NCBI GenBank assembly: GCA_902537725.1
Contig: CACBCD010000006.1
Location: 1 to 59,174, forward strand
Direction: 5' to 3'
From: an uncultured PS1 clade bacterium
Lineage (GTDB): Bacteria > Pseudomonadota > Alphaproteobacteria > MED-G09
Length of the DNA: 59,174 nt
Program-made: the position numbers and the translations under genes
In this document: positions 1-59,174 of the stretch, piece by piece
Position numbering within the stretch: the first letter of the stretch is position 1
How the letters are laid out: the number at the start of each line of letters is the position of its first letter
The notes under the pieces: generated by a model
The model's database searches: none
The model's input: the letters and a program-made list of their open reading frames with translations, nothing else
Told to the model about the DNA's origin: nothing

Positions 1-132
1 CCCGATACCAAATATTGTAATCCAGACTCATTTATACAGCCACATGGAATTTGGCATTTAATAACAGCTTTTGCTACATGGTGTTTCTTCAAGTTTTATA
101 GAACGGAAAGACTTATAGAAGCGCAAAGCTAG
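1..132 (+). CDS. Ceramidase-like membrane protein, C-terminal end (partial)
   Basis: Frame 1 is open from the first base and stops at TAG 130-132, giving the last 43 residues of a protein that begins outside the window. The segment CNPDSFIQPHGIWHLITAF matches the C-terminal metal-binding signature of the alkaline ceramidase/PAQR-like superfamily (C-x-P-x-S-x-x-Q-x-H-x-x-W-H), followed by a hydrophobic stretch and a short charged tail. Members are seven-helix membrane hydrolases acting on ceramide or related amides. The bacterial substrates are mostly unknown. Only the tail is visible, so family membership is inferred from the motif. Confidence 0.6.
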   Translation, partial: PDTKYCNPDSFIQPHGIWHLITAFATWCFFKFYRTERLIEAQS

Positions 133-272
133 AAGGGTACCAACAAACTAAGACCGCACAAGTTAGGGATGAATTTATAAATCACGCTAAAAAATTTAAA
201 ATTTAAAAAAAAACTTCCATTATTAGAAATAATTTGCTGTATTTATGTTGCTAAAATTAACGGGGTATTAAT

Positions 273-968
273 ATGAAAAAAATTCTTTTTATTTTCCTAC
301 TATCATTTTCTATCACCACATTTGCTGATGACCACATAAAGCCTCAAGAGGGTGCATTTACTTCACTATATGTATCTGCTGCTGATATTGATAAATATGT
401 TTCTTTTTTAAAGAAAAATACTGAAGCATTCAAAACTATCGGATCATCAGATGCGGGTGTTTGCATAACAAGGTCAGGTAATCAATACCCTGGGCAAATG
501 ATGATTTGGAATGCCTTTTCCAGCGTTGAAGATGCGATGGTTGGTTCATTAAAATATGATCCATATGGAGCAAAAGGCCCGATTTCAAAACTTAGATCTC
601 TTAAACATTATACAATTTGGAAGTCACTTAAAGAATTTAGATTGGACCCTGGTCATGAGGTTGTAGGAAGATTTAAGGTAAAACAAGAAAATATTAATGC
701 TTTTGTGTCAGCGATGGCTGCTTTAGAGAAAGAAATACAAAGCAATGGTCATCCCGATTTTTTCAATGGTGTTTTTGTTTCAATCGCTGGTGGAAAAGAA
801 TCTCAAACTATTAAAGTTAGAAGCATCACAAGCAGTGCTTCCGATCAAGGAAAAATTGCAGATGAATACTTTGATGGAAAATATGAGTCCTTTAATGCCG
901 CCGTTGCTCTTACTGAGGGTTTTGTTGATGAACAAATTCAAATTTGTGAGCAAATTTATAAAAAATAA
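273..968 (+). CDS. Secreted protein with duplicated alpha/beta domain, function unknown
   Basis: The 231-aa product has a clear Sec signal peptide (residues 1-18, K-K then a hydrophobic core, cleavage after TTFA). The mature part looks like two related halves (about 28-115 and 125-225). Each begins with a beta strand, then a long helix carrying a Phe-Val/Phe-Leu pair, then another strand. This resembles a tandem dimeric alpha+beta barrel (antibiotic-monooxygenase/NIPSNAP-like), but I cannot assign a family firmly. A charged Lys tail ends the protein. It lies 29 nt upstream of the HMG-CoA-synthase-like gene on the same strand, so it may be co-transcribed. No catalytic residues are recognised. 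Confidence 0.75.
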   Translation: MKKILFIFLLSFSITTFADDHIKPQEGAFTSLYVSAADIDKYVSFLKKNTEAFKTIGSSDAGVCITRSGNQYPGQMMIWNAFSSVEDAMVGSLKYDPYGAKGPISKLRSLKHYTIWKSLKEFRLDPGHEVVGRFKVKQENINAFVSAMAALEKEIQSNGHPDFFNGVFVSIAGGKESQTIKVRSITSSASDQGKIADEYFDGKYESFNAAVALTEGFVDEQIQICEQIYKK

Positions 969-997
969 GTAAAATTTATAAAATATGAGAAATTAAG

Positions 998-2452
998 ATG
1001 ACTGATGTAGGAATTTCGTCTATCGCAGGATATTTACCTCGTTTAAGACTTTCAAAGAAAACAGTAGCCCAAGCAAATTCATGGATAGCTCCAAACCTTA
1101 TGGGTAAGGGAAAAGGCACCAGGTCGATGGCAAATTGGGATGAAGATAGTGTAACAATGTCTGTTGAGGCTATAAGAAGAGTTCTTGGTAAAGATGACGA
1201 TAGATCTCATGTTGATAGTCTTTTTTTTGCATCTACTACTATGCCTTTTGTGGATAGATTAAATTCTGGAATTATTAGAGCAGCATTAACCTTAGAAGAA
1301 GAGACGGCGTGTATAGATATTTCATCTTCACTAAAATCAGGAACAACAGCCCTTATTCAGGCGTTGGATAAGGTAAAAAGTGGTTCCAGTAGTTATTCGA
1401 TTGTATCAGCTTCTGATAAAAGAAAGGCAAGATCTGCAAGTGCTCAAGAGCTTGATTTTGGTGATGGGGCTGTGGCTATTGCAGTTGATAACAAAGATTT
1501 AATAGCAAAATACATTAATAGTTCATCATTAAGCATTGATTTTATTGATCATTTTAGACAGCCAAATGAAGAATTTGATTATAATTGGGAAGAAAGATGG
1601 ATAAGGGATGAGGGGTATTTAAAAATAGTACCTAAAGCTATAGAAGAATTATTTTCTAAAGCTAATATTTCTGGATCAGACATAGATCACTTTATTCTAC
1701 CTAGTGTTTTTCCTAGAGTTGATCAAATGATTGCAAAAAAATGCGGTATTAATCCAGAAAATGTGGTTGATAACCTAGCATTATCCACTGGTGATACAGG
1801 TTCTGCACATTCTTTATTAATGTTTGCAAGTATTCTAGAGAAAGCCAATCCAGGTGATAAAATTCTTATCAGTAGTTTTGGTGGTGGTTCAGATGTTATT
1901 TTATTTGAAACTACAGATAATATCAAAAACTTCAAACCTGAACAAACCATCGAAAGTCTAATTAACAGCGGTGTTGAAGAAAATAATTATATGAAATATT
2001 TAACTTTTAATGATTTGGTAAAATGGGAAAAAGGTATGAGAGGCGAGCAAGACCGTAAAACTGCTTTAACTACTCTTTATCGTCATAATGATGCTATTAT
2101 GGGACTTGTAGGTGGTAAATGTACTAAAACAGGTACAATTCAGTATCCTGCATCCCCAATTTCGGTTAGCCCGAACAGTCCAGATTTAAATACTCAAGAA
2201 CCTTATAAATTTGCTGAAAAGAAAGCTAAAATATTATCTTGGTCAGCAGATTACCTATCATTTTCGGTAAATCCACCTAATCATTATGGCGTAGTTGATT
2301 TTGAAGAAGGCGGAAGAATAATGGTTGATTTTACTGATGTTGAAAAAGGTGATATTGACTCTGGTATGGATGTAAAAATGGTTTTCAGGGTTAAAATTGT
2401 TGATGAAATAAGAGGTTTTACACGTTATTTTTGGAAAGCAATACCAGTTTAA
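998..2452 (+). CDS. HMG-CoA synthase-like thiolase-fold protein fused to a C-terminal DUF35/OB domain
   Basis: Residues 1 to about 340 have the ketoacyl-synthase-III/HMG-CoA-synthase fold (N-terminal GISSIAGYLPRLRLSK, the DFGDGAVAIAV strand, the FGGGSDVILFE glycine loop near the end of the fold). Residues about 365-484 form a DUF35-type acyl-CoA-binding OB domain. In this family the condensing cysteine sits in an E/D-x-x-C-K-x-G-T segment. Here that segment reads DISSSLKSGTTAL, with Leu112 at the Cys position. The DUF35 zinc ribbon is also degenerate, with one cysteine (Cys375) left. The thiolase gene follows after 50 nt. In archaea separate thiolase, DUF35 and HMGCS proteins form one substrate-channelling complex (established knowledge), so a structural or acyl-transfer partner role is the best inference. 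Confidence 0.8.
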   Translation: MTDVGISSIAGYLPRLRLSKKTVAQANSWIAPNLMGKGKGTRSMANWDEDSVTMSVEAIRRVLGKDDDRSHVDSLFFASTTMPFVDRLNSGIIRAALTLEEETACIDISSSLKSGTTALIQALDKVKSGSSSYSIVSASDKRKARSASAQELDFGDGAVAIAVDNKDLIAKYINSSSLSIDFIDHFRQPNEEFDYNWEERWIRDEGYLKIVPKAIEELFSKANISGSDIDHFILPSVFPRVDQMIAKKCGINPENVVDNLALSTGDTGSAHSLLMFASILEKANPGDKILISSFGGGSDVILFETTDNIKNFKPEQTIESLINSGVEENNYMKYLTFNDLVKWEKGMRGEQDRKTALTTLYRHNDAIMGLVGGKCTKTGTIQYPASPISVSPNSPDLNTQEPYKFAEKKAKILSWSADYLSFSVNPPNHYGVVDFEEGGRIMVDFTDVEKGDIDSGMDVKMVFRVKIVDEIRGFTRYFWKAIPV

Positions 2453-2502
2453 TTTTTATAATTTTTATAATATAGTAATTTTAAATAAAAACGGAGATGT
2501 TC

Positions 2503-3705
2503 ATGGCTACTGGAATTAGAGACAAAGTTGCAATACTTGGGATGGGATGTTCTAAGTTTGGAGAAAGATGGGATGCAAGCCCAGAAGATTTAATGGTTGA
2601 GTCTTATGTAGAAGCTATGGAAGACGCTGGTATTGAACCAAATCAATTAGATGCTGCTTGGTTTTCTCATCATATTGACGATATTGGAGCAGGAAAAGGT
2701 GGTACTCCAATGTCAATTGCATTAAGGCTTCCTAATATAGCCGTCACTAGAGTAGAAAATTATTGTGCATCAGGTTCTGAAGCTTTCAGAGGTGCTGTTT
2801 ATGCTGTGGCTGCTGGCGCAGCTGATATTGCTATTGCTGTTGGAATGGAAAAGCTTAAAGATACAGGTTTTGGTGGTCTATCTCCAACAAATTACGGAAC
2901 TTTAACTCCGCAGATCGGACCATCTGGTTCTGCACCAGGAAATTTTGCACAACTAGCTTCTGCTTATAGAGCAAAACACGGTGTTTCTGCAGAGGACTTA
3001 AAAAGGGCCATTGCTCATGTTTCAGTAAAAAGTCATGCAAATGGAGCGAAAAATCCAAAAGCTCATCTTCAAAAAGAAGTTACTGAGGAGCAAGTTCTTA
3101 ATGCTCCTATGATTGCTGAACCATTAGGTTTGTTTGATTGTTGTGGTGTTTCAGATGGTGCGGCGGCTGCAATAGTAACGACACCTGAGATTGCCAAAAG
3201 CTTAGGAAAGGATAATATAATTTCAGTAAAAGCACTTCAATTAGCTGTTTCTAACGGTCTTGAGAATCAACACAATAGTTGGGATGGCTCATATTTTCAT
3301 ACTGTAAGAGTTGCTGCAAAAAAAGCTTATGCTGAGGCTAATATAACAAAACCTCGTGAGCAAGTTTCGATGATGGAGGTACATGATTGCTTCTCTGTTA
3401 CAGAATTAGTTACTATGGAAGATCTATTTATTTCTGAAGAAGGTAATGCTGTAAAAGATGTTATGGATGGTTTTTATGATGCTGATGGAAAGGTACCTTG
3501 TCAGATTGATGGTGGGCTAAAGTGCTTTGGCCATCCCATTGGTGCATCAGGATTAAGAATGCTCTACGAAATGTATTTACAACTTCAAGGTAGAGCAGGA
3601 GAGAGACAATTAAAAAATCCATCTATTGGATTAACTCATAACTTAGGTGGTCAACCAGCTAATAATGTATGCTCTATTGCTATAATTGGTGCATTGGACA
3701 GTTAA
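2503..3705 (+). CDS. Acetyl-CoA acetyltransferase (SCP2-type thiolase)
   Basis: The 400-aa thiolase has the nucleophilic cysteine in VENYCASGSEAF (Cys88), the HDCFSVTE motif (His294), the GHP motif in CFGHPIGASG (His343) and the C-terminal LGGQPANN loop. These are hallmarks of the SCP2/sterol-carrier thiolase group that makes or cleaves 3-ketoacyl-CoA. The start is set at ATG 2503 because GGAG (2493-2496) lies 6 nt before it. An ATG at 2497 would touch that site. It follows the HMGCS-like/DUF35 gene and probably acts with it. The catalytic set is complete here, unlike in that partner. Confidence 0.88.
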   Translation: MATGIRDKVAILGMGCSKFGERWDASPEDLMVESYVEAMEDAGIEPNQLDAAWFSHHIDDIGAGKGGTPMSIALRLPNIAVTRVENYCASGSEAFRGAVYAVAAGAADIAIAVGMEKLKDTGFGGLSPTNYGTLTPQIGPSGSAPGNFAQLASAYRAKHGVSAEDLKRAIAHVSVKSHANGAKNPKAHLQKEVTEEQVLNAPMIAEPLGLFDCCGVSDGAAAAIVTTPEIAKSLGKDNIISVKALQLAVSNGLENQHNSWDGSYFHTVRVAAKKAYAEANITKPREQVSMMEVHDCFSVTELVTMEDLFISEEGNAVKDVMDGFYDADGKVPCQIDGGLKCFGHPIGASGLRMLYEMYLQLQGRAGERQLKNPSIGLTHNLGGQPANNVCSIAIIGALDS

Positions 3706-3712
3706 GCTAGCT

Positions 3713-4081
3713 TTATTTTTTTTCAGCCAAATACCCTGAGTAATTTGGCTGATCAATGCTTAGTTTTTCCATTGTTGTTTTGTACAAATGATCAATTAAC
3801 TCATCATTATTTATATCTATTTCTTCATTATTAATTTTTTCACAAAGAATTTGATTTAAATCTTTTAAATTACCCTCAATTTTTAAGATTTCTTTCAACC
3901 TTTTCTTTTCTTTAGAATTATTTTCCTTTTCTAATCTCAATTGTCTTAAAACTATATTTAATGAATTTTTTGCAACATGCGCGTGAAACCTTTTTTGTCC
4001 TTTTAATTCACTAATAATATCATTTTCTAAAAAATTAATTATAGAAATAATTAATTCCTCCTTTGATGGTGGGTTATTCAT
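3713..4081 (-). CDS. DUF6285 domain protein
   Basis: The 122-aa all-helical protein resembles DUF6285: N-terminal PPSKEELI, then a conserved FHAHVAKNSLNIVLRQL helix, and a C-terminal KLSIDQPNYSGY segment. DUF6285 genes commonly sit beside APH-type phosphotransferase genes in alphaproteobacteria, as here. The start is ATG 4081, inside the kinase stop (ATGAATAA, 8-nt overlap), with GGAG 7 nt upstream. A TTG one codon earlier is less likely. Translational coupling and the fixed pairing suggest an accessory subunit or stability partner for the kinase. The molecular function is unknown. Confidence 0.7.
   Translation of the reverse strand: MNNPPSKEELIISIINFLENDIISELKGQKRFHAHVAKNSLNIVLRQLRLEKENNSKEKKRLKEILKIEGNLKDLNQILCEKINNEEIDINNDELIDHLYKTTMEKLSIDQPNYSGYLAEKK
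3724..3751. repeat. 9-bp inverted repeat at the convergent thiolase/DUF6285 junction
   Basis: CAGCCAAAT (3724-3732) and ATTTGGCTG (3743-3751) are perfect complements around a 10-nt loop. The hairpin lies inside the last codons of the minus-strand DUF6285 gene and 18 nt beyond the thiolase stop. An eight-T run precedes it on the plus strand, so neither strand shows a canonical hairpin plus trailing U-tract. It may still slow polymerase at this convergent junction, or simply reflect coding sequence. Confidence 0.35.
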
Positions 4082-5081
4082 CAAGAAACTCCTTTGTGAT
4101 TAATCTCAATAAATCAATTTCTGTTTCTGAAGATCTTCTTCCTATAGCAGCTCTGTCAACACTTTTATCATACCCAGATTTATATGCATCATACATTTTT
4201 AAACACATAATACCCCACTTTAATGTTCCTAAGACCTCCCAGAATTGAATAGATTTTTTATTAATTTTGAAATTTGATTCTTTTTCATAGGAATTATAAA
4301 AATCTTTTCTTTCTCCAAATCCACCCACAGGTTTATTCATTTTTCCAAATCTCCAGCTATTTACGCATATCCAAGCAAGATCCTCATGGGGATCGCCAAG
4401 ATGAAGTAGCTCCCAATCTAATATAGATTTTATACCAGTTTCTTCTGACATAAGTATATTTCCATTTCGAAAATCTCCATGTAATAAATGTAGTTTTTCA
4501 TTATTTGGAATATTTTTTTCAAGCCATTTAAAACTAAAGTCAAAAACAGGGATGCTAAGATTATAATTTTTATAAATCTCAAAGTATTTTCTGAATTCAT
4601 CAATCGCTTCTGATTTCTGAATATTTTCCAATTTTTTGTGATTTATTTTATGTATTTTTGATAAATGATAACCACATTGCTCTGATAAATTAACTTTTTT
4701 ACTTTTGAGAAAATTATTATCTACAATTTTATTACCTAAGGCTACTCCTTCAATAAATTCCATAAAAAAACCTTCACCTAAATTAGATTTAGACTCAGTT
4801 CTATATAAAATTTTTGGAACAGGAATTTTTTCGTCATATGCTGCTATCATAACATCGGACTCTATCTTTAGCGAAAGTGGAGGGTACTCATTGTCAATAT
4901 TTCTAATGCCTTGAAAATGTCTTCTGAGAACTATTTTTTCTACACATGAATCATTTTTATATTTAATTATCCAGGTTTCGTTACTTGAACCCCCCGGTAA
5001 TTTGTCAATTTCAAAAATTGAACTAAATTTAATATCCTTTGATATTAAAAAATCTTTAATATCTTTTTTTGTTTGATTCAT
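4074..5081 (-). CDS. Phosphotransferase family protein (APH/ACAD10-11-type kinase)
   Basis: The 335-aa protein has the aminoglycoside-phosphotransferase fold. It shows a glycine-rich N-terminal loop (LPGGSSNETW, about 28-37), the catalytic loop LLHGDFRNGNIL (Asp203, Asn208) and the metal-binding SILDWELLHLGDPHEDLAW (Asp222). This subgroup matches the kinase domain fused to animal ACAD10/ACAD11, which acts on hydroxy-acyl substrates, rather than antibiotic-resistance enzymes. Its position next to a thiolase supports a lipid-degradation role (inference). It is followed by the overlapping DUF6285 gene. It is divergent from the DUF502 gene across 56 nt, which probably holds both promoters. Confidence 0.82.
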   Translation of the reverse strand: MNQTKKDIKDFLISKDIKFSSIFEIDKLPGGSSNETWIIKYKNDSCVEKIVLRRHFQGIRNIDNEYPPLSLKIESDVMIAAYDEKIPVPKILYRTESKSNLGEGFFMEFIEGVALGNKIVDNNFLKSKKVNLSEQCGYHLSKIHKINHKKLENIQKSEAIDEFRKYFEIYKNYNLSIPVFDFSFKWLEKNIPNNEKLHLLHGDFRNGNILMSEETGIKSILDWELLHLGDPHEDLAWICVNSWRFGKMNKPVGGFGERKDFYNSYEKESNFKINKKSIQFWEVLGTLKWGIMCLKMYDAYKSGYDKSVDRAAIGRRSSETEIDLLRLITKEFLDE

Positions 5082-5137
5082 TTTTTTCTATTTTATAATA
5101 GTTTTTTTCAAAAGTTATTTTATGATACAAACTAATT

Positions 5138-5782
5138 ATGGCAAAGAATAAAGAAAAAAATGTAAATTTAAAACCTGGTTTTTTTTCAAAAATAAGAACA
5201 TATTTTCTTACAGGTATAGTTGTTGCCGCCCCAATAACTGTTACAGGATGGGTGACCATTTGGTTTATTCAAGCGGTTGATGGATGGTTCTCTCCATTTG
5301 CCCCTAAAGGCTATAATGACCTGCCTTTTAGTATACCAGGCCTAGGAATTATCTCTGCTTTTATTATTTTGACAATTTTAGGTGCTCTCACAACTAATTT
5401 TTTTGGAAGAACAGTTATAAGCTATGGAGAAAGATTAGTTGATCGTCTACCAATTATAAGAAATATCTATGGTACTTTAAAACAAATATTTCAAACAATT
5501 GCTTCAAAATCCTCAAATAATTTTCAAAGGGTTGTAATGCTTGAGTACCCAAAAGAGGGATGTTGGGCCATAGCGTTTGTAACAACTGAAGCAAAGGGTG
5601 AAATTGCAAAGAAACATGATAATGAAATGCTTTGTGTTTTTCTTCCTACAACACCAAATCCAACATCAGGTTTTTTGTTATTTGTTCCCAAAGATAAAGT
5701 AATTGAACTTGATATGTCTGTAGAAAGTGCAGCAAAATTAATAATTTCTGCAGGTTTAGTTATGCCTGAAAGGAAAGATTAA
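5138..5782 (+). CDS. DUF502 inner-membrane protein
   Basis: The 214-aa protein has a basic cytoplasmic N-terminus, two transmembrane segments (about 22-45 and 67-92) and a conserved soluble C-terminal part. That part includes RLPIIRNIYGTLKQIFQT and the LPTTPNPTSGFLLFVP motif, all characteristic of DUF502. The family is widespread in proteobacteria and plants (LIKE-COV) and its biochemical role is not established. Its TAA overlaps the recG TAA on the opposite strand by two bases, so the two genes converge with no spacer. No Shine-Dalgarno site is obvious before ATG 5138. Confidence 0.85.
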   Translation: MAKNKEKNVNLKPGFFSKIRTYFLTGIVVAAPITVTGWVTIWFIQAVDGWFSPFAPKGYNDLPFSIPGLGIISAFIILTILGALTTNFFGRTVISYGERLVDRLPIIRNIYGTLKQIFQTIASKSSNNFQRVVMLEYPKEGCWAIAFVTTEAKGEIAKKHDNEMLCVFLPTTPNPTSGFLLFVPKDKVIELDMSVESAAKLIISAGLVMPERKD

Positions 5783-7866
5783 CCAGCTTCTAAATATTTT
5801 AGTGCTTCTTCTTTATTAAACAAATGAAGTAAAATCTCTAAATTTTTTCCTCTTTCTGTTTTTCCTAAAATATTACTATCAATAATAAAATTAGCATCGT
5901 TTTTTGCTAATTCTAACAACTCTCTATCAATATTCAAATTTGCAATTTTAAAGTAAGGTAAACCAGACTGTTTTACCCCTAGTATTTCTCCTGCTCCTCT
6001 TAGAATAAGATCTTCCTCAGCTATTATAAATCCATCATCAGTATTTCTTAATGTTTCTAATCTTTTTTTAGCATTTTCTCCCAATGGAGACTTGTATAAT
6101 AAAAGACAACTGGATAATTTATCACTTCTCCCAACTCTACCTCTTAATTGGTGAAGCTGAGATAAACCAAACCTTTCTGAGTGTTCTATCACCATAAATG
6201 TTGCATCTGGAACATCAATTCCTACTTCAATTACTGTTGTAGCAACTAAAATCATTTTGCTACCATATTTAAAGTCGTTCATTACTTTTTCACGATCTTC
6301 AATTTTCATTTTTCCATGAACTAATGATACCTTATCTTTATAAATCTTGTTTAATTGATGAAATCTGTCTTCTGCAGCCGCTAAATCTATTTTTTCTGAT
6401 TCCTCAATAAGTGGACAAACCCAATAAATTTTTTCACCTACATTTATTAATCTTTCAATAGAATCAATAACTTCAGATATTTTATTAATTGGTTTTGCTA
6501 TAGTTTTGATAGGTTTTCTTCCCTTCGGTTTATCTAAAAGTCTTGAGACCTGCATTGATCCAAATGCTGTAAGCTCAAGAGTTCTTGGGATAGGTGTAGC
6601 ACTCATAATTAAAATATCTGGAGGATAATCCTTACTTTTCGATGTTAACGATAGTCTCTGATGAACACCGAAACGATGCTGTTCATCAATTACGACCAAT
6701 CCTAGATCATTAAATAAAACTTTTTCCTGAAAAAGCGCATGTGTACCAATTATTATATCAATTTTTCCTTCCTTAAGATCTTTAAGGATTATTTCCCTAT
6801 CTTTTTGCTTTGTTTTACCTGTAAGAATATTTACACTAACATTTGATTTTAAGCATAAATCTCTAATTCCTTCATAATGTTGTCTTGCAAGTAGCTCAGT
6901 TGGTGCCATCATTGCGCCTTGTTTTAAAGAGCCTGCTGTATGAAAAAGACCTGCAAGAGCAACTATGGTTTTACCTGAACCTACATCTCCTTGAAGTAAT
7001 CTAATCATTCTGTCAGATTTACTTAAATCATTCGAAATTTCTTCAATAGAAATTTTCTGTGAATTTGTAAGTTCAAACGATAAATTATTTAATAATTTTC
7101 TAACTAATTGATTTTTATCAATTATTTCAATTCCTTTAGGGGCTTCAAAGTTTTTTGAAATTAAGGCTAATGACAACTGATTTGCTAGTAATTCATCGTA
7201 TACTAAACGTTGTTTTGATATATTTTGATGATCTAAATCATCTAAGTTTTGTGGGTTATGACAATCTTTTATAGATTTAGAAAATTCTGGCCATTTCATT
7301 CTATTTATAAGCTCTTGATCATGCCACTCAGGGAAATCTGGAACTGTATCTAAAACTTTTTTGATATAATTTCTAATTACTTTATTTGATAAACCTTGTG
7401 TAAGCCTATAAACAGGCTCAATATCTTGGAAATCATTTAATTTTTGACTTTTTATTACATGCTGAGGATGAATTATCTGTTTTCTTTTTTTATAAGTCTC
7501 AATTTTACCACTTATTGTGGCATTTGAGCCAACGGGAAGAATATCCTCCAAATATTGTCTTCTGGCATTAAACCAAATTAAATCAAGTTCTCCTGTTTCA
7601 TCTATACATGTAATTTTATAGGGTAATCCTCTTCTTCTTGAAGGATTATGTTTAGTAACAGTTAAATCCATCGTTACAATTCTATTATTTTCTGCACTTA
7701 TGATTGTTGGCCTATAACTTCTATCAATTATGTTATTTGGAAGATGCCATAAATAATCGACAATATTTTCACCAATTAAATATTTTAGTTTTACTTTTAA
7801 TCTTGGTCCTATACCTTTTGTAGTTTCTATAGGTTTAAATAATTTATCTAGAATCTTTGGTCTCAT
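5779..7866 (-). CDS. recG: ATP-dependent DNA helicase RecG
   Basis: RecG regresses stalled replication forks and processes branched recombination intermediates. The N-terminal wedge/OB region is followed by superfamily-2 helicase motifs: Walker A GDVGSGKT (about residue 293), DEQHRFGV (motif II), SATPIPRT (motif III), and motif VI in QLRGRVGR, with the C-terminal RecG segment after it. The start is taken as ATG 7866 (695 aa, usual length). A longer form would begin at TTG 7884, nearly touching the divergent sdhE start at 7888. The intergenic region to sdhE is only 21 nt, so the promoters must overlap the coding ends. Confidence 0.95.
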   Translation of the reverse strand: MRPKILDKLFKPIETTKGIGPRLKVKLKYLIGENIVDYLWHLPNNIIDRSYRPTIISAENNRIVTMDLTVTKHNPSRRRGLPYKITCIDETGELDLIWFNARRQYLEDILPVGSNATISGKIETYKKRKQIIHPQHVIKSQKLNDFQDIEPVYRLTQGLSNKVIRNYIKKVLDTVPDFPEWHDQELINRMKWPEFSKSIKDCHNPQNLDDLDHQNISKQRLVYDELLANQLSLALISKNFEAPKGIEIIDKNQLVRKLLNNLSFELTNSQKISIEEISNDLSKSDRMIRLLQGDVGSGKTIVALAGLFHTAGSLKQGAMMAPTELLARQHYEGIRDLCLKSNVSVNILTGKTKQKDREIILKDLKEGKIDIIIGTHALFQEKVLFNDLGLVVIDEQHRFGVHQRLSLTSKSKDYPPDILIMSATPIPRTLELTAFGSMQVSRLLDKPKGRKPIKTIAKPINKISEVIDSIERLINVGEKIYWVCPLIEESEKIDLAAAEDRFHQLNKIYKDKVSLVHGKMKIEDREKVMNDFKYGSKMILVATTVIEVGIDVPDATFMVIEHSERFGLSQLHQLRGRVGRSDKLSSCLLLYKSPLGENAKKRLETLRNTDDGFIIAEEDLILRGAGEILGVKQSGLPYFKIANLNIDRELLELAKNDANFIIDSNILGKTERGKNLEILLHLFNKEEALKYLEAG

Positions 7867-7887
7867 TGCTCTATTAAAGTACAAATT

Positions 7888-8148
7888 ATGGAAAAAAACA
7901 CAGAAATAATTAGAAAAAAAATTTTATTTCGATCTTGGCATCGTGGAACTAAAGAAATGGATCTTATTTTAGGTACCTATGCTGATAATAATTTATCGAA
8001 TATGTCATATGATGAATTAATGCATTTTCAAAGTTTTTTAAATTTATCCGATCCCGATTTATATAAATGGTTAATTTCTGAAGAAAAAAATTATCCTGAG
8101 GAATATAAAGATTTAATTGAAGATATAATACTTCAAACCAATTCTTAG
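7888..8148 (+). CDS. sdhE: FAD assembly factor SdhE (SdhAF2)
   Basis: SdhE promotes covalent flavinylation of succinate dehydrogenase SdhA. The 86-aa product has the family core near the N-terminus, RSWHRGTKEMDLILG, which contains the conserved RG-x-x-E motif, followed by a small five-helix bundle. The length is typical. The recG-sdhE-mfd arrangement is common in alphaproteobacteria. The stop TAG (8146-8148) is 7 nt from the mfd ATG, so the two are co-transcribed and probably translationally coupled. Confidence 0.9.
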   Translation: MEKNTEIIRKKILFRSWHRGTKEMDLILGTYADNNLSNMSYDELMHFQSFLNLSDPDLYKWLISEEKNYPEEYKDLIEDIILQTNS

Positions 8149-8155
8149 GTTGAAA

Positions 8156-11100
8156 ATGAGTAATTTAAAAAAAATTCTCGCAAGAGAGTTTTATTCTGAT
8201 ATTAGCAAAATTAATAATTTGGGTGAGATTCCTGAGGGATCAGAACCACTTTTAATAAATGAAATATCAGAAAATTTAGATAATAATATTTTAATCATTG
8301 CTAGAGATTTAAAAAGATATCAGCAATTAAAAGATGGTCTTGAATTTTTTTTAAAAAAAGATGTTTTATTATACCCTCAATGGGATTGTGTTCCATATGA
8401 TAGAATTTCTCCCAATAAATTAATTACATCAAAACGTTTAGAAACTTTATCTAGACTATCAAATGAAAAAAATAAGAATAAAATAATTTTAACTACTATT
8501 CAGGCTTCGTGCCAAAGAACTTTATCTTTAGATGAGGTTAAAAATAAATTTATAGCATTAAAGCCAGGTGAAGTTATTGATATAAATAATTTAGTAAACT
8601 TTTTTGTAAGCAATGGATATGAGAAAACTCCTACAGTTAGAGAGCATGGCGAATTTTCTGTTAGGGGAGGGATAATTGATTTTTATTCACCTTTAAACAA
8701 GCCTATTAGATTAGACCTATTTGGGAATACAATTGATTCTATCAAATCTTTTGATTTGATTTCACAGAGATCTCTTGAGCTTCTTAAGGAAATATTTGTT
8801 TACCCAGCGTCAGAAATTATTCTCAATGATAAAACTATTGAGAATTTTAGAATTAATTTTAATAAAAAGTTTGGTTCACAAAAAGAAAAAGTTAAAATTT
8901 ACGATAGTATCTCAGAAGGAATTTCTTATCCTGGAATGGAGCATTGGTTACCTTTTTTTTATAATAAAACAGGTTCAATATTTGATTATATAGATAAACC
9001 AATAATATTATTAGATCACTTATATGATAGTTCATTAGATGATTTTCTTGAAACCGTTAATGATCATTTTAAATCAAGAAAAGATTATGACGATAACAAA
9101 TTATCAAAAGTGGAAAATAAATATTTTTCTATTGAACCTTCAAATCTTTATCAAAATAAAGAAGAGTATAACAAAAATTTGTACTCAAGAAATTTTATAA
9201 GAATTAGTCCATTTAAAAAACCAGATGCAATAAATTTAAATGGGAAAGCCTCGACAAAATATTCAAATATTAAATCTAATAGAAACGACTCATCTAGTTA
9301 TGAAAATCTTAAAAGCGATATTCTTGATTTTACTAAAAAAAATAAGAAAATTATAATTGCATGCTCAAGTCTTGGGTCAAGTGAAAGGGTCGCAAAAATA
9401 TTAATTAATAATGGTATTTTAAGTAACTTTAAGAATTTAGAGTCCTTTAAAAATATTAACCAAAAAAACATTTATTTAACAGTCTTAAATTTAAATAGTG
9501 GTTTCCACTTTGATGATTATATTTTTATCTCTGAGCAAGATATATTTGGTGAAAAATTTTATAGACCTCGCATAATTAGAAAAGCCGAAAATTTTATAAG
9601 AGAAATATCAAGTGTAATGCCTGGTGACGCAGTCGTTCATGTTGATCATGGAATAGGAAGATTTGAAAATTTATCAACGCTTGAAATTAATAATGCTAAA
9701 CATGAGTGTCTTTTAATTAAATATGCAAATGACGATAAATTATATTTGCCTGTCGAAAATATTGAGGTTTTATCCAGATATGGCTCAGATATTTCAGACG
9801 AGATGCTTGATAAACTTGGTGGTATATCATGGACAACAAGAAAGGAAAATTTAAAAAAGAAAATTAAATTTTTAGCTGAGGAGTTAATTTCGGTTGCGGC
9901 CAAGCGTCAACTCTCCAAAGCTGAAATGTTTAACGTTCCAGAAGATTTTTATGAAGAATTTTGTTCAAGATTTTCATTTGAAGAAACCAATGATCAGTTA
10001 AATGCAATTAATGATGTTCTAAACGATTTTGAAAAGGGTCTCCCAATGGATCGATTAATTTGCGGGGATGTTGGCTTTGGCAAAACTGAAATTGCTCTCA
10101 GGGCATCTTTTTTAGCTGCTATGAGCGGTAAACAGGTATCTATTCTTGCTCCAACAACTTTGTTAGCAAGACAGCATTATGAAACATTTAAAGATAGATT
10201 TAAGGGCTTTCCAATAAATGTATTCGAATTATCAAGACTCACACCTAAAAAAGATAGTGTCATTAAGAGTATCAACTCTGGATCTTGTGATATAGTTATA
10301 GGAACACATTCTCTTTTAGGTGAAAAAATAAATTTTAGTGATCTAGGCTTATTAATTATTGATGAAGAACAACATTTCGGTGTTAAACATAAAGAAAAAA
10401 TCAAAAAACTAAGAGATAATGTTCATGTGCTTACATTAACAGCAACGCCTATACCCAGAACACTTCAATTAGCAATGACTGGTGTTCGAGATTTATCCAT
10501 TATTGCATCACCGCCAATAGACAGACGTGCAATAGAGACATATGTATTTCCAAACGATCCTCTGGTGGTTAAAGAGGCACTTCTTAGGGAGCGTCATAGA
10601 GGGGGACAAAGCTTTTATGTTGTTCCAAGAATTTCTGATATTGAGGATATTGAAGAATATTTTAAGGAATTTATTCCAGAAATTAACTATATAACTGTTC
10701 ATGGTCAAATGCCTTCAAAGCAAATAGAAGATAGAATTAATGATTTTTATATGGGTTCATATGATGTCTTAATCTCAACAACAATCATTGAGTCAGGATT
10801 AGACATACCAAATGCTAATACATTAATTATTCATAGATCAGATATGTTTGGTTTATCTCAATTGTATCAAATCCGTGGTAGGGTGGGTCGTTCAAAGGTG
10901 AAGGCTTATGCATACCTTACTTACAAAGAACATAAAAAACTCGGAAAGAAAGCTTTAAAAAGATTAGAAGTTCTTCAATCTCTTGATTCATTAGGAGCCG
11001 GTTTTAATCTTGCAAGTTATGATTTGGAAATTCGTGGATCAGGGAATTTACTCGGTGAAGAGCAATCCGGACAAATAAAAGAAGTTGGCATAGAGTTATA

Positions 11101-11614
11101 TCAAAATATGCTTGAGGAAACTATTAATGAGTTAAAAAATACAACTCAAAAAAATAAAAACAATCAATGGTCACCAAAAATATCATTACCTTTATCAATT
11201 TTAATACCCGAGGATTATATATCTGATCTAACTATTAGAATGGAGATATATAAGAGATTATCTTCTATAATTTTAGAAGAAGAAATAGATGAAATTGCAG
11301 CAGAATTAATTGATAGATTTGGAAGCCTTCCTCAGGAAGTAGAAACTTTAATTGACACAATAGGATTAAAGAATTTATGCAAAAAAACAAATATAGAAAA
11401 GATTGATTGTGGAAATAATGGTTTTCTGATTTCATTTAAAAATAATACTTTTTCAAATCCTGAAGAATTAATAAAATATATTAATAATAAAAAGAATTTT
11501 ATAAGTATAAGGTCTGATCAGAGGCTATTTGTTAAGTTTAAGGAACAAAAAGAAAATTTAATCGATTATATTAAATCTATAGTAAATGATTTTTTAAAAA
11601 TGATTGAAAATTAA
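8156..11614 (+). CDS. mfd: Transcription-repair coupling factor Mfd
   Basis: Mfd removes RNA polymerase stalled at lesions and recruits UvrA. The 1152-aa protein shows the UvrB-like N-terminal module, the RNA-polymerase-interaction domain (GDAVVHVDHGIGRFENLSTLE), and the RecG-like motor with GDVGFGKTEIAL, DEEQHFGVKHKE, TATPIPRTLQLA and QIRGRVGRSK. The C-terminal TRCF/UvrA-binding domain follows. ATG 8156 is chosen because AGG at 8147-8149 lies 6 nt upstream. An in-frame TTG at 8150 is too close to that site. The gene ends four bases into the convergent DsbA-like gene. uvrA is present further on in the window. Confidence 0.96.
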   Translation: MSNLKKILAREFYSDISKINNLGEIPEGSEPLLINEISENLDNNILIIARDLKRYQQLKDGLEFFLKKDVLLYPQWDCVPYDRISPNKLITSKRLETLSRLSNEKNKNKIILTTIQASCQRTLSLDEVKNKFIALKPGEVIDINNLVNFFVSNGYEKTPTVREHGEFSVRGGIIDFYSPLNKPIRLDLFGNTIDSIKSFDLISQRSLELLKEIFVYPASEIILNDKTIENFRINFNKKFGSQKEKVKIYDSISEGISYPGMEHWLPFFYNKTGSIFDYIDKPIILLDHLYDSSLDDFLETVNDHFKSRKDYDDNKLSKVENKYFSIEPSNLYQNKEEYNKNLYSRNFIRISPFKKPDAINLNGKASTKYSNIKSNRNDSSSYENLKSDILDFTKKNKKIIIACSSLGSSERVAKILINNGILSNFKNLESFKNINQKNIYLTVLNLNSGFHFDDYIFISEQDIFGEKFYRPRIIRKAENFIREISSVMPGDAVVHVDHGIGRFENLSTLEINNAKHECLLIKYANDDKLYLPVENIEVLSRYGSDISDEMLDKLGGISWTTRKENLKKKIKFLAEELISVAAKRQLSKAEMFNVPEDFYEEFCSRFSFEETNDQLNAINDVLNDFEKGLPMDRLICGDVGFGKTEIALRASFLAAMSGKQVSILAPTTLLARQHYETFKDRFKGFPINVFELSRLTPKKDSVIKSINSGSCDIVIGTHSLLGEKINFSDLGLLIIDEEQHFGVKHKEKIKKLRDNVHVLTLTATPIPRTLQLAMTGVRDLSIIASPPIDRRAIETYVFPNDPLVVKEALLRERHRGGQSFYVVPRISDIEDIEEYFKEFIPEINYITVHGQMPSKQIEDRINDFYMGSYDVLISTTIIESGLDIPNANTLIIHRSDMFGLSQLYQIRGRVGRSKVKAYAYLTYKEHKKLGKKALKRLEVLQSLDSLGAGFNLASYDLEIRGSGNLLGEEQSGQIKEVGIELYQNMLEETINELKNTTQKNKNNQWSPKISLPLSILIPEDYISDLTIRMEIYKRLSSIILEEEIDEIAAELIDRFGSLPQEVETLIDTIGLKNLCKKTNIEKIDCGNNGFLISFKNNTFSNPEELIKYINNKKNFISIRSDQRLFVKFKEQKENLIDYIKSIVNDFLKMIEN

Positions 11615-12237
11615 TGAGAGCTCATATGCTTTAAAAGTTTTACTAATGAATCAACAGATTGTGATCCTGTAAGTGTTATTCCATCATTAATAACATATGT
11701 TGGAACACCCATTACACCATTTTCTCTATTTTTTTTCTCTTCTTCGATTATAGTTTCATTATCCACATCTTCTGAGAATTTTTTTCTAATTTCTTCTTTA
11801 TTTAAACCGGAATCCTCAGCTATTTCTAATAATATATCAATATTACTTATATCCTTAGATTTTTCAAAATATGCTTTGAATAGGTTTTCAACAACTTCGG
11901 TATGACAATCATATTCTTTTGACCAATAAATTAATTTATGACTATTAAAAGTATTAGGAATTATATCTAAATTACTGTTTATAATAGAAATTCCCGATTT
12001 AATAGCTTCGCTTTTAATTCTCTCTTTCATGGTGCTATGATGATTTTCATTAAACTTTCTTGATATATATTCTTTTTTATTAACACCTTCTTTTGGAAAG
12101 TCAGGATTTAGCTGAAATGTTGAGTATGTAAATTTTACGTCTATATCAGGTACAAGACTTATTGCTTTATCAAAATTTCTTTTCCCAATAAAGCACCAGG
12201 GACAAATAGTATCGGAAATTACATCAATTTTTATCAT
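11611..12237 (-). CDS. DsbA family oxidoreductase (FrnE-like thioredoxin fold)
   Basis: The 208-aa cytoplasmic protein has a thioredoxin fold with active-site CPWCFIG (Cys12, Cys15) right after the first strand. It also has the conserved cis-proline loop GVMGVPTYVIN near the C-terminus and a helical insertion between them. This matches the FrnE/2-hydroxychromene-2-carboxylate isomerase-like DsbA branch. No signal peptide is present, so it is not a periplasmic DsbA. The likely role is thiol-disulfide exchange or oxidative-stress protection. Its stop overlaps the mfd stop on the other strand. Confidence 0.85.
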   Translation of the reverse strand: MIKIDVISDTICPWCFIGKRNFDKAISLVPDIDVKFTYSTFQLNPDFPKEGVNKKEYISRKFNENHHSTMKERIKSEAIKSGISIINSNLDIIPNTFNSHKLIYWSKEYDCHTEVVENLFKAYFEKSKDISNIDILLEIAEDSGLNKEEIRKKFSEDVDNETIIEEEKKNRENGVMGVPTYVINDGITLTGSQSVDSLVKLLKHMSSH

Positions 12238-12301
12238 TATTTTCTCTAAATTTCATAGATAATCTTGCTTATTGTAAAATCTAAAGGCATAACTGTCTAT
12301 A

Positions 12302-13111
12302 ATGGAAATTAAATCAACATATTTAGTAGACAGTCATTGTCATTTAAATTTTCAAGATTTTAATGATGACTTTGAACAAGTTTTGTTAAGAGCTGAAGAG
12401 TCAAACGTCAAAATAATGGTTTCAATATCGACTGAATTGGATGAAATTGATAAAATTATAAAAATTTCTGAAAAATATAGTAATATCTACTGTACAGTTG
12501 GTGTTCACCCTCACTCAACAAATATAAAAAATCAATTTGATGAGGTTTTTCTTGAAAAAAAATCTCAAAATTCCAACGTTATAGGAATAGGGGAGACAGG
12601 TTTAGATTTTTATTACGAAAATTCAAAAAAAGATGATCAAATTAAAAGTTTCAAAAAACATATAAATGTCTCCAGGAATACCCAACTGCCAATAATTATT
12701 CATACCCGTGAAGCCGATGACGAAACATGCTCAATTTTAGAAGAAGAGACAAAAAAAGGTGAATTTCCAGGAATTATTCACTGTTTTACTGCAGGAGATG
12801 ATTTAGCGAAACGTGTTATAGATTTGGGTTTTTACATATCATTATCGGGCATAGTTACTTTTAAAAACGCCAATAAATTAAGAGAAACTATTAAAAATAT
12901 TCCTTTGGAAAGATTAATAGTTGAAACCGACTCCCCATATTTATCACCTGAGCCTATGAGAGGAAAAAGGAATGAACCCTCACATGTGGTGCATACTGCA
13001 AAATATTTAGCAAATTTTTACAATGTTGATGAAGATGAGTTTTTTGAATTAACAACAAATAATTTTTTTGAAATCTTCAAAAAAGCAAAAAGGCCTGCTT
13101 ATGAGCAGTAA
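12302..13111 (+). CDS. tatD: TatD family metal-dependent deoxyribonuclease
   Basis: The TIM-barrel hydrolase has the family metal ligands in order: DSHCHLNF (His12, His14), GIGETGLDFYY, IIIHTREADDE, GIIHCFTAG and ETDSPYLSPEPMRGKRNEP. TatD enzymes are 3'-5' exonucleases or DNases implicated in DNA repair and nucleotide salvage. The 269-aa length is normal. The stop codon overlaps the next gene by 11 bases (ATGAGCAGTAA), indicating coupling with the metallo-beta-lactamase-fold enzyme, an arrangement common in alphaproteobacteria downstream of metG/tmk/holB, which are absent here. Confidence 0.92.
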   Translation: MEIKSTYLVDSHCHLNFQDFNDDFEQVLLRAEESNVKIMVSISTELDEIDKIIKISEKYSNIYCTVGVHPHSTNIKNQFDEVFLEKKSQNSNVIGIGETGLDFYYENSKKDDQIKSFKKHINVSRNTQLPIIIHTREADDETCSILEEETKKGEFPGIIHCFTAGDDLAKRVIDLGFYISLSGIVTFKNANKLRETIKNIPLERLIVETDSPYLSPEPMRGKRNEPSHVVHTAKYLANFYNVDEDEFFELTTNNFFEIFKKAKRPAYEQ

Positions 13112-13910
13112 AGTAATGGTTACTGTACTAGGCTGTGGATCGTCTGGTGGCGTTCCAAGAATAGACGGTGACTGGGGTAATTGTGACCCAAATGAACCAA
13201 AAAATTTAAGATCGAGATGTTCTTTATTAGTTCAAAAATTTAATGATTTAGGAGATGTTACTACAGTTTTAATTGATACTTCACCAGATTTAAGAAATCA
13301 ATTATTGAAAACTAATGTGAAACAAATTGATGCAGTATTGTATACTCATGATCATGCTGATCAGTCTGGTGGTATAGATGATCTAAGAATTTTTGCACTT
13401 AGAAAAAGAAAAAGGGTTCAAGTTTATATGGACGATAAAACTGCCTCTAGGCTAATACCAAGGTTTAGTTATTGTTTTAATACTCTTGAAGATAAAGTAT
13501 ATCCTGCAATTTTAGAGAAAAATACAATTATTCCATTCGAAGACTTTGTAATTAACGGACCAGGTGGAGATATAAAATTTCTTCCGTTCCTTCAAAAACA
13601 CGGAAAAATAGATTCTTTGGGCTTTAAATTTAATAATATTGCTTATTCTAGTGATGTTGTAGATTTTTATCCTGATAGCTTTGATTTACTTGATAATTTA
13701 GATTATTGGATTGTCGATGCATTAAGATATGATCCTCATCCAACACATGCTCATTTAGATCTTACATTAGAATGGATTAAAAAACTTAATACAAAGAGAG
13801 GAATACTTACAAACCTTCATATTGATCTTGATTATAATGATTTAAAAGAAACATTACCTAATCATATTGAGCCAGCTTTTGATAATTTAACTTTTGAGGT
13901 AGATCTATAG
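13101..13910 (+). CDS. MBL-fold metallo-hydrolase (PhnP-like)
   Basis: The 269-aa enzyme has the metallo-beta-lactamase signature THDHADQSGGIDDLR, an N-terminal LGCGSSGGVPR strand-loop, and a late histidine motif (HPTHAHLDLTLEW), as in PhnP-type phosphodiesterases. The start is ATG 13101, which overlaps the tatD stop and has AGG about 6 nt upstream. A start at 13068 would extend 11 residues into tatD and is unlikely. The substrate is unknown. PhnP proteins cleave cyclic phosphodiesters, but no phn genes are nearby. Confidence 0.85.
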   Translation: MSSKVMVTVLGCGSSGGVPRIDGDWGNCDPNEPKNLRSRCSLLVQKFNDLGDVTTVLIDTSPDLRNQLLKTNVKQIDAVLYTHDHADQSGGIDDLRIFALRKRKRVQVYMDDKTASRLIPRFSYCFNTLEDKVYPAILEKNTIIPFEDFVINGPGGDIKFLPFLQKHGKIDSLGFKFNNIAYSSDVVDFYPDSFDLLDNLDYWIVDALRYDPHPTHAHLDLTLEWIKKLNTKRGILTNLHIDLDYNDLKETLPNHIEPAFDNLTFEVDL

Positions 13911-13949
13911 ATATATTATTTATACATAATATATATTATGCGCATAATT

Positions 13950-14870
13950 ATGATTAAATTTATAACAAAGAGAATCCTTATAGCTATACCTACTCTACTG
14001 ATAATAATCGCTTTTAGCTTTTCAATGATGAGAGTTGCTCCAGGCGGACCTTTTACTAATGAGAGAGCTTTACCCCCTGAAATAGAAAAAAATATTAATG
14101 CTGCATATAATCTTGATAAACCAGTCTATGAGCAATTTTATATTTACATGAAAAATATAACCAGAGGTGACTTTGGGCCTTCTTTTAAATATAAAGATTT
14201 TTCAGTTAAAGAATTAATTCTCAATGGATTACCTGTAAGTGTTACTCTAGGCTTATCTGCGATAATTATCTCATTGTTTTTAGGCTCTTTATTAGGAATT
14301 ATAGCCGCTATAAACAGAAATACTATTTTTGATTATTCTGTAATGGGTGTCTCATTAGTAGGCATTTGTGTTCCAAGCTTTGTCATGGCTCCATTACTAT
14401 CGCTTTTTTTTAGCTTATACATGGGAATTTTACCGACTTCTGGCTGGAATAATGGAAATATACTTAATCTTATTCTACCAATAACTGCTTTATCTCTACC
14501 TCAAATTGCTATTATTTCAAGAATGATGAGGGCAAGCACTATTGAGGTATTAAACTCAAATTTTATACGTACAGCTAAGTCAAAGGGTTTAAATGAGTCC
14601 TATATAATCAGAAAACACGTAATTAGAGCATCAATTTTACCAATTGTAGAATATTTAGCCCCTGCCTCTGCAGGTTTAATGACGGGATCAATCATCATTG
14701 AACAAATATTTGGTTTACCTGGAATTGGAAGATATTTTGTTGTTGGTGCATTACAAAGAGATTATACCTTAGTAAGCGGTGTATTAATTTTATATGCTTC
14801 CTTATTAATACTTTTAATCTTAATTACAGACATTGTCAGGGCAATTTTAGATCCAAGGGTCAAAATATAA
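13950..14870 (+). CDS. oppB: Peptide/nickel-type ABC transporter permease (OppB/DppB-like)
   Basis: The 306-aa permease begins MIKFITKRILIAIPTLL, the usual OppB first helix, followed by the periplasmic RVAPGGPFTNER segment. It has about six transmembrane helices and the EAA coupling loop around RTAKSKGLNESYIIRKHVIR. ATG 13950 fits the family start. ATG 13938 is also in frame. It leads an oppB-oppC-oppD-oppF run with spacings of 4, -26 and 0 nt. No periplasmic binding protein gene is present on either side, so the substrate (peptide, nickel, opine or other) is not determined. Confidence 0.9.
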   Translation: MIKFITKRILIAIPTLLIIIAFSFSMMRVAPGGPFTNERALPPEIEKNINAAYNLDKPVYEQFYIYMKNITRGDFGPSFKYKDFSVKELILNGLPVSVTLGLSAIIISLFLGSLLGIIAAINRNTIFDYSVMGVSLVGICVPSFVMAPLLSLFFSLYMGILPTSGWNNGNILNLILPITALSLPQIAIISRMMRASTIEVLNSNFIRTAKSKGLNESYIIRKHVIRASILPIVEYLAPASAGLMTGSIIIEQIFGLPGIGRYFVVGALQRDYTLVSGVLILYASLLILLILITDIVRAILDPRVKI

Positions 14871-14874
14871 GATT

Positions 14875-15768
14875 ATGAATAAAAAACATATAAAAATAAT
14901 CGAGGATTATTCCAATATAAAAGGCAGGTCCCTATGGGTTGATGCACGAAGAAGATTATTTCAAAACAAAGCAGCTGTTATATCTCTTTTTTTAATATTT
15001 TTAATTGCTTTTTTGTCATTTTTTGGTCCTTTTTTTCTAAAATATAGCTTTAGTGATACTGATTGGAATTCAATATATTACCCCCCTAGTCTCAATAATG
15101 GTCATTTTCTTGGTACTGATGGTAATGGAAGAGATTTATTGGTAAGAATTTTATATGGAGGTAGGCTTAGCCTAACCATAGGTATTTTAGCAACACTTGT
15201 TAGTGTTTTTATAGGTGTAATTTACGGTACTATTGCTGGATATTTTGGTGGTAAGTTAGATATTTTTATGATGAGAGTTGTTGAGATTCTCTATGCAATG
15301 CCCTATTTAATATTTGTTATATTATTAATGGTAGTATTTGGAAGAAATATCTACTTTCTATTTATAGCTATAGGTGCTGTTGAGTGGTTAACAATGGCAA
15401 GAATTGTAAGAGGACAAACTATCTCATTGAAAGAAAAGGAGTTTATTGAAACAAGTAAAGCTCTTGGTCAATCAAATTTTATGATTATATGGAAACATAT
15501 AATACCAAATTTAGCTGGCCCTATAGTTGTCTATATAACTCTTATGGTGCCATCAGTAATCATTTTAGAGAGTTTTTTATCTTTTCTTGGATTAGGTGTT
15601 CAAGAGCCATTAACATCTTGGGGTGTTTTAATTTCAGAAGGTTCACGAGAAATGGAAACGGCATGGTGGTTATTAATTTTTCCAGGCATATTTATGACAA
15701 TAACACTGGCCTCATTAAACTTTATTGGAGATGGATTAAGAGATGCAATTGACCCAAAAGAATATTAA
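14875..15768 (+). CDS. oppC: Peptide/nickel-type ABC transporter permease (OppC/DppC-like)
   Basis: The 297-aa second permease has a cytoplasmic N-terminal tail, a first helix at about 35-55, the HFLGTDGNGRDLLVRILYGGR motif region typical of OppC, and an EAA loop around ETSKALGQSNFMIIWKHIIPN. It ends LNFIGDGLRDAIDPKEY, the canonical OppC tail. It pairs with OppB to form the membrane channel. The last 26 bases overlap the oppD start, so translation is coupled. Confidence 0.92.
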   Translation: MNKKHIKIIEDYSNIKGRSLWVDARRRLFQNKAAVISLFLIFLIAFLSFFGPFFLKYSFSDTDWNSIYYPPSLNNGHFLGTDGNGRDLLVRILYGGRLSLTIGILATLVSVFIGVIYGTIAGYFGGKLDIFMMRVVEILYAMPYLIFVILLMVVFGRNIYFLFIAIGAVEWLTMARIVRGQTISLKEKEFIETSKALGQSNFMIIWKHIIPNLAGPIVVYITLMVPSVIILESFLSFLGLGVQEPLTSWGVLISEGSREMETAWWLLIFPGIFMTITLASLNFIGDGLRDAIDPKEY

Positions 15769-16564
15769 AAACAATAATTTACTAATTAATATTAATAAAT
15801 TGAATGTATTTTTTAACACTCCAGAAGGCCTTTTACATGTTGTAAAAGATGTGAATTTTAATGTAAAAAAGGGAACATGCCTTGGTGTTGTTGGTGAGTC
15901 TGGGTCTGGAAAAACTCAAACTTTTTTCTCTATAACAGGTTTATTAGCAAAAAATGGTTATGCTGAGGGAGAAGCAAATTTCAAAAATTATAATTTAATT
16001 ACATGTGATGATAAAATAAGAAGAGGTTTTCTTGGTAAATCAATAGGTTTTATTTTTCAAGATCCAATGACTAGTCTAACACCACATTTGAAGATTGGTG
16101 ATCAGTTAGCTGAAATAGCTATTTATCACAAAAAAATCACTAAAAGTGAGGCTTTACAAAGAGCAGCTGAGGTTATGGATGTAGTGAAGCTTCCAAATAA
16201 TAGAGATATAATTAATTCTTACCCACATGAATTATCAGGCGGAATGAAACAAAGGGTAATGATTGCAATCTCATTAATGTGTGAGCCAGATCTTATAATT
16301 GCAGATGAACCAACCACGGCTCTTGACGTTACTACACAAGCAGAAATACTGAGTATATTCAATGATTTAAAGAATAATTTAAATATAGGACTAGTATTAA
16401 TATCTCATAATATTGGAGTTATAGCTGAAACATCAAATCAGGTATTAGTGATGAAAAATGGACAAATTTTAGAAAATGGAAATACACATGAAGTTCTGAC
16501 AAAACCAAAAAATGACTACACTAAACATTTGTTATCATGCATTCCCCCATGGATAAAAAATTAA
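15743..16564 (+). CDS. oppD: Peptide-type ABC transporter ATPase (OppD-like)
   Basis: The nucleotide-binding subunit has Walker A GESGSGKT, Q-loop FQDPMTSL, signature LSGGMKQR, Walker B LIIADEPTTALD and H-loop SHN. At 273 aa it stops soon after the core. Typical OppD proteins are about 320-340 aa with a C-terminal oligopeptide-transporter extension carrying several cysteines. Here only SCIPPWIKN remains after the YTKHLL motif. The start ATG lies inside the oppC end (26-nt overlap) and no better internal start is visible. Confidence 0.9.
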   Translation: MQLTQKNIKNNNLLININKLNVFFNTPEGLLHVVKDVNFNVKKGTCLGVVGESGSGKTQTFFSITGLLAKNGYAEGEANFKNYNLITCDDKIRRGFLGKSIGFIFQDPMTSLTPHLKIGDQLAEIAIYHKKITKSEALQRAAEVMDVVKLPNNRDIINSYPHELSGGMKQRVMIAISLMCEPDLIIADEPTTALDVTTQAEILSIFNDLKNNLNIGLVLISHNIGVIAETSNQVLVMKNGQILENGNTHEVLTKPKNDYTKHLLSCIPPWIKN

Positions 16565-17371
16565 ATGATAAATAAAGAGAAAATTCTTCAGGTTGATGAT
16601 TTAAGCTTATATTATAAACTTTCAAGAGGCTTATTTAAGTCTCCAATTTTGATAAAAGCTGTTGATAATATTAGCTTTTCTTTATTTGATGGTGAAACAT
16701 TAGGTATTGTTGGTGAATCTGGCTCTGGCAAATCAAGTTTATGTAGACTCATTTTAAAGCTTATAGGAAAAACATCAGGATCTATTAAGTGGTTTAATAA
16801 AGATATTTATAGTCTTAATTTTTCTGATTTAAGAGAATTTAGAAAATCAGTTCAAATTATCTTTCAAGATCCATATGGAAGTTTGGATCCTCGCATGACG
16901 ATAGGTAAAATTATTGCTGAACCATTAGATATTTATAATAAAACTCTTAAAAACAAACAAAAAGAAGAAATTGTTATAAATGTTATGAAAGATGTTGGCT
17001 TATCAGATGAGTTATTCAATCGTTATCCTCATGAATTATCAGGAGGTCAATGTCAGAGGGTTGGAATAGCAAGATCATTAATTAATAAGCCTTCTGTTTT
17101 AATCTGTGATGAACCAGTTTCAGCACTGGATTTATCAATACAAGCGCAAATACTCGATTTAATAGAGTTATTAAAAGAGAAATATAAATTAACAGTTATT
17201 TTTGTAAGCCATGATCTTTCAATAGTTAAATCTATTTGTGACAGGGTTATCGTCCTTAAAAATGGAAATATTATTGAGAGTAATGATACTGATATTTTAT
17301 TTAGTAACCCTAATAGCGATTATACGAAAAAATTAATTTCTTCAGTTCCCTCTCCTATTCCGATAAAATAG
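16565..17371 (+). CDS. oppF: Peptide-type ABC transporter ATPase (OppF-like)
   Basis: The second ATPase, 268 aa, starts on the base after the oppD TAA. It contains Walker A GESGSGKSS, FQDPYGSLDPRMTIG (a strong OppF marker), signature LSGGQCQRVGIARSL, Walker B LICDEPVSALD and SHDLSIV. Like OppD it is short and ends just after YTKKLISSVPSP, without the usual C-terminal extension. Together OppD and OppF would power the OppBC channel. A biotin-carrier remnant begins 5 nt after the stop. Confidence 0.9.
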   Translation: MINKEKILQVDDLSLYYKLSRGLFKSPILIKAVDNISFSLFDGETLGIVGESGSGKSSLCRLILKLIGKTSGSIKWFNKDIYSLNFSDLREFRKSVQIIFQDPYGSLDPRMTIGKIIAEPLDIYNKTLKNKQKEEIVINVMKDVGLSDELFNRYPHELSGGQCQRVGIARSLINKPSVLICDEPVSALDLSIQAQILDLIELLKEKYKLTVIFVSHDLSIVKSICDRVIVLKNGNIIESNDTDILFSNPNSDYTKKLISSVPSPIPIK

Positions 17372-17375
17372 AAGT

Positions 17376-17585
17376 ATGAAAATTTAGACCGAAATTCAAG
17401 CTGTAATTTGGAAGATTAACCTAAAAGTTGGTCAAAAAGTTAATATTGGCGATACCGTTGTTATTTTAGTGTCAATGAAGATGGAAATACCAATAGAATA
17501 AAAGCTCAGAGGAATAGTTAAGGAGATATTAATTAACGAGGGTGACCATGTTAATGAAGATCAAAAACTTATAACTCTAGAGTAA
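17376..17585 (+). pseudogene. Biotinyl-domain carrier protein (acyl-CoA carboxylase BCCP type) with two in-frame stops
   Basis: Reading from ATG 17376 gives 69 codons plus TAA, the usual length of stand-alone biotinyl carrier proteins. The frame contains the segment AVIWKINLKVGQKVNIGD, then VVILVSMKMEIPIE with the biotin-accepting Lys in MKM (codon 17478-17480), and finally GIVKEILINEGDHVNEDQKL. All spacing is intact, with no indel. However, codon 4 is TAG (17385-17387) and codon 42 is TAA (17499-17501), just after the biotin motif. It follows oppF by 4 nt. The options are recent pseudogenisation, two sequence errors, or readthrough. No carboxylase partner genes are in the window. Confidence 0.75.
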
Positions 17586-18035
17586 TTACTGGGCTCTAGG
17601 CGCAACTGCTAAAATAGTATCAGCGCCAGACCTTTTTCTGCTTATGCTTATAATTGCTGTTCTTAAATCTTTTTCATAAACCAAGAATATTTGATTACCT
17701 TGTTGTTCCATTATCAAGAACCAACCTGTATCAGGCATGTGCTCTTTGAAATAATTAAATACTGCATTAGCATCCAAACCAGAGTTAAAATATATTTGTC
17801 CGAACCAATTTTCATCACTACCTACAACAACTGATTTGGTTAAATCTAAAAAAGTTTCTGGAGGAAAAGCTACATCACTGAATTGATTTAAAACATCCTC
17901 TTGTGTTGGTTCATTTGCTTCCGAAACCTCAGAGACAGATGTTGAGCTTCCAGGATTAGTTAAAGATGAAATTTCAGCACATGACGCTAGTGTAAAAACT
18001 ATTATAAAAATAAAAAAGGTACGAAAAAAAGACAT
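17586..18035 (-). CDS. Predicted lipoprotein, function unknown
   Basis: The 149-aa product has a lipoprotein signal: hydrophobic residues 5-16, then lipobox LASC with Cys19. A Ser/Glu-rich linker follows, then a compact domain (about 50-149) containing NWFGQIYFNSGLDANAVFNYF and GNQIFLVYEKD. This is a small alpha/beta domain I cannot name. AAGGAG lies 7 nt before the ATG, one of the best ribosome sites in the window. The stop abuts the biotin-carrier remnant on the opposite strand. It is probably anchored in the outer membrane facing the periplasm (no Asp at +2). Confidence 0.75.
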   Translation of the reverse strand: MSFFRTFFIFIIVFTLASCAEISSLTNPGSSTSVSEVSEANEPTQEDVLNQFSDVAFPPETFLDLTKSVVVGSDENWFGQIYFNSGLDANAVFNYFKEHMPDTGWFLIMEQQGNQIFLVYEKDLRTAIISISRKRSGADTILAVAPRAQ

Positions 18036-18102
18036 TTCAAATCTCCTTAAAATAATAATATTTTAAAATTATACTTTTATTAATGAGTCGGTCAAATAAT
18101 CA

Positions 18103-18486
18103 TTAAAAAATACACATCAATGAGGCCAAAATTATTAATGCCCAACTTCCAATTGCTCCTGCTGCTCGAGGAATATTGTCAGGGCCTAAGCCATCTTTAG
18201 AAATGATTCCATATGCGTGTGCACCTCTACAAAGAATGAAAGCTATTCCAAAAATATGAACAAAAAATTCACTTCCTCGATACTCCATTAACATAAGGAG
18301 AATTAACATTAAGGGAGCGTGCTCAACTAAATTACCAAAAGCTCTTGATCTTTTGAGCAATATATCATCATCCCCAGCAATAGCTGTTTTTATCTCTACC
18401 CTTCTAAATGCTGTATTTAGAGCTAAAGCAACAGCCATAATACCAAGAATGCCAGCATAAAGAGCTGTACCATTAAGATCATCCAT
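18103..18486 (-). CDS. MAPEG family membrane protein
   Basis: The product is about 127 aa with four predicted transmembrane helices. It has the MAPEG pattern VEIKTAIAGDDDILLKRSRAFGNLVEHAP, with the conserved R-x-x-x-N-x-x-E cluster that binds glutathione in eukaryotic members. Then come a CRGAHAYGI helix and a short C-terminal helix. Bacterial MAPEG proteins have poorly known substrates. The start is placed at the second ATG (18486), since GAGG 6 nt before it fits. An ATG at 18498 is in frame. It is divergent from the symporter gene. Confidence 0.8.
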   Translation of the reverse strand: MDDLNGTALYAGILGIMAVALALNTAFRRVEIKTAIAGDDDILLKRSRAFGNLVEHAPLMLILLMLMEYRGSEFFVHIFGIAFILCRGAHAYGIISKDGLGPDNIPRAAGAIGSWALIILASLMCIF

Positions 18487-18590
18487 TAAAAACCTCATTA
18501 ATAAATAAAATTAATTACTCGTTGATTCGTTAAAAACAGCAATATTTAAGATCTTATTTGTATTTATTTAAATTTGATATACTTTGAGCT

Positions 18591-19829
18591 ATGTCCTTAA
18601 CTTTGAAGATAATTTTAGGAATGACATTTGGTTTTATTACTGGAACGGTAATAAATCTTTTCTCACTTGATAATAATTTTTATATTAATACATATTTTAT
18701 TAATGGTATTTTTGATATTGTTGGATCAATTTTTATATCCTCACTCAAATTAATGGTTGTTCCACTCGTATTTTTTTCATTATCAACTGGAATAGCCTCA
18801 TTTGATAAAGAAAAAAAGATTTCTGTCATAGCATTAAAAACATTGTTACTCTATTTGTTCACTACAGCACTTGCAATTTCTCTTGGACTTTTAATAGCAA
18901 TTTTTCTCTCACCTGGATCAGGATTGGATTTAATAACAACTTCGCAATTTATTGCGCCTGAGGCTCCTAGCTTAAAATCAGTACTTATAGATATTTTTCC
19001 TACAAATCCTATACAGGCAATGGCTGAAGGGAAAATGCTTCAGATAATAGTATTTTCGATATTTTTCGGAATTGCATTAAGACTTACAAAGGACATTAAC
19101 AATAATCTTTTTGAAATAATGCAAAATATAACAAATGTTATTATGAAAATGGTTTTCATTTTAATTAATTTTGCCCCAATTGGTGTTTTTTGTTTATTGA
19201 CTTCATTATTTGCTGTTCAAGGTATTAATGTTTTAGGAGATTTAGTCGGATACTTCTTTATAGTGATATTTGTTTTACTTTTTCATGGCCTTATTGTTTA
19301 CCCTTCCCTTCTATATATTTTTACAAGAATAAAACCTCTCTGGTTTTATGGTAAATTAAGACCTCTTATGGTTTTTGCTTTTTCAACTTCTTCTTCTAAT
19401 GCGACAATGCCAATTACTTTAAAAACTGTAACTGAAGATATAGGTGTAGATCCAAAAATAGCTTCATTTACAATTCCTTTAGGCGCAACTGTTAATATGG
19501 ATGGAACAGCAATTATGCAGGGTGTTGCAACTGTTTTTATAGCTAATGCTTATAATATTGACTTATCGACGCTTGACTATTTAATGGTGATATTAACTGC
19601 TACACTTGCTTCTGTTGGAACAGCAGGAGTTCCTGGAGTGGGCCTAATTATGCTTGCCATGGTTTTGTCTCAAGTTGGATTACCTACTGAAGGTATTGCA
19701 CTTATTCTAGGAGTTGATAGAATCCTTGATATGCTTAGAACTGTAGTTAATGTTACAGGAGATAGTACTGTATCAACAATAGTTGCAAGTTCTGAAAATG
19801 CGATGGATAAAAATAATTATAAAAAATGA
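18591..19829 (+). CDS. Dicarboxylate/amino acid:cation symporter (DAACS family)
   Basis: The 412-aa GltP/DctA-type transporter has eight helices plus two re-entrant loops. HP1 contains FSTSSSNATMPIT (serine-rich), the TM7 motif is GATVNMDGTAI, and HP2 includes TLASVGTAGVPGVG. The late helix has LGVDRILDMLRTVVNVTGDST, with Asp and Arg residues that bind acidic substrates in this family. It probably imports glutamate, aspartate or C4-dicarboxylates with Na+ or H+. It is followed after 13 nt by an alcohol dehydrogenase and then a bicupin, suggesting a small uptake-and-catabolism operon. Confidence 0.93.
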   Translation: MSLTLKIILGMTFGFITGTVINLFSLDNNFYINTYFINGIFDIVGSIFISSLKLMVVPLVFFSLSTGIASFDKEKKISVIALKTLLLYLFTTALAISLGLLIAIFLSPGSGLDLITTSQFIAPEAPSLKSVLIDIFPTNPIQAMAEGKMLQIIVFSIFFGIALRLTKDINNNLFEIMQNITNVIMKMVFILINFAPIGVFCLLTSLFAVQGINVLGDLVGYFFIVIFVLLFHGLIVYPSLLYIFTRIKPLWFYGKLRPLMVFAFSTSSSNATMPITLKTVTEDIGVDPKIASFTIPLGATVNMDGTAIMQGVATVFIANAYNIDLSTLDYLMVILTATLASVGTAGVPGVGLIMLAMVLSQVGLPTEGIALILGVDRILDMLRTVVNVTGDSTVSTIVASSENAMDKNNYKK

Positions 19830-19842
19830 TTGGAGAATTGTA

Positions 19843-20892
19843 ATGAAAAGTGAAGCTATTGTTGAATTAGGTAAACCCTTGCAAACTATTGAGTCAGAAA
19901 CTCCTGAGCCAAAAGGAAAAGAAGTTCTATTAAAAATTACGCATAGTGGAGTTTGTCATTCAGATGTTCATATTCATGATGGTTATTTTGATCTAGGTGG
20001 AGGAAATAAATTACCTGTAGGACAAATGTTAAACTTACCTCATACAATGGGTCATGAAATTGAAGGTGAGGTTGCTGCAATTGGACCAGACGTAACTGAT
20101 GTGGAGATTGGAGCAAATGTCGTTGCATATCCATGGATTGGATGTGGAGAATGCGCAACTTGTAAAGCTGGTGATGAGCACTACTGTAATGCACCAAGGC
20201 AGTTAGGCATTCAGTTACCTGGTGGATTTGCTGATTATTGTATAGTTCCAGACTCTAAGTATGTATTAGATTATACTGGGATAAGACCAGGATTAGCAGC
20301 AACATATATGTGTTCTGGTTTAACAGCCTTTGGAGCATTAAAAAAATTTGTAAATATCACTGATGAAGATCATATTTTAATAATGGGTTTAGGCGGTGTT
20401 GGAATGATGGGTTTACAGTTTGCCCGTGCATTATTTAACTGTAAAATTTTAGCAGCTGACATTGACCCAAATAAATTACAAGCTGCAAAAGGAGCTGGTG
20501 CTGATGAAGTTTATGATACATCTGACGAATTATCTATAATGAAGCTATTAGATGATACAGGTGGTGGTGTAAAAGCAACAGCTGATTTTGTTGGAGCAGA
20601 ACCAACAGTTCAATTTTCTTTAGATTCAACTAAAAAAGGTGGACAAGTTGTTGTTGTAGGTCTTTTTGGAGGTGCTTTCCAAATGCCAATACCTATGTTT
20701 CCATTATCAGCAAAAAGTATTGGTGGAAGCTTTGTTGGAAATCTTGAGGAAACGAAAGAAATGCTTGAACTAGTTAAACAGGGTAAAGTTGATCCAATTC
20801 CTGTATCTAAAAGAGAACTCAAGGAAGCTACAAAAACTCTTGATGATTTAAGAGATGGATCCATTACAGGAAGAGTTGTTTTACAGCCATAG
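19843..20892 (+). CDS. Zinc-dependent alcohol dehydrogenase (MDR family)
   Basis: The 349-aa medium-chain dehydrogenase has the catalytic-zinc motif GVCHSDVHIHDG and HTMGHEIEGEV. The structural-zinc loop reads CGECATCKAGDEHYC with all four cysteines, and the Rossmann signature is GLGGVGMMGLQFA. It should oxidise an alcohol or reduce an aldehyde with NAD(P). ATG 19843 is preceded by GGAG 8 nt upstream and starts MKSEAIVELGK, the family N-terminus. An upstream start at 19783 would lie within the symporter gene. The cupin gene follows after 8 nt. Confidence 0.92.
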   Translation: MKSEAIVELGKPLQTIESETPEPKGKEVLLKITHSGVCHSDVHIHDGYFDLGGGNKLPVGQMLNLPHTMGHEIEGEVAAIGPDVTDVEIGANVVAYPWIGCGECATCKAGDEHYCNAPRQLGIQLPGGFADYCIVPDSKYVLDYTGIRPGLAATYMCSGLTAFGALKKFVNITDEDHILIMGLGGVGMMGLQFARALFNCKILAADIDPNKLQAAKGAGADEVYDTSDELSIMKLLDDTGGGVKATADFVGAEPTVQFSLDSTKKGGQVVVVGLFGGAFQMPIPMFPLSAKSIGGSFVGNLEETKEMLELVKQGKVDPIPVSKRELKEATKTLDDLRDGSITGRVVLQP

Positions 20893-20900
20893 GAATAGAA

Positions 20901-21671
20901 ATGACAAATTGGAAACATATTAAAACAGGTGAATATGAATGGGATTTTTTTGGTGATAAGCATGGTAGAGAAACTTCTAAAGTAAGAACATTCTATGAGG
21001 GTAATCAGTATATTTGGGAAGCTAACTTGCTACCAAATTACGTTGCTGAGTCTCATTGGCATCCCTATGATATTGTTCAAATTTTTCTTGAGGGAGAATT
21101 TATTGCTGAAGGTGAAGGATCTTTTTACCCAGGTGACATTAGATGGGTCAAAGCAGGACAGTCAACTATTGAAGGAGCCGGTGATGCTGGTTCTAGATTT
21201 TATTTAATAGCTTTAGGTGGAGATATTCCTCTAATGTGGGATGATTTATACCCTCTTCCTAATGATTTAAAAGAAACTTTATCTAAAAGAGGAAACGGTG
21301 TTGGTAATGCTAATGTTAACTCCATACCATTTATACCATTTGAAGATGGTTTTGGTAGACCTACTCAACCTGTTCAGGTTATTTGTGATGAGTCTCCTTA
21401 TATTGTAAGAACTAAGTTTGATCCAGAATATGAAGCAAAAGAACATTGGCATAAATATGATACAATGTACTTTATTATGGATGGAGAGATGTCATTTAGT
21501 GACGAAGAACCAATTTATAGAAAAGGAGATATTAGGGTTGTTCAAGGGGGACATTCTTATGGACCTGAAAAACCTGGACCAAATGGTGTTACCTTCATAT
21601 TGATTTCAAATGGAGGGCCCATAGAGCTTAATTGGTCAGATATAAAAGAGCCACCAAAAGTCTCTAATTAG
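20901..21671 (+). CDS. Bicupin domain protein
   Basis: The 256-aa product contains two cupin barrels. The first has SHWHPYDIVQIFLEGEF with the PGDIRWVKAG turn. The second has EHWHKYDTMYFIMDGEM with KGDIRVVQGG and a late His in HSYGPEKPG. The H-x-H metal pair appears in both barrels, so two metal sites are possible. No exact function is recognised. Bicupins include dioxygenases, isomerases and decarboxylases. Tight linkage to the alcohol dehydrogenase and symporter suggests it acts on the same imported compound. Confidence 0.8.
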   Translation: MTNWKHIKTGEYEWDFFGDKHGRETSKVRTFYEGNQYIWEANLLPNYVAESHWHPYDIVQIFLEGEFIAEGEGSFYPGDIRWVKAGQSTIEGAGDAGSRFYLIALGGDIPLMWDDLYPLPNDLKETLSKRGNGVGNANVNSIPFIPFEDGFGRPTQPVQVICDESPYIVRTKFDPEYEAKEHWHKYDTMYFIMDGEMSFSDEEPIYRKGDIRVVQGGHSYGPEKPGPNGVTFILISNGGPIELNWSDIKEPPKVSN

Positions 21672-21767
21672 TTTCCTTTTTTTCTTTTTCTTTAGCTTTA
21701 GACGTGATAATTTTAATAGATAAATTTTATTAAGTTGAATTTTAGCTGTAGTCAAGAAAGATAAAAA

Positions 21768-22091
21768 ATGAAAAATATAATTTTAACTTTATTAATAATC
21801 ATTTTTATTCCTCTGGCGGTTAAATCTGAGGAAAGAATTTGCTTTAAAACAAAAGATATTGAAAATATATTATTTAAAAAAGATCGATTAATCTTTGAAA
21901 ACAGGAGAAATGTTAATTATTCACTTACTTGCAGAGGATCAAGACATTTAACTTTCCAAAATCCACTAGTAATTGAACCTATAAAAATGGGCTATAAAAT
22001 ATGCTCAAATGACGTTTTGAAACTGAAAAACTATTCATGCTTTATTGATAAGATTACTTTATTAAAAGAGGATAAAGATAAAAAAATATAA
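21768..22091 (+). CDS. Small secreted protein, DUF6491-like
   Basis: The 107-aa product has a signal peptide (residues 1-20, cleavage near VKS-EE). The mature part carries four cysteines, starting with RICFKTKDIENI and including NYSLTCRGSRHLTFQNPL and GYKICSNDVLKL. That pattern resembles DUF6491, a family of small periplasmic proteins of unknown role. The four Cys could form two disulfides. It stands alone between the bicupin operon and the convergent MazG cassette. The family assignment is tentative. Confidence 0.65.
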   Translation: MKNIILTLLIIIFIPLAVKSEERICFKTKDIENILFKKDRLIFENRRNVNYSLTCRGSRHLTFQNPLVIEPIKMGYKICSNDVLKLKNYSCFIDKITLLKEDKDKKI

Positions 22092-22134
22092 ATTATTTCA
22101 GTGTTTTAAAGTAAAATATTAATGTATTTTATTT

Positions 22135-22242
22135 ATGAATAAATTTTTTTTTCTAGTATTAACTTTTATTGCACTGTTTATTTTTATTAATTTATTTTTA
22201 GCAATAATAAACTGGGTGCTTGTTTTCTATTATGGGTTCTAG
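22135..22242 (+). CDS. Possible 35-aa single-helix membrane peptide
   Basis: ATG 22135 opens a 35-codon frame ending at TAG 22240-22242. The peptide is almost entirely one hydrophobic helix (MNKFFFLVLTFIALF then FINLFLAIINW), with a short aromatic tail. There is no convincing ribosome site, and AT-rich intergenic DNA can give such frames by chance. Its stop overlaps the convergent 100-aa gene by 4 nt, as other true gene pairs do here. Low certainty. Confidence 0.3.
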   Translation: MNKFFFLVLTFIALFIFINLFLAIINWVLVFYYGF

Positions 22243-22541
22243 TCCTCTAAATCAAAAATTTCTAAGTTATTAAGCTCTTCATCCCACCCTGGTGTTAGAT
22301 AGTGATCTATTTTGATAGATTTATCTATATTGTTATTTTCTTTTGATAATTCATTAACTTTTGCATCAACTTCGCTTTTAGCTTTTAGAATATCCTCTTC
22401 TGTAAGGTTTTCTGAAAAAATGTCAGCTAAGTGTAAAGCTTCATCAGACTGTTCTTTTGTTGGAGCTGTAATATGAAGAAAAAGAGCATCTTTTAATGCT
22501 TCGTAAAGGTTTTTGGGGTCTTTTTTTAAATCGTAATCCAT
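22239..22541 (-). CDS. Hypothetical protein, third gene of the MazG cassette
   Basis: The 100-aa soluble acidic protein has a helical N-terminal half (LKDALFLHITAPTKEQSDEA then DIFSENLTEEDILKAKSEV) and a disordered C-terminus ending IFDLED. I do not recognise the family. Small alpha-helical proteins with an ALFLxITAPTxEQ segment remind me of marine phage accessory genes, but this is only an impression. The ATG shares its A with the TAA of the 53-aa gene (TAATG), so translation is coupled. Confidence 0.7.
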   Translation of the reverse strand: MDYDLKKDPKNLYEALKDALFLHITAPTKEQSDEALHLADIFSENLTEEDILKAKSEVDAKVNELSKENNNIDKSIKIDHYLTPGWDEELNNLEIFDLED

Positions 22542-22702
22542 TAAAAATCTTTAATTTTATATTTTTTATTTCTTAGTCCTATCTCAGCTTCTTTTATAGC
22601 TTTATTAATTTCATCTTTTTTAAGATTTTTCCTTAAATCTTTATTATCTTTTCCTAACATTAATGCTGATTTAAAAGCTAAAAACCTATTATTTTTAGAC
22701 AA
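22541..22702 (-). CDS. 53-aa basic protein, middle gene of the MazG cassette (TTG start)
   Basis: A 53-codon frame begins at TTG 22702, directly after the MazG TAA, with AAGGAG 8 nt upstream, a near-consensus ribosome site. The product is highly basic and helical (SKNNRFLAFKSALMLGKDNK, then KKDEINKAIKEAEIG) with a Lys-rich tail. Its stop shares a base with the next ATG. The good Shine-Dalgarno site and exact abutment on both sides support a real gene. Function unknown; a nucleic-acid-binding role would fit the charge but is speculation. Confidence 0.6.
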   Translation of the reverse strand: MSKNNRFLAFKSALMLGKDNKDLRKNLKKDEINKAIKEAEIGLRNKKYKIKDF

Positions 22703-22999
22703 TTAGTGGTCTCCTTCTTTAACAAATATTCCGTCAACCATTCTTCCCTTTCGGTCTTTAATATCATTATAAGCTGTTTCTAAACACTCTTCCATTGAAA
22801 TACCTTGTCTTTCCATAATATTCAACATTACAACCATCATATCACCTAAATCATCTTTAACATCTTTACTTTTACAGACACTATCACTTAACTCTCCAAG
22901 TTCTTGCATAAGCTTTAAAACCTGATCTTTATCAGAGCTTCCTTCAATTAGGTTTCTATCATGATGCCATTTAATGATTAATTTTGTTAATTCTTCCAT
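22703..22999 (-). CDS. MazG-like nucleotide pyrophosphohydrolase
   Basis: The 98-aa all-alpha NTP-PPase domain has metal ligands in the two-helix motif QELGEL (Glu33, Glu36) and DDLGDMMVV (Asp50, Asp53). An N-terminal WHHDRNLIEGSS segment precedes them, as in dimeric MazG/phage-type enzymes. Such enzymes hydrolyse NTPs or dNTPs to the monophosphate plus PPi, for housecleaning or (p)ppGpp-related control. ATG 22999 is chosen because GGAGG sits 5 nt upstream. The ATG at 23011 overlaps that site. It is the first gene of a three-gene coupled cassette. Confidence 0.85.
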   Translation of the reverse strand: MEELTKLIIKWHHDRNLIEGSSDKDQVLKLMQELGELSDSVCKSKDVKDDLGDMMVVMLNIMERQGISMEECLETAYNDIKDRKGRMVDGIFVKEGDH

Positions 23000-23076
23000 A
23001 AGATCCTCCATTTAGAATCAATTATTAGACTATTTGAGTACTAAACAGAGTCAAGTGATCATGGATGATAGAGGAT

Positions 23077-23775
23077 TTAACTTCTTTTATTTGTTTCCAT
23101 GGTAATAATACTATCAGAGAATTTCTGAAGCTTAATAGTCCTAATTAAACTTTTTTCATCGCTTTTTTGTATAATATCATTGTTATTTAAATCAGCATAT
23201 TTATGATTTATTTTGCTGTGATGCATTTCATCCTCTCTCACTTTTACAATTAAATCAGAGAGTTTCGCATCAGTATTAAGATTATAGTAATCGATTGCTA
23301 TCTGTGGAGCATCAATATTCTTTATCTTATTACTTTTAATCATGTTTAAATATTCAGTGTAACTTAAAACCGCCTCTTCCTCAAAATAGGCAATCATTTT
23401 ATGTGCAGTTCTAGGAAATAAAATAAATATAAATAAATAGAAAATTGAAAAAAATATTTGAGAAATTAAAACCAAAATTCTTTCAAACCAATTTGGTTTT
23501 GCAATTTCAATAAAAAACATTAAATGCATTCTCTCATTTTCCGCTTCAGATAACATTTCATTAATGTATTCCCCTAATCCAGTTCTCATATTTCTAAGGC
23601 TTTTAAAATGCATCCAAACACCTGCAACCATTCCAGGAACACCAGCAATAGTTTCTAACACCACAGCTCTGTGTCCGTATCTTTTTGCAAAGAACTTATC
23701 TGCAATAAATCTAAAAAACTTTGTCATTGCCAAAGCAATAAAATCGGAATTTGTATTATGATTAGAATTAGACAT
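23077..23775 (-). CDS. aox: Alternative oxidase (cyanide-insensitive ubiquinol oxidase)
   Basis: The 232-aa diiron protein has all the alternative-oxidase motifs: LETIAGVPGM (Glu41), EAENERMHLM (Glu81, His84), YFEEEAV (Glu132/133), and REDEMHHSKINHKYAD (Glu183, His186), plus IDAPQIAIDYY. It oxidises ubiquinol and reduces oxygen to water without pumping protons. The protein binds one leaflet of the inner membrane. The hydrophobic region at about 100-120 fits membrane attachment. Bacterial AOX is patchy and found mainly in alphaproteobacteria and marine metagenomes. It is transcribed in the same direction as the MazG cassette but 77 nt apart. No clear regulator site was seen upstream. Confidence 0.93.
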   Translation of the reverse strand: MSNSNHNTNSDFIALAMTKFFRFIADKFFAKRYGHRAVVLETIAGVPGMVAGVWMHFKSLRNMRTGLGEYINEMLSEAENERMHLMFFIEIAKPNWFERILVLISQIFFSIFYLFIFILFPRTAHKMIAYFEEEAVLSYTEYLNMIKSNKIKNIDAPQIAIDYYNLNTDAKLSDLIVKVREDEMHHSKINHKYADLNNNDIIQKSDEKSLIRTIKLQKFSDSIITMETNKRS

Positions 23776-23842
23776 TAAATATAAATAAACTTTTAAAATT
23801 AATTATAAAAGTGTCAGATTGACGCAACATACAATACTGATA

Positions 23843-24175
23843 TTACTTTATGACTATTTTAAGATCTAAATTCTTACTAACATCCTCAATTCCACCAATG
23901 TTTCTAATATTAGTGTAACCTAATTCCTCTAAAATTAATTTTGCCTTTCCCGATCTATTACCGCTTCTGCAATACAGTAAAATTTCTTCATTATTATTTA
24001 GAGTATATTTACCAATATCTTTTGAAAGATTTTTTAAAGGAATGTGAATTGCACTTTCAATATAGCCATTATCCCATTCTTGTTTAGTTCTAACATCAAT
24101 CATGATCGAATAAGCTTCATTAATTAACGAGACAGAAAAAACCAAAGCAATGATTAAACCTTTAAAATTAAACAT
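23843..24175 (-). CDS. Periplasmic single-domain rhodanese
   Basis: The 110-aa protein has a signal peptide (about 1-23) followed by a rhodanese domain: IDVRTKQEWDNGYIESAIHIP, the active loop CRSGNRS with Cys69, and a C-terminal GYTNIRNIGGIEDV. The six-residue active loop after the Cys fits PspE-like sulfurtransferases, which move sulfane sulfur to thiol acceptors such as cyanide. It lies just upstream of alternative oxidase on the same strand (67-nt gap). A link through cyanide or sulfide tolerance is attractive but unproven. Confidence 0.87.
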   Translation of the reverse strand: MFNFKGLIIALVFSVSLINEAYSIMIDVRTKQEWDNGYIESAIHIPLKNLSKDIGKYTLNNNEEILLYCRSGNRSGKAKLILEELGYTNIRNIGGIEDVSKNLDLKIVIK

Positions 24176-24253
24176 TTATTCAACCTATATTATTTTTAAT
24201 CAATCTAATATTCTTATATGTTGATTGTTATAAGCGTTCAATATCTTAATTTT

Positions 24254-24454
24254 TTAATGACCAATTAATGAAATTCCCTCAGCAAAAAATATTCTATTTA
24301 TATCTATAATAAGAAAAGCAAGTGCTAAAAGAATTAAAAAAGCTTCAATTATAAAGATTTTTTTATTTTGTTTCTTAAAATTTAAAAAAATTATTATTGA
24401 AATTAGAAGTATTAGAAAAAATGGTAGGAATGGAATATTAAATAAAAAATCCAT
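24254..24454 (-). CDS. Small two-helix membrane protein, unknown
   Basis: The 66-aa protein is almost entirely hydrophobic: helix about 4-26, a basic KKQNKK hinge, and a second helix about 32-50, then a short polar tail. AGGGA lies about 10 nt before the ATG. No family is recognised. It is upstream of the rhodanese on the same strand and could be part of the same transcript. Confidence 0.5.
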   Translation of the reverse strand: MDFLFNIPFLPFFLILLISIIIFLNFKKQNKKIFIIEAFLILLALAFLIIDINRIFFAEGISLIGH

Positions 24455-24547
24455 ATTGATATATTCCCTATTAATTTAAAAATTAATTAATTTTTTACTA
24501 TTGGATGAAATTGAATTCAATATTAATATCAATTTAGGGAGATAAAG

Positions 24548-24907
24548 ATGAAAAGTGCAATTGATGTAATAAAAAAATTCTGGGAAATTCAAGATGAAGG
24601 TGATTATACAAAAGTAATTGTCCTTTTTTCTGAAGATGCATTATTTGAAGATCCTGTTTATGGTAATTTTAATGGTAAAGCTGAAATACTTGAGTTTATG
24701 AAGAAAATGAATAAGGAAATGAGCTCAAGAAATATAACCTTTAGAGCTATAAGAATAGACGGTGGTGGTGATGTTGCATGGGCACAATGGATTGCAGATA
24801 CTCCGGATGGAGAATTAGAAGGTTGTGGCTTATACAAGGTTGAGAATGGTCTTATGACCTATTATAAAGATTATATGAATGCCCCTTCTAACTCAAAGGA
24901 AGATTAA
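24548..24907 (+). CDS. SnoaL-like/NTF2-fold protein
   Basis: The 119-aa protein fits the SnoaL-like NTF2 fold: helix IDVIKKFWEIQDEGDY, strand LFSEDALFEDPVYGNFNGKAEI, and curved sheets ending YKVENGLMTYYKDYMN. The family includes polyketide cyclases, ketosteroid isomerases and many proteins of unknown function. GGGAG lies 6 nt before the ATG. It stands alone, divergent from the small membrane protein. No partner indicates a substrate. Confidence 0.75.
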   Translation: MKSAIDVIKKFWEIQDEGDYTKVIVLFSEDALFEDPVYGNFNGKAEILEFMKKMNKEMSSRNITFRAIRIDGGGDVAWAQWIADTPDGELEGCGLYKVENGLMTYYKDYMNAPSNSKED

Positions 24908-24965
24908 ATTTACTATTTTTAAAAATTTAATTGAATGTAATATTTTTAGAAAATAGGAAATTATA

Positions 24966-25220
24966 GTGAAAAATAGCAAACAAAAATTATTATTATTTAT
25001 CTCAATAGTTCTTATATGTTCAATTTTTATTGTAGCATTAGATTTATTGTTACCTTTTTTTGAAAATATAATAAATTTTCTAACAACTAATTCTGTATTA
25101 ACCTCATTAATTCTTCTGATTTTAATTTTATATAAATCTTATAAAAAAAATTATGACTTAATTTTTTTCATTTCCATAGGACTTCTCACTGGGTTTTTAA
25201 TGTCATTTTTATATTTATAG
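24966..25220 (+). CDS. Small integral membrane protein, unknown (GTG start)
   Basis: The 84-aa protein has three likely transmembrane helices (about 8-30, 36-56, 64-83) separated by a basic KSYKKN loop. It starts with GTG 24966, preceded by AGGAAA, 58 nt after the SnoaL-like gene on the same strand. I do not recognise a family. The 92 bases after the stop hold only short repeats (AAGCTATT twice) before the next small minus-strand frame. Confidence 0.5.
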   Translation: MKNSKQKLLLFISIVLICSIFIVALDLLLPFFENIINFLTTNSVLTSLILLILILYKSYKKNYDLIFFISIGLLTGFLMSFLYL

Positions 25221-25312
25221 TTATTTTATCTGGTTAAGCTATTAAGCTATTTTAAAGAAAAGAGATAAAGAATCTCAAAAGGAAATCTAAAGTAAGATCC
25301 TATTATTAAAAA

Positions 25313-25450
25313 TTATACTTCCTTGTTATTCGTCTTAAGCTTTTTTTTATTATTTTTAGCAATAGCAAGTATAATTAAAAATCCTATTAATTTTATAGAA
25401 ATTATTAAGGGTATATAAGGTATATTTTGTTCTGATAAATAAAGAAACAT
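25313..25450 (-). CDS. Possible 45-aa single-helix membrane protein
   Basis: ATG 25450 has GGAG 5 nt upstream and opens a 45-codon frame ending at TAA 25313-25315. The peptide has an N-terminal polar part, one transmembrane helix (about 11-34, IPLIISIKLIGFLIILAIA) and a strongly basic tail (KNNKKKLK then TNNKEV), an orderly positive-inside layout. This architecture and the good ribosome site favour a real gene in what would otherwise be a 324-nt gap. No homologue is recognised. Confidence 0.45.
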   Translation of the reverse strand: MFLYLSEQNIPYIPLIISIKLIGFLIILAIAKNNKKKLKTNNKEV

Positions 25451-25544
25451 TTTCTCTCCATAAAGAATAAACTGACATTTATTTATATAATTATCGCTTC
25501 AAAATTAGCAAGGGTATAGGCTGCGACAAAATAAATTGATAATA

Positions 25545-25736
25545 CTAATATCTGTTTGTCATATTATTTTTGTATGATTTTTTCTCTTTTTTCTCATCAC
25601 CTTCATTTGCGTTATCTTTTTCAATATGCTCATGAGATGCAGCTGCGTGAGCTTCTGCATCACCACAATGCGCTACAACATTCCCAGAAAATGACATCAA
25701 TAAAACTAATAAACTAAGTGCAATTATTTTATTCAT
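25545..25736 (-). CDS. Small secreted His-rich protein
   Basis: The 63-aa precursor has a signal peptide (residues 1-22, ending VVA) and a mature part opening HCGDAEAHAAASHEH, which packs four histidines and one cysteine into 15 residues. A charged, lysine-rich tail follows. This looks like a metal-binding (copper, zinc or nickel) periplasmic peptide, by composition only. GGAG is 8 nt before the ATG. It is minus strand, between the tiny membrane ORF and the four-helix protein. Confidence 0.55.
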   Translation of the reverse strand: MNKIIALSLLVLLMSFSGNVVAHCGDAEAHAAASHEHIEKDNANEGDEKKEKKSYKNNMTNRY

Positions 25737-25821
25737 AGTAAGTACTCCATTTGATTTATTTCTTTAAATTATATCATAATAAAAAATAATTTTTAGCAAA
25801 TTTTTTAAATGATTTTAATAC

Positions 25822-26130
25822 CTAAACTGTATGTTTATTTATATAAAAAATTGGTATGGCCATAATATGTATCAATGGCACTTTTAAAGGCAAACCTAGA
25901 ATAAAAAATATAGCAACACCAATCATTACTAACATTTGTGGATAAAGTTTTTTCTCATATAGATGCCAGGAAAACCAAACAGAAGAGAGGAAAATTATAA
26001 TCGACTGAAATTGATAGAATTGATATAGATAAACTTTTGGTGCTGCAGGTAGAGATAAAGATGCTCCTATTACACTTAAAATTATAGGTGTTATCCAAAA
26101 AAGATCTTTTAATTTGAAATTTTTAATCAT
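25822..26130 (-). CDS. Small membrane protein, unknown
   Basis: The 102-aa protein has four hydrophobic segments (about 12-30, 40-57, 66-80, 84-98). The first loop is PAAPKVYLYQFYQFQ, and a tryptophan/histidine-containing WFSWHLYEKKLYP joins helices 2 and 3. I do not recognise a family with confidence. It is divergent from the NTF2-like gene over 37 nt and in the same direction as the His-rich secreted protein. Confidence 0.55.
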   Translation of the reverse strand: MIKNFKLKDLFWITPIILSVIGASLSLPAAPKVYLYQFYQFQSIIIFLSSVWFSWHLYEKKLYPQMLVMIGVAIFFILGLPLKVPLIHIMAIPIFYINKHTV

Positions 26131-26167
26131 AGTATTTTATTTCAAGCATAAATAATTTGAGAATACA

Positions 26168-26605
26168 ATGAAGAAAGTATTATGTAGTTTAGCCATTGCC
26201 TTAATGATGACTGGAAGTGGGTATGCATGCGAAACACCTGAAGAATTAATAGATAATTATTTTAATGATTTTAATGCTCAGGATATAATAATGATTGAAA
26301 GAAATTTTTCATTTCCATTAATGGTTATACAGAATGGTAAAAAAACTATTCATAATAATATTTCTACTTTCTTAAATTTCAAAAAAATTAAAAAAACTGG
26401 GTGGAATAAGTCAGTAATTAATTCCTTAACACTTTCTATGAAAAGAGATAAATCAGCTATTACACAGCTAAATTTTTCAAGAATTAACAACGATGGGAAT
26501 GTCTACTTAACATCAGACGTAAATTATATTCTTCTAAAGGAAAATGATCATTGGTATATTTCGGGTATCATAATTGATAGCGATGTCCCACTAGGAGAAT
26601 ATTAA
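26168..26605 (+). CDS. Secreted NTF2-like protein, unknown
   Basis: The 145-aa product has a signal peptide (residues 1-20, GSGYA then Cys). The mature region ETPEELIDNYFNDFNAQDI followed by alternating strands and a terminal HWYISGIIIDSDVPLGEY has the cone-shaped NTF2-like layout. The Cys directly after the signal could be a lipobox variant (GYAC), so it may be a lipoprotein. It ends 12 nt from the convergent 435-aa gene. No function can be assigned. Confidence 0.6.
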   Translation: MKKVLCSLAIALMMTGSGYACETPEELIDNYFNDFNAQDIIMIERNFSFPLMVIQNGKKTIHNNISTFLNFKKIKKTGWNKSVINSLTLSMKRDKSAITQLNFSRINNDGNVYLTSDVNYILLKENDHWYISGIIIDSDVPLGEY

Positions 26606-26617
26606 GAAAATTAAATT

Positions 26618-27925
26618 TTACCAACTAACTTTTGATATTGCTAATGTTGAACAATATAAGACATCATTGTTAAAACCTGGTGTTAAAAACATTCCATTCG
26701 CCATAGGTGTTCTTAAATTAACCTTAGATAAAATTTTACCTTCTAATACATCAATTACTAACAAATAATCACTTTTATCGTCAAAATGGTTAATAACAAG
26801 CTCATTGGATTGTTCAAAATAAATAGGTTGCATTGTTGGTCTTATATTAATTTCCCAATTTTTTTCAAATTTGTTATCATTATAAGAAATTCCAGCAATC
26901 CCTCCATTAATACTATCCCAAACAATACATAATTTATGTTTAGATATATTTAGTGGTGGTGCAATTATACCTCCTTTTTGTTGAGAAAAAGGCTCATATG
27001 AGTATTTTTCACCTGTTTTAATGTTAAATCTTAAAAGCCTTACTTTTCCCTCCCAAGGAGCGGGTAATCTCCAATCTAAAGTTTGAGGAAAACTCTCAAA
27101 TCTTCCATTTGGATTTTCACTAAAAATTGTTCTGACAGTTTCAATATCTCCATTATCCATAAACCATATACTGTCGTCAGATATACATCCATCCCAGGCT
27201 AATCCCTGTTTTTTATCATCATGCCTATATAAAGGGTTCCAAGAATAATCAATTTCCATTTTGTTATTATGAACAATTACTCGCCAAATTTTCTGTTTTC
27301 CAGGGATATAAATATACTCAATACCATCTTCTAATAATGAGGCTATTCTTCCCATTGATGGTTCAGGAAGGGTTAGTGGATCACCAATTGTTTCTAAAGT
27401 TTTACTATCCAGCCTTGTTAGTGTTGACTCCTTATCATTAGTAAGCCTTATATCTTTAGTTATTAATGTATTATCTGATAAAATTAAAAAACCATTATGA
27501 GCTTGATTAACACTAAGTTTTTTTTCTTTAATTACATTACAATTATTATCTAAAAGATGAACATAAGATCCATTAACTTTTAAAATATTACCATCTTGAT
27601 TTACTGCAATTGCCCCACACCAAATATGATCTCCACATTTAAGTTTTGGACTTTCTCTCAAAACACTAAGATCGTCAGGGTTAATTTTTTGGACCCATCC
27701 AAAAGGTTTTGGTCCTATAAATGAAGGCATTGTTCCACCTAGAAAAAGCTCACCTTGATTTCTGTGAACAAACATAACATTCCATCTATTATTAATTTTT
27801 GTAATGACTTTTGGTTTTTTATTTTTTGAATTTAAAACACCATTTGAAACAATTTTTTGCCTTTTATTGCCTCCACATTCAACTGGCCATGGGGAATTTT
27901 TATAATATCCAGTTAAATTGTTCAT
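26618..27925 (-). CDS. Unassigned 435-aa protein, probably beta-propeller
   Basis: The sequence is rich in short beta strands separated by turns, with repeated hydrophobic-x-hydrophobic blocks such as VNQDGNILKVNGSYVHLLDNN, LILSDNTLITKDI and KLCIVWDSINGGIAGI. This spacing resembles a six- or seven-blade WD/PQQ-like propeller. There is no signal peptide, so it is cytosolic unless exported in another way. Several Trp/His/Asp clusters (GDHIWCGAI, GLAWDGCI, WFMDNGD) might line a central pocket. I know no named family. It is monocistronic, convergent with the NTF2-like gene. Confidence 0.65.
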   Translation of the reverse strand: MNNLTGYYKNSPWPVECGGNKRQKIVSNGVLNSKNKKPKVITKINNRWNVMFVHRNQGELFLGGTMPSFIGPKPFGWVQKINPDDLSVLRESPKLKCGDHIWCGAIAVNQDGNILKVNGSYVHLLDNNCNVIKEKKLSVNQAHNGFLILSDNTLITKDIRLTNDKESTLTRLDSKTLETIGDPLTLPEPSMGRIASLLEDGIEYIYIPGKQKIWRVIVHNNKMEIDYSWNPLYRHDDKKQGLAWDGCISDDSIWFMDNGDIETVRTIFSENPNGRFESFPQTLDWRLPAPWEGKVRLLRFNIKTGEKYSYEPFSQQKGGIIAPPLNISKHKLCIVWDSINGGIAGISYNDNKFEKNWEINIRPTMQPIYFEQSNELVINHFDDKSDYLLVIDVLEGKILSKVNLRTPMANGMFLTPGFNNDVLYCSTLAISKVSW

Positions 27926-28123
27926 TTATGACCTTCTGCCTTCAACAAATCTCTTAAATAGTATATGACACACTTTATTGAGAGCATAATAATTTTTATT
28001 GGAAAAATGAGTTAAAAATTAGAAATATTATTAATTTTACAGGTTTTTTTGCAGATACTTTTAGAATATTTATAATTAAAACTGTTAGATATGGCTTATA
28101 ATGGCGTTATTCTGCTAATATCT

Positions 28124-28199
28124 TGGTGAGCCCTGCAGGGGTCGAACCTGCGACAAGCTGATTAAAAGTCAGCTGCTCTACCAACTGAGCTAAGGGCCC
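28124..28199 (-). tRNA. tRNA-Lys (anticodon TTT)
   Basis: On the minus strand a complete 76-nt cloverleaf folds. The acceptor stem GGGCCCT pairs with AGGGCTC (one G-U), and the D arm is GCTC-AGTTGGTA-GAGC. The anticodon arm GCTGA/TCAGC has loop CTTTTAA (anticodon TTT, lysine), and the T arm is GCAGG-TTCGACC-CCTGC. The discriminator A and the CCA end are encoded. It stands alone. The nearly 200 bases between it and the 435-aa gene hold no supported gene. Confidence 0.97.
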
Positions 28200-28335
28200 T
28201 AAATCCAAGATATAGTGAGTCTTTTAATCAATTAAAACGACCAAATCAATTTAAAAATTTAACATTATTGAATTTAATAAAATTTTTAATTTATATATTT
28301 GTAGCAAAATTGATTTTATGTGTTAAATTTTTTTT

Positions 28336-28650
28336 ATGTTTTTAAATCTTAACAGATTTTTATTAATGTCATTTTTTCTTATCCTCTTGAACTCTTGTTC
28401 AACAGTCGAAAGAATTAATGAAACTATTTCAGAAAAAATAAGTATTCTTAAACCTGCTGAAAAAGAAACACCAGATGTTGCTGGTAAACTTGTATGTGCT
28501 GCAGCAGGTATTGAAACAGATGAATGCGTTGAGGCTGTTAAAACCGAAAATGAAGAAATAAATTCAGATGAAATTGATTTAGAAGTATTAGATGATAATT
28601 CTACGGCTAATAATCAAGAATTAAATCAAGAAGAATCTCTATTAAAATAA
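28336..28650 (+). CDS. Small acidic lipoprotein, unknown
   Basis: The 104-aa product has a lipoprotein signal peptide with lipobox LNSC (Cys21), then a Ser/Thr linker. The rest is strongly acidic and probably disordered (many Glu and Asp, for example EEINSDEIDLEVLDDN). One Cys pair lies in LVCAAAGIETDECVEAV. It overlaps the 3' end of the convergent tgt gene by 25 nt. No family is recognised; the localisation is inferred from the lipobox only. Confidence 0.6.
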   Translation: MFLNLNRFLLMSFFLILLNSCSTVERINETISEKISILKPAEKETPDVAGKLVCAAAGIETDECVEAVKTENEEINSDEIDLEVLDDNSTANNQELNQEESLLK

Positions 28651-29744
28651 AATGCCTCTTTAAAATCCTCAAATTTACTGCTTTCAATAGCTTTTCTCAT
28701 ATCAGTCATAAAGTTTTTATAATAATTAAGATTATGAGAAGATATAATTAAACCACCAAGAGGTTCTTTCGATTTTATAAGATGATGAATATATCCACGA
28801 GAAAATCTTTTAGAAAAACTAAAATTTGAAGACTCATCTAAAGGTCTATTATCATTTTCAAAGATCTTGTTTTTAAGGTTTAAAGTTCCGTTTTTACAAT
28901 AGGCATGTCCATGTCTTCCTTCCCTTGTAGGTATAACACAATCAAATATATCAATACCCTCAGAAACAGCTTCAATAATATTTTCTGGTTTACCTACGCC
29001 CATTAAATATCTCACCCTATCATCTGGTAATGTAGGAACAGTATATTTTAGGACTTCGACCATTTTGTCATGCCCTTCACCCACAGCTAAACCACCAACT
29101 GCATAACCATCAAAATCTATATTAATTGTTTCGAGTGAGGATTTAATTCTTAAATCTTCATATGTACTTCCTTGAACTATACCAAATTGAGCATCAGATC
29201 TATTTTTTGAATTTAAATAGGTTTTTCTGGCTCTTTCAGCCCATTCTAATGATAAATTCATAGATTTTTCTGCATCATTATGGGATGAAGGAAAAGGTGT
29301 ACATTCATCTAAAACCATTTGAATATTTGAGCCAATAATATTTTGAGTTTCAACAACATTTTCTGGAGTTAATTCATGTGAAGAACCATCAATATGTGAT
29401 TGAAATATTACACCTTTTTTTGTTATCTTTCTTAATTTTGATAATGACATAACTTGAAAACCACCGGAATCTGTTAAAATAGGCTTATTCCAGTCCATAA
29501 ATTTAGAGAGGTTTGTAAACTCTTTAATTATTTTTAACCCAGGTCTTAAAATATTATGATACGTATTGCTTAGTATCATTTCATAACCAATCTCTTCAAT
29601 TATATTAATTGGGGTTGATTTTATAGCACCTTGTGTAGCAACAGGCATAAATGCAGGTGTTTTGATCTCACCTAGAGAAGTTTCAATAGTTCCTGAACGA
29701 GCATTTTTATCTTGCTTTTCTAGTATAAATTTATACTTAGACAT
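28626..29744 (-). CDS. tgt: tRNA-guanine transglycosylase Tgt, zinc cysteines replaced
   Basis: Tgt swaps guanine 34 for preQ1 in tRNAs with GUN anticodons. The 372-aa TIM barrel keeps LTDSGGFQVMSL, the MVLDECTPFP aspartate region and FDCVIPTREGRHGHAY with the catalytic Asp. The zinc site does not fit: the canonical C-x-C-x-x-C before the YSRAYLHH helix reads S-N-F-S-F-S, so Ser306, Phe308 and Ser311 replace the three cysteines. The fourth ligand, His337 in SSHNL, remains. Length and alignment are otherwise normal. It is last in gyrA-coaD-ppi-queA-tgt, one nt after queA. Confidence 0.88.
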   Translation of the reverse strand: MSKYKFILEKQDKNARSGTIETSLGEIKTPAFMPVATQGAIKSTPINIIEEIGYEMILSNTYHNILRPGLKIIKEFTNLSKFMDWNKPILTDSGGFQVMSLSKLRKITKKGVIFQSHIDGSSHELTPENVVETQNIIGSNIQMVLDECTPFPSSHNDAEKSMNLSLEWAERARKTYLNSKNRSDAQFGIVQGSTYEDLRIKSSLETINIDFDGYAVGGLAVGEGHDKMVEVLKYTVPTLPDDRVRYLMGVGKPENIIEAVSEGIDIFDCVIPTREGRHGHAYCKNGTLNLKNKIFENDNRPLDESSNFSFSKRFSRGYIHHLIKSKEPLGGLIISSHNLNYYKNFMTDMRKAIESSKFEDFKEAFYFNRDSS

Positions 29745-29745
29745 T

Positions 29746-30807
29746 TTATTTCTCTAAGAGACATGCATCGCCATATGAATAAAACCTATATTTATTTTTT
29801 ATAGCGTAGTTATAAGCATTTAACATTTTATTTGTTCCCATTAATGCACAAACCAAAATAAATAATGATGATTTTGGAAGATGAAAATTAGTAATCAATG
29901 CATCAATTGAGTTAATATCAATTCCTGGATAAATAAACTTATTAGTTTTCTTGTTTATCGGCTTAAATTCTCCATTTTCAAAAGAGGTTTCAAGGGTCCT
30001 TAGCGCAGTAGTTCCAACACAAATAATTCTATTGTCTTTTGAATTTTTAGCCTTATTTAAAATTTTAGCTGTTTTACTCGATAAATAGCAGTATTCACTA
30101 TGAAGAGTATTTTCTTTTACATTGTCATCCCTCAATGGAAGAAATGTTCCTAAACCTATGTTTAGAGTTAATTTTTCTATTTTAACACCTTTTTTTATTA
30201 TTTTTTCAATTAAATTATCTGTAAAATGTAAACCGGCTGTCGGAGCAGCAATAGATCCCTCTTTATTTTGAAAAATTGTTTGATAGTCCGAATTGTCCTC
30301 ATCATTTAGAGCTCTTTTTGAGGTAATATATGGTGGAAGCATAACATCACCCTTCTCTTTTAGAATATTTATAAATTTTTCATTATCTGAAGCAAAATCA
30401 ATAGTTACCTCACCCTCATTTTTATCAATTATCTGGGCGAAAAGATCATAAAATTTATCATTATCATTTTTAAAAAATAATAAATCGTTTTTATTAATTT
30501 TTCTTGCTGGCTTTGCTAAAGCTTTCCATTGACCGTTTTCTTTGTTTTCAAAAAAAGTAAACGATATTCTGGTTAATTCTTTCTCAGCATTTACCTTAAA
30601 TCCAATTATTTTTGACGGTATAACTTTTGTATCATTTACTACTAATACGTCACCATCGTTTAAGAAATTAGTTAACTGGCTAAAGGTAGTGTCCTCAAAG
30701 AAATCAGATGAATTAACCCTTAAAAGTTTTGAACTATCTCTGGGTTTTGCAGGATTTAAAGCTATTAATTCATCGGGAAGTTTAAAATCAAAGTCAGAAA
30801 GCTTCAT
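29746..30807 (-). CDS. queA: S-adenosylmethionine:tRNA ribosyltransferase-isomerase QueA
   Basis: QueA converts preQ1 on tRNA to epoxyqueuosine. The 353-aa protein matches throughout: FDFKLPDELIALNPAKPRDSSKLL at the start (DSSKLL motif), PPYITSKR, then PTAGLHFTDNL and LNIGLGTFLP in the active site, and ITNFHLPKSSLFILVCAL near the end. The length is normal. The ATG overlaps the ppi stop (TAATG). It works before and after the Tgt exchange in the same pathway, consistent with linkage to tgt. Confidence 0.95.
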   Translation of the reverse strand: MKLSDFDFKLPDELIALNPAKPRDSSKLLRVNSSDFFEDTTFSQLTNFLNDGDVLVVNDTKVIPSKIIGFKVNAEKELTRISFTFFENKENGQWKALAKPARKINKNDLLFFKNDNDKFYDLFAQIIDKNEGEVTIDFASDNEKFINILKEKGDVMLPPYITSKRALNDEDNSDYQTIFQNKEGSIAAPTAGLHFTDNLIEKIIKKGVKIEKLTLNIGLGTFLPLRDDNVKENTLHSEYCYLSSKTAKILNKAKNSKDNRIICVGTTALRTLETSFENGEFKPINKKTNKFIYPGIDINSIDALITNFHLPKSSLFILVCALMGTNKMLNAYNYAIKNKYRFYSYGDACLLEK

Positions 30808-31373
30808 TAATTATTTTCAGATAGCCTAATAGAAATTATTTTATCTGGAAACTCTGGTGGCTCCCCTCTAACAATTTTGTCAATAAACTCCATACCTTCT
30901 TTAACTCTACCAAATACAGTATATTGATTATTTAAAAAAGACGCCTCTTGAAAGCATATGAAAAATTGAGAGTTAGCACTATCGGGGTGCTGGGATCTAG
31001 CCATTCCAAGTGTACCTCTTTCAAAAGGAGTTGGAGTAAACTCAGCTCTAATATCAGGTAAATCAGAGCCGCCCATACCCGTTCCTGTTGGATCCCCAGT
31101 TTGGGCCATAAAACCTTCAATAACTCTATGAAAAACTATACCATCATAAAATCCTTCACTTACAAGGGTTTTAATTTGTTTCACATGATTTGGTGCAATA
31201 TCAGGAAATAATTCAATTATAACGCTTGCTGTAGGAGAATCTTCACCTGGATCTGTTACCTTTTCATTTTGAGTAATTACCATTGTTAGAATATTGTCAT
31301 TATTTTCGGCCATAATTTCTCCATTTGTTAAAAATAAAAGAATTAATAAATATAATAATTTTATAATTTTCAT
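30807..31373 (-). CDS. Peptidyl-prolyl cis-trans isomerase (cyclophilin), exported
   Basis: A signal peptide (about 1-22) precedes a compact bacterial cyclophilin of about 165 residues with FYDGIVFHRVIEGFMAQTGD, then FERGTLGMARSQHPDSANSQ and QFFICF. These include the catalytic Arg and the conserved Phe-Met-Gln core. It accelerates X-Pro isomerisation, probably in the periplasm. A cyclophilin gene between coaD and queA is a standard alphaproteobacterial arrangement. Only one of the usual two tandem copies is present here. Confidence 0.93.
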   Translation of the reverse strand: MKIIKLLYLLILLFLTNGEIMAENNDNILTMVITQNEKVTDPGEDSPTASVIIELFPDIAPNHVKQIKTLVSEGFYDGIVFHRVIEGFMAQTGDPTGTGMGGSDLPDIRAEFTPTPFERGTLGMARSQHPDSANSQFFICFQEASFLNNQYTVFGRVKEGMEFIDKIVRGEPPEFPDKIISIRLSENN

Positions 31374-31375
31374 TT

Positions 31376-31864
31376 CTAAGACTTTGTTTTCAATTGATTT
31401 TTTATACTATCACTTACAAAACCAGTTACATCTCCACCCATTAGTGAAATTTGTTTTACAAGTGAAGAATGAATAAAACTAAATTCTGGTTTTGACATTA
31501 AAAATATTGTTTCTAATTCAGGGCACATAACAGTATTCATACCTGCCATTTGAGCCTCGTAATCATAATCAACTGGTCCTCTAACACCTTTAATAAGGGA
31601 AATTGCATCATATTTTCTGGCTAAATCCACAACTAAACCCTCGAAACATTCTACTGTAACTTTATTATTGTTTGGTAAATTTATTTCTTTTACCTCATTT
31701 TCAATCATTTCAACACGTTCTTGAGGAGTGAAAAGGGTTTTTTTATTTTGATTTACACCAACGGCAATAACAACTTCGTCAAAAATCTTTAAACTTCTTA
31801 ACAAAATATCTCTATGGCCAAGTGTGAATGGATCAAATGATCCTGGATAAACTGCAAGAGTCAT
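31376..31864 (-). CDS. coaD: Phosphopantetheine adenylyltransferase
   Basis: CoaD transfers AMP to 4'-phosphopantetheine, the fourth step of coenzyme A synthesis. The 162-aa nucleotidyltransferase has the T-x-x-H-type motif YPGSFDPFTLGHRDILLRS, the ligand-binding RGPVDYDYEAQMAGMN and the C-terminal SSLVKQISLMGGDV. The length is normal. It lies between gyrA and the cyclophilin gene with 2-nt gaps, so the set is one transcript. GAGG just upstream supports ATG 31864. Confidence 0.95.
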   Translation of the reverse strand: MTLAVYPGSFDPFTLGHRDILLRSLKIFDEVVIAVGVNQNKKTLFTPQERVEMIENEVKEINLPNNNKVTVECFEGLVVDLARKYDAISLIKGVRGPVDYDYEAQMAGMNTVMCPELETIFLMSKPEFSFIHSSLVKQISLMGGDVTGFVSDSIKNQLKTKS

Positions 31865-31866
31865 TA

Positions 31867-34551
31867 TTAATCCTCCTCACTATCATGTTCTACAACTCTT
31901 TCAACACTAACAACAGAGGAATATTCACTAATATTAAATATTTTAACACCTTGAGTATTTCTTCCCATTATTCTAATACCTGAAACAGGACAGCGAATTA
32001 ACTGACCGTTGTCATCAATAAGCATTATTTCATCATTTTCGTCAATTGGGAAAGATGAAACCATATCAGAATTTGATTTAGTCAACATCATGCTAATAAC
32101 ACCTTTCCCTCCTCTATTCGTTAACCTATATTCGTAAGAAGAAGTTCTTTTTCCTTGACCGTTGGATGCTACAGTTAAAATGACCTGTTCTTTTGCCGCT
32201 AATTCTGCATACCTTTCCGTTGATAATTCTAAACTGACATCTTCATCAGCAATACTCTCTTCGGTGTCATCTTTAGCTCTTCTCATAATAGAAGATGCCT
32301 TAAGATAAGCCCTAAACTCATCTGTTTCTCCCTCAACATGGTTTAAAATTGACATTGCCATAACACTATCATTTTTATCTAGTTTAATACCTCTCACACC
32401 TGTAGAGGAGCGTGATGCAAAAACCCTTACTTTATCAACTGAGAATCTAATACACTGACCCTTCTTTGTTGCTAGAAGAATATCGTTATCATCTGTACAA
32501 GTTTGAACAGAAATTATTGACTCACCTTCTGAAGGTTTCATTGCTATTTTACCATTTTTATTAATTCTAAGAAAATCTGATAAATTATTTCTTCGAATGC
32601 CACCTGTAGAAGTAGCAAACATCACATACAAGTCCTTCCAGTCATCTTCATTTTCAGAAAGAGGCATTATAGTAGTAATAACTTCTCCTTCAGATAACGG
32701 TAATAGATTTATAAGTGCTTTACCCTTTGCTTGAGGACTGGATATGGGTAAAAGATAAGTTTTTAACTTGTATACCATTCCTGTTGATGAAAAGAATAAG
32801 ATTGGTTGATGAGTATTTGCTACAAAAATATTTGTTACAAAATCCTCATCTTTTGTTTGCATTCCAGATCTACCTTTTCCACCTCTATTTTGAGATCTAT
32901 AGGTAGAAAGTGGTACTCTTTTAATATAACCTGAGTGACTAACTGTGACAGCCATTTCTTCTTTTTTGATTAAATCTTCGTCCTGAACATCATCGATATA
33001 ATCCACTATCTCTGTTCTTCTGGGGATTGAAAAATTATCTCTAATTTCAGTTAATTCTTTTTTTATTATATCAATAACTTTTTCTTTGCTCTTTAATGTA
33101 AGAAGATAATCTTCAATATTTTTTTTCAATTCATCCATTTCATTTTCGATGTCTTCTTTTCCAATTGCAGTAAGTCTTTGAAGTCTAAGTTCTAATATTG
33201 CCCTTGCTTGTTCATCTGAAAACTTACAAAGACCTTTTTTTGATAGACTGTGACGAGGATCATCTATAAGTTCAATTAAAGATTTTACATCTTTTGCAGG
33301 CCACTCTTTTTTCATTAATTTTTCTTTAGCATCAGAAGGGCTTTTTGATGAACGTATAAGTTTAATGATTTCATCAATATTTGAAACTGCAATTGCTAAA
33401 CCAACTAAAATATGAGCCCTATCTCTTGCTTTATTTAAAAGAAATTTAATTCTTCTAGTAACTACATCTTCTCTGAAATCTAAAAAACACTCTAATAATT
33501 CTTTTAAATTCAATGTTTTTGGATTTCCTCTATCAAGGGCAACTGTATTTGCACCGAAAGAGGTCTGTAATTGAGTGTATCTATACAATTGATTTAAAAT
33601 TACATCTGGAACAGCATCTTTTCTCAGCTCAATATATATTCTCATCCCATTTCTGTCGCTTTCATCTCGTAGATCTGTAATTCCATCAATCGTTTTTTCA
33701 CGAACAAGTTCTGCAATCTTTTCTATTAGGGATACTTTATTAAGTTGATATGGTATCTCCGAAATAATTATAGCTTTCTTATCTTTTGGAAGATCTTCAA
33801 TTGAAACTTTACCTCTAATTATAATTGAACCTTTTCCAGTTGAATAAGCACTTCTTGAACCAGATTGACCTAAGATTATTCCACCAGTAGGAAAGTCTGG
33901 ACCAGGAACAATTTCTATTAATTCATCGATAGAGGCTTCTGGTTTATCTAAAAGTAATAAACACGCATCAGTTATTTCACCTAAATTGTGTGGAGGAATA
34001 TTTGTTGCCATGCCAACAGCGATACCGCCAGCACCATTTACAAGCAGATTTGGAAATTCAGCTGGTATTACTATAGGCTCAGATTCTGAGTTATCATAGT
34101 TTTCTTGAAAATCAACTGTTTCTTTATCAAGGTCATTAAGCAAGTGCTGGCTTATTTTTTCCATCCTTACTTCCGTATAGCGCATTGCAGCTGGAGGGTC
34201 TCCATCTACGGATCCAAAGTTACCCTGCCCCTCAATAAGGGGTAAGTGCATAGAAAAAGGTTGAGCCATTCTTACAAGTGCATCATAGATGCTTTGATCG
34301 CCATGAGGATGGTATTTACCTATTACATCACCGACCACACGAGCGGATTTTCTATATGGTTTATTCCACTCATAGTTATTTTCATACATTGAATAAAGTA
34401 TTCTTCTGTGAACTGGTTTTAAACCATCACGCGCATCAGGCAGTGCTCTAGATACTATTACACTCATTGCGTAATCTAGATAAGATTGACGCATTTCAGT
34501 ATCTAAGTTGATATTAGAAATTTCTGAATTTTCATCTACTATATCTGACAT
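31867..34551 (-). CDS. gyrA: DNA gyrase subunit A
   Basis: The 894-aa GyrA has the winged-helix and tower core with catalytic Tyr in [10 protein letters not shown]. The quinolone-region sequence [20 protein letters not shown] has Gln at the position of E. coli Ser83. The C-terminal pinwheel contains the GyrA box as [11 protein letters not shown] (conserved RGGKG) and a second [12 protein letters not shown] 34551 has AAAGGG 5 nt upstream. A GTG at 34557 is in frame but overlaps that site. It heads the coaD-ppi-queA-tgt operon and follows ssb after a 134-nt gap that holds no recognisable element. Confidence 0.96.
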
Positions 34552-34685
34552 AAACACCCTTTAAAGAAATGATTTAAAACGAATCAAATCATAAAAAAAT
34601 ATGTCATTATTTTAACACTTTTAAGCCCTAGCATCAATTAATTAAGAATAATAGAAATTTAAAATTATATATTGAAAACAATAAC

Positions 34686-35129
34686 TTAAAAAGGAATATC
34701 GTCATCCATATCAGAGCTAATAGATGTAGATTCACTGGATATTGAGTCATTTCCAAAATCCGAGGAAGAATTATCATTTCTGCCTCCAAGCATAGTTAAA
34801 TTTCCATTAAAATTTTGAAGAACTACCTCTGTAGTATATTTTTCAATACCATCTTTATCTTCCCATTTTCTTGTCTGTAATTGACCTTCCAAAAAGACTT
34901 TTGAACCCTTTTTTAAGTACTCTTCTGCGATTCTAACGAGACCTTCATTAAATATAACTATTCTATGCCATTCTGTTTTGTCACGTCTTTCGCCAGAGTT
35001 TTTATCTTTCCAGCTTTCTGTCGTAGCTATTGAAAAAGTACACAATGACCTTCCGTCTTGAGTACTTCTCACTTCTGGATCATTCCCTAAATTACCTATA
35101 AGCATTACCTTATTCAAACTACCTGCCAT
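34686..35129 (-). CDS. ssb: Single-stranded DNA-binding protein
   Basis: The 147-aa SSB has an N-terminal OB fold (MAGSLNKVMLIGNLGNDPE, TEWHRIVIFNEGLVRIAEEY, GSKVFLEGQLQTRKWEDKDG), a Ser/Asn-rich linker and the acidic tip DMDDDIPF that recruits repair proteins. ATG 35129 is selected because GGAG lies 6 nt upstream. A TTG at 35141 is in frame but implausible. It is divergent from uvrA. The shared 109-nt region contains no GAAC-N7-GAAC or GTTC-N7-GTTC LexA site that I can see. Confidence 0.95.
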   Translation of the reverse strand: MAGSLNKVMLIGNLGNDPEVRSTQDGRSLCTFSIATTESWKDKNSGERRDKTEWHRIVIFNEGLVRIAEEYLKKGSKVFLEGQLQTRKWEDKDGIEKYTTEVVLQNFNGNLTMLGGRNDNSSSDFGNDSISSESTSISSDMDDDIPF

Positions 35130-35238
35130 AAAAAACTCCAATATTTATAATATATATAACAAAAACCCTTCCTAGGTGAAAGCACTATGATATAACCTTT
35201 TGTAATTATATTTAATACTTAAAAATCTAGGATTAATA

Positions 35239-38100
35239 ATGTCATCTAAAAAAGGTAAAATTGCGAATAAAAAATTTATTAATATTGTAGGTGCCAGGGA
35301 GCACAACTTAAAAAATATTGATGTAAGTATTCCAAAAGATAGTATTACGGTAATAACAGGGCTTTCTGGCTCAGGAAAGTCATCACTTGCTTTTGATACT
35401 ATATATGCTGAAGGTCAGAGAAGGTATGTAGAAAGCTTATCTGCTTATGCAAGACAGTTCCTGGAAATGATGCAAAAACCAGATTTAGATCAAATAGATG
35501 GTTTATCACCTGCTATTGCAATTGAACAAAAAACAACATCAAAAAATCCTAGATCAACAGTTGGAACAGTAACTGAGGTATATGATTATTTAAGATTAAT
35601 GTTTGCTAGAATTGGAATACCCCATTCACCAACAACTGGCTTACCAATACAAAGCCAAACTGTTACTCAAATGGTTGATCAGGTTTACAAAATTAAAGAA
35701 GGAACTAAAGCTTATCTTTTATCTCCAATTATTCGTGGAAGAAAAGGAGAGTATAGAAAAGAATTCTCTAACCTTTTAAAAAAGGGATTTCAAAGAGTTA
35801 AAATTGACGGCGAGTTTTATGAGTTAGATAATGTTCCTAATCTAGAAAAAAATATCAAGCACGATATTGATGTTGTTGTTGACAGAATTGTTATAGATAA
35901 ATCTCTTGGAAATAGATTAGCGGATAGTTTTGAGACTGCCCTTCAATTATCTGATGGGCTAGCTGCAATTGAATTAGCAAGCGGTAAGGAAAATGGAAAA
36001 CGAATAGTATATTCAGCTAATTATTCTTGCCCAGAGTCCGGTTTTACAATTGAAGAAATTGAACCAAGATTATTCTCATTTAATAATCCTGTTGGCGCTT
36101 GTCAACATTGTGATGGGCTAGGAACAGAATATTTTATTGATAGAGATTTAGTAATTCCAAATAAAGATATTAGCATTAGAGATGGTGCAATTGCTCCATG
36201 GTCAAGAACATCCTCTCCATCACCCTACTATCTTCAAACATTGATGGCCTTATCCGAACATTATAGTTTTTCAATAGACTGTAAATGGTCGAGTCTTCCT
36301 GAAAAATTTCAAAAAATAATTTTAGATGGCTCTGAAAATGAAAAAATTACTTTTAACTATGACGATGGATCAAGAACATTTAAGACATCAAAACCTTTTG
36401 AAGGAATTTTAAATAATTTAAAAAGACGATACTTAGAAACTGATAGTAACTGGATGAGAGAGGAAATTGAAAAATACCAATCAAAATCGAATTGTTCAAA
36501 ATGTAATGGTTATAGACTAAAAGAAGAAGCATTATGCATAAAAATAAATAAATCTAATATAGGAGATATATCAAAGCTTACTATAGATGAGGCAATTTTA
36601 TGGTTTGGTAATTTACAAAAAAAATTATCCAAAAAAGATACTGAGATCTCAAGAAACATAATTAAAGAGATTACGGAGAGATTATTTTTTCTTAAAAATG
36701 TTGGTTTAAATTATTTAACATTATCAAGAGAGTCAGGAACATTATCTGGCGGAGAGTCGCAAAGAATTAGATTAGCCTCTCAAATTGGATCGGGTTTAAC
36801 TGGTGTATTATATGTTTTAGATGAACCTTCTATAGGGTTACATCAAAGAGATAATGATAAATTACTTGGAACTTTATCAAGACTAAAAGATCTTGGTAAT
36901 ACTGTTATAGTTGTTGAACATGATGAAGAAACAATGAATGCAGCTGATCATATTATTGATATTGGACCTGGTGCAGGCGTTCACGGTGGTTATCTTGTGG
37001 CCGAAGGAACATTTGAAGAAATCGCAAAGAATAAAAAAAGTATAACAGGTCAGTATTTATCAAAAAGTTTAAAAATCGATATTCCTAAAAAAAGAGAAAT
37101 TAATAAAGATAGGTGTATAACGATTACAAATGCTAGTGGGAATAATTTGAAAAATGTAACAGCAAATTTTCCTTTAAGCACATTAACATGTGTTACTGGT
37201 GTTTCAGGTTCAGGAAAATCAACCCTATTACTACATACATTGTTTGCAGCACTTAATAGAAAATTAAATAATTCTCAAAAAACGCCTATGGAATATGATC
37301 AAATCAATGGAATACATTTTATAGATAAAATAATTGACATAAATCAATCACCTATTGGGCGAACCCCTAGATCAAACCCTGCTACTTATACTGGTGCGTT
37401 TACACCGATTAGAGATTGGTTTTGTCAATTACCTGAAGCTAAAGCAAGAGGATATAAACCTGGAAGATTTTCTTTTAATGTGAAAGGTGGAAGATGTGAA
37501 ACTTGTCAAGGTGATGGCGTAATTAAAATAGAAATGCATTTTTTACCTGATGTTTATGTTGAATGCGATCAATGTAAAGGTCAGAGGTATAATCGAGAAA
37601 CCTTGGAAGTAAAATATAAAGATAAGTCAATTGCTGATGTTTTAAATATGACCGTTACAGAATGTTCAGATTTATTTAAAGCTGTACCTCTTATAAGAGA
37701 TAAAATGGAAACTCTAAAAAAAGTTGGTCTTGGTTATATAAAAGTAGGACAGCAGGCAAATACATTATCTGGTGGTGAAGCCCAAAGAATTAAACTTGCT
37801 AAAGAATTATCAAAAAAAGCTACAGGAAGAACCTTTTATGTTCTTGATGAACCTACAACTGGTTTACATTTTGATGATGTAAAAAAACTATTAGAGGTTC
37901 TTCATGAGCTAGTTGAAAATGGAAATACTGTTGTAGTTATTGAACATAACCTTGATGTCATTAAAACCGCAGATTGGATATTGGATATAGGTCCTGATGG
38001 AGGCGACAAAGGAGGTGAACTTGTTTATGAGGGAGAGCTTGAGGGTATCTTAAAAATTAAAGATAGTTATACAGGTAAGTATTTAAAAAAAATGATGTAA
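35239..38100 (+). CDS. uvrA: Excinuclease ABC subunit A
   Basis: UvrA recognises DNA damage and loads UvrB. The 953-aa protein has two ABC modules: Walker [13 protein letters not shown] and [12 protein letters not shown], with signatures [12 protein letters not shown] and [12 protein letters not shown]. The C-terminal zinc finger is intact (CETCQGDG and CDQCKGQ). The first finger reads SCPESGF then CQHCDG, the alphaproteobacterial variant with one Cys missing. It is divergent from ssb and ends at a strong terminator. It would act with the Mfd encoded in this window; uvrB and uvrC are elsewhere. Confidence 0.96.
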
Positions 38101-38124
38101 AAAAAGGGGCAAAAGCCCCTTTTT
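38101..38124. terminator. Bidirectional intrinsic terminator after uvrA
   Basis: AAAAAGGGGC (38101-38110), a 4-nt loop AAAA, and GCCCCTTTTT (38115-38124) form a perfect 10-bp GC-rich hairpin immediately after the uvrA stop. A run of T follows on the plus strand, and a run of T follows on the minus strand as well. It should therefore end both uvrA and the convergent PuuD-like transcript. It is the clearest terminator seen in the window. Confidence 0.92.
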
Positions 38125-38137
38125 ATATCCTTAAATA

Positions 38138-38752
38138 TTAAAATATATTTTGAGCAGCAACCATTGAAAATAACATTGGTATGCTCAATAGAGTATTTGT
38201 TCTTGAGAACAGCATGGCAGTTCTTGCTGATGCAGCTTTAATATCATCTTCGGCTGGAACTATTCCAAGTGCTTTTTTCTGATTTGGCCAAATAACAAAC
38301 CAAACATTAAACCACATTATTGTTCCTAACCACATTCCAATACCAATTGCTATGTGTTGAGGCGCAGCATCACCTCTAAAACCTAAAGTCATTGCAGATT
38401 CAAGATAGCCATTCAAATGGCCAAGAATTAATCCTGTTACTATTGTTGCCATAGCACCCCATCGAAACCACCACAAAGCTGCAGGAGCAATAACCTTTGA
38501 TACAGCGGGTTTTTGATCATCTGGAATATTTGGCATATTTGGAATTTGAACAAAATTGAAATACCAAAGTAAACCTATCCACATAATACCTGATACAACA
38601 TGAAGCCATCTAAAAACAAATGAATAGAAAGCTTGATCAGAAAAGCTTTCTGTTGATATAGACCCCCACGAGACAAAGATTATTAATAATAGAACAGTTA
38701 AAGCAAAGCTCGATAAAACTGTGTTTCTTAAAGAAGAAAGTATTGCACTCAT
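38138..38752 (-). CDS. Membrane protein with urate-hydroxylase (PuuD) N-terminal domain
   Basis: The 204-aa integral membrane protein matches the membrane domain of PuuD: FRWLHVVSGIMWIGLLWYFNFVQIP, then APAALWWFRWGAMATIVTGL, and a W-x-N-x-WFVIWPNQKK segment with conserved Trp/His/Arg. Full PuuD carries a C-terminal cytochrome c domain of about 100 residues, which is absent here. ATG 38752 is preceded by GGAG 7 nt upstream. An ATG at 38764 is in frame. Family annotations call it urate hydroxylase, but activity is not shown for the short form. Confidence 0.75.
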   Translation of the reverse strand: MSAILSSLRNTVLSSFALTVLLLIIFVSWGSISTESFSDQAFYSFVFRWLHVVSGIMWIGLLWYFNFVQIPNMPNIPDDQKPAVSKVIAPAALWWFRWGAMATIVTGLILGHLNGYLESAMTLGFRGDAAPQHIAIGIGMWLGTIMWFNVWFVIWPNQKKALGIVPAEDDIKAASARTAMLFSRTNTLLSIPMLFSMVAAQNIF

Positions 38753-38808
38753 CTTAAACTCCATTAAATAAGAATCTATTGTAATCCTTATTAAGGAATT
38801 TAGAAAGA

Positions 38809-39717
38809 CTACTTATCGTTATTTTTTGACCAATCTCTTTTAACGCCAAGAATATGAAGAAGTTGTGAAGCAATAAATGTTGATGAATATGTTCCTATAA
38901 ATACACCAATAATCATCGCCAAAGTAAAACCTTTAATTACTTGGCCACCAAAAATATAGAGAGAAAATAAGGCTAGAAGAGTTGTAAAAGAAGTTAATAC
39001 TGTTCTAGAAAGTGTTTGATTGATTGAAATATTTATAAGATCATATAAATCTTGTTTTTTATATTTTCTTAAATTTTCTCTAATTCTGTCATAAACGACA
39101 ACAGTATCGTTCATTGAATAACCAATAATTGTTAGAAGAGCAGCGATTATAGACAAGTTAAATTCAATTTGAAAAAAGGAAAAAATACCTATTGTTATAA
39201 TAACATCATGTATTAAAGCTAAAACAGCTCCTAGAGAAAATTGCCATTCAAACCTAATCCAAATGTAAAAAAGCATTAGTCCTACAGCAGATATAATAGC
39301 TAAAATTCCTTTTTGAATTAATTCAGAACTAATTTTTGGTCCAACTACCTCAGTTCTTTGAATTTTACCAAATAAAATTAATTGATTAGTTATCTTTGAC
39401 AAAGCGCTAGAATTATTTCCGGATGAAGATGCCTCAATTCTTACTAAAATATTTTTTTCAGAACCAAAGTTTTGTATTTGTACATCTCCTAAGTTTAGAG
39501 AAGATAATACTGAACGTACATTACTTATATTGATACTATTTTCTGAGCTAACTTCAATAAGAGTTCCACCTTTGAAATCAATACCAAAATTTAAACCATT
39601 AAGAAAAAGAGAAAAAATTGAAAAGAAACAAATAGTAATAGACATAGTTAAAGTAGCTTTTTTAAATTTAAGAAACTGAATATTTGTATTATGCTTGATA
39701 AGTTTAATAGTTTTCAT
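38809..39717 (-). CDS. secF: Protein translocase subunit SecF
   Basis: SecF with SecD uses the proton gradient to help pull secreted proteins outward. The 302-aa protein has six membrane helices, FGIDFKGGTLIEV in the first periplasmic part, IGYSMNDTVVVYDRIRENLRKY and a C-terminal GVFIGTYSSTFIASQLL, all family hallmarks. It follows secD by 8 nt. Confidence 0.96.
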   Translation of the reverse strand: MKTIKLIKHNTNIQFLKFKKATLTMSITICFFSIFSLFLNGLNFGIDFKGGTLIEVSSENSINISNVRSVLSSLNLGDVQIQNFGSEKNILVRIEASSSGNNSSALSKITNQLILFGKIQRTEVVGPKISSELIQKGILAIISAVGLMLFYIWIRFEWQFSLGAVLALIHDVIITIGIFSFFQIEFNLSIIAALLTIIGYSMNDTVVVYDRIRENLRKYKKQDLYDLINISINQTLSRTVLTSFTTLLALFSLYIFGGQVIKGFTLAMIIGVFIGTYSSTFIASQLLHILGVKRDWSKNNDK

Positions 39718-39725
39718 TCAAAATC

Positions 39726-41306
39726 TCACAAAGAAAGTTCCTCTGGTCTTTTTTTCAAAATCCACATTGCAATTAACAATCTAGTAATTACAAAAGCAGT
39801 AAAAACTGAAGTAATAATTCCTATTGATAAGGTTACTGCAAAGCCCTTAACCGGACCCGTTCCTAGAAAAAATAAAACAAGCGAAGCTATCAAAGTTGTA
39901 ATATTAGCATCTAAAATTGTTCCAAAGGACTTTGAATAACCAGATTCTACAGCAGATATAGGTTTTTTTTCATTATTAATTTCATCTCTTATTCTTTCAA
40001 ATATAATAACATTTGCATCTACCGCCATACCAATTGTTAAAACAATTCCAGCTATACCCGGAAGGGTCAATGTGGCTTGTAATAAAGACAGAATACCAAC
40101 AATAAAAATGATATTTAAAATTAAAGCAAAATTAGCATAAAAACCAAACCTTCCATAACTCAGAATAATAAAAATCAAAACACAAATTAAACCTATGATT
40201 GCAGCTGAAGTACCCGAGTCAATTGAGTCCTTTCCTAGACCAGGACCAATTGTTTTTTCTTCTAATATTTCTAAGGGTGCTGGGAGAGCACCTGCCCTTA
40301 ATAATATTGAGAGATTATTGGCCTCCTCGACTGTAAAACCTCCTTCAATTTGTCCAGAGCCACCTAAGATCGGGGTACGTATAACTGGCGCAGAAATTAC
40401 TTCATTATCTAAAATTATAGCGAAAGGTTTACCAACATTTTCAGATGTTGCTTTTGCAAAATACTTTCCGCCAAGTGAGTCAAATCTAAAATTTACTATT
40501 GGAGCATTTGTTGCCTGGTCAAAACTAGCTTGAGCATCGACAAGTCTCTCCCCAGAAACTAATACTTTTTTCATTACAAGATATTCAAATCCATTAGCAT
40601 CACTTAAAATTTCTGATCTACTTGGAATTCTTGTCTGTTTTGCTTCATTAATACTAATTGATGTATCAACCATTCGAAAATTTAATTTAGCAGTTTGACC
40701 AAGTAGATCCTTCAATCTTTGTGGATCATCCATGCCAGGAACTTCCAATAAAATTCTATTATTCCCTTGTCTTTGAATAGAAGGTTCAGTAACTCCTAGA
40801 CCATCGATTCTTCTTCTTATAATTTCTATAGATTGTGATACTGCAGAACGATATTTTTCTTTTAATGAATTTTCGTTTAATTCTAATATAAAAAGATTGT
40901 TATTATTATTTATAGAAAATTCTTTATTGATATTACTAGAAAATAAATTTGAGGATGAAACATTAGACTCTTGAATTAATTTTCTAGCCTCTGATATCTG
41001 GTCCTCATCTCTTATAAATACCTGAATTCCATTTTGATTGGTTTTTAGACCAGAATATTTAATTTTATTCTTTCTAAAGGTTGATCTAATATCCTCTAAA
41101 AGTGATTGAGACCTATCATTTTTAATAGAGTCTGTCTCTACCTCCAAAAGAAGGTATGAACCCCCTCTTAAATCCAAACCTAAATTAATGGTTTGGTTAG
41201 GAAAAAAAGGAATATTAACTTTTGAGAAATTAGGAAAAGCAAGAAATAAACCTATAAAGCATATTATGAGTAAAAATATTTTCTTTGAATTAGAAAAATA
41301 TATCAT
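39726..41306 (-). CDS. secD: Protein translocase subunit SecD
   Basis: The 526-aa partner of SecF has a first helix (about 8-27) and a large periplasmic region starting LGLDLRGGSYLLLEVE and including RIDGLGVTEPSIQRQG and ILLEVPG. Helices 2-6 carry LTIGMAVDANVIIFERIRDE, the SecD/F TM4 motif. It ends near LIAMWILKKRPEELSL. It follows yajC by 6 nt, forming the yajC-secD-secF operon. Confidence 0.96.
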   Translation of the reverse strand: MIYFSNSKKIFLLIICFIGLFLAFPNFSKVNIPFFPNQTINLGLDLRGGSYLLLEVETDSIKNDRSQSLLEDIRSTFRKNKIKYSGLKTNQNGIQVFIRDEDQISEARKLIQESNVSSSNLFSSNINKEFSINNNNNLFILELNENSLKEKYRSAVSQSIEIIRRRIDGLGVTEPSIQRQGNNRILLEVPGMDDPQRLKDLLGQTAKLNFRMVDTSISINEAKQTRIPSRSEILSDANGFEYLVMKKVLVSGERLVDAQASFDQATNAPIVNFRFDSLGGKYFAKATSENVGKPFAIILDNEVISAPVIRTPILGGSGQIEGGFTVEEANNLSILLRAGALPAPLEILEEKTIGPGLGKDSIDSGTSAAIIGLICVLIFIILSYGRFGFYANFALILNIIFIVGILSLLQATLTLPGIAGIVLTIGMAVDANVIIFERIRDEINNEKKPISAVESGYSKSFGTILDANITTLIASLVLFFLGTGPVKGFAVTLSIGIITSVFTAFVITRLLIAMWILKKRPEELSL

Positions 41307-41312
41307 AGCATA

Positions 41313-41573
41313 TTAAGATTTAACATGAGCTAATGTGGTTTTGACAGCCCTAATATTTACGTTATTTCCAAAATCTATAGTGACCTCTTCATCAGAAACT
41401 TTTGAAACTTTACCTATTAAACCACCTTGGGTAACAACTTCATCTCCCTTTTTTACAGCAGCAACCATTGCAGCATGTTCTTTAACTTTGTTTTGCTGAG
41501 GTCGAATAATAAGAAAATAAAAAACGAAAAAAATTAAGACTAACGGCATTATTTGAAATAAAACTTCTTGCAT
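41313..41573 (-). CDS. yajC: Preprotein translocase subunit YajC
   Basis: The 86-aa membrane protein has a single N-terminal helix (about 9-23) followed by IIRPQQNKVKEH and the conserved GDEVVTQGGLIGKV core. YajC associates with SecDF. AGGA 6 nt before the ATG supports the start. surE and pcm, often found between serS and yajC in alphaproteobacteria, are absent, and a 76-nt AT-rich gap lies there instead. Confidence 0.94.
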   Translation of the reverse strand: MQEVLFQIMPLVLIFFVFYFLIIRPQQNKVKEHAAMVAAVKKGDEVVTQGGLIGKVSKVSDEEVTIDFGNNVNIRAVKTTLAHVKS

Positions 41574-41649
41574 AACTTATCCTTATTGTTGAGTTATAAA
41601 TTAATATTTAAATTTTATCGAAATATCAAACTTAATTAATATTTTGATT

Positions 41650-42927
41650 TTAACTATTTTTTAAATCAATTTTTAAAGACCCATTCATGTAGGGCTGTAA
41701 AACTTTTGGAATATTTACCACCCCTGAACCCTCGTAATAATTCTCTAAAATTGCAACTAAAGTCCTTCCAACAGCTAAACCAGATCCATTTAAAGTATGA
41801 GGAAAAACTTTTTTTCCAGTTTCTTTATCCTTATATCTTGTATTCATTCTAATAGATTGAAAGTCTCCGCATAAAGAACATGAAGAAATCTCTCGATAGA
41901 GTTTTTGGCCAGGTAACCATACTTCAAGATCATATGTTTTAACTGCTGAAAAACCCATATCACCTGTTGATAAAATAATTGTTCGATAGGGAAGCTCTAA
42001 TTCCTTTAAAATCCCTTCTGCACAAGAGAGTAATCTCTCTAATTCATTTATTGAATACTCGGGTTTAACAATACTCACAAGTTCAACCTTAGGAAATTGG
42101 TGAAGCCGAATCAGTCCTCTTGTATCTTTACCAGCAGCGCCAGCTTCTTTTCTAAAGCAATGCGTATATGAAACATATCGTAAAGGTAAATTATCATCAT
42201 TAAGATTTTCTTCTCTTACAAGGTTTGTTAAAGGAACCTCGGCAGTAGGAATTAACCAAAAACCATCTTCTGTTTTAAATTGATCCTCAGCAAATTTCGG
42301 CAACTGTCCCGTTCCAAACATTACTTCATCTTTAACTAAATAAGGTACACTAATCTCTTGATATCCATTCTTTCCAACATGATGATCAATCATAAAATTA
42401 GCTAAAGCTCTTTCCAACTGAGCTAAATCTTTTTTTAGAATAGAGAATCTTGATCCAGATAATTTTGCTGCTGTATCAAAATCCAGCATACCTAGTTCTT
42501 CACCAATTTCATAATGTTTAGGAGATGATTCCCTTCTTTTACCGTTCTCGTTTATAACAATATTTGAAGTTTCATCTTCACCATCAGGTACGTCGTCCAA
42601 TGGTATATTAGGTAAAGATGACAATTCATTTATAAGAGATTTAGAAAATTTTTCTTTACTTTCCTCCAGGTCTTGCATTTTTTCTTTTATTAACTGAACA
42701 TCAATTGATAGTTTTTCATAAATATCTTTTTCGTTATTTTTTTTGGCAACACCAAATTGTTTAGAAAGATCGTTTCTTTGAGTCTGAAGTCCCTGAAGGT
42801 CTGTAATTGATTTACGTAAACTTCTGTCAAGTTCAAGTATTTTATCTAGATTTACCTCTAAACCTCTTCTTCTCCATCCTTGAATATAAAAATCAGCTTC
42901 ATTTCTTATTTTGTTAATATCGTGCAT
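41650..42927 (-). CDS. serS: Seryl-tRNA synthetase
   Basis: The 425-aa class II synthetase has an N-terminal coiled-coil arm (about 27-105) that contacts the tRNA-Ser variable arm. The catalytic core contains motif 2 FRKEAGAAGKDTRGLIRLHQF, the AEVPLTN serine-binding loop and motif 3 GSGLAVGRTLVAILE. It charges tRNA-Ser and also supplies Ser-tRNA-Sec if selenoproteins exist. It is downstream of tatC in the same orientation. Confidence 0.96.
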   Translation of the reverse strand: MHDINKIRNEADFYIQGWRRRGLEVNLDKILELDRSLRKSITDLQGLQTQRNDLSKQFGVAKKNNEKDIYEKLSIDVQLIKEKMQDLEESKEKFSKSLINELSSLPNIPLDDVPDGEDETSNIVINENGKRRESSPKHYEIGEELGMLDFDTAAKLSGSRFSILKKDLAQLERALANFMIDHHVGKNGYQEISVPYLVKDEVMFGTGQLPKFAEDQFKTEDGFWLIPTAEVPLTNLVREENLNDDNLPLRYVSYTHCFRKEAGAAGKDTRGLIRLHQFPKVELVSIVKPEYSINELERLLSCAEGILKELELPYRTIILSTGDMGFSAVKTYDLEVWLPGQKLYREISSCSLCGDFQSIRMNTRYKDKETGKKVFPHTLNGSGLAVGRTLVAILENYYEGSGVVNIPKVLQPYMNGSLKIDLKNS

Positions 42928-42945
42928 TTTTAATCTTATTATAAT

Positions 42946-43722
42946 TTATTCATTATTTTTTTTCTCTATTAAGGAAACCAAAAGAATAGATAACTCATAC
43001 AATAAAAGTGTTGGAATTGCTAAACCAATTTGACTTATTAAATCTGGTGGGGTTAGAAATGCAGCTACTAAAAAAGTTAAAACAATTGCATACTTTCTTC
43101 CTTTTTTTAAATTTTCTGAACCAATAATCCCCACTTTTGCTAATAATGTTAATAACACAGGAAGTTGAAAGCATATCCCAAACGCAATAATTAATGATGT
43201 GACAAGTTTTAAGTATTCACTTACTTTTGGAAGCAATTTAATAGAAATATTATCAATATTAGAATCAATCTGCATGGATACAAAAAAATTCAACGCTAGA
43301 GGCATTATGACATAATGAACCATCAATGTACTTATTAAAAATAAAAAAGGTGTGGCAATCAAATATGGAATTAAGGCCATTTTTTCATTTTTGTAGAGAC
43401 CAGGCGCTAAAAAAAGATACAATTGAATGACAAAGTATGGAAGACCTATCAATGATGCCCCGAAAAATGCAATTTTAAGTTTAGTCATCAAAAATTCCTG
43501 TGGTGCTGTATAAATCATTTCACCACTTGAACCTACTATACTAAAAAAAGGGTTTACCAAAAAGGAATGAATATCTGATGAGAAATAGAATGATATTAAA
43601 AATACTATAAAAAAAACTATTATTGATTTTATTAATCTAGATCTGAGCTCAATTAAATGGTCGATTAAAGGGGCCTTAGAAAGGTCATTTGAATTTTGAT
43701 GTTTTTTATCTATTTCGGACAT
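42946..43722 (-). CDS. tatC: Sec-independent protein translocase TatC
   Basis: TatC is the signal-recognition core of the twin-arginine translocase. The 258-aa protein has six predicted helices and the cytosolic N-terminal motif LIDHLIELRSRLIKSI, followed by the periplasmic loop YTAPQEFLMTKLKIAF and FLAPGLYKNEK with the conserved Phe-x-x-Pro-Gly-Leu. Folded cofactor proteins with RR signals use this route. It follows tatB by 8 nt. Confidence 0.95.
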   Translation of the reverse strand: MSEIDKKHQNSNDLSKAPLIDHLIELRSRLIKSIIVFFIVFLISFYFSSDIHSFLVNPFFSIVGSSGEMIYTAPQEFLMTKLKIAFFGASLIGLPYFVIQLYLFLAPGLYKNEKMALIPYLIATPFLFLISTLMVHYVIMPLALNFFVSMQIDSNIDNISIKLLPKVSEYLKLVTSLIIAFGICFQLPVLLTLLAKVGIIGSENLKKGRKYAIVLTFLVAAFLTPPDLISQIGLAIPTLLLYELSILLVSLIEKKNNE

Positions 43723-43730
43723 TAAGAAAA

Positions 43731-43973
43731 TTAATCATTATTTTTTTTATTATTGGTTTTTTTTATAGATTTATTTGTATTTTTTGAAATTTTTTCAATT
43801 TCCAAGTCATTTGCAATACTCTGAACTCCTGTTCTAAGTTCTGAAGCATATACTCTTATTTTTGATATAAAATCAAAAATTATTCTTAATAGACCGGGTA
43901 ATTCTCTAGGTCCAACTACTATGAGTAAAACAACAGCGACAATTAATAATTCACTATAACCAAAATCAAACAT
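43731..43973 (-). CDS. tatB: Sec-independent protein translocase TatB
   Basis: The 80-aa single-helix protein begins MFDFGYSELLIVAVVLLIVV with the family GPRELPGLLR turn after the helix. An amphipathic helix (about 35-60) and a lysine/asparagine tail follow. The short length is near the lower end for TatB. It sits between tatA and tatC, as expected. Confidence 0.92.
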   Translation of the reverse strand: MFDFGYSELLIVAVVLLIVVGPRELPGLLRIIFDFISKIRVYASELRTGVQSIANDLEIEKISKNTNKSIKKTNNKKNND

Positions 43974-43984
43974 AATATAATTAT

Positions 43985-44167
43985 TTAGTCTTTGCTTTCA
44001 TGATCGTTGTTTTCTATTTCTTTATCGTTAGTTTCATCTTCCAAACCCTTACGAAAACTTTTAATTCCCGAAGCCAGATCACCCATAAAATTTGATATTC
44101 TTCCTCTTCCGAAAAAAATTAAAACAAGAACAACTACTATTAAAATTTGCATTAAACTTGGTGACAT
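43985..44167 (-). CDS. tatA: Sec-independent protein translocase TatA
   Basis: The 60-aa pore-forming subunit has a short membrane helix (about 6-20), the FGRGRI hinge with the FG motif, the amphipathic helix MGDLASGIKSFRKGLEDE, and an acidic tail. TatA oligomers form the transport patch. The first residues MSPSLMQILI are normal. The order tatA-tatB-tatC with TatAB just downstream of scpB is the alphaproteobacterial pattern. Confidence 0.92.
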   Translation of the reverse strand: MSPSLMQILIVVVLVLIFFGRGRISNFMGDLASGIKSFRKGLEDETNDKEIENNDHESKD

Positions 44168-44224
44168 CTTTTAATTCCTTATAAAATATAAATTAATAAT
44201 ATACGGTTAAGGCCATAATGAAAA

Positions 44225-44839
44225 TTAATTATTTTCTTCAATTTTTTCTATGTCATCATCTATTGGATACATATTAGGAGGTAAATTACTATCTAATAAT
44301 CCGGTAGATTTTAAATCATCAAGACCTGGTAATTCCTTTATATTCTGAAGATCAAAATGAACAAGAAATTCTTCAGTTGTTCCATATGTTATAGGATTAC
44401 CTGGTGTTTTTCTTCGTCCTTTAATTTTAATCCAATTTATCTCCAGAAGAGTATCAATAGTTCCAGGAGAAACTGTTACCCCTCTTATTTCCTCTATTTC
44501 AGCTCTTGAAACAGGCTGATGATAAGCAATTATTGATAATGTTTCTAATGCAGCTTTTGATAATTTTTTTTGAATTTTTGCTTCCCTTTGCATTATAAAT
44601 GATAAATCAGAGGCGGTTTTAAACATCCATTTATTATTTATTCTTTTCAGCTCAACACCTCTACCTTTATATAAATTCAAAAGATTGTTCATTATTTGCT
44701 CTATATCTATATCGTCAGGAAGCATCTCTCTTAATGTTTTTTCATCAAGAGGGTCTGAAGCAGCAAACAAAAGAGCTTCAACAGCTCTAATCTGATCAGA
44801 AAAATCTGTTAAAGGATTATTTTTGTTATCTTCTATCAT
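44225..44839 (-). CDS. scpB: Segregation and condensation protein B
   Basis: ScpB forms the Smc-ScpA-ScpB condensin. The 204-aa product has tandem winged-helix domains: VEALLFAASDPLDEKTLREML, then the KLSKAALETLSIIAYHQPVSRAEIEEIRG motif and the GRRKTPGNPITYGTTEEFL turn. Its ATG overlaps the scpA TGA (ATGA), so the two subunits are translated together. A 57-nt gap separates it from tatA. Confidence 0.94.
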   Translation of the reverse strand: MIEDNKNNPLTDFSDQIRAVEALLFAASDPLDEKTLREMLPDDIDIEQIMNNLLNLYKGRGVELKRINNKWMFKTASDLSFIMQREAKIQKKLSKAALETLSIIAYHQPVSRAEIEEIRGVTVSPGTIDTLLEINWIKIKGRRKTPGNPITYGTTEEFLVHFDLQNIKELPGLDDLKSTGLLDSNLPPNMYPIDDDIEKIEENN

Positions 44840-45636
44840 GCAAGCATCTCATTTACATTAGACTCAGTTTCTTTTACTTTAAACTTAATTGATCCAAAAT
44901 TTTTGTTTTGACTTATCTCAATCAACCCCTCTTTAGAAAGTTCTAAGGATGCAGAAAAAATAGAAGCTAAAGAACTTCTTCTAAATAAAATTCCTTCTTC
45001 GGTTGTATCATTATTTATTGGAAGAAAATCTTCAATTTTTGTCCAATCAATGGCAGTTCCAAGCATTTTCTCTAATCTATTTCTAGCATCCTCAATTGAA
45101 AATATTGAAAAAACTCTTGGTTTCCATTTATTATCATAATTTCTATTTCTTAATCCAGAATATGAAGATATTAGATCAAAGAGAGTATCTTTATGATTAA
45201 AATTTTTGATTAAAAATATAGGCTCAGGCATACCTCTTCTAAAAACATGAATACCCTCTCTGTCTCTTGTCAAAAGACTTGAACCAACCTCTCTCATTGC
45301 CTCAAGTCTTCTTAATCTAAAAGCAAGGATAGCAGATAATTCTTGAGCAGATACATCCTCATCATCCTCTATGGGTAAGAGTAATTTTGATTTTAAAAAA
45401 GCTAGCCAAGACGCCATAACTATATAATCAGCTGCTAAATCAATATCAATTCTTTTCATTTGATCGATAAAATTTAAATATTGAGAAGCTAAATCCAGTA
45501 TTGAAATTTCTAAAAGATCAACTTTTTGTTCTTTGGCTAATGTTAATAATAAATCTAAAGGCCCTTCATAACCATCTAAATTGACATGAAACAAATCTAA
45601 CTGTTCATTATAATTATTATCCAAGCCATTCTCCAT
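44836..45636 (-). CDS. scpA: Segregation and condensation protein A
   Basis: ScpA is the kleisin that bridges Smc heads. The product has the N-terminal FHVNLDGYEGPLDLLLTL motif, a helical middle containing YIVMASWLAFLKSKLLLP, and a C-terminal winged helix. The ATG at 45636 (MENGLDNN) is the likely start. A GTG at 45672 would add 12 residues. A 160-nt gap (45637-45796) separates it from the LysM gene. In many relatives nagZ lies here, and no trace of it is visible. Confidence 0.92.
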   Translation of the reverse strand: MENGLDNNYNEQLDLFHVNLDGYEGPLDLLLTLAKEQKVDLLEISILDLASQYLNFIDQMKRIDIDLAADYIVMASWLAFLKSKLLLPIEDDEDVSAQELSAILAFRLRRLEAMREVGSSLLTRDREGIHVFRRGMPEPIFLIKNFNHKDTLFDLISSYSGLRNRNYDNKWKPRVFSIFSIEDARNRLEKMLGTAIDWTKIEDFLPINNDTTEEGILFRRSSLASIFSASLELSKEGLIEISQNKNFGSIKFKVKETESNVNEMLA

Positions 45637-45796
45637 AACACAATATATAGCTTTTATTTTACCAATATACACTATATAACTGATAATTAATGGTTATATT
45701 TTATTTAATTATAGATGAATAAGATAATTAAAGTATATTCAAATATAAAACTATCTAATTAAATCAATAATTTAATAACCAATCATAAAGTAGTTA

Positions 45797-46453
45797 TTAA
45801 TCTTTTTGAGAGAGAATTTGGCATCTAAAATTTAAATTTAGCAGACTATTACAATAATTTTGGGCCATATCAATATTTTCAATATTAGTTGTAATGATTC
45901 GGTATTTAAGGTCTTCACCTGGAAGAAGTAATCTTTGACCTACTCTAATTTTATCAGGATTGGTAAGATTATTTAATTCAATAATCTTTTTTGATGTTGT
46001 TGAGAATTTTCTGGCAATTGTTGAAACAGTATCCCCTTTTTTAATATTAATTACTATATTGGTTGGAAGGATTTTTTCGATTTTAATTATTCTATCTTTT
46101 AAAAAATCTTGTAATTTAAGTTTTTTTAAATGAATTTCAGCATCTTCAAGTTTTGAAAAAGTTCCAAAAAGTAAAGAAAAATAATTTACGTTTAACTTTC
46201 TCTCTTCAAAAATACTCTCAAGTGAGCCACAGGGTTCATTTGAGTTATTCCAAAGGGAGTAAACACAAGGAATATTTAAAGGTCTTTTAACTTCAGGAGT
46301 ATTTTTTGGAAGTTCTCTAATGGGTCCATCTGGTGGATAAATAGTAGGTATTTCGCTATTAGAATTAATATATAAAAAGGAACCAATAACTATTATTACT
46401 GAGGAAGTTATAAAGAATATAAAAATATTCTTTTTCATTTTATCTAAGCTCAT
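45797..46453 (-). CDS. Membrane-anchored LysM domain protein with SPOR-like ends
   Basis: The 218-aa protein has an N-terminal membrane anchor (about 9-29), a Pro-rich stretch and a LysM domain (about 136-180: IKKGDTVSTIARKFSTTSKK and LNNLTNPDKIRVGQRLLLPG) that binds peptidoglycan. The C-terminal RIITTNIENIDMAQNYCNSL and a central segment around FGTFSKLEDAEIHLKKL look SPOR-like. In other alphaproteobacteria a SPOR protein follows argS. ATG 46453 overlaps the argS stop by 14 nt; ATG 46438 (MKKNIFIFF) is an equally good start. Confidence 0.78.
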   Translation of the reverse strand: MSLDKMKKNIFIFFITSSVIIVIGSFLYINSNSEIPTIYPPDGPIRELPKNTPEVKRPLNIPCVYSLWNNSNEPCGSLESIFEERKLNVNYFSLLFGTFSKLEDAEIHLKKLKLQDFLKDRIIKIEKILPTNIVINIKKGDTVSTIARKFSTTSKKIIELNNLTNPDKIRVGQRLLLPGEDLKYRIITTNIENIDMAQNYCNSLLNLNFRCQILSQKD

Positions 46454-48179
46454 CTATTGCATTTATGCCTAATAATCTTAATCCTTCAGATATTGTAATT
46501 TTTACAGACATAATTAGAGCTAATCTTGCTTTGGTCTCATCCAAATTATTAATATTTAAAACCTTTAAATTATTATCTTCATTGCCTAAATTCCAATAAG
46601 AATGAAATGAAGAAGCTAAGTCTCTGAGGTAGAAAGCAACTCTATGGGGCTCTCTGTATATAGCTGATTGTTCAATTATTCTGGGAAAACTTGAGATTAT
46701 TTTTATAAGCTCAATATCATAAGAATTTGCTAAAAGAGAGAGATTTGTATCATTAATTAAATTCTCATCAATAATAAAAAGTTTTTCATCTCTAACTTTT
46801 CTAATGATAGAACTTATTCTAGCATGAGCATATTGAATATAAAAAATTGGATTATCCTTTGTTTGCTCTTTAACTAAATCATAATCAAAATCTAATGGCG
46901 CATCATTTTTTCTAGTCACCATCATAAATCTAACAGCGTCTGAGCCTACTTCATCAACTAAATCTCTTAAAGTAATGAAGCTCCCAGATCTCTTTGACAT
47001 TTTTATAACGTTTCCACTTCTCATAAGCCTCACAAGCTGACAAACCTTTACCTCTAAATTGGATTTTGAGTTAGTTACTGCATTTACGGCAGATGTTACC
47101 CTAGAAATATATCCAGAATGATCAGCACCCCAGATATTAATCATCTTATAGAAACCTCTATTAAACTTGTCTTTATGGTAAGCTATATCGGGCATAAAGT
47201 AAGTCCACGAACCATCATGCTTTTTAACAACTCTATCCTCATCATCACCAAAATTTTTTGACTTAAAAAGTATATGCTTTTTTTTCGACCATTCAGATTT
47301 TAAAACACCCTTAGGAGGAGTAGTTTCACCTTCATATAAAAGATTTGATTTTTCCATTTCATTAAAAACATCTTCAACAAAACCATCATTAAGAAGTTTA
47401 TTTTCAGAGGTAAAAACATCATGATTTATCTGCAGTAAACTTAAATCTTTTTTTATAATATTAAGCATAGAGTTAATTGAAAATTCTTTTACTATCGGAA
47501 GCCAGTGCTCTTCATCAGTATCTAAAAAAGATTCTTTGTATTTACTTTTGAGGTCAATACCAACAGATTTTAAATAATCACCTGGATATAAGCCCTCAGG
47601 AATTTCATCAATGCTCTCACCACAGGCTTCCTTATATCTAATAAAAACTGAACGAGCTAGTTTATCTACCTGTTCTCCTGCATCATTTACATAATACTCT
47701 TTGCAAACATTATAGCCGACTTTTTTTAAAATATTCGATAAAGTATCTCCAAAAACAGCTCCTCTTGTGTGACCGACGTGGAGAGGTCCTGTTGGATTTG
47801 CAGATACATACTCAAGGTTTATTTTTTCATTTTTGCCAAAATCTGTATTACCGTATTTTTCTTTCTTTTCTAAAATAATAGGTAATAAATTCCACCAAAT
47901 ATGTTTTTTGAGGTAAATATTTATAAAACCTTTTCCAGCTACTTGAACCTCTTCAAAGTCGGGGTTATCTTTTATTAAGTCAATAATAGTAGAGGCAATT
48001 TCTTGAGGAGATTTTTTTAGTTTTCCTGAAAGAACCATTGAAGCATTTGTCGATAGATCTCCAAGAGAGGATTCTTTGGGTAACTCAAAAGATATATTCT
48101 CTAAATCACTTTCTTTGAGAGTAAACTCATCTAGTAAAATATTTTTAATCTTATCTCTATAATAATTTATTATATTCAT
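46440..48179 (-). CDS. argS: Arginyl-tRNA synthetase
   Basis: The 579-aa class I synthetase has an N-terminal Add1 domain and the HIGH-type motif in NPTGPLHVGHTRGAVFGDTL. It also has the KMSK-equivalent KMSKRSGSFITL and a C-terminal DALR anticodon-binding domain (YIQYAHARISSIIRKV). It ligates Arg to tRNA-Arg. It is downstream of dgt by a single nt and is followed by the LysM gene. Confidence 0.96.
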   Translation of the reverse strand: MNIINYYRDKIKNILLDEFTLKESDLENISFELPKESSLGDLSTNASMVLSGKLKKSPQEIASTIIDLIKDNPDFEEVQVAGKGFINIYLKKHIWWNLLPIILEKKEKYGNTDFGKNEKINLEYVSANPTGPLHVGHTRGAVFGDTLSNILKKVGYNVCKEYYVNDAGEQVDKLARSVFIRYKEACGESIDEIPEGLYPGDYLKSVGIDLKSKYKESFLDTDEEHWLPIVKEFSINSMLNIIKKDLSLLQINHDVFTSENKLLNDGFVEDVFNEMEKSNLLYEGETTPPKGVLKSEWSKKKHILFKSKNFGDDEDRVVKKHDGSWTYFMPDIAYHKDKFNRGFYKMINIWGADHSGYISRVTSAVNAVTNSKSNLEVKVCQLVRLMRSGNVIKMSKRSGSFITLRDLVDEVGSDAVRFMMVTRKNDAPLDFDYDLVKEQTKDNPIFYIQYAHARISSIIRKVRDEKLFIIDENLINDTNLSLLANSYDIELIKIISSFPRIIEQSAIYREPHRVAFYLRDLASSFHSYWNLGNEDNNLKVLNINNLDETKARLALIMSVKITISEGLRLLGINAIDELR

Positions 48180-48180
48180 T

Positions 48181-49344
48181 TTAATACCCAGGATGATCTA
48201 ATAAATCTTCACCATAGAGTCTAGCATGATTTTCAACTACAGATCTATCAGTCATAGAGGCAATATAATCACAAATAACTCTTGCAGTAATTTTAGAATA
48301 TGGACTATCACATTTTTCTTTTAATTTAATTGGAAGAAGATCAATATTTTTAATTAATTTAGAGAAAATTTCTTCAATTATTCTCATTGATTTTACCCTC
48401 TCCTTTTCAATAGAGTTATGTTCGTAGACACGCGATCTTAAAAAATTTCTTATTTGAGTATCTTGCGAAATAAAAAAATCTGAAAAACTTGCAATTAAGC
48501 CATTATGAGATCTAATTTCCTCGGCATTCTTAGGACTAACTTTACGTATATTTTTTTTTGTATTCTTGATCAAGTCATTTACCATAAGACCTATTAATCT
48601 TCTAATTAACTCTTTAACAATCATGTAATTATCAATACCTTTAAATTCTGAATTAATTTCTTTTATAATTTCTGAAAATAATTCAATATTTTTTAAATCA
48701 TCTAAAGAAATGAAACCTGCTCTAAATCCATCATCAATATCATGATTATTATAAGCTATATCATCTGATAAAGAGGCAATTTGAGCCTCAAGCCCAGGAT
48801 AAGAATTTAACTCTAAATCATGACGTTTATTATATTCTTTAATAACAATATGAGGATCTAAAAGTGGACCATTATGTTTAACAACCCCCTCTAACGTTTC
48901 CCAGGTTAAATTTAAACCATTAAATGAAGGATACCTCTCCTCTAAAGAGGTTAAAATTCTCAAAGTTTGAGCATTATGATCAAAACCATCATAATCATTC
49001 ATACATTTGTTTAAAACTTCCTCTCCAGAATGAGCAAAAGGTGGGTGACCAAGGTCATGAGATAAAGCTAAAACCTCTGCTAAATCTTCATCTAAACCAA
49101 GCCTTCTAGAAATAGACCTAGAAATTTGACTTACTTCAAGAGAGTGGGTTAAACGCGTTCTATAATAATCACCTGTATGAGCCAGAAAAACCTGCGTTTT
49201 ATGTTTTAATAATCTGAATGAATCTGAATGGATGACTCTATCCCTATCTCTCTGGAAAGGATTTCTGTTTTTACTTTCATTTTCATTATGCAGTCTACCC
49301 TTTGAATTTTCAAAGGATGTTGAAAAGATAGCTTTTTTTATCAT
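48181..49344 (-). CDS. dgt: dGTPase-like deoxynucleoside triphosphate triphosphohydrolase
   Basis: The 387-aa HD-domain enzyme has NPFQRDRDRVIHSDSFRLLKHKTQVF, RTRLTHSLEVSQISR with the first His, and ALSHDLGHPPFAHSGEEVL with the HD pair. A later DIAYNNHDIDDG supplies the remaining metal ligand. It hydrolyses dNTPs to deoxynucleoside plus triphosphate and so controls dNTP pools. The ATG is 1 nt downstream of a long hairpin that includes its AGGA ribosome site. It lies between hppA and argS. Confidence 0.93.
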   Translation of the reverse strand: MIKKAIFSTSFENSKGRLHNENESKNRNPFQRDRDRVIHSDSFRLLKHKTQVFLAHTGDYYRTRLTHSLEVSQISRSISRRLGLDEDLAEVLALSHDLGHPPFAHSGEEVLNKCMNDYDGFDHNAQTLRILTSLEERYPSFNGLNLTWETLEGVVKHNGPLLDPHIVIKEYNKRHDLELNSYPGLEAQIASLSDDIAYNNHDIDDGFRAGFISLDDLKNIELFSEIIKEINSEFKGIDNYMIVKELIRRLIGLMVNDLIKNTKKNIRKVSPKNAEEIRSHNGLIASFSDFFISQDTQIRNFLRSRVYEHNSIEKERVKSMRIIEEIFSKLIKNIDLLPIKLKEKCDSPYSKITARVICDYIASMTDRSVVENHARLYGEDLLDHPGY

Positions 49345-49345
49345 T

Positions 49346-49383
49346 AGAGATTCCTATTATTGAATAAAATAACAGGAATCTCT
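49346..49383 (-). promoter_or_regulatory. Hairpin that includes the dgt ribosome-binding site
   Basis: Read on the minus strand, AGAGATTCCT (49383-49374) pairs perfectly with AGGAATCTCT (49355-49346). Inside, TTATT (49372-49368) also pairs with AATAA (49361-49357) after one mismatch, leaving a 6-nt loop. AGGA of the 3' arm is the only Shine-Dalgarno site for dgt, whose ATG begins 1 nt later. No U-run follows, so it is not a typical terminator. It could fold to hide the dgt start, or serve as an hppA 3' stabiliser. Function is inferred. Confidence 0.6.
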
Positions 49384-49412
49384 CTGATTTAAAAATTTTA
49401 TATAACTAAAAT

Positions 49413-51515
49413 TTAATGAGCTAAAATAGCTAGTAGCAATAATGCAACAATATTAGTAATTTTAATCATTGGGTTAATAGCAGGTCCTGCTGTATCTTTA
49501 TAAGGGTCTCCAACAGTATCACCAGTAACAGCAGCTTTATGGGCCTCTGATCCTTTTCCGCCATGATTACCATCTTCAATATATTTTTTTGCATTATCCC
49601 ATGCACCACCACCAGCTGTCATAGAAAGAGCTACAAATAAACCAGTGACAATTACCCCAAGAAGCATAGCTCCTAATGCCGAAAAGGCATCACCTTTTGT
49701 TGCAATGAAATTAATAAAATAAAATAAAATAACTGGTGACAGCAATGGAAGTAATGAAGGTATAATCATTTCTTTAATTGCTGATTTTGTAAGAAGATCA
49801 ACAGCTCTTGAATAATCAGGTTTATCTTTTCCTGTCATAATTCCAGGCTTCTCTTTAAATTGAAGCCTAACTTCTTCAACAATGGCCGAACCAGCTCTTC
49901 CAACTGCAGTCATTCCCATAGCGGCAAATAAATACGGAAGCATTCCTCCAACTAACAAACCTACGACTACATAAGGATTTGATAGTGAAAAATCTGTTGA
50001 AACACCATAAAAGTAACTTCCTTCAACAGCATTAGATGTAAAATAATCGATGTCTGCAGTGTAAGCACCAAATAAAACTAAAGCACCTAAACCAGCAGAA
50101 CCAATTGCATAGCCCTTTGTTACAGCTTTTGTGGTATTTCCAACAGCGTCCAAAGCATCGGTTGTATTTCTAACATCTTCAGGTAATTCTGACATTTCTG
50201 CGATACCACCAGCATTATCGGTAACAGGCCCAAAAGCATCTAAGGCTACAACCATACCGGCTAATGCGAGCATAGTGGTTACAGCAATGGCAATACCAAA
50301 TAACCCTGCTAAACTATATGTGACGATAATACCGAAAACTATTACAAGCGCAGGAAGGGCCGTTGATTCCATTGAAACAGCTAAACCTTGAATAACATTT
50401 GTGCCATGTCCAGTTTCTGATGATTTAGCAATTGACTGAACAGGACGATAATCAACACCAGTGTAATACTCAGTAATCCATATAATTAAACCAGTAATAG
50501 CTAACCCAATAACACCACAAATATACAAATCAAGACCAGTGAAGGAAATATCATCTATAGAGAGATTTGTATTAAAGCCTACTACCAAGTCTGTTACAAA
50601 ATATAAAACAATTAATGATAAGATAGCAGTAGCAATAAAACCTCTGTATAGAGCACCCATGATTGAATTATTTTTACCTAGTTTAACGAAATAAGTCCCT
50701 AGTATTGATGTTATTACGCAAGCGGCACAAATTGCCATTGGATAAATCATCATAATAACATTACCAGTAAAAAATATTGATGCTAAAACCATCGTAGCCA
50801 CAACTGTTACAGCATATGTTTCAAAAAGATCTGCAGCCATTCCAGCACAGTCCCCAACGTTATCACCAACATTATCAGCAATTGTCGCAGGATTTCGAGG
50901 ATCATCTTCAGGAATACCGGCCTCAACCTTTCCTACAAGATCTCCACCCACATCAGCACCTTTGGTAAAAATTCCTCCACCTAATCTAGCAAAAATTGAA
51001 ATCAACGAAGAACCAAAACCAAGAGCCACTAAGGCATCAATAACAACTCTATCGTTTTCAGGAGTCCAAACATTTGTTAAAATATAATAATAAACTGAAA
51101 CAGCCAATAGTGCTAAACCAGCAACAAGCATTCCTGTAACTGCCCCAGACTTAAAAGCAATACCTAGACCACTAGCCAAGCTTATTGAGGAGGCTTGGGT
51201 TGTTCTTACATTCGCTCTTACAGATACTAACATACCTATATAACCAGCTATACCTGACATGACAGACCCAATTAAAAAGCCAATCGCTACCTCAAGACCA
51301 AGTAAGAAATATGAAATTATAAGGATTACTATGCCAACTATTGCTATTGTACTATATTGTCTAGATAAATATGCTCCAGCCCCTTCTTGAATGGCTTTTG
51401 CTATTTCTTGCATTTTTTCATTTCCAGTATCTGATGATAAAACTGAAAAAGAAGTAATTATTCCATAAAGAACAGCTAAAATTCCAGATCCAATAATTAG
51501 ATGCATAATATCCAT
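49413..51515 (-). CDS. hppA: K+-insensitive pyrophosphate-energised proton pump
   Basis: The 700-aa membrane pyrophosphatase has about 16 helices. The catalytic loop reads [18 protein letters not shown] then [20 protein letters not shown], and a second PPi site lies at [19 protein letters not shown]. The [10 protein letters not shown] segment has Lys, which marks the K+-independent class (Ala in K+-dependent pumps). It couples PPi hydrolysis to proton export. ATG 51515 is preceded by GGAGG 7 nt upstream. A GTG at 51530 overlaps that site. Its transcript continues to dgt through the hairpin. Confidence 0.96.
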
Positions 51516-51600
51516 AATAATTTCCTCCACATTATTAAAAAACTAGTTTGATTTTGACGAACATTGCCAAAACAAAATCCAAATATCAAGTTAAACATTC

Positions 51601-52527
51601 CTAGAATTTATGCTTATAACCATCTAAATTAGTTATGTCATCAAAATCAGTTATATTTATGTTTCTTCCTTTTTTCATTTTACCAATTTCAGTAATATTT
51701 TTATTTCTATCTAAACCCTTTTTTCCGGTAAATAATAACTCATAATCATCACCGCCATTTATAATCAGTTCCTTTAATTTGGGATATTTCGATAAAATAA
51801 CTTTAGCGGAATTAGATATAGGAATTTTATTAAAATTAATATCCGCACCTAATTTTGAAGTTCTACATATATTTAATAAATCACTATAAAGACCATCAGA
51901 TATATCTGTAGAGGCTGAAGCATTATTATTTATATAATTAACTAAATCTATTCTTGGATTTGGTTTTAAATATCTATTTAATAAATAATCTTTATGTTTT
52001 TTTAAAATATTAATTTTTCTCTTTTTTCTACAAAATAAACCCAATGCGGAGTCACCAATTGTTCCTGAAACATAAATGTAATCTCCACTTTTAGCTGAAG
52101 ATCTTCTTATAAATCTATTATTAACCAAACTGCCAAAAATTGTGAGGGATAGAACTGTTTCACCTTCAGTTTTTGTGGTATCTCCACCAATTAAACTCAA
52201 CTTAAATAAATTAATATCAGACTTTAAGCCCTTCATAAAATTACTTATCCATTTTTGATCGATATTTCTACCAACCGAAAAATTGAATAAACAATATTTT
52301 GGCTTAACTCCCTTTGAAATTATGTCTGAAACGTTCACTCGAATAAGTTTTTGAGCTATATGATAAGGTCTGTCTTTAGAAAAAAAATGAATATTTTCAC
52401 AAATTGTATCAGTAGAATAGATTTTATTATCTACAAGACCTACGTCATCAGTGAAGTTTAAAGAGTTTTTTGAATTTTTTCCCCCAGAAATGAGATATTT
52501 TTTTATAAAATCAAATTCTGTAATCAT
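51601..52527 (-). CDS. thiL: Thiamine-monophosphate kinase
   Basis: ThiL phosphorylates thiamine monophosphate to the active diphosphate. The protein (308 aa from ATG 52527) has EFDFIKKYL at the start, the metal/ATP motif FTDDVGLV and STDTICENIHF, LSLIGGDTTKTEGE, and a C-terminal GGDDYELLFTG loop. An ATG at 52539 is also possible, overlapping nusB. Neither has a clear ribosome site, which suggests coupling to nusB translation. hppA follows after 85 nt on the same strand. Confidence 0.93.
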   Translation of the reverse strand: MITEFDFIKKYLISGGKNSKNSLNFTDDVGLVDNKIYSTDTICENIHFFSKDRPYHIAQKLIRVNVSDIISKGVKPKYCLFNFSVGRNIDQKWISNFMKGLKSDINLFKLSLIGGDTTKTEGETVLSLTIFGSLVNNRFIRRSSAKSGDYIYVSGTIGDSALGLFCRKKRKINILKKHKDYLLNRYLKPNPRIDLVNYINNNASASTDISDGLYSDLLNICRTSKLGADINFNKIPISNSAKVILSKYPKLKELIINGGDDYELLFTGKKGLDRNKNITEIGKMKKGRNINITDFDDITNLDGYKHKF

Positions 52528-52528
52528 T

Positions 52529-52984
52529 TTAAAATTCATTTGGTCTGTAAATTTTTGAAATTTTATCTAAAATACCGTTTATGAAATTTGGCTCATCACC
52601 CTCAAAAAATGACTTTGAAATTTCTATATATTCGTTAATTATTACTTTGACAGGTATATCAATACACTCTCTTAATTCATACAATGCTGATCTTAAGATT
52701 GCTCTTGAAACTGAGTCAATTCTAGATAATGACCAACCAATTAAATTGTCGTTAATATTTAAATCAATATCTTTTTGATTTTTTGTAACACCTTTTAAAA
52801 TTTTAATTAAATGATTTTTATCTGCTTTTCCTGTTTTATTTAATCTTGAAATCTCAATTAAATATTCATCAGTTAATCTTTCAAGAATGCTATTAATTTT
52901 TTTTCCATTTATTTCCATTTCAAATAAAATTTGTACCGCAAATAAACGAGCAGATGATTTTTTATTATGATTACCTGATTTCAA
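52529..52984 (-). CDS. nusB: Transcription antitermination factor NusB (TTG start)
   Basis: The 151-aa all-helical NusB has the RNA-binding N-terminal helix SARLFAVQILFEMEING and the conserved RSALYELRECIDIPVKVIINEYIEISKSF region. It takes part in rRNA antitermination with NusE. The first codon is TTG 52984, 1 nt after the ribH stop. No ATG or GTG occurs before the essential helix, so TTG is taken as the start. Spacing ties it to the riboflavin genes. Confidence 0.92.
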   Translation of the reverse strand: MKSGNHNKKSSARLFAVQILFEMEINGKKINSILERLTDEYLIEISRLNKTGKADKNHLIKILKGVTKNQKDIDLNINDNLIGWSLSRIDSVSRAILRSALYELRECIDIPVKVIINEYIEISKSFFEGDEPNFINGILDKISKIYRPNEF

Positions 52985-52985
52985 A

Positions 52986-53408
52986 TTAAAAATTACCTTT
53001 TAAATCTATAAGCTTTGAGCAAGCTAAGGCAGCGTGATAACCTTTATTATTTTTATTATCACAACTTCTTTCAATTGCTTGTTCTTTATTTTCTACAGTT
53101 AAAATACCATTAGCTATTGAAAGAGAGTAATCTAGGTTAAGATTTGTAATGGCTCTTGCTGACTCATTAATAACAATATCAAAATGACTTGTTTCACCTC
53201 TAATAACACAACCTAAGGCGATAAAGCCATCATAACTGTCTTTATCAGAAATAATTTTTATAGCAGGTCCAATTTCTAAAGCGCCAGGCACATATATTTT
53301 TTTATATTTAATTGAATTTTCATCACAGAATTTAATGGCACCAGTCTCAAGACCATCTGAAATTTCTTTATAATAGTCGGAAATAACTATGCAAATACTT
53401 TTAACCAT
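52986..53408 (-). CDS. ribH: 6,7-dimethyl-8-ribityllumazine synthase
   Basis: RibH condenses the pyrimidine from RibD with the butanone phosphate from RibB. The 140-aa protein has the binding motifs YVPGALEIGPAIKII, GFIALGCVIRGETSHFDIVI with the catalytic His, and SIANGILTVENKEQAIERS. ATG 53408 follows the ribBA TAA directly, and GAGG lies 11 nt upstream. A TTG 18 nt earlier would overlap ribBA. The length is slightly short but complete. Confidence 0.94.
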   Translation of the reverse strand: MVKSICIVISDYYKEISDGLETGAIKFCDENSIKYKKIYVPGALEIGPAIKIISDKDSYDGFIALGCVIRGETSHFDIVINESARAITNLNLDYSLSIANGILTVENKEQAIERSCDNKNNKGYHAALACSKLIDLKGNF

Positions 53409-53409
53409 A

Positions 53410-54516
53410 TTAATTTTTATCCTCAAGAGGTTGACGATTTGAAATTTCTAAATCATAGCCTTCTAAGTTTATTGGTGTCGCATTAGTATCTGAAATTAAA
53501 TTCATTTTTTTTACACCTAAGTCAATTAGTATCTGAGCTCCAACACCATATTCTTTTAATTTGTTTTCTTGTTTTAAATTATTTCCAGAATATTTATCGA
53601 GGAGATTTGATAAAGCATTATCATTGGTGTCTCTCACAAGAATAATTATACCTGAATCAAGATTATTAATTAGATTCATAGACCTTGAGATTAAATTTTT
53701 TCTATTAGGATTTATAGAGATTAAATCTTCAAAAATATTTACTGAATGAACTCTGATTGGAATAACATCACTAGAATTAATCTCTCCTTTTACCAGGGCA
53801 ATATGTTCAGCTTTATCAAGATCATTTTTATAAACTATACAATCCCAATTTCCTCCAAACTCACTTACAATTCTCTCACTTCGAACCTTAGTAATTATAT
53901 GGTCATAGTTTATTCTATATGATATCAAATCAGCAATTGTCCCTATTTTGAGATTAAATCTTTTTGCAACTTCAATTAATTCTGGAAGTCTTGCCATAGT
54001 TCCATCATCATTCATAATTTCACAAATAACACCTGATGGATTTTTTCCTGCAAGTTTTGCTATATCGACAGCGGCTTCAGTATGACCAGCTCTAACTAAA
54101 ACACCGCCTGGACGAGCTTTTATAGGAAAAACATGGCCTGGGGTTACAATATCTGTACTTTTAGCTTTATTTGAAATTGCTGTTGAAATTGTTAGGGCTC
54201 TATCATGTGCTGAAATACCAGTTGTAACCCCCTCCCTAGCTTCGATTGAAACTGTAAATGCCGTCTCATGTCTTGATTTATTATTAGAAGACATTAGAGA
54301 CAATCCCAAATTTTCTACCTTATCTTCATTTAAAGCTAGACAAATTAGACCTCTACCATTTTTTGCCATAAAATTAATTACGTCTGCATTTGCATCTTCT
54401 GCAGGTATAACAAGGTCACCCTCATTTTCTCTATCCTCTGCATCAACAAGAATAAACATATTTCCTTTTGATGCCTCGGTAATAATTTCTTCAATAGGCG
54501 AAATATAATCCTTCAT
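53410..54516 (-). CDS. ribB: RibBA: active DHBP synthase with degenerate GTP cyclohydrolase II domain
   Basis: The 368-aa protein has an N-terminal RibB domain (about 1-200): metal motif AEDRENEGDLVIPA, TPGHVFPIKARPGG, and RAGHTEAAVDIAKLAG. These give it the ribulose-5-phosphate to butanone-phosphate activity. The RibA-like C-terminal domain (about 205-355) keeps the start of the H-S-E-C-L-T-G-D motif only as HSVNIFED (His257), with no zinc cysteines at all. It therefore should not open GTP. This loss is known in some alphaproteobacteria. The ATG overlaps the ribE TGA. Confidence 0.92.
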   Translation of the reverse strand: MKDYISPIEEIITEASKGNMFILVDAEDRENEGDLVIPAEDANADVINFMAKNGRGLICLALNEDKVENLGLSLMSSNNKSRHETAFTVSIEAREGVTTGISAHDRALTISTAISNKAKSTDIVTPGHVFPIKARPGGVLVRAGHTEAAVDIAKLAGKNPSGVICEIMNDDGTMARLPELIEVAKRFNLKIGTIADLISYRINYDHIITKVRSERIVSEFGGNWDCIVYKNDLDKAEHIALVKGEINSSDVIPIRVHSVNIFEDLISINPNRKNLISRSMNLINNLDSGIIILVRDTNDNALSNLLDKYSGNNLKQENKLKEYGVGAQILIDLGVKKMNLISDTNATPINLEGYDLEISNRQPLEDKN

Positions 54517-55112
54517 TTTCTATCCTCAAGTTGACTTGCAACATATCTAGCCAACACATCAAATTCAACATTTATACTATCACCCTTACTTATTTTACTC
54601 CATGACGTGTTTTCTTCCGTATGAGGTATGATATTTACTGAAAAAAAATCATCAAAGACTTCATTTATGGTTAATGAAATACCATCTAGGCATATTGAAC
54701 CTTTTGAAGCTACATACTTCTTGTATTCTTTAGGATATTTTATTTTAAAAACATTACTATTTTTTGATTTATTAATTGAGACTATTTCGCCTAAACAGTC
54801 TACATGACCAGTTACAAGATGTCCTCCAACCTCATCGCCAAACCTTAGACTTTTTTCTAAATTAATTTTAGTATTTTTTTTCCAAAACTTTACTGATGAG
54901 CAAGAAATAGTTTCTTGAGAAACTTCAAAACAAAAATAAGAATGGTTTTTATGTTTATCCTTTTCTACGACTGTAAGACAAATTCCTGAACAAGAAATAG
55001 AAGCGCCAATATCAATATCATTATGATCAAATTTTGATGATATTTTAATTTTGCCACTATCAAGGTTAATAGACAATATTTCACCGACGTCTGTAATAAT
55101 TCCTGTGAACAA
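54513..55112 (-). CDS. ribE: Riboflavin synthase alpha chain (TTG start)
   Basis: RibE dismutates two lumazines to riboflavin. The 199-aa protein has two lumazine-binding repeats, the first starting MFTGIITDVGEI and the second near GHLVTGHVDCLGEIV, and the SISCSGICLTV and CLDGISLTINEV strands. The strictly conserved FTGII N-terminus places the start at TTG 55112, with AAGGA about 10 nt upstream. No ATG is available. The stop overlaps the ribBA ATG by 4 nt. Confidence 0.94.
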   Translation of the reverse strand: MFTGIITDVGEILSINLDSGKIKISSKFDHNDIDIGASISCSGICLTVVEKDKHKNHSYFCFEVSQETISCSSVKFWKKNTKINLEKSLRFGDEVGGHLVTGHVDCLGEIVSINKSKNSNVFKIKYPKEYKKYVASKGSICLDGISLTINEVFDDFFSVNIIPHTEENTSWSKISKGDSINVEFDVLARYVASQLEDRK

Positions 55113-55116
55113 AATA

Positions 55117-56220
55117 TTAATCCTTTCTAAAGCTAAAGATCTCTAACTTATTATCTCTTAAATTAATACTATCTTTTAATAAAAAATTTTGACTATCTCT
55201 TAAATTATTTAATTTTTTATCATATTTATTCAATGATTTACCTAAATTAAGATCATTCTGAGAAGAAAACCAATAAACAAGATTTACTATATTCTTATCT
55301 AGAAAAGAACTTGAGAGTGTTGAACCACCCTCTATTAATAATCTATTAATATTCATTTTATTGAGAAAGGATAAAATCTCATCAATTTTAAGATATCCTT
55401 TATTATTTTTTTTAATATGTATAATTTTAATACCTTTTTTCTCATAAGAATTAATTTTATTATTATTCAATGTGTTAGTGAAAATAATTAAATCATTTTT
55501 TGCGTTTTCAACTAAAATTGAATCTAGTGGTGTTTTCAAGTCGGTATCAACTATTAGCTTAATCGGTGATCTATCCTTTAATCCATTTAATCTACAATCT
55601 AAAGAGGGGTTATCTGATAAAACTGTATTTATTCCAACCATTATTGCATCATGATTAGATCTTAAGACATGTCCATATGATCTTGATAAATAATTTGTTA
55701 TCCACTTTGTACCCTCTTCAGGAATAGTAAATCCATTTTTAGATGATGCAACTTTAATATTTATTTCTGGGAATTTATATTTTATGTTATTTATAAAACC
55801 ATAATGATTTTCTTGGGCCAATTTTTCAGATATTCCATAATCTACTTTAATGCCATTTGTTTCTAATAGCTTTATACCCTCCCCGTTAACTATTGGATTA
55901 GGATCCTTTTGAGCTATAACAACTCTTTTTACCTTCTTTTTAATTAATAAATTTGTGCATGGAGGGTTTTTACCGCTATGTGAACATGGCTCTAAAGTTA
56001 CATAAACAGTTGTATTTATTGGAAAATTTTTAATACCATGAATTGCGTTATGTTCAGCATGAGGTGTACCATTTTTTCCAGTAACACCTATGCTTATAAT
56101 TTTATTATTACTGGTAACAACACATCCCACAGAGGGATTTTCGCCAGTATTACCAATATTTCTTGCTGCAAGCCTAATTGCATAATCCATAAAAAAATTA
56201 TCATCTGAGGAGTATTTCAT
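55117..56220 (-). CDS. ribD: Bifunctional riboflavin deaminase/reductase RibD
   Basis: RibD carries out the second and third steps of riboflavin synthesis. The 367-aa protein has an N-terminal cytidine-deaminase-like zinc domain with TPHAEHNAIHG and EPCSHSGKNPPCTN. The C-terminal reductase domain (about 150-367) shows SKNGFTIPEEGTKWIT and LLIEGGSTLSSSF. The order nrdR-ribD-ribE-ribBA-ribH-nusB is the usual alphaproteobacterial operon. It follows nrdR by 18 nt. There is no FMN riboswitch upstream. Confidence 0.94.
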   Translation of the reverse strand: MKYSSDDNFFMDYAIRLAARNIGNTGENPSVGCVVTSNNKIISIGVTGKNGTPHAEHNAIHGIKNFPINTTVYVTLEPCSHSGKNPPCTNLLIKKKVKRVVIAQKDPNPIVNGEGIKLLETNGIKVDYGISEKLAQENHYGFINNIKYKFPEINIKVASSKNGFTIPEEGTKWITNYLSRSYGHVLRSNHDAIMVGINTVLSDNPSLDCRLNGLKDRSPIKLIVDTDLKTPLDSILVENAKNDLIIFTNTLNNNKINSYEKKGIKIIHIKKNNKGYLKIDEILSFLNKMNINRLLIEGGSTLSSSFLDKNIVNLVYWFSSQNDLNLGKSLNKYDKKLNNLRDSQNFLLKDSINLRDNKLEIFSFRKD

Positions 56221-56238
56221 TATTTAAAAAATAAAAAT

Positions 56239-56715
56239 TTATCTATCTTCATGAATTATTTCAGAAGGATTTCCTAACTCACCAACAAAATCTTCAAAAT
56301 CTTTAACTTCACGGAAATTTTTATAAACAGAGGCAAATCTTACATATGAAACCATATCAACCTCTCTTAAAGCGGCCATAATTAGACTACCAATTAGATT
56401 AGAGGGAATATCTGTTTCACCTGTACTTTCAAGTTGTCTAACAATACCTGTAACCATTCTTTCAATAACATCAGGGTCAATATTTCTTTTTCTTACAGAA
56501 ATATCCACAGATCTCATTAATTTATCTCTATCAAAAGGAGCTCTTTTTCCAGATCTCTTAACTACAGTTAAATCCCTCATTTGTATTCTTTCAAAGGTAG
56601 TAAATCGGCCACCACAAGCGAGGCATTGGCGTCTTCGTCTTATTGCAGAATTTTCTTCTGTTGGTCTAGAGTCACGAACTTGAGTTTCTTGATTATTACA
56701 GAAGGGACATTGCAT
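56239..56715 (-). CDS. nrdR: Transcriptional repressor NrdR
   Basis: NrdR represses ribonucleotide reductase genes through an ATP-cone sensor. The 158-aa protein has an N-terminal zinc ribbon ([16 protein letters not shown], then [13 protein letters not shown]) and the ATP-cone ([20 protein letters not shown] and [15 protein letters not shown]). It is 2 nt downstream of glyA and probably part of the same transcript. Confidence 0.95.
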
Positions 56716-56717
56716 AT

Positions 56718-58019
56718 TTATTGCTCGTATATAGGAAATTTACTACAAAGTTTTTCAACTTTAATTTTTACACTTTTTTCAACTTCCTCAACAGGTTCAT
56801 TATTATTATCAGAAATTGAATTGAGAACCTCACAAATTAAATCACCAACAATATTGAATTCAGAAACATTAAAACCTCTAGTTGTACATGCTGGGGAGCC
56901 TAATCTTATACCTGATGTAATCATAGGTTTTTCAGGATCAAAAGGTACACCATTTTTATTGCAGGTAATACCTGCTCTACCAAGAGACTCCTCAGCAACA
57001 TTGCCTTTTATTCCCTTTGGTCTTAAATCAACTAAAACAATATGAGTATCTGTACCACCAGAGACAATATCAAAACCATCCTGCATAAGTGAAGATGATA
57101 AAGCCTTTGCATTCTTAACAACATTTTCTGTATAGAGATGAAATTCTGGTCGTAAGCTCTCACCAAATGAAACAGCTTTAGCAGCAATAGTATGCATTAG
57201 AGGTCCGCCTTGAATTCCAGGAAAAATAGCTGAATTGATTTTCTTAGCAATTTCTTCATTATTTGTGAGAATAAGACCACCTCTTGGTCCTCTAAGAACT
57301 TTATGAGTTGTAGTTGTAGCAACATCGGCATAGGGAAATGGACTTGGGTGAGATTTACCAGCAACCAAACCAGAAAAATGAGCCATATCAACCAATAAAT
57401 AAGCACCTACTAAATCAGCAATTTCTCTAAAATCTCTAAAATTTATATGCCTAGGATAAGCAGATCCACCTGCTATTATTAGTTTAGGATTATGTTTAAT
57501 AGCTAAATCTCTAACTTCATCAATATCAATTAAGCTATCAGATTTTCTGACACCATACTGAACAGAATTAAACCATTTGCCAGATTGGTTAGGCTTAGCT
57601 CCATGAGTTAAATGACCTCCTGCAGCTAAGCTCATTCCTAAGATAGTATCACCAGGAGTCAACAATGCAGTGTATACGGCTTGATTTGCTTGTGATCCCG
57701 AATGAGGTTGAACATTTGCAAAATTAACCTCAAACAAATTACATGCCCTTTGAATGGCAAGTTCTTCAGCAATATCAACAAATTCACAACCTCCATAGTA
57801 TCTTCTTGAAGGATATCCTTCGGCGTACTTATTTGTCATAATAGAGCCCTGAGCCTCTAGTACAGCTCTAGAAACAATATTTTCGGAAGCAATAAGTTCT
57901 ATTTGGTTTTGCTGACGATGTAACTCCATAGCCATGGCTGAAAATATATCTTTGTCAGCTTTTTCAAGGTTATTATCAAAGAAACCTTCTGGCCTAATAT
58001 TATCTAATTTTTTTTCCAT
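56718..58019 (-). CDS. glyA: Serine hydroxymethyltransferase
   Basis: The PLP enzyme interconverts serine and glycine and supplies 5,10-methylene-THF. The 433-aa protein has [52 protein letters not shown], and the PLP lysine in [14 protein letters not shown]. Its C-terminal half has the [14 protein letters not shown] loop. It heads the glyA-nrdR-rib transcript. A 68-nt region separates it from the GDPD gene, with no glycine-riboswitch-like structure that I can see. Confidence 0.96.
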
Positions 58020-58087
58020 TTGAACTTTCTAAATAAATTGGTACGACATTTTGTATAATTATTTGCAATTTAACACAAGCTATATGG

Positions 58088-58840
58088 TTATTTCCACTTA
58101 TTTTGTTCAATGAGAATTTTTTTTAAAAGAAGGATTTTATCCGTCATAATTCCATCAACACCTCTCTCAATTAAAAGCCTCATCTCACTTTCATCATTAA
58201 TAGTCCATGCAATTACTTTTTGATTATTTTTTTGTAAGAAATTTATATTTTTTTTATTTAGCAGCTCAATACCGTATCTTCTAATAGGTAAAGATGCATA
58301 GGCTGAGTCAAAAAATCTCTTAATTGGTAAATTTGATAAAATTTTTGCCAGTAAAATTTCGCTTGGCCCCATTGATGTTTTTACTTTTGAGCCCAGAGAC
58401 TCTCTTATAAAATTTATTCTTTTCTGAGAAAAAGATCCAATACAAACCCTATCTAATAATGAAAATTTTTTTATAACTTCAATTAATGGGACAACTGTAT
58501 CATCGGATTTACAATCAATATTAAAAAAGCAATTAGGTATGTTATCTAATAATTCAATTAATGATGGAATTTCCTCACTGTTATCAATTTTTGCTTTTTT
58601 AATATCACTTAGTTTTAAATCTTTAATTAAACCAGTCTTATTTGTCACTCTATCTAAACTTTCATCGTGAAAAGCAACTAAATGACCATCTTTTGAAAGA
58701 TGAACATCTGTTTCTAGGTATTTATATCCAATCTCATAGGCACCTAAAAATGATTTAAGTGAATTTTCTGGCCCAAAATCATTACCACCTCTATGCGCAA
58801 AAGCAAGAAAATTATCATTTAAATATTTCGAATAACTCAT
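58088..58840 (-). CDS. Glycerophosphodiester phosphodiesterase
   Basis: The GDPD TIM-barrel protein (250 aa) has the catalytic motifs FAHRGGNDFGPENSLKSFLGA and YLETDVHLSKDGHLVAFHDESLDRVT, then CFFNIDCKSDDTVVP and the C-terminal VIAWTINDESEMRLLIERGVDGIMTD. It would release glycerol 3-phosphate from phospholipid headgroups, a phosphate and glycerol source. No signal peptide is apparent. ATG 58840 is used; the TTG upstream is unlikely. Confidence 0.9.
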   Translation of the reverse strand: MSYSKYLNDNFLAFAHRGGNDFGPENSLKSFLGAYEIGYKYLETDVHLSKDGHLVAFHDESLDRVTNKTGLIKDLKLSDIKKAKIDNSEEIPSLIELLDNIPNCFFNIDCKSDDTVVPLIEVIKKFSLLDRVCIGSFSQKRINFIRESLGSKVKTSMGPSEILLAKILSNLPIKRFFDSAYASLPIRRYGIELLNKKNINFLQKNNQKVIAWTINDESEMRLLIERGVDGIMTDKILLLKKILIEQNKWK

Positions 58841-58972
58841 TATTTTCAACAATTTATTTTAAAAACATAAATAAAAAAAATATAAAATTTTATTAATACA
58901 TAAATATTTAATATATACAGATTCTTTTATATTTCTGATAAAGTATTATTAATAATTACACAGATAAAATTA

Positions 58973-59174
58973 ATGAAAAATTATAAATTAACATATCATG
59001 ATAGAATTTTAATCAATAGAATAAAAGCATGTATTCTAGATTTATTGATATGTAGTGGTTTGATATTAATTACAGCATTTGTATTTAAAATTATTAATTT
59101 TTTTACATTAAACTTATTTAACGAAGCAATATTATTTATATTACCCGTAGTAATTATAAGTTATTATTGTTTTT
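58973..59174 (+). CDS. RDD-like membrane protein, N-terminal part (partial)
   Basis: ATG 58973 opens a frame that runs off the end of the window (67 codons seen). The product begins MKNYKLTYHDRILINRIKAC then ILDLLICSGLILITAFVF, where the R-x-x-A-x-x-x-D spacing (RIKACILD) at the first helix resembles RDD family proteins. A second helix follows (about 53-67). It is divergent from GDPD over 132 nt. With only the first third visible the family call is tentative. Confidence 0.5.
   Translation, partial: MKNYKLTYHDRILINRIKACILDLLICSGLILITAFVFKIINFFTLNLFNEAILFILPVVIISYYCF

Follow-up and report, generated by a model that had tools for sequence, protein, structure and literature searches.

A biotin carboxyl carrier gene with two nonsense codons and a broken biotinylation motif downstream of oppF in a marine alphaproteobacterium: very probably a recent pseudogene and the likely relic of an acyl-CoA carboxylase

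The stretch of DNA analyzed here (the window, 59,174 nucleotides) is contig 6 of a 1.0-Mb draft genome (G000; 45 contigs, 56% complete) of a marine alphaproteobacterium of the PS1/OCS116 group, whose congeners include the OCS116 cluster single cells AG-390-A19 (G007) and AG-390-I16 (G002) and the PS1-clade assembly AH-321-D15 (G008). On its forward strand lie the ABC transporter genes oppB-oppC-oppD-oppF (13938–17371), which are intact and keep an identical order in all relatives examined. Four bases downstream of the end of oppF at 17371 begins the remnant of a gene for a stand-alone biotin carboxyl carrier protein (17376–17585, forward strand). It is abutted by a convergent gene for a small putative lipoprotein (17586–18035, reverse strand), which is conserved throughout the family and has no match in Pfam or NCBIfam, and then by a MAPEG-family gene (18103–18498, reverse strand), used here as a synteny marker. 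A scan for promoters and terminators between 17200 and 17800 gave nothing informative at the pseudogene.

The frame from 17376 to 17585 comprises 69 codons plus a stop and translates as MKI*TEIQAVIWKINLKVGQKVNIGDTVVILVSMKMEIPIE*KLRGIVKEILINEGDHVNEDQKLITLE*, with no indels and with its own terminator, TAA, at 17583–17585. When the stops are masked, the translation matches the Biotin_lipoyl profile of Pfam (PF00364) with 54.4 bits (E 1.1e-14; cut-off 22.1 bits), far above chance, and it shares 87% of its amino acids, and 188 of 210 nucleotides, with the intact orthologue of the nearest relative, G007. The original prediction, which described a carrier of 69 codons starting at ATG 17376 directly after oppF, free of indels, still endowed with MKM and interrupted at codon 4 (TAG) and codon 42 (TAA), is borne out in all these respects. 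The first premature stop (17385–17387) replaces a residue that is Lys (Arg once) in 11 copies from the same family and variable among 79 homologues; the second (17499–17501) replaces a Ser that is present in 11 of 11 same-family copies, at a position occupied by Ala or Ser in 77 of the 79 homologues. The biotin attachment site itself (MKM, codons 34–36, with Lys35; 17475–17483) is still encoded.

The same prediction held that the gene was intact except for the two stops, and this part does not stand. Codon 32 (17469–17471), three residues N-terminal of the biotinylated Lys35, is GTG and encodes Val, while Glu occupies this position in all 79 homologues, drawn from many phyla, and likewise in each of the 11 same-family copies; the window therefore retains MKM and has lost the Glu of a biotinylation motif, E-(S/A)-M-K-M, that is otherwise invariant and that the orthologues have in full. 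Relative to G007, the three codons changed from AAG to TAG (codon 4), from GAG to GTG (codon 32) and from TCA to TAA (codon 42), and none of these changes is found in the 11 same-family copies. Further replacements peculiar to the window in this comparison are V16L, E64K and I67T. Because E32V breaks the motif, the damage to the gene is beyond repair by readthrough.

Uninterrupted copies of the carrier gene occur in 11 genomes, four of the same genus (G002, G006, G007 and G008) and seven of the same family (G010–G016). The carrier follows oppF in every neighbourhood inspected (detailed synteny is available for 8 of the 11), and the order in these relatives is oppB-C-D-F, carrier, putative lipoprotein gene and MAPEG gene (both on the reverse strand) and a dicarboxylate-type symporter gene. 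Since the same-family relatives have an intact copy there, the location 3′ of oppF is, judging from gene order, ancestral in the family, and the idea that a carboxylase carrier is not expected after oppF is contradicted both by this and by Limnohabitans, where carrier, carboxyltransferase and Opp-type transporter are clustered. With close relatives keeping an intact orthologue at this locus, the window copy is very probably a unitary pseudogene. In three congeners, G003 (97% complete), G004 (96%) and G009 (83%), the block is otherwise syntenic and the carrier is absent; the putative lipoprotein gene marks these empty sites, at which the gap between it and oppF measures 78, 48 and 35 nt, respectively. 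The empty sites imply that the carrier is dispensable in the genus and has been lost before. The other PF00364 matches in the window's genome, at its 56% completeness, are an AccB-type protein (170 aa), a carboxylase alpha subunit (659 aa) and a probable E2 subunit (424 aa); the remainder of the genome could contain a further copy of the carrier. Outside the PS1 clade, the closest relatives of the carrier are mostly from marine Acidimicrobiia.

The tempo of change at the locus was evaluated by comparing the window with G007 and polarizing the differences with G002 and G008 as outgroups. Neighbouring proteins of the two genomes are 95–99% identical, against 87% for the carrier, which accumulated 6 replacement and 7 silent changes on the window branch and 1 of each on the G007 branch. 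On the window branch, the flanking genes, taken together with gltB and the POT symporter gene considered below, show 60 replacement and 196 silent changes in 4,746 codons, from which 0.87 replacements would be expected in the carrier (Poisson P 0.0003); its amino-acid sequence has thus changed at about seven times the rate of neighbouring genes, which indicates relaxed constraint on the lineage that bears the lesions. The ratio of polarized carrier changes between the window and sister branches (13:2) points the same way (P 0.03), and the contrast of replacement and silent changes, taken by itself, gives weak evidence (Fisher P 0.09). An excess of A/T to G/C changes was considered as a peculiarity of the carrier and rejected, given that the flanking genes show the same pattern, which is probably an effect of polarizing with divergent outgroups.

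A second lesion is found elsewhere in the same genome. Beyond AccA, AccD and a PccB-like subunit, a PF01039 search identified an extra carboxyltransferase of ~515 aa, here labelled CTa, in G002, G007, G008, G010, G014 and G017, where its gene lies beside or near gltB and mostly directly downstream of a gene for a POT oligopeptide symporter. In the window's genome gltB and POT are intact on contig 1, and between them (about 136150–136600; L267) the first few codons of CTa are fused to its last ~52 codons. The 9-bp repeat TGGAAAAAG is present in two direct copies 1,387 bp apart in G007 and in a single copy at the G000 junction, a configuration that identifies recombination between short repeats as the apparent origin of the 1,387-bp deletion. 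The deletion is out of frame, its length not being divisible by three, and it may be later than the decay of the carrier, as the tail left in G000 has barely diverged. As with the carrier, a second copy of CTa could reside in the part of the genome that the assembly does not cover. An in-frame TAA in the POT gene of G000 was examined as a possible further lesion and rejected: it is a normal terminator, the reference protein being slightly longer.

The gltB region is unevenly represented among the relatives. In G005, whose oppF locus is unassembled, the start of gltB is assembled and no CTa tail was found upstream of it; the gltB gene of this genome (G005:C60:246-4877; L264) has one in-frame TAG. 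The gene is missing from the assemblies of G004, G006, G009, G012, G013, G015 and G016, two of which are about 96% complete. Very long repetitive genes adjoin the locus in relatives, so that its absence may be a systematic assembly gap and not a loss.

Several lines of evidence bear on whether the carrier and CTa belong together. In six marine Acidimicrobiia genomes (L068, L071–L074 and L096), CTa orthologues that are 59–66% identical lie 15–35 nt from the carrier gene in convergent orientation, and in a proteobacterial locus (L092) CTa is just upstream of the carrier on the same strand, at a spacing within the same range. In Limnohabitans (L136:918-9991) the order is TetR, a CTa-type carboxyltransferase, two Opp-type ATPases, a family 5 SBP, OppB, OppC, the carrier, an AMP-binding acyl-CoA ligase and an amidohydrolase; no description of function was found for this cluster joining CTa, an Opp/Dpp-type transporter, carrier and acyl-CoA ligase, and searching the literature for a connection of stand-alone carriers with peptide transporters returned nothing on point. 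In a maximum-likelihood tree, CTa of the PS1 clade groups with the Acidimicrobiia enzymes, L092 and L136 in one clade (support 100/100), separate from PccB and from the carboxyltransferases found beside Bacillus carriers. The two genes are thus linked in other phyla, and in the PS1 clade they are unlinked. There, both are intact in G002, G007, G008, G010 and G014 and both are dead in G000, with a locus unassembled in many other genomes, among them the carrier-less G003, G004 and G009, in which the CTa locus is the missing one. This co-occurrence across genomes is no more than suggestive of pairing. An intact carrier without CTa is seen in the assemblies of G006, G013 (96% complete), G015 and G016, all of which likewise lack the gltB locus. 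The biotin carboxylases found in the window's genus are AccC and that of the 655–659-aa alpha subunit, with no third, so that the carrier would depend on borrowing one of these two, probably AccC. The distribution of biotin protein ligase (PF03099) is too patchy to be informative. A 555-aa carboxylase beta chain on contig 12 of G001 (L262) and its neighbours look Bacteroidota-like, and this contig is probably contamination of the congener assembly.

Of the three options raised at the outset, very recent decay, assembly error and readthrough, the first is supported by these observations. That sequencing or assembly error created the lesions in a gene that is intact in the real cell is very unlikely: the genome is indeed a draft, of the fragmentation and completeness given above, yet the flanking genes and the gltB locus contain 0 internal stops in about 4,750 codons against 2 in the 69 codons of the carrier (chance about 0.0002 if errors fell at random), a residue conserved in every homologue is changed as well, and the gene of the probable partner is independently deleted. 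Readthrough or recoding of both stops to yield a full carrier could draw on the preserved frame and length and on the surviving MKM site. It would require both of two different stop codons to be read, although TAA also serves as the normal end of the gene; no relative has a stop at these codons, E32V harms the motif itself, amino-acid changes are in excess and the probable partner enzyme is gone, all of which makes this explanation highly improbable. A shortened functional product restarted after the TAG is scarcely conceivable: codon 32 (GTG) and codons 34 and 36 (both ATG) offer possible starts, but all such products end at codon 42 and have at most about 10 residues, and a biotinyl domain requires both halves of its fold.

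A different kind of alternative accepts the pseudogene and questions the partner, proposing that the carrier served CTb-like or other carboxylases and that the loss of CTa in the same genome is a coincidence. Several genomes have an intact carrier and no assembled CTa, notably G011, which has both the carrier and gltB and whose only carboxyltransferases are of the CTb and CTc types; lacking CTa, its carrier must serve another partner there. It is also the case that a different type of carboxyltransferase accompanies the carriers of Bacilli. Against this, CTa is the sole unassigned carboxyltransferase found in the genus, barring the suspected contaminant contig in G001, the Acidimicrobiia that harbour the closest non-PS1 relatives of the carrier have CTa next door, and carrier and CTa are dead in the same genome. 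On balance, a coincidence of this sort is considered unlikely.

The window copy is, with high confidence, a recent true unitary pseudogene and most likely the relic of an acyl-CoA carboxylase that is being lost as a unit. In the proposed mechanism, the intact 69-residue carrier, as the physical partner of CTa, would probably pass carboxyl-biotin to this ~515-aa subunit, and the biotin carboxylase step would probably be provided by the shared AccC, so that carrier, CTa and AccC together would constitute an acyl-CoA carboxylase to which no substrate is assigned. With CTa deleted and the carrier bearing two nonsense codons and a broken motif, the whole enzyme would be disappearing from the window's genome, and the product of the pseudogene is presumably absent from the cell. 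On a broader scale, it is proposed tentatively, as a possibility somewhat short of an even chance, that an undescribed split biotin-dependent acyl-CoA carboxylase (a single-domain carrier plus CTa, borrowing AccC), tied to uptake of the Opp/POT type, exists in marine Acidimicrobiia, PS1-clade alphaproteobacteria and some Burkholderiales, and that it has been repeatedly lost as a unit in the PS1 clade even though its genes are unlinked there.

Decay of the carrier alone would be ordinary gene loss in a small-genome marine bacterium; the informative part is the co-loss together with the recurrent link to Opp-type transporters. Two unlinked genes that are dead in one genome, and both kept in the five relatives whose assemblies cover the two loci, are a natural marker. 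The pairing would make one probable enzyme out of two orphan genes, with an apparent connection to peptide-type transporters, and offers a testable function for a carrier that is usually annotated just as "biotin/lipoyl-binding".

Known systems resemble both components in part. Like the carboxyltransferases of the PccB/MmdA type (PF01039, TIGR01117), CTa is a PF01039 protein, of 515 aa, and its nearest solved relatives are annotated as methylmalonyl-CoA decarboxylase alpha and propionyl-CoA carboxylase beta chains; it is only 31% identical to the genome's own PccB-like subunit and scores 308 bits against TIGR01117, far under the cut-off of 999. As for the carrier, the biotin/lipoyl-binding family NF004547 (PRK05889) has the same size and motif as the intact orthologue, which reaches 70.8 bits, just under the curated cut-off of 75. 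The best solved-structure match of that orthologue is BLAP/YngHB of Bacillus subtilis (PDB 1z6h, NF006079), likewise a stand-alone biotinyl domain of ~70 residues, with the motif ESMKMEIPI; against this profile the orthologue scores 76.8 bits, under the curated cut-off of 95. BLAP is biotinylated in vitro by B. subtilis BirA, and the neighbours of its gene are annotated as carboxylase subunits (PMC4016012). The carboxyltransferase beside the Bacillus carriers belongs to another clade, 31–33% identical to CTa, and the window copy differs from BLAP/YngHB in being dead.
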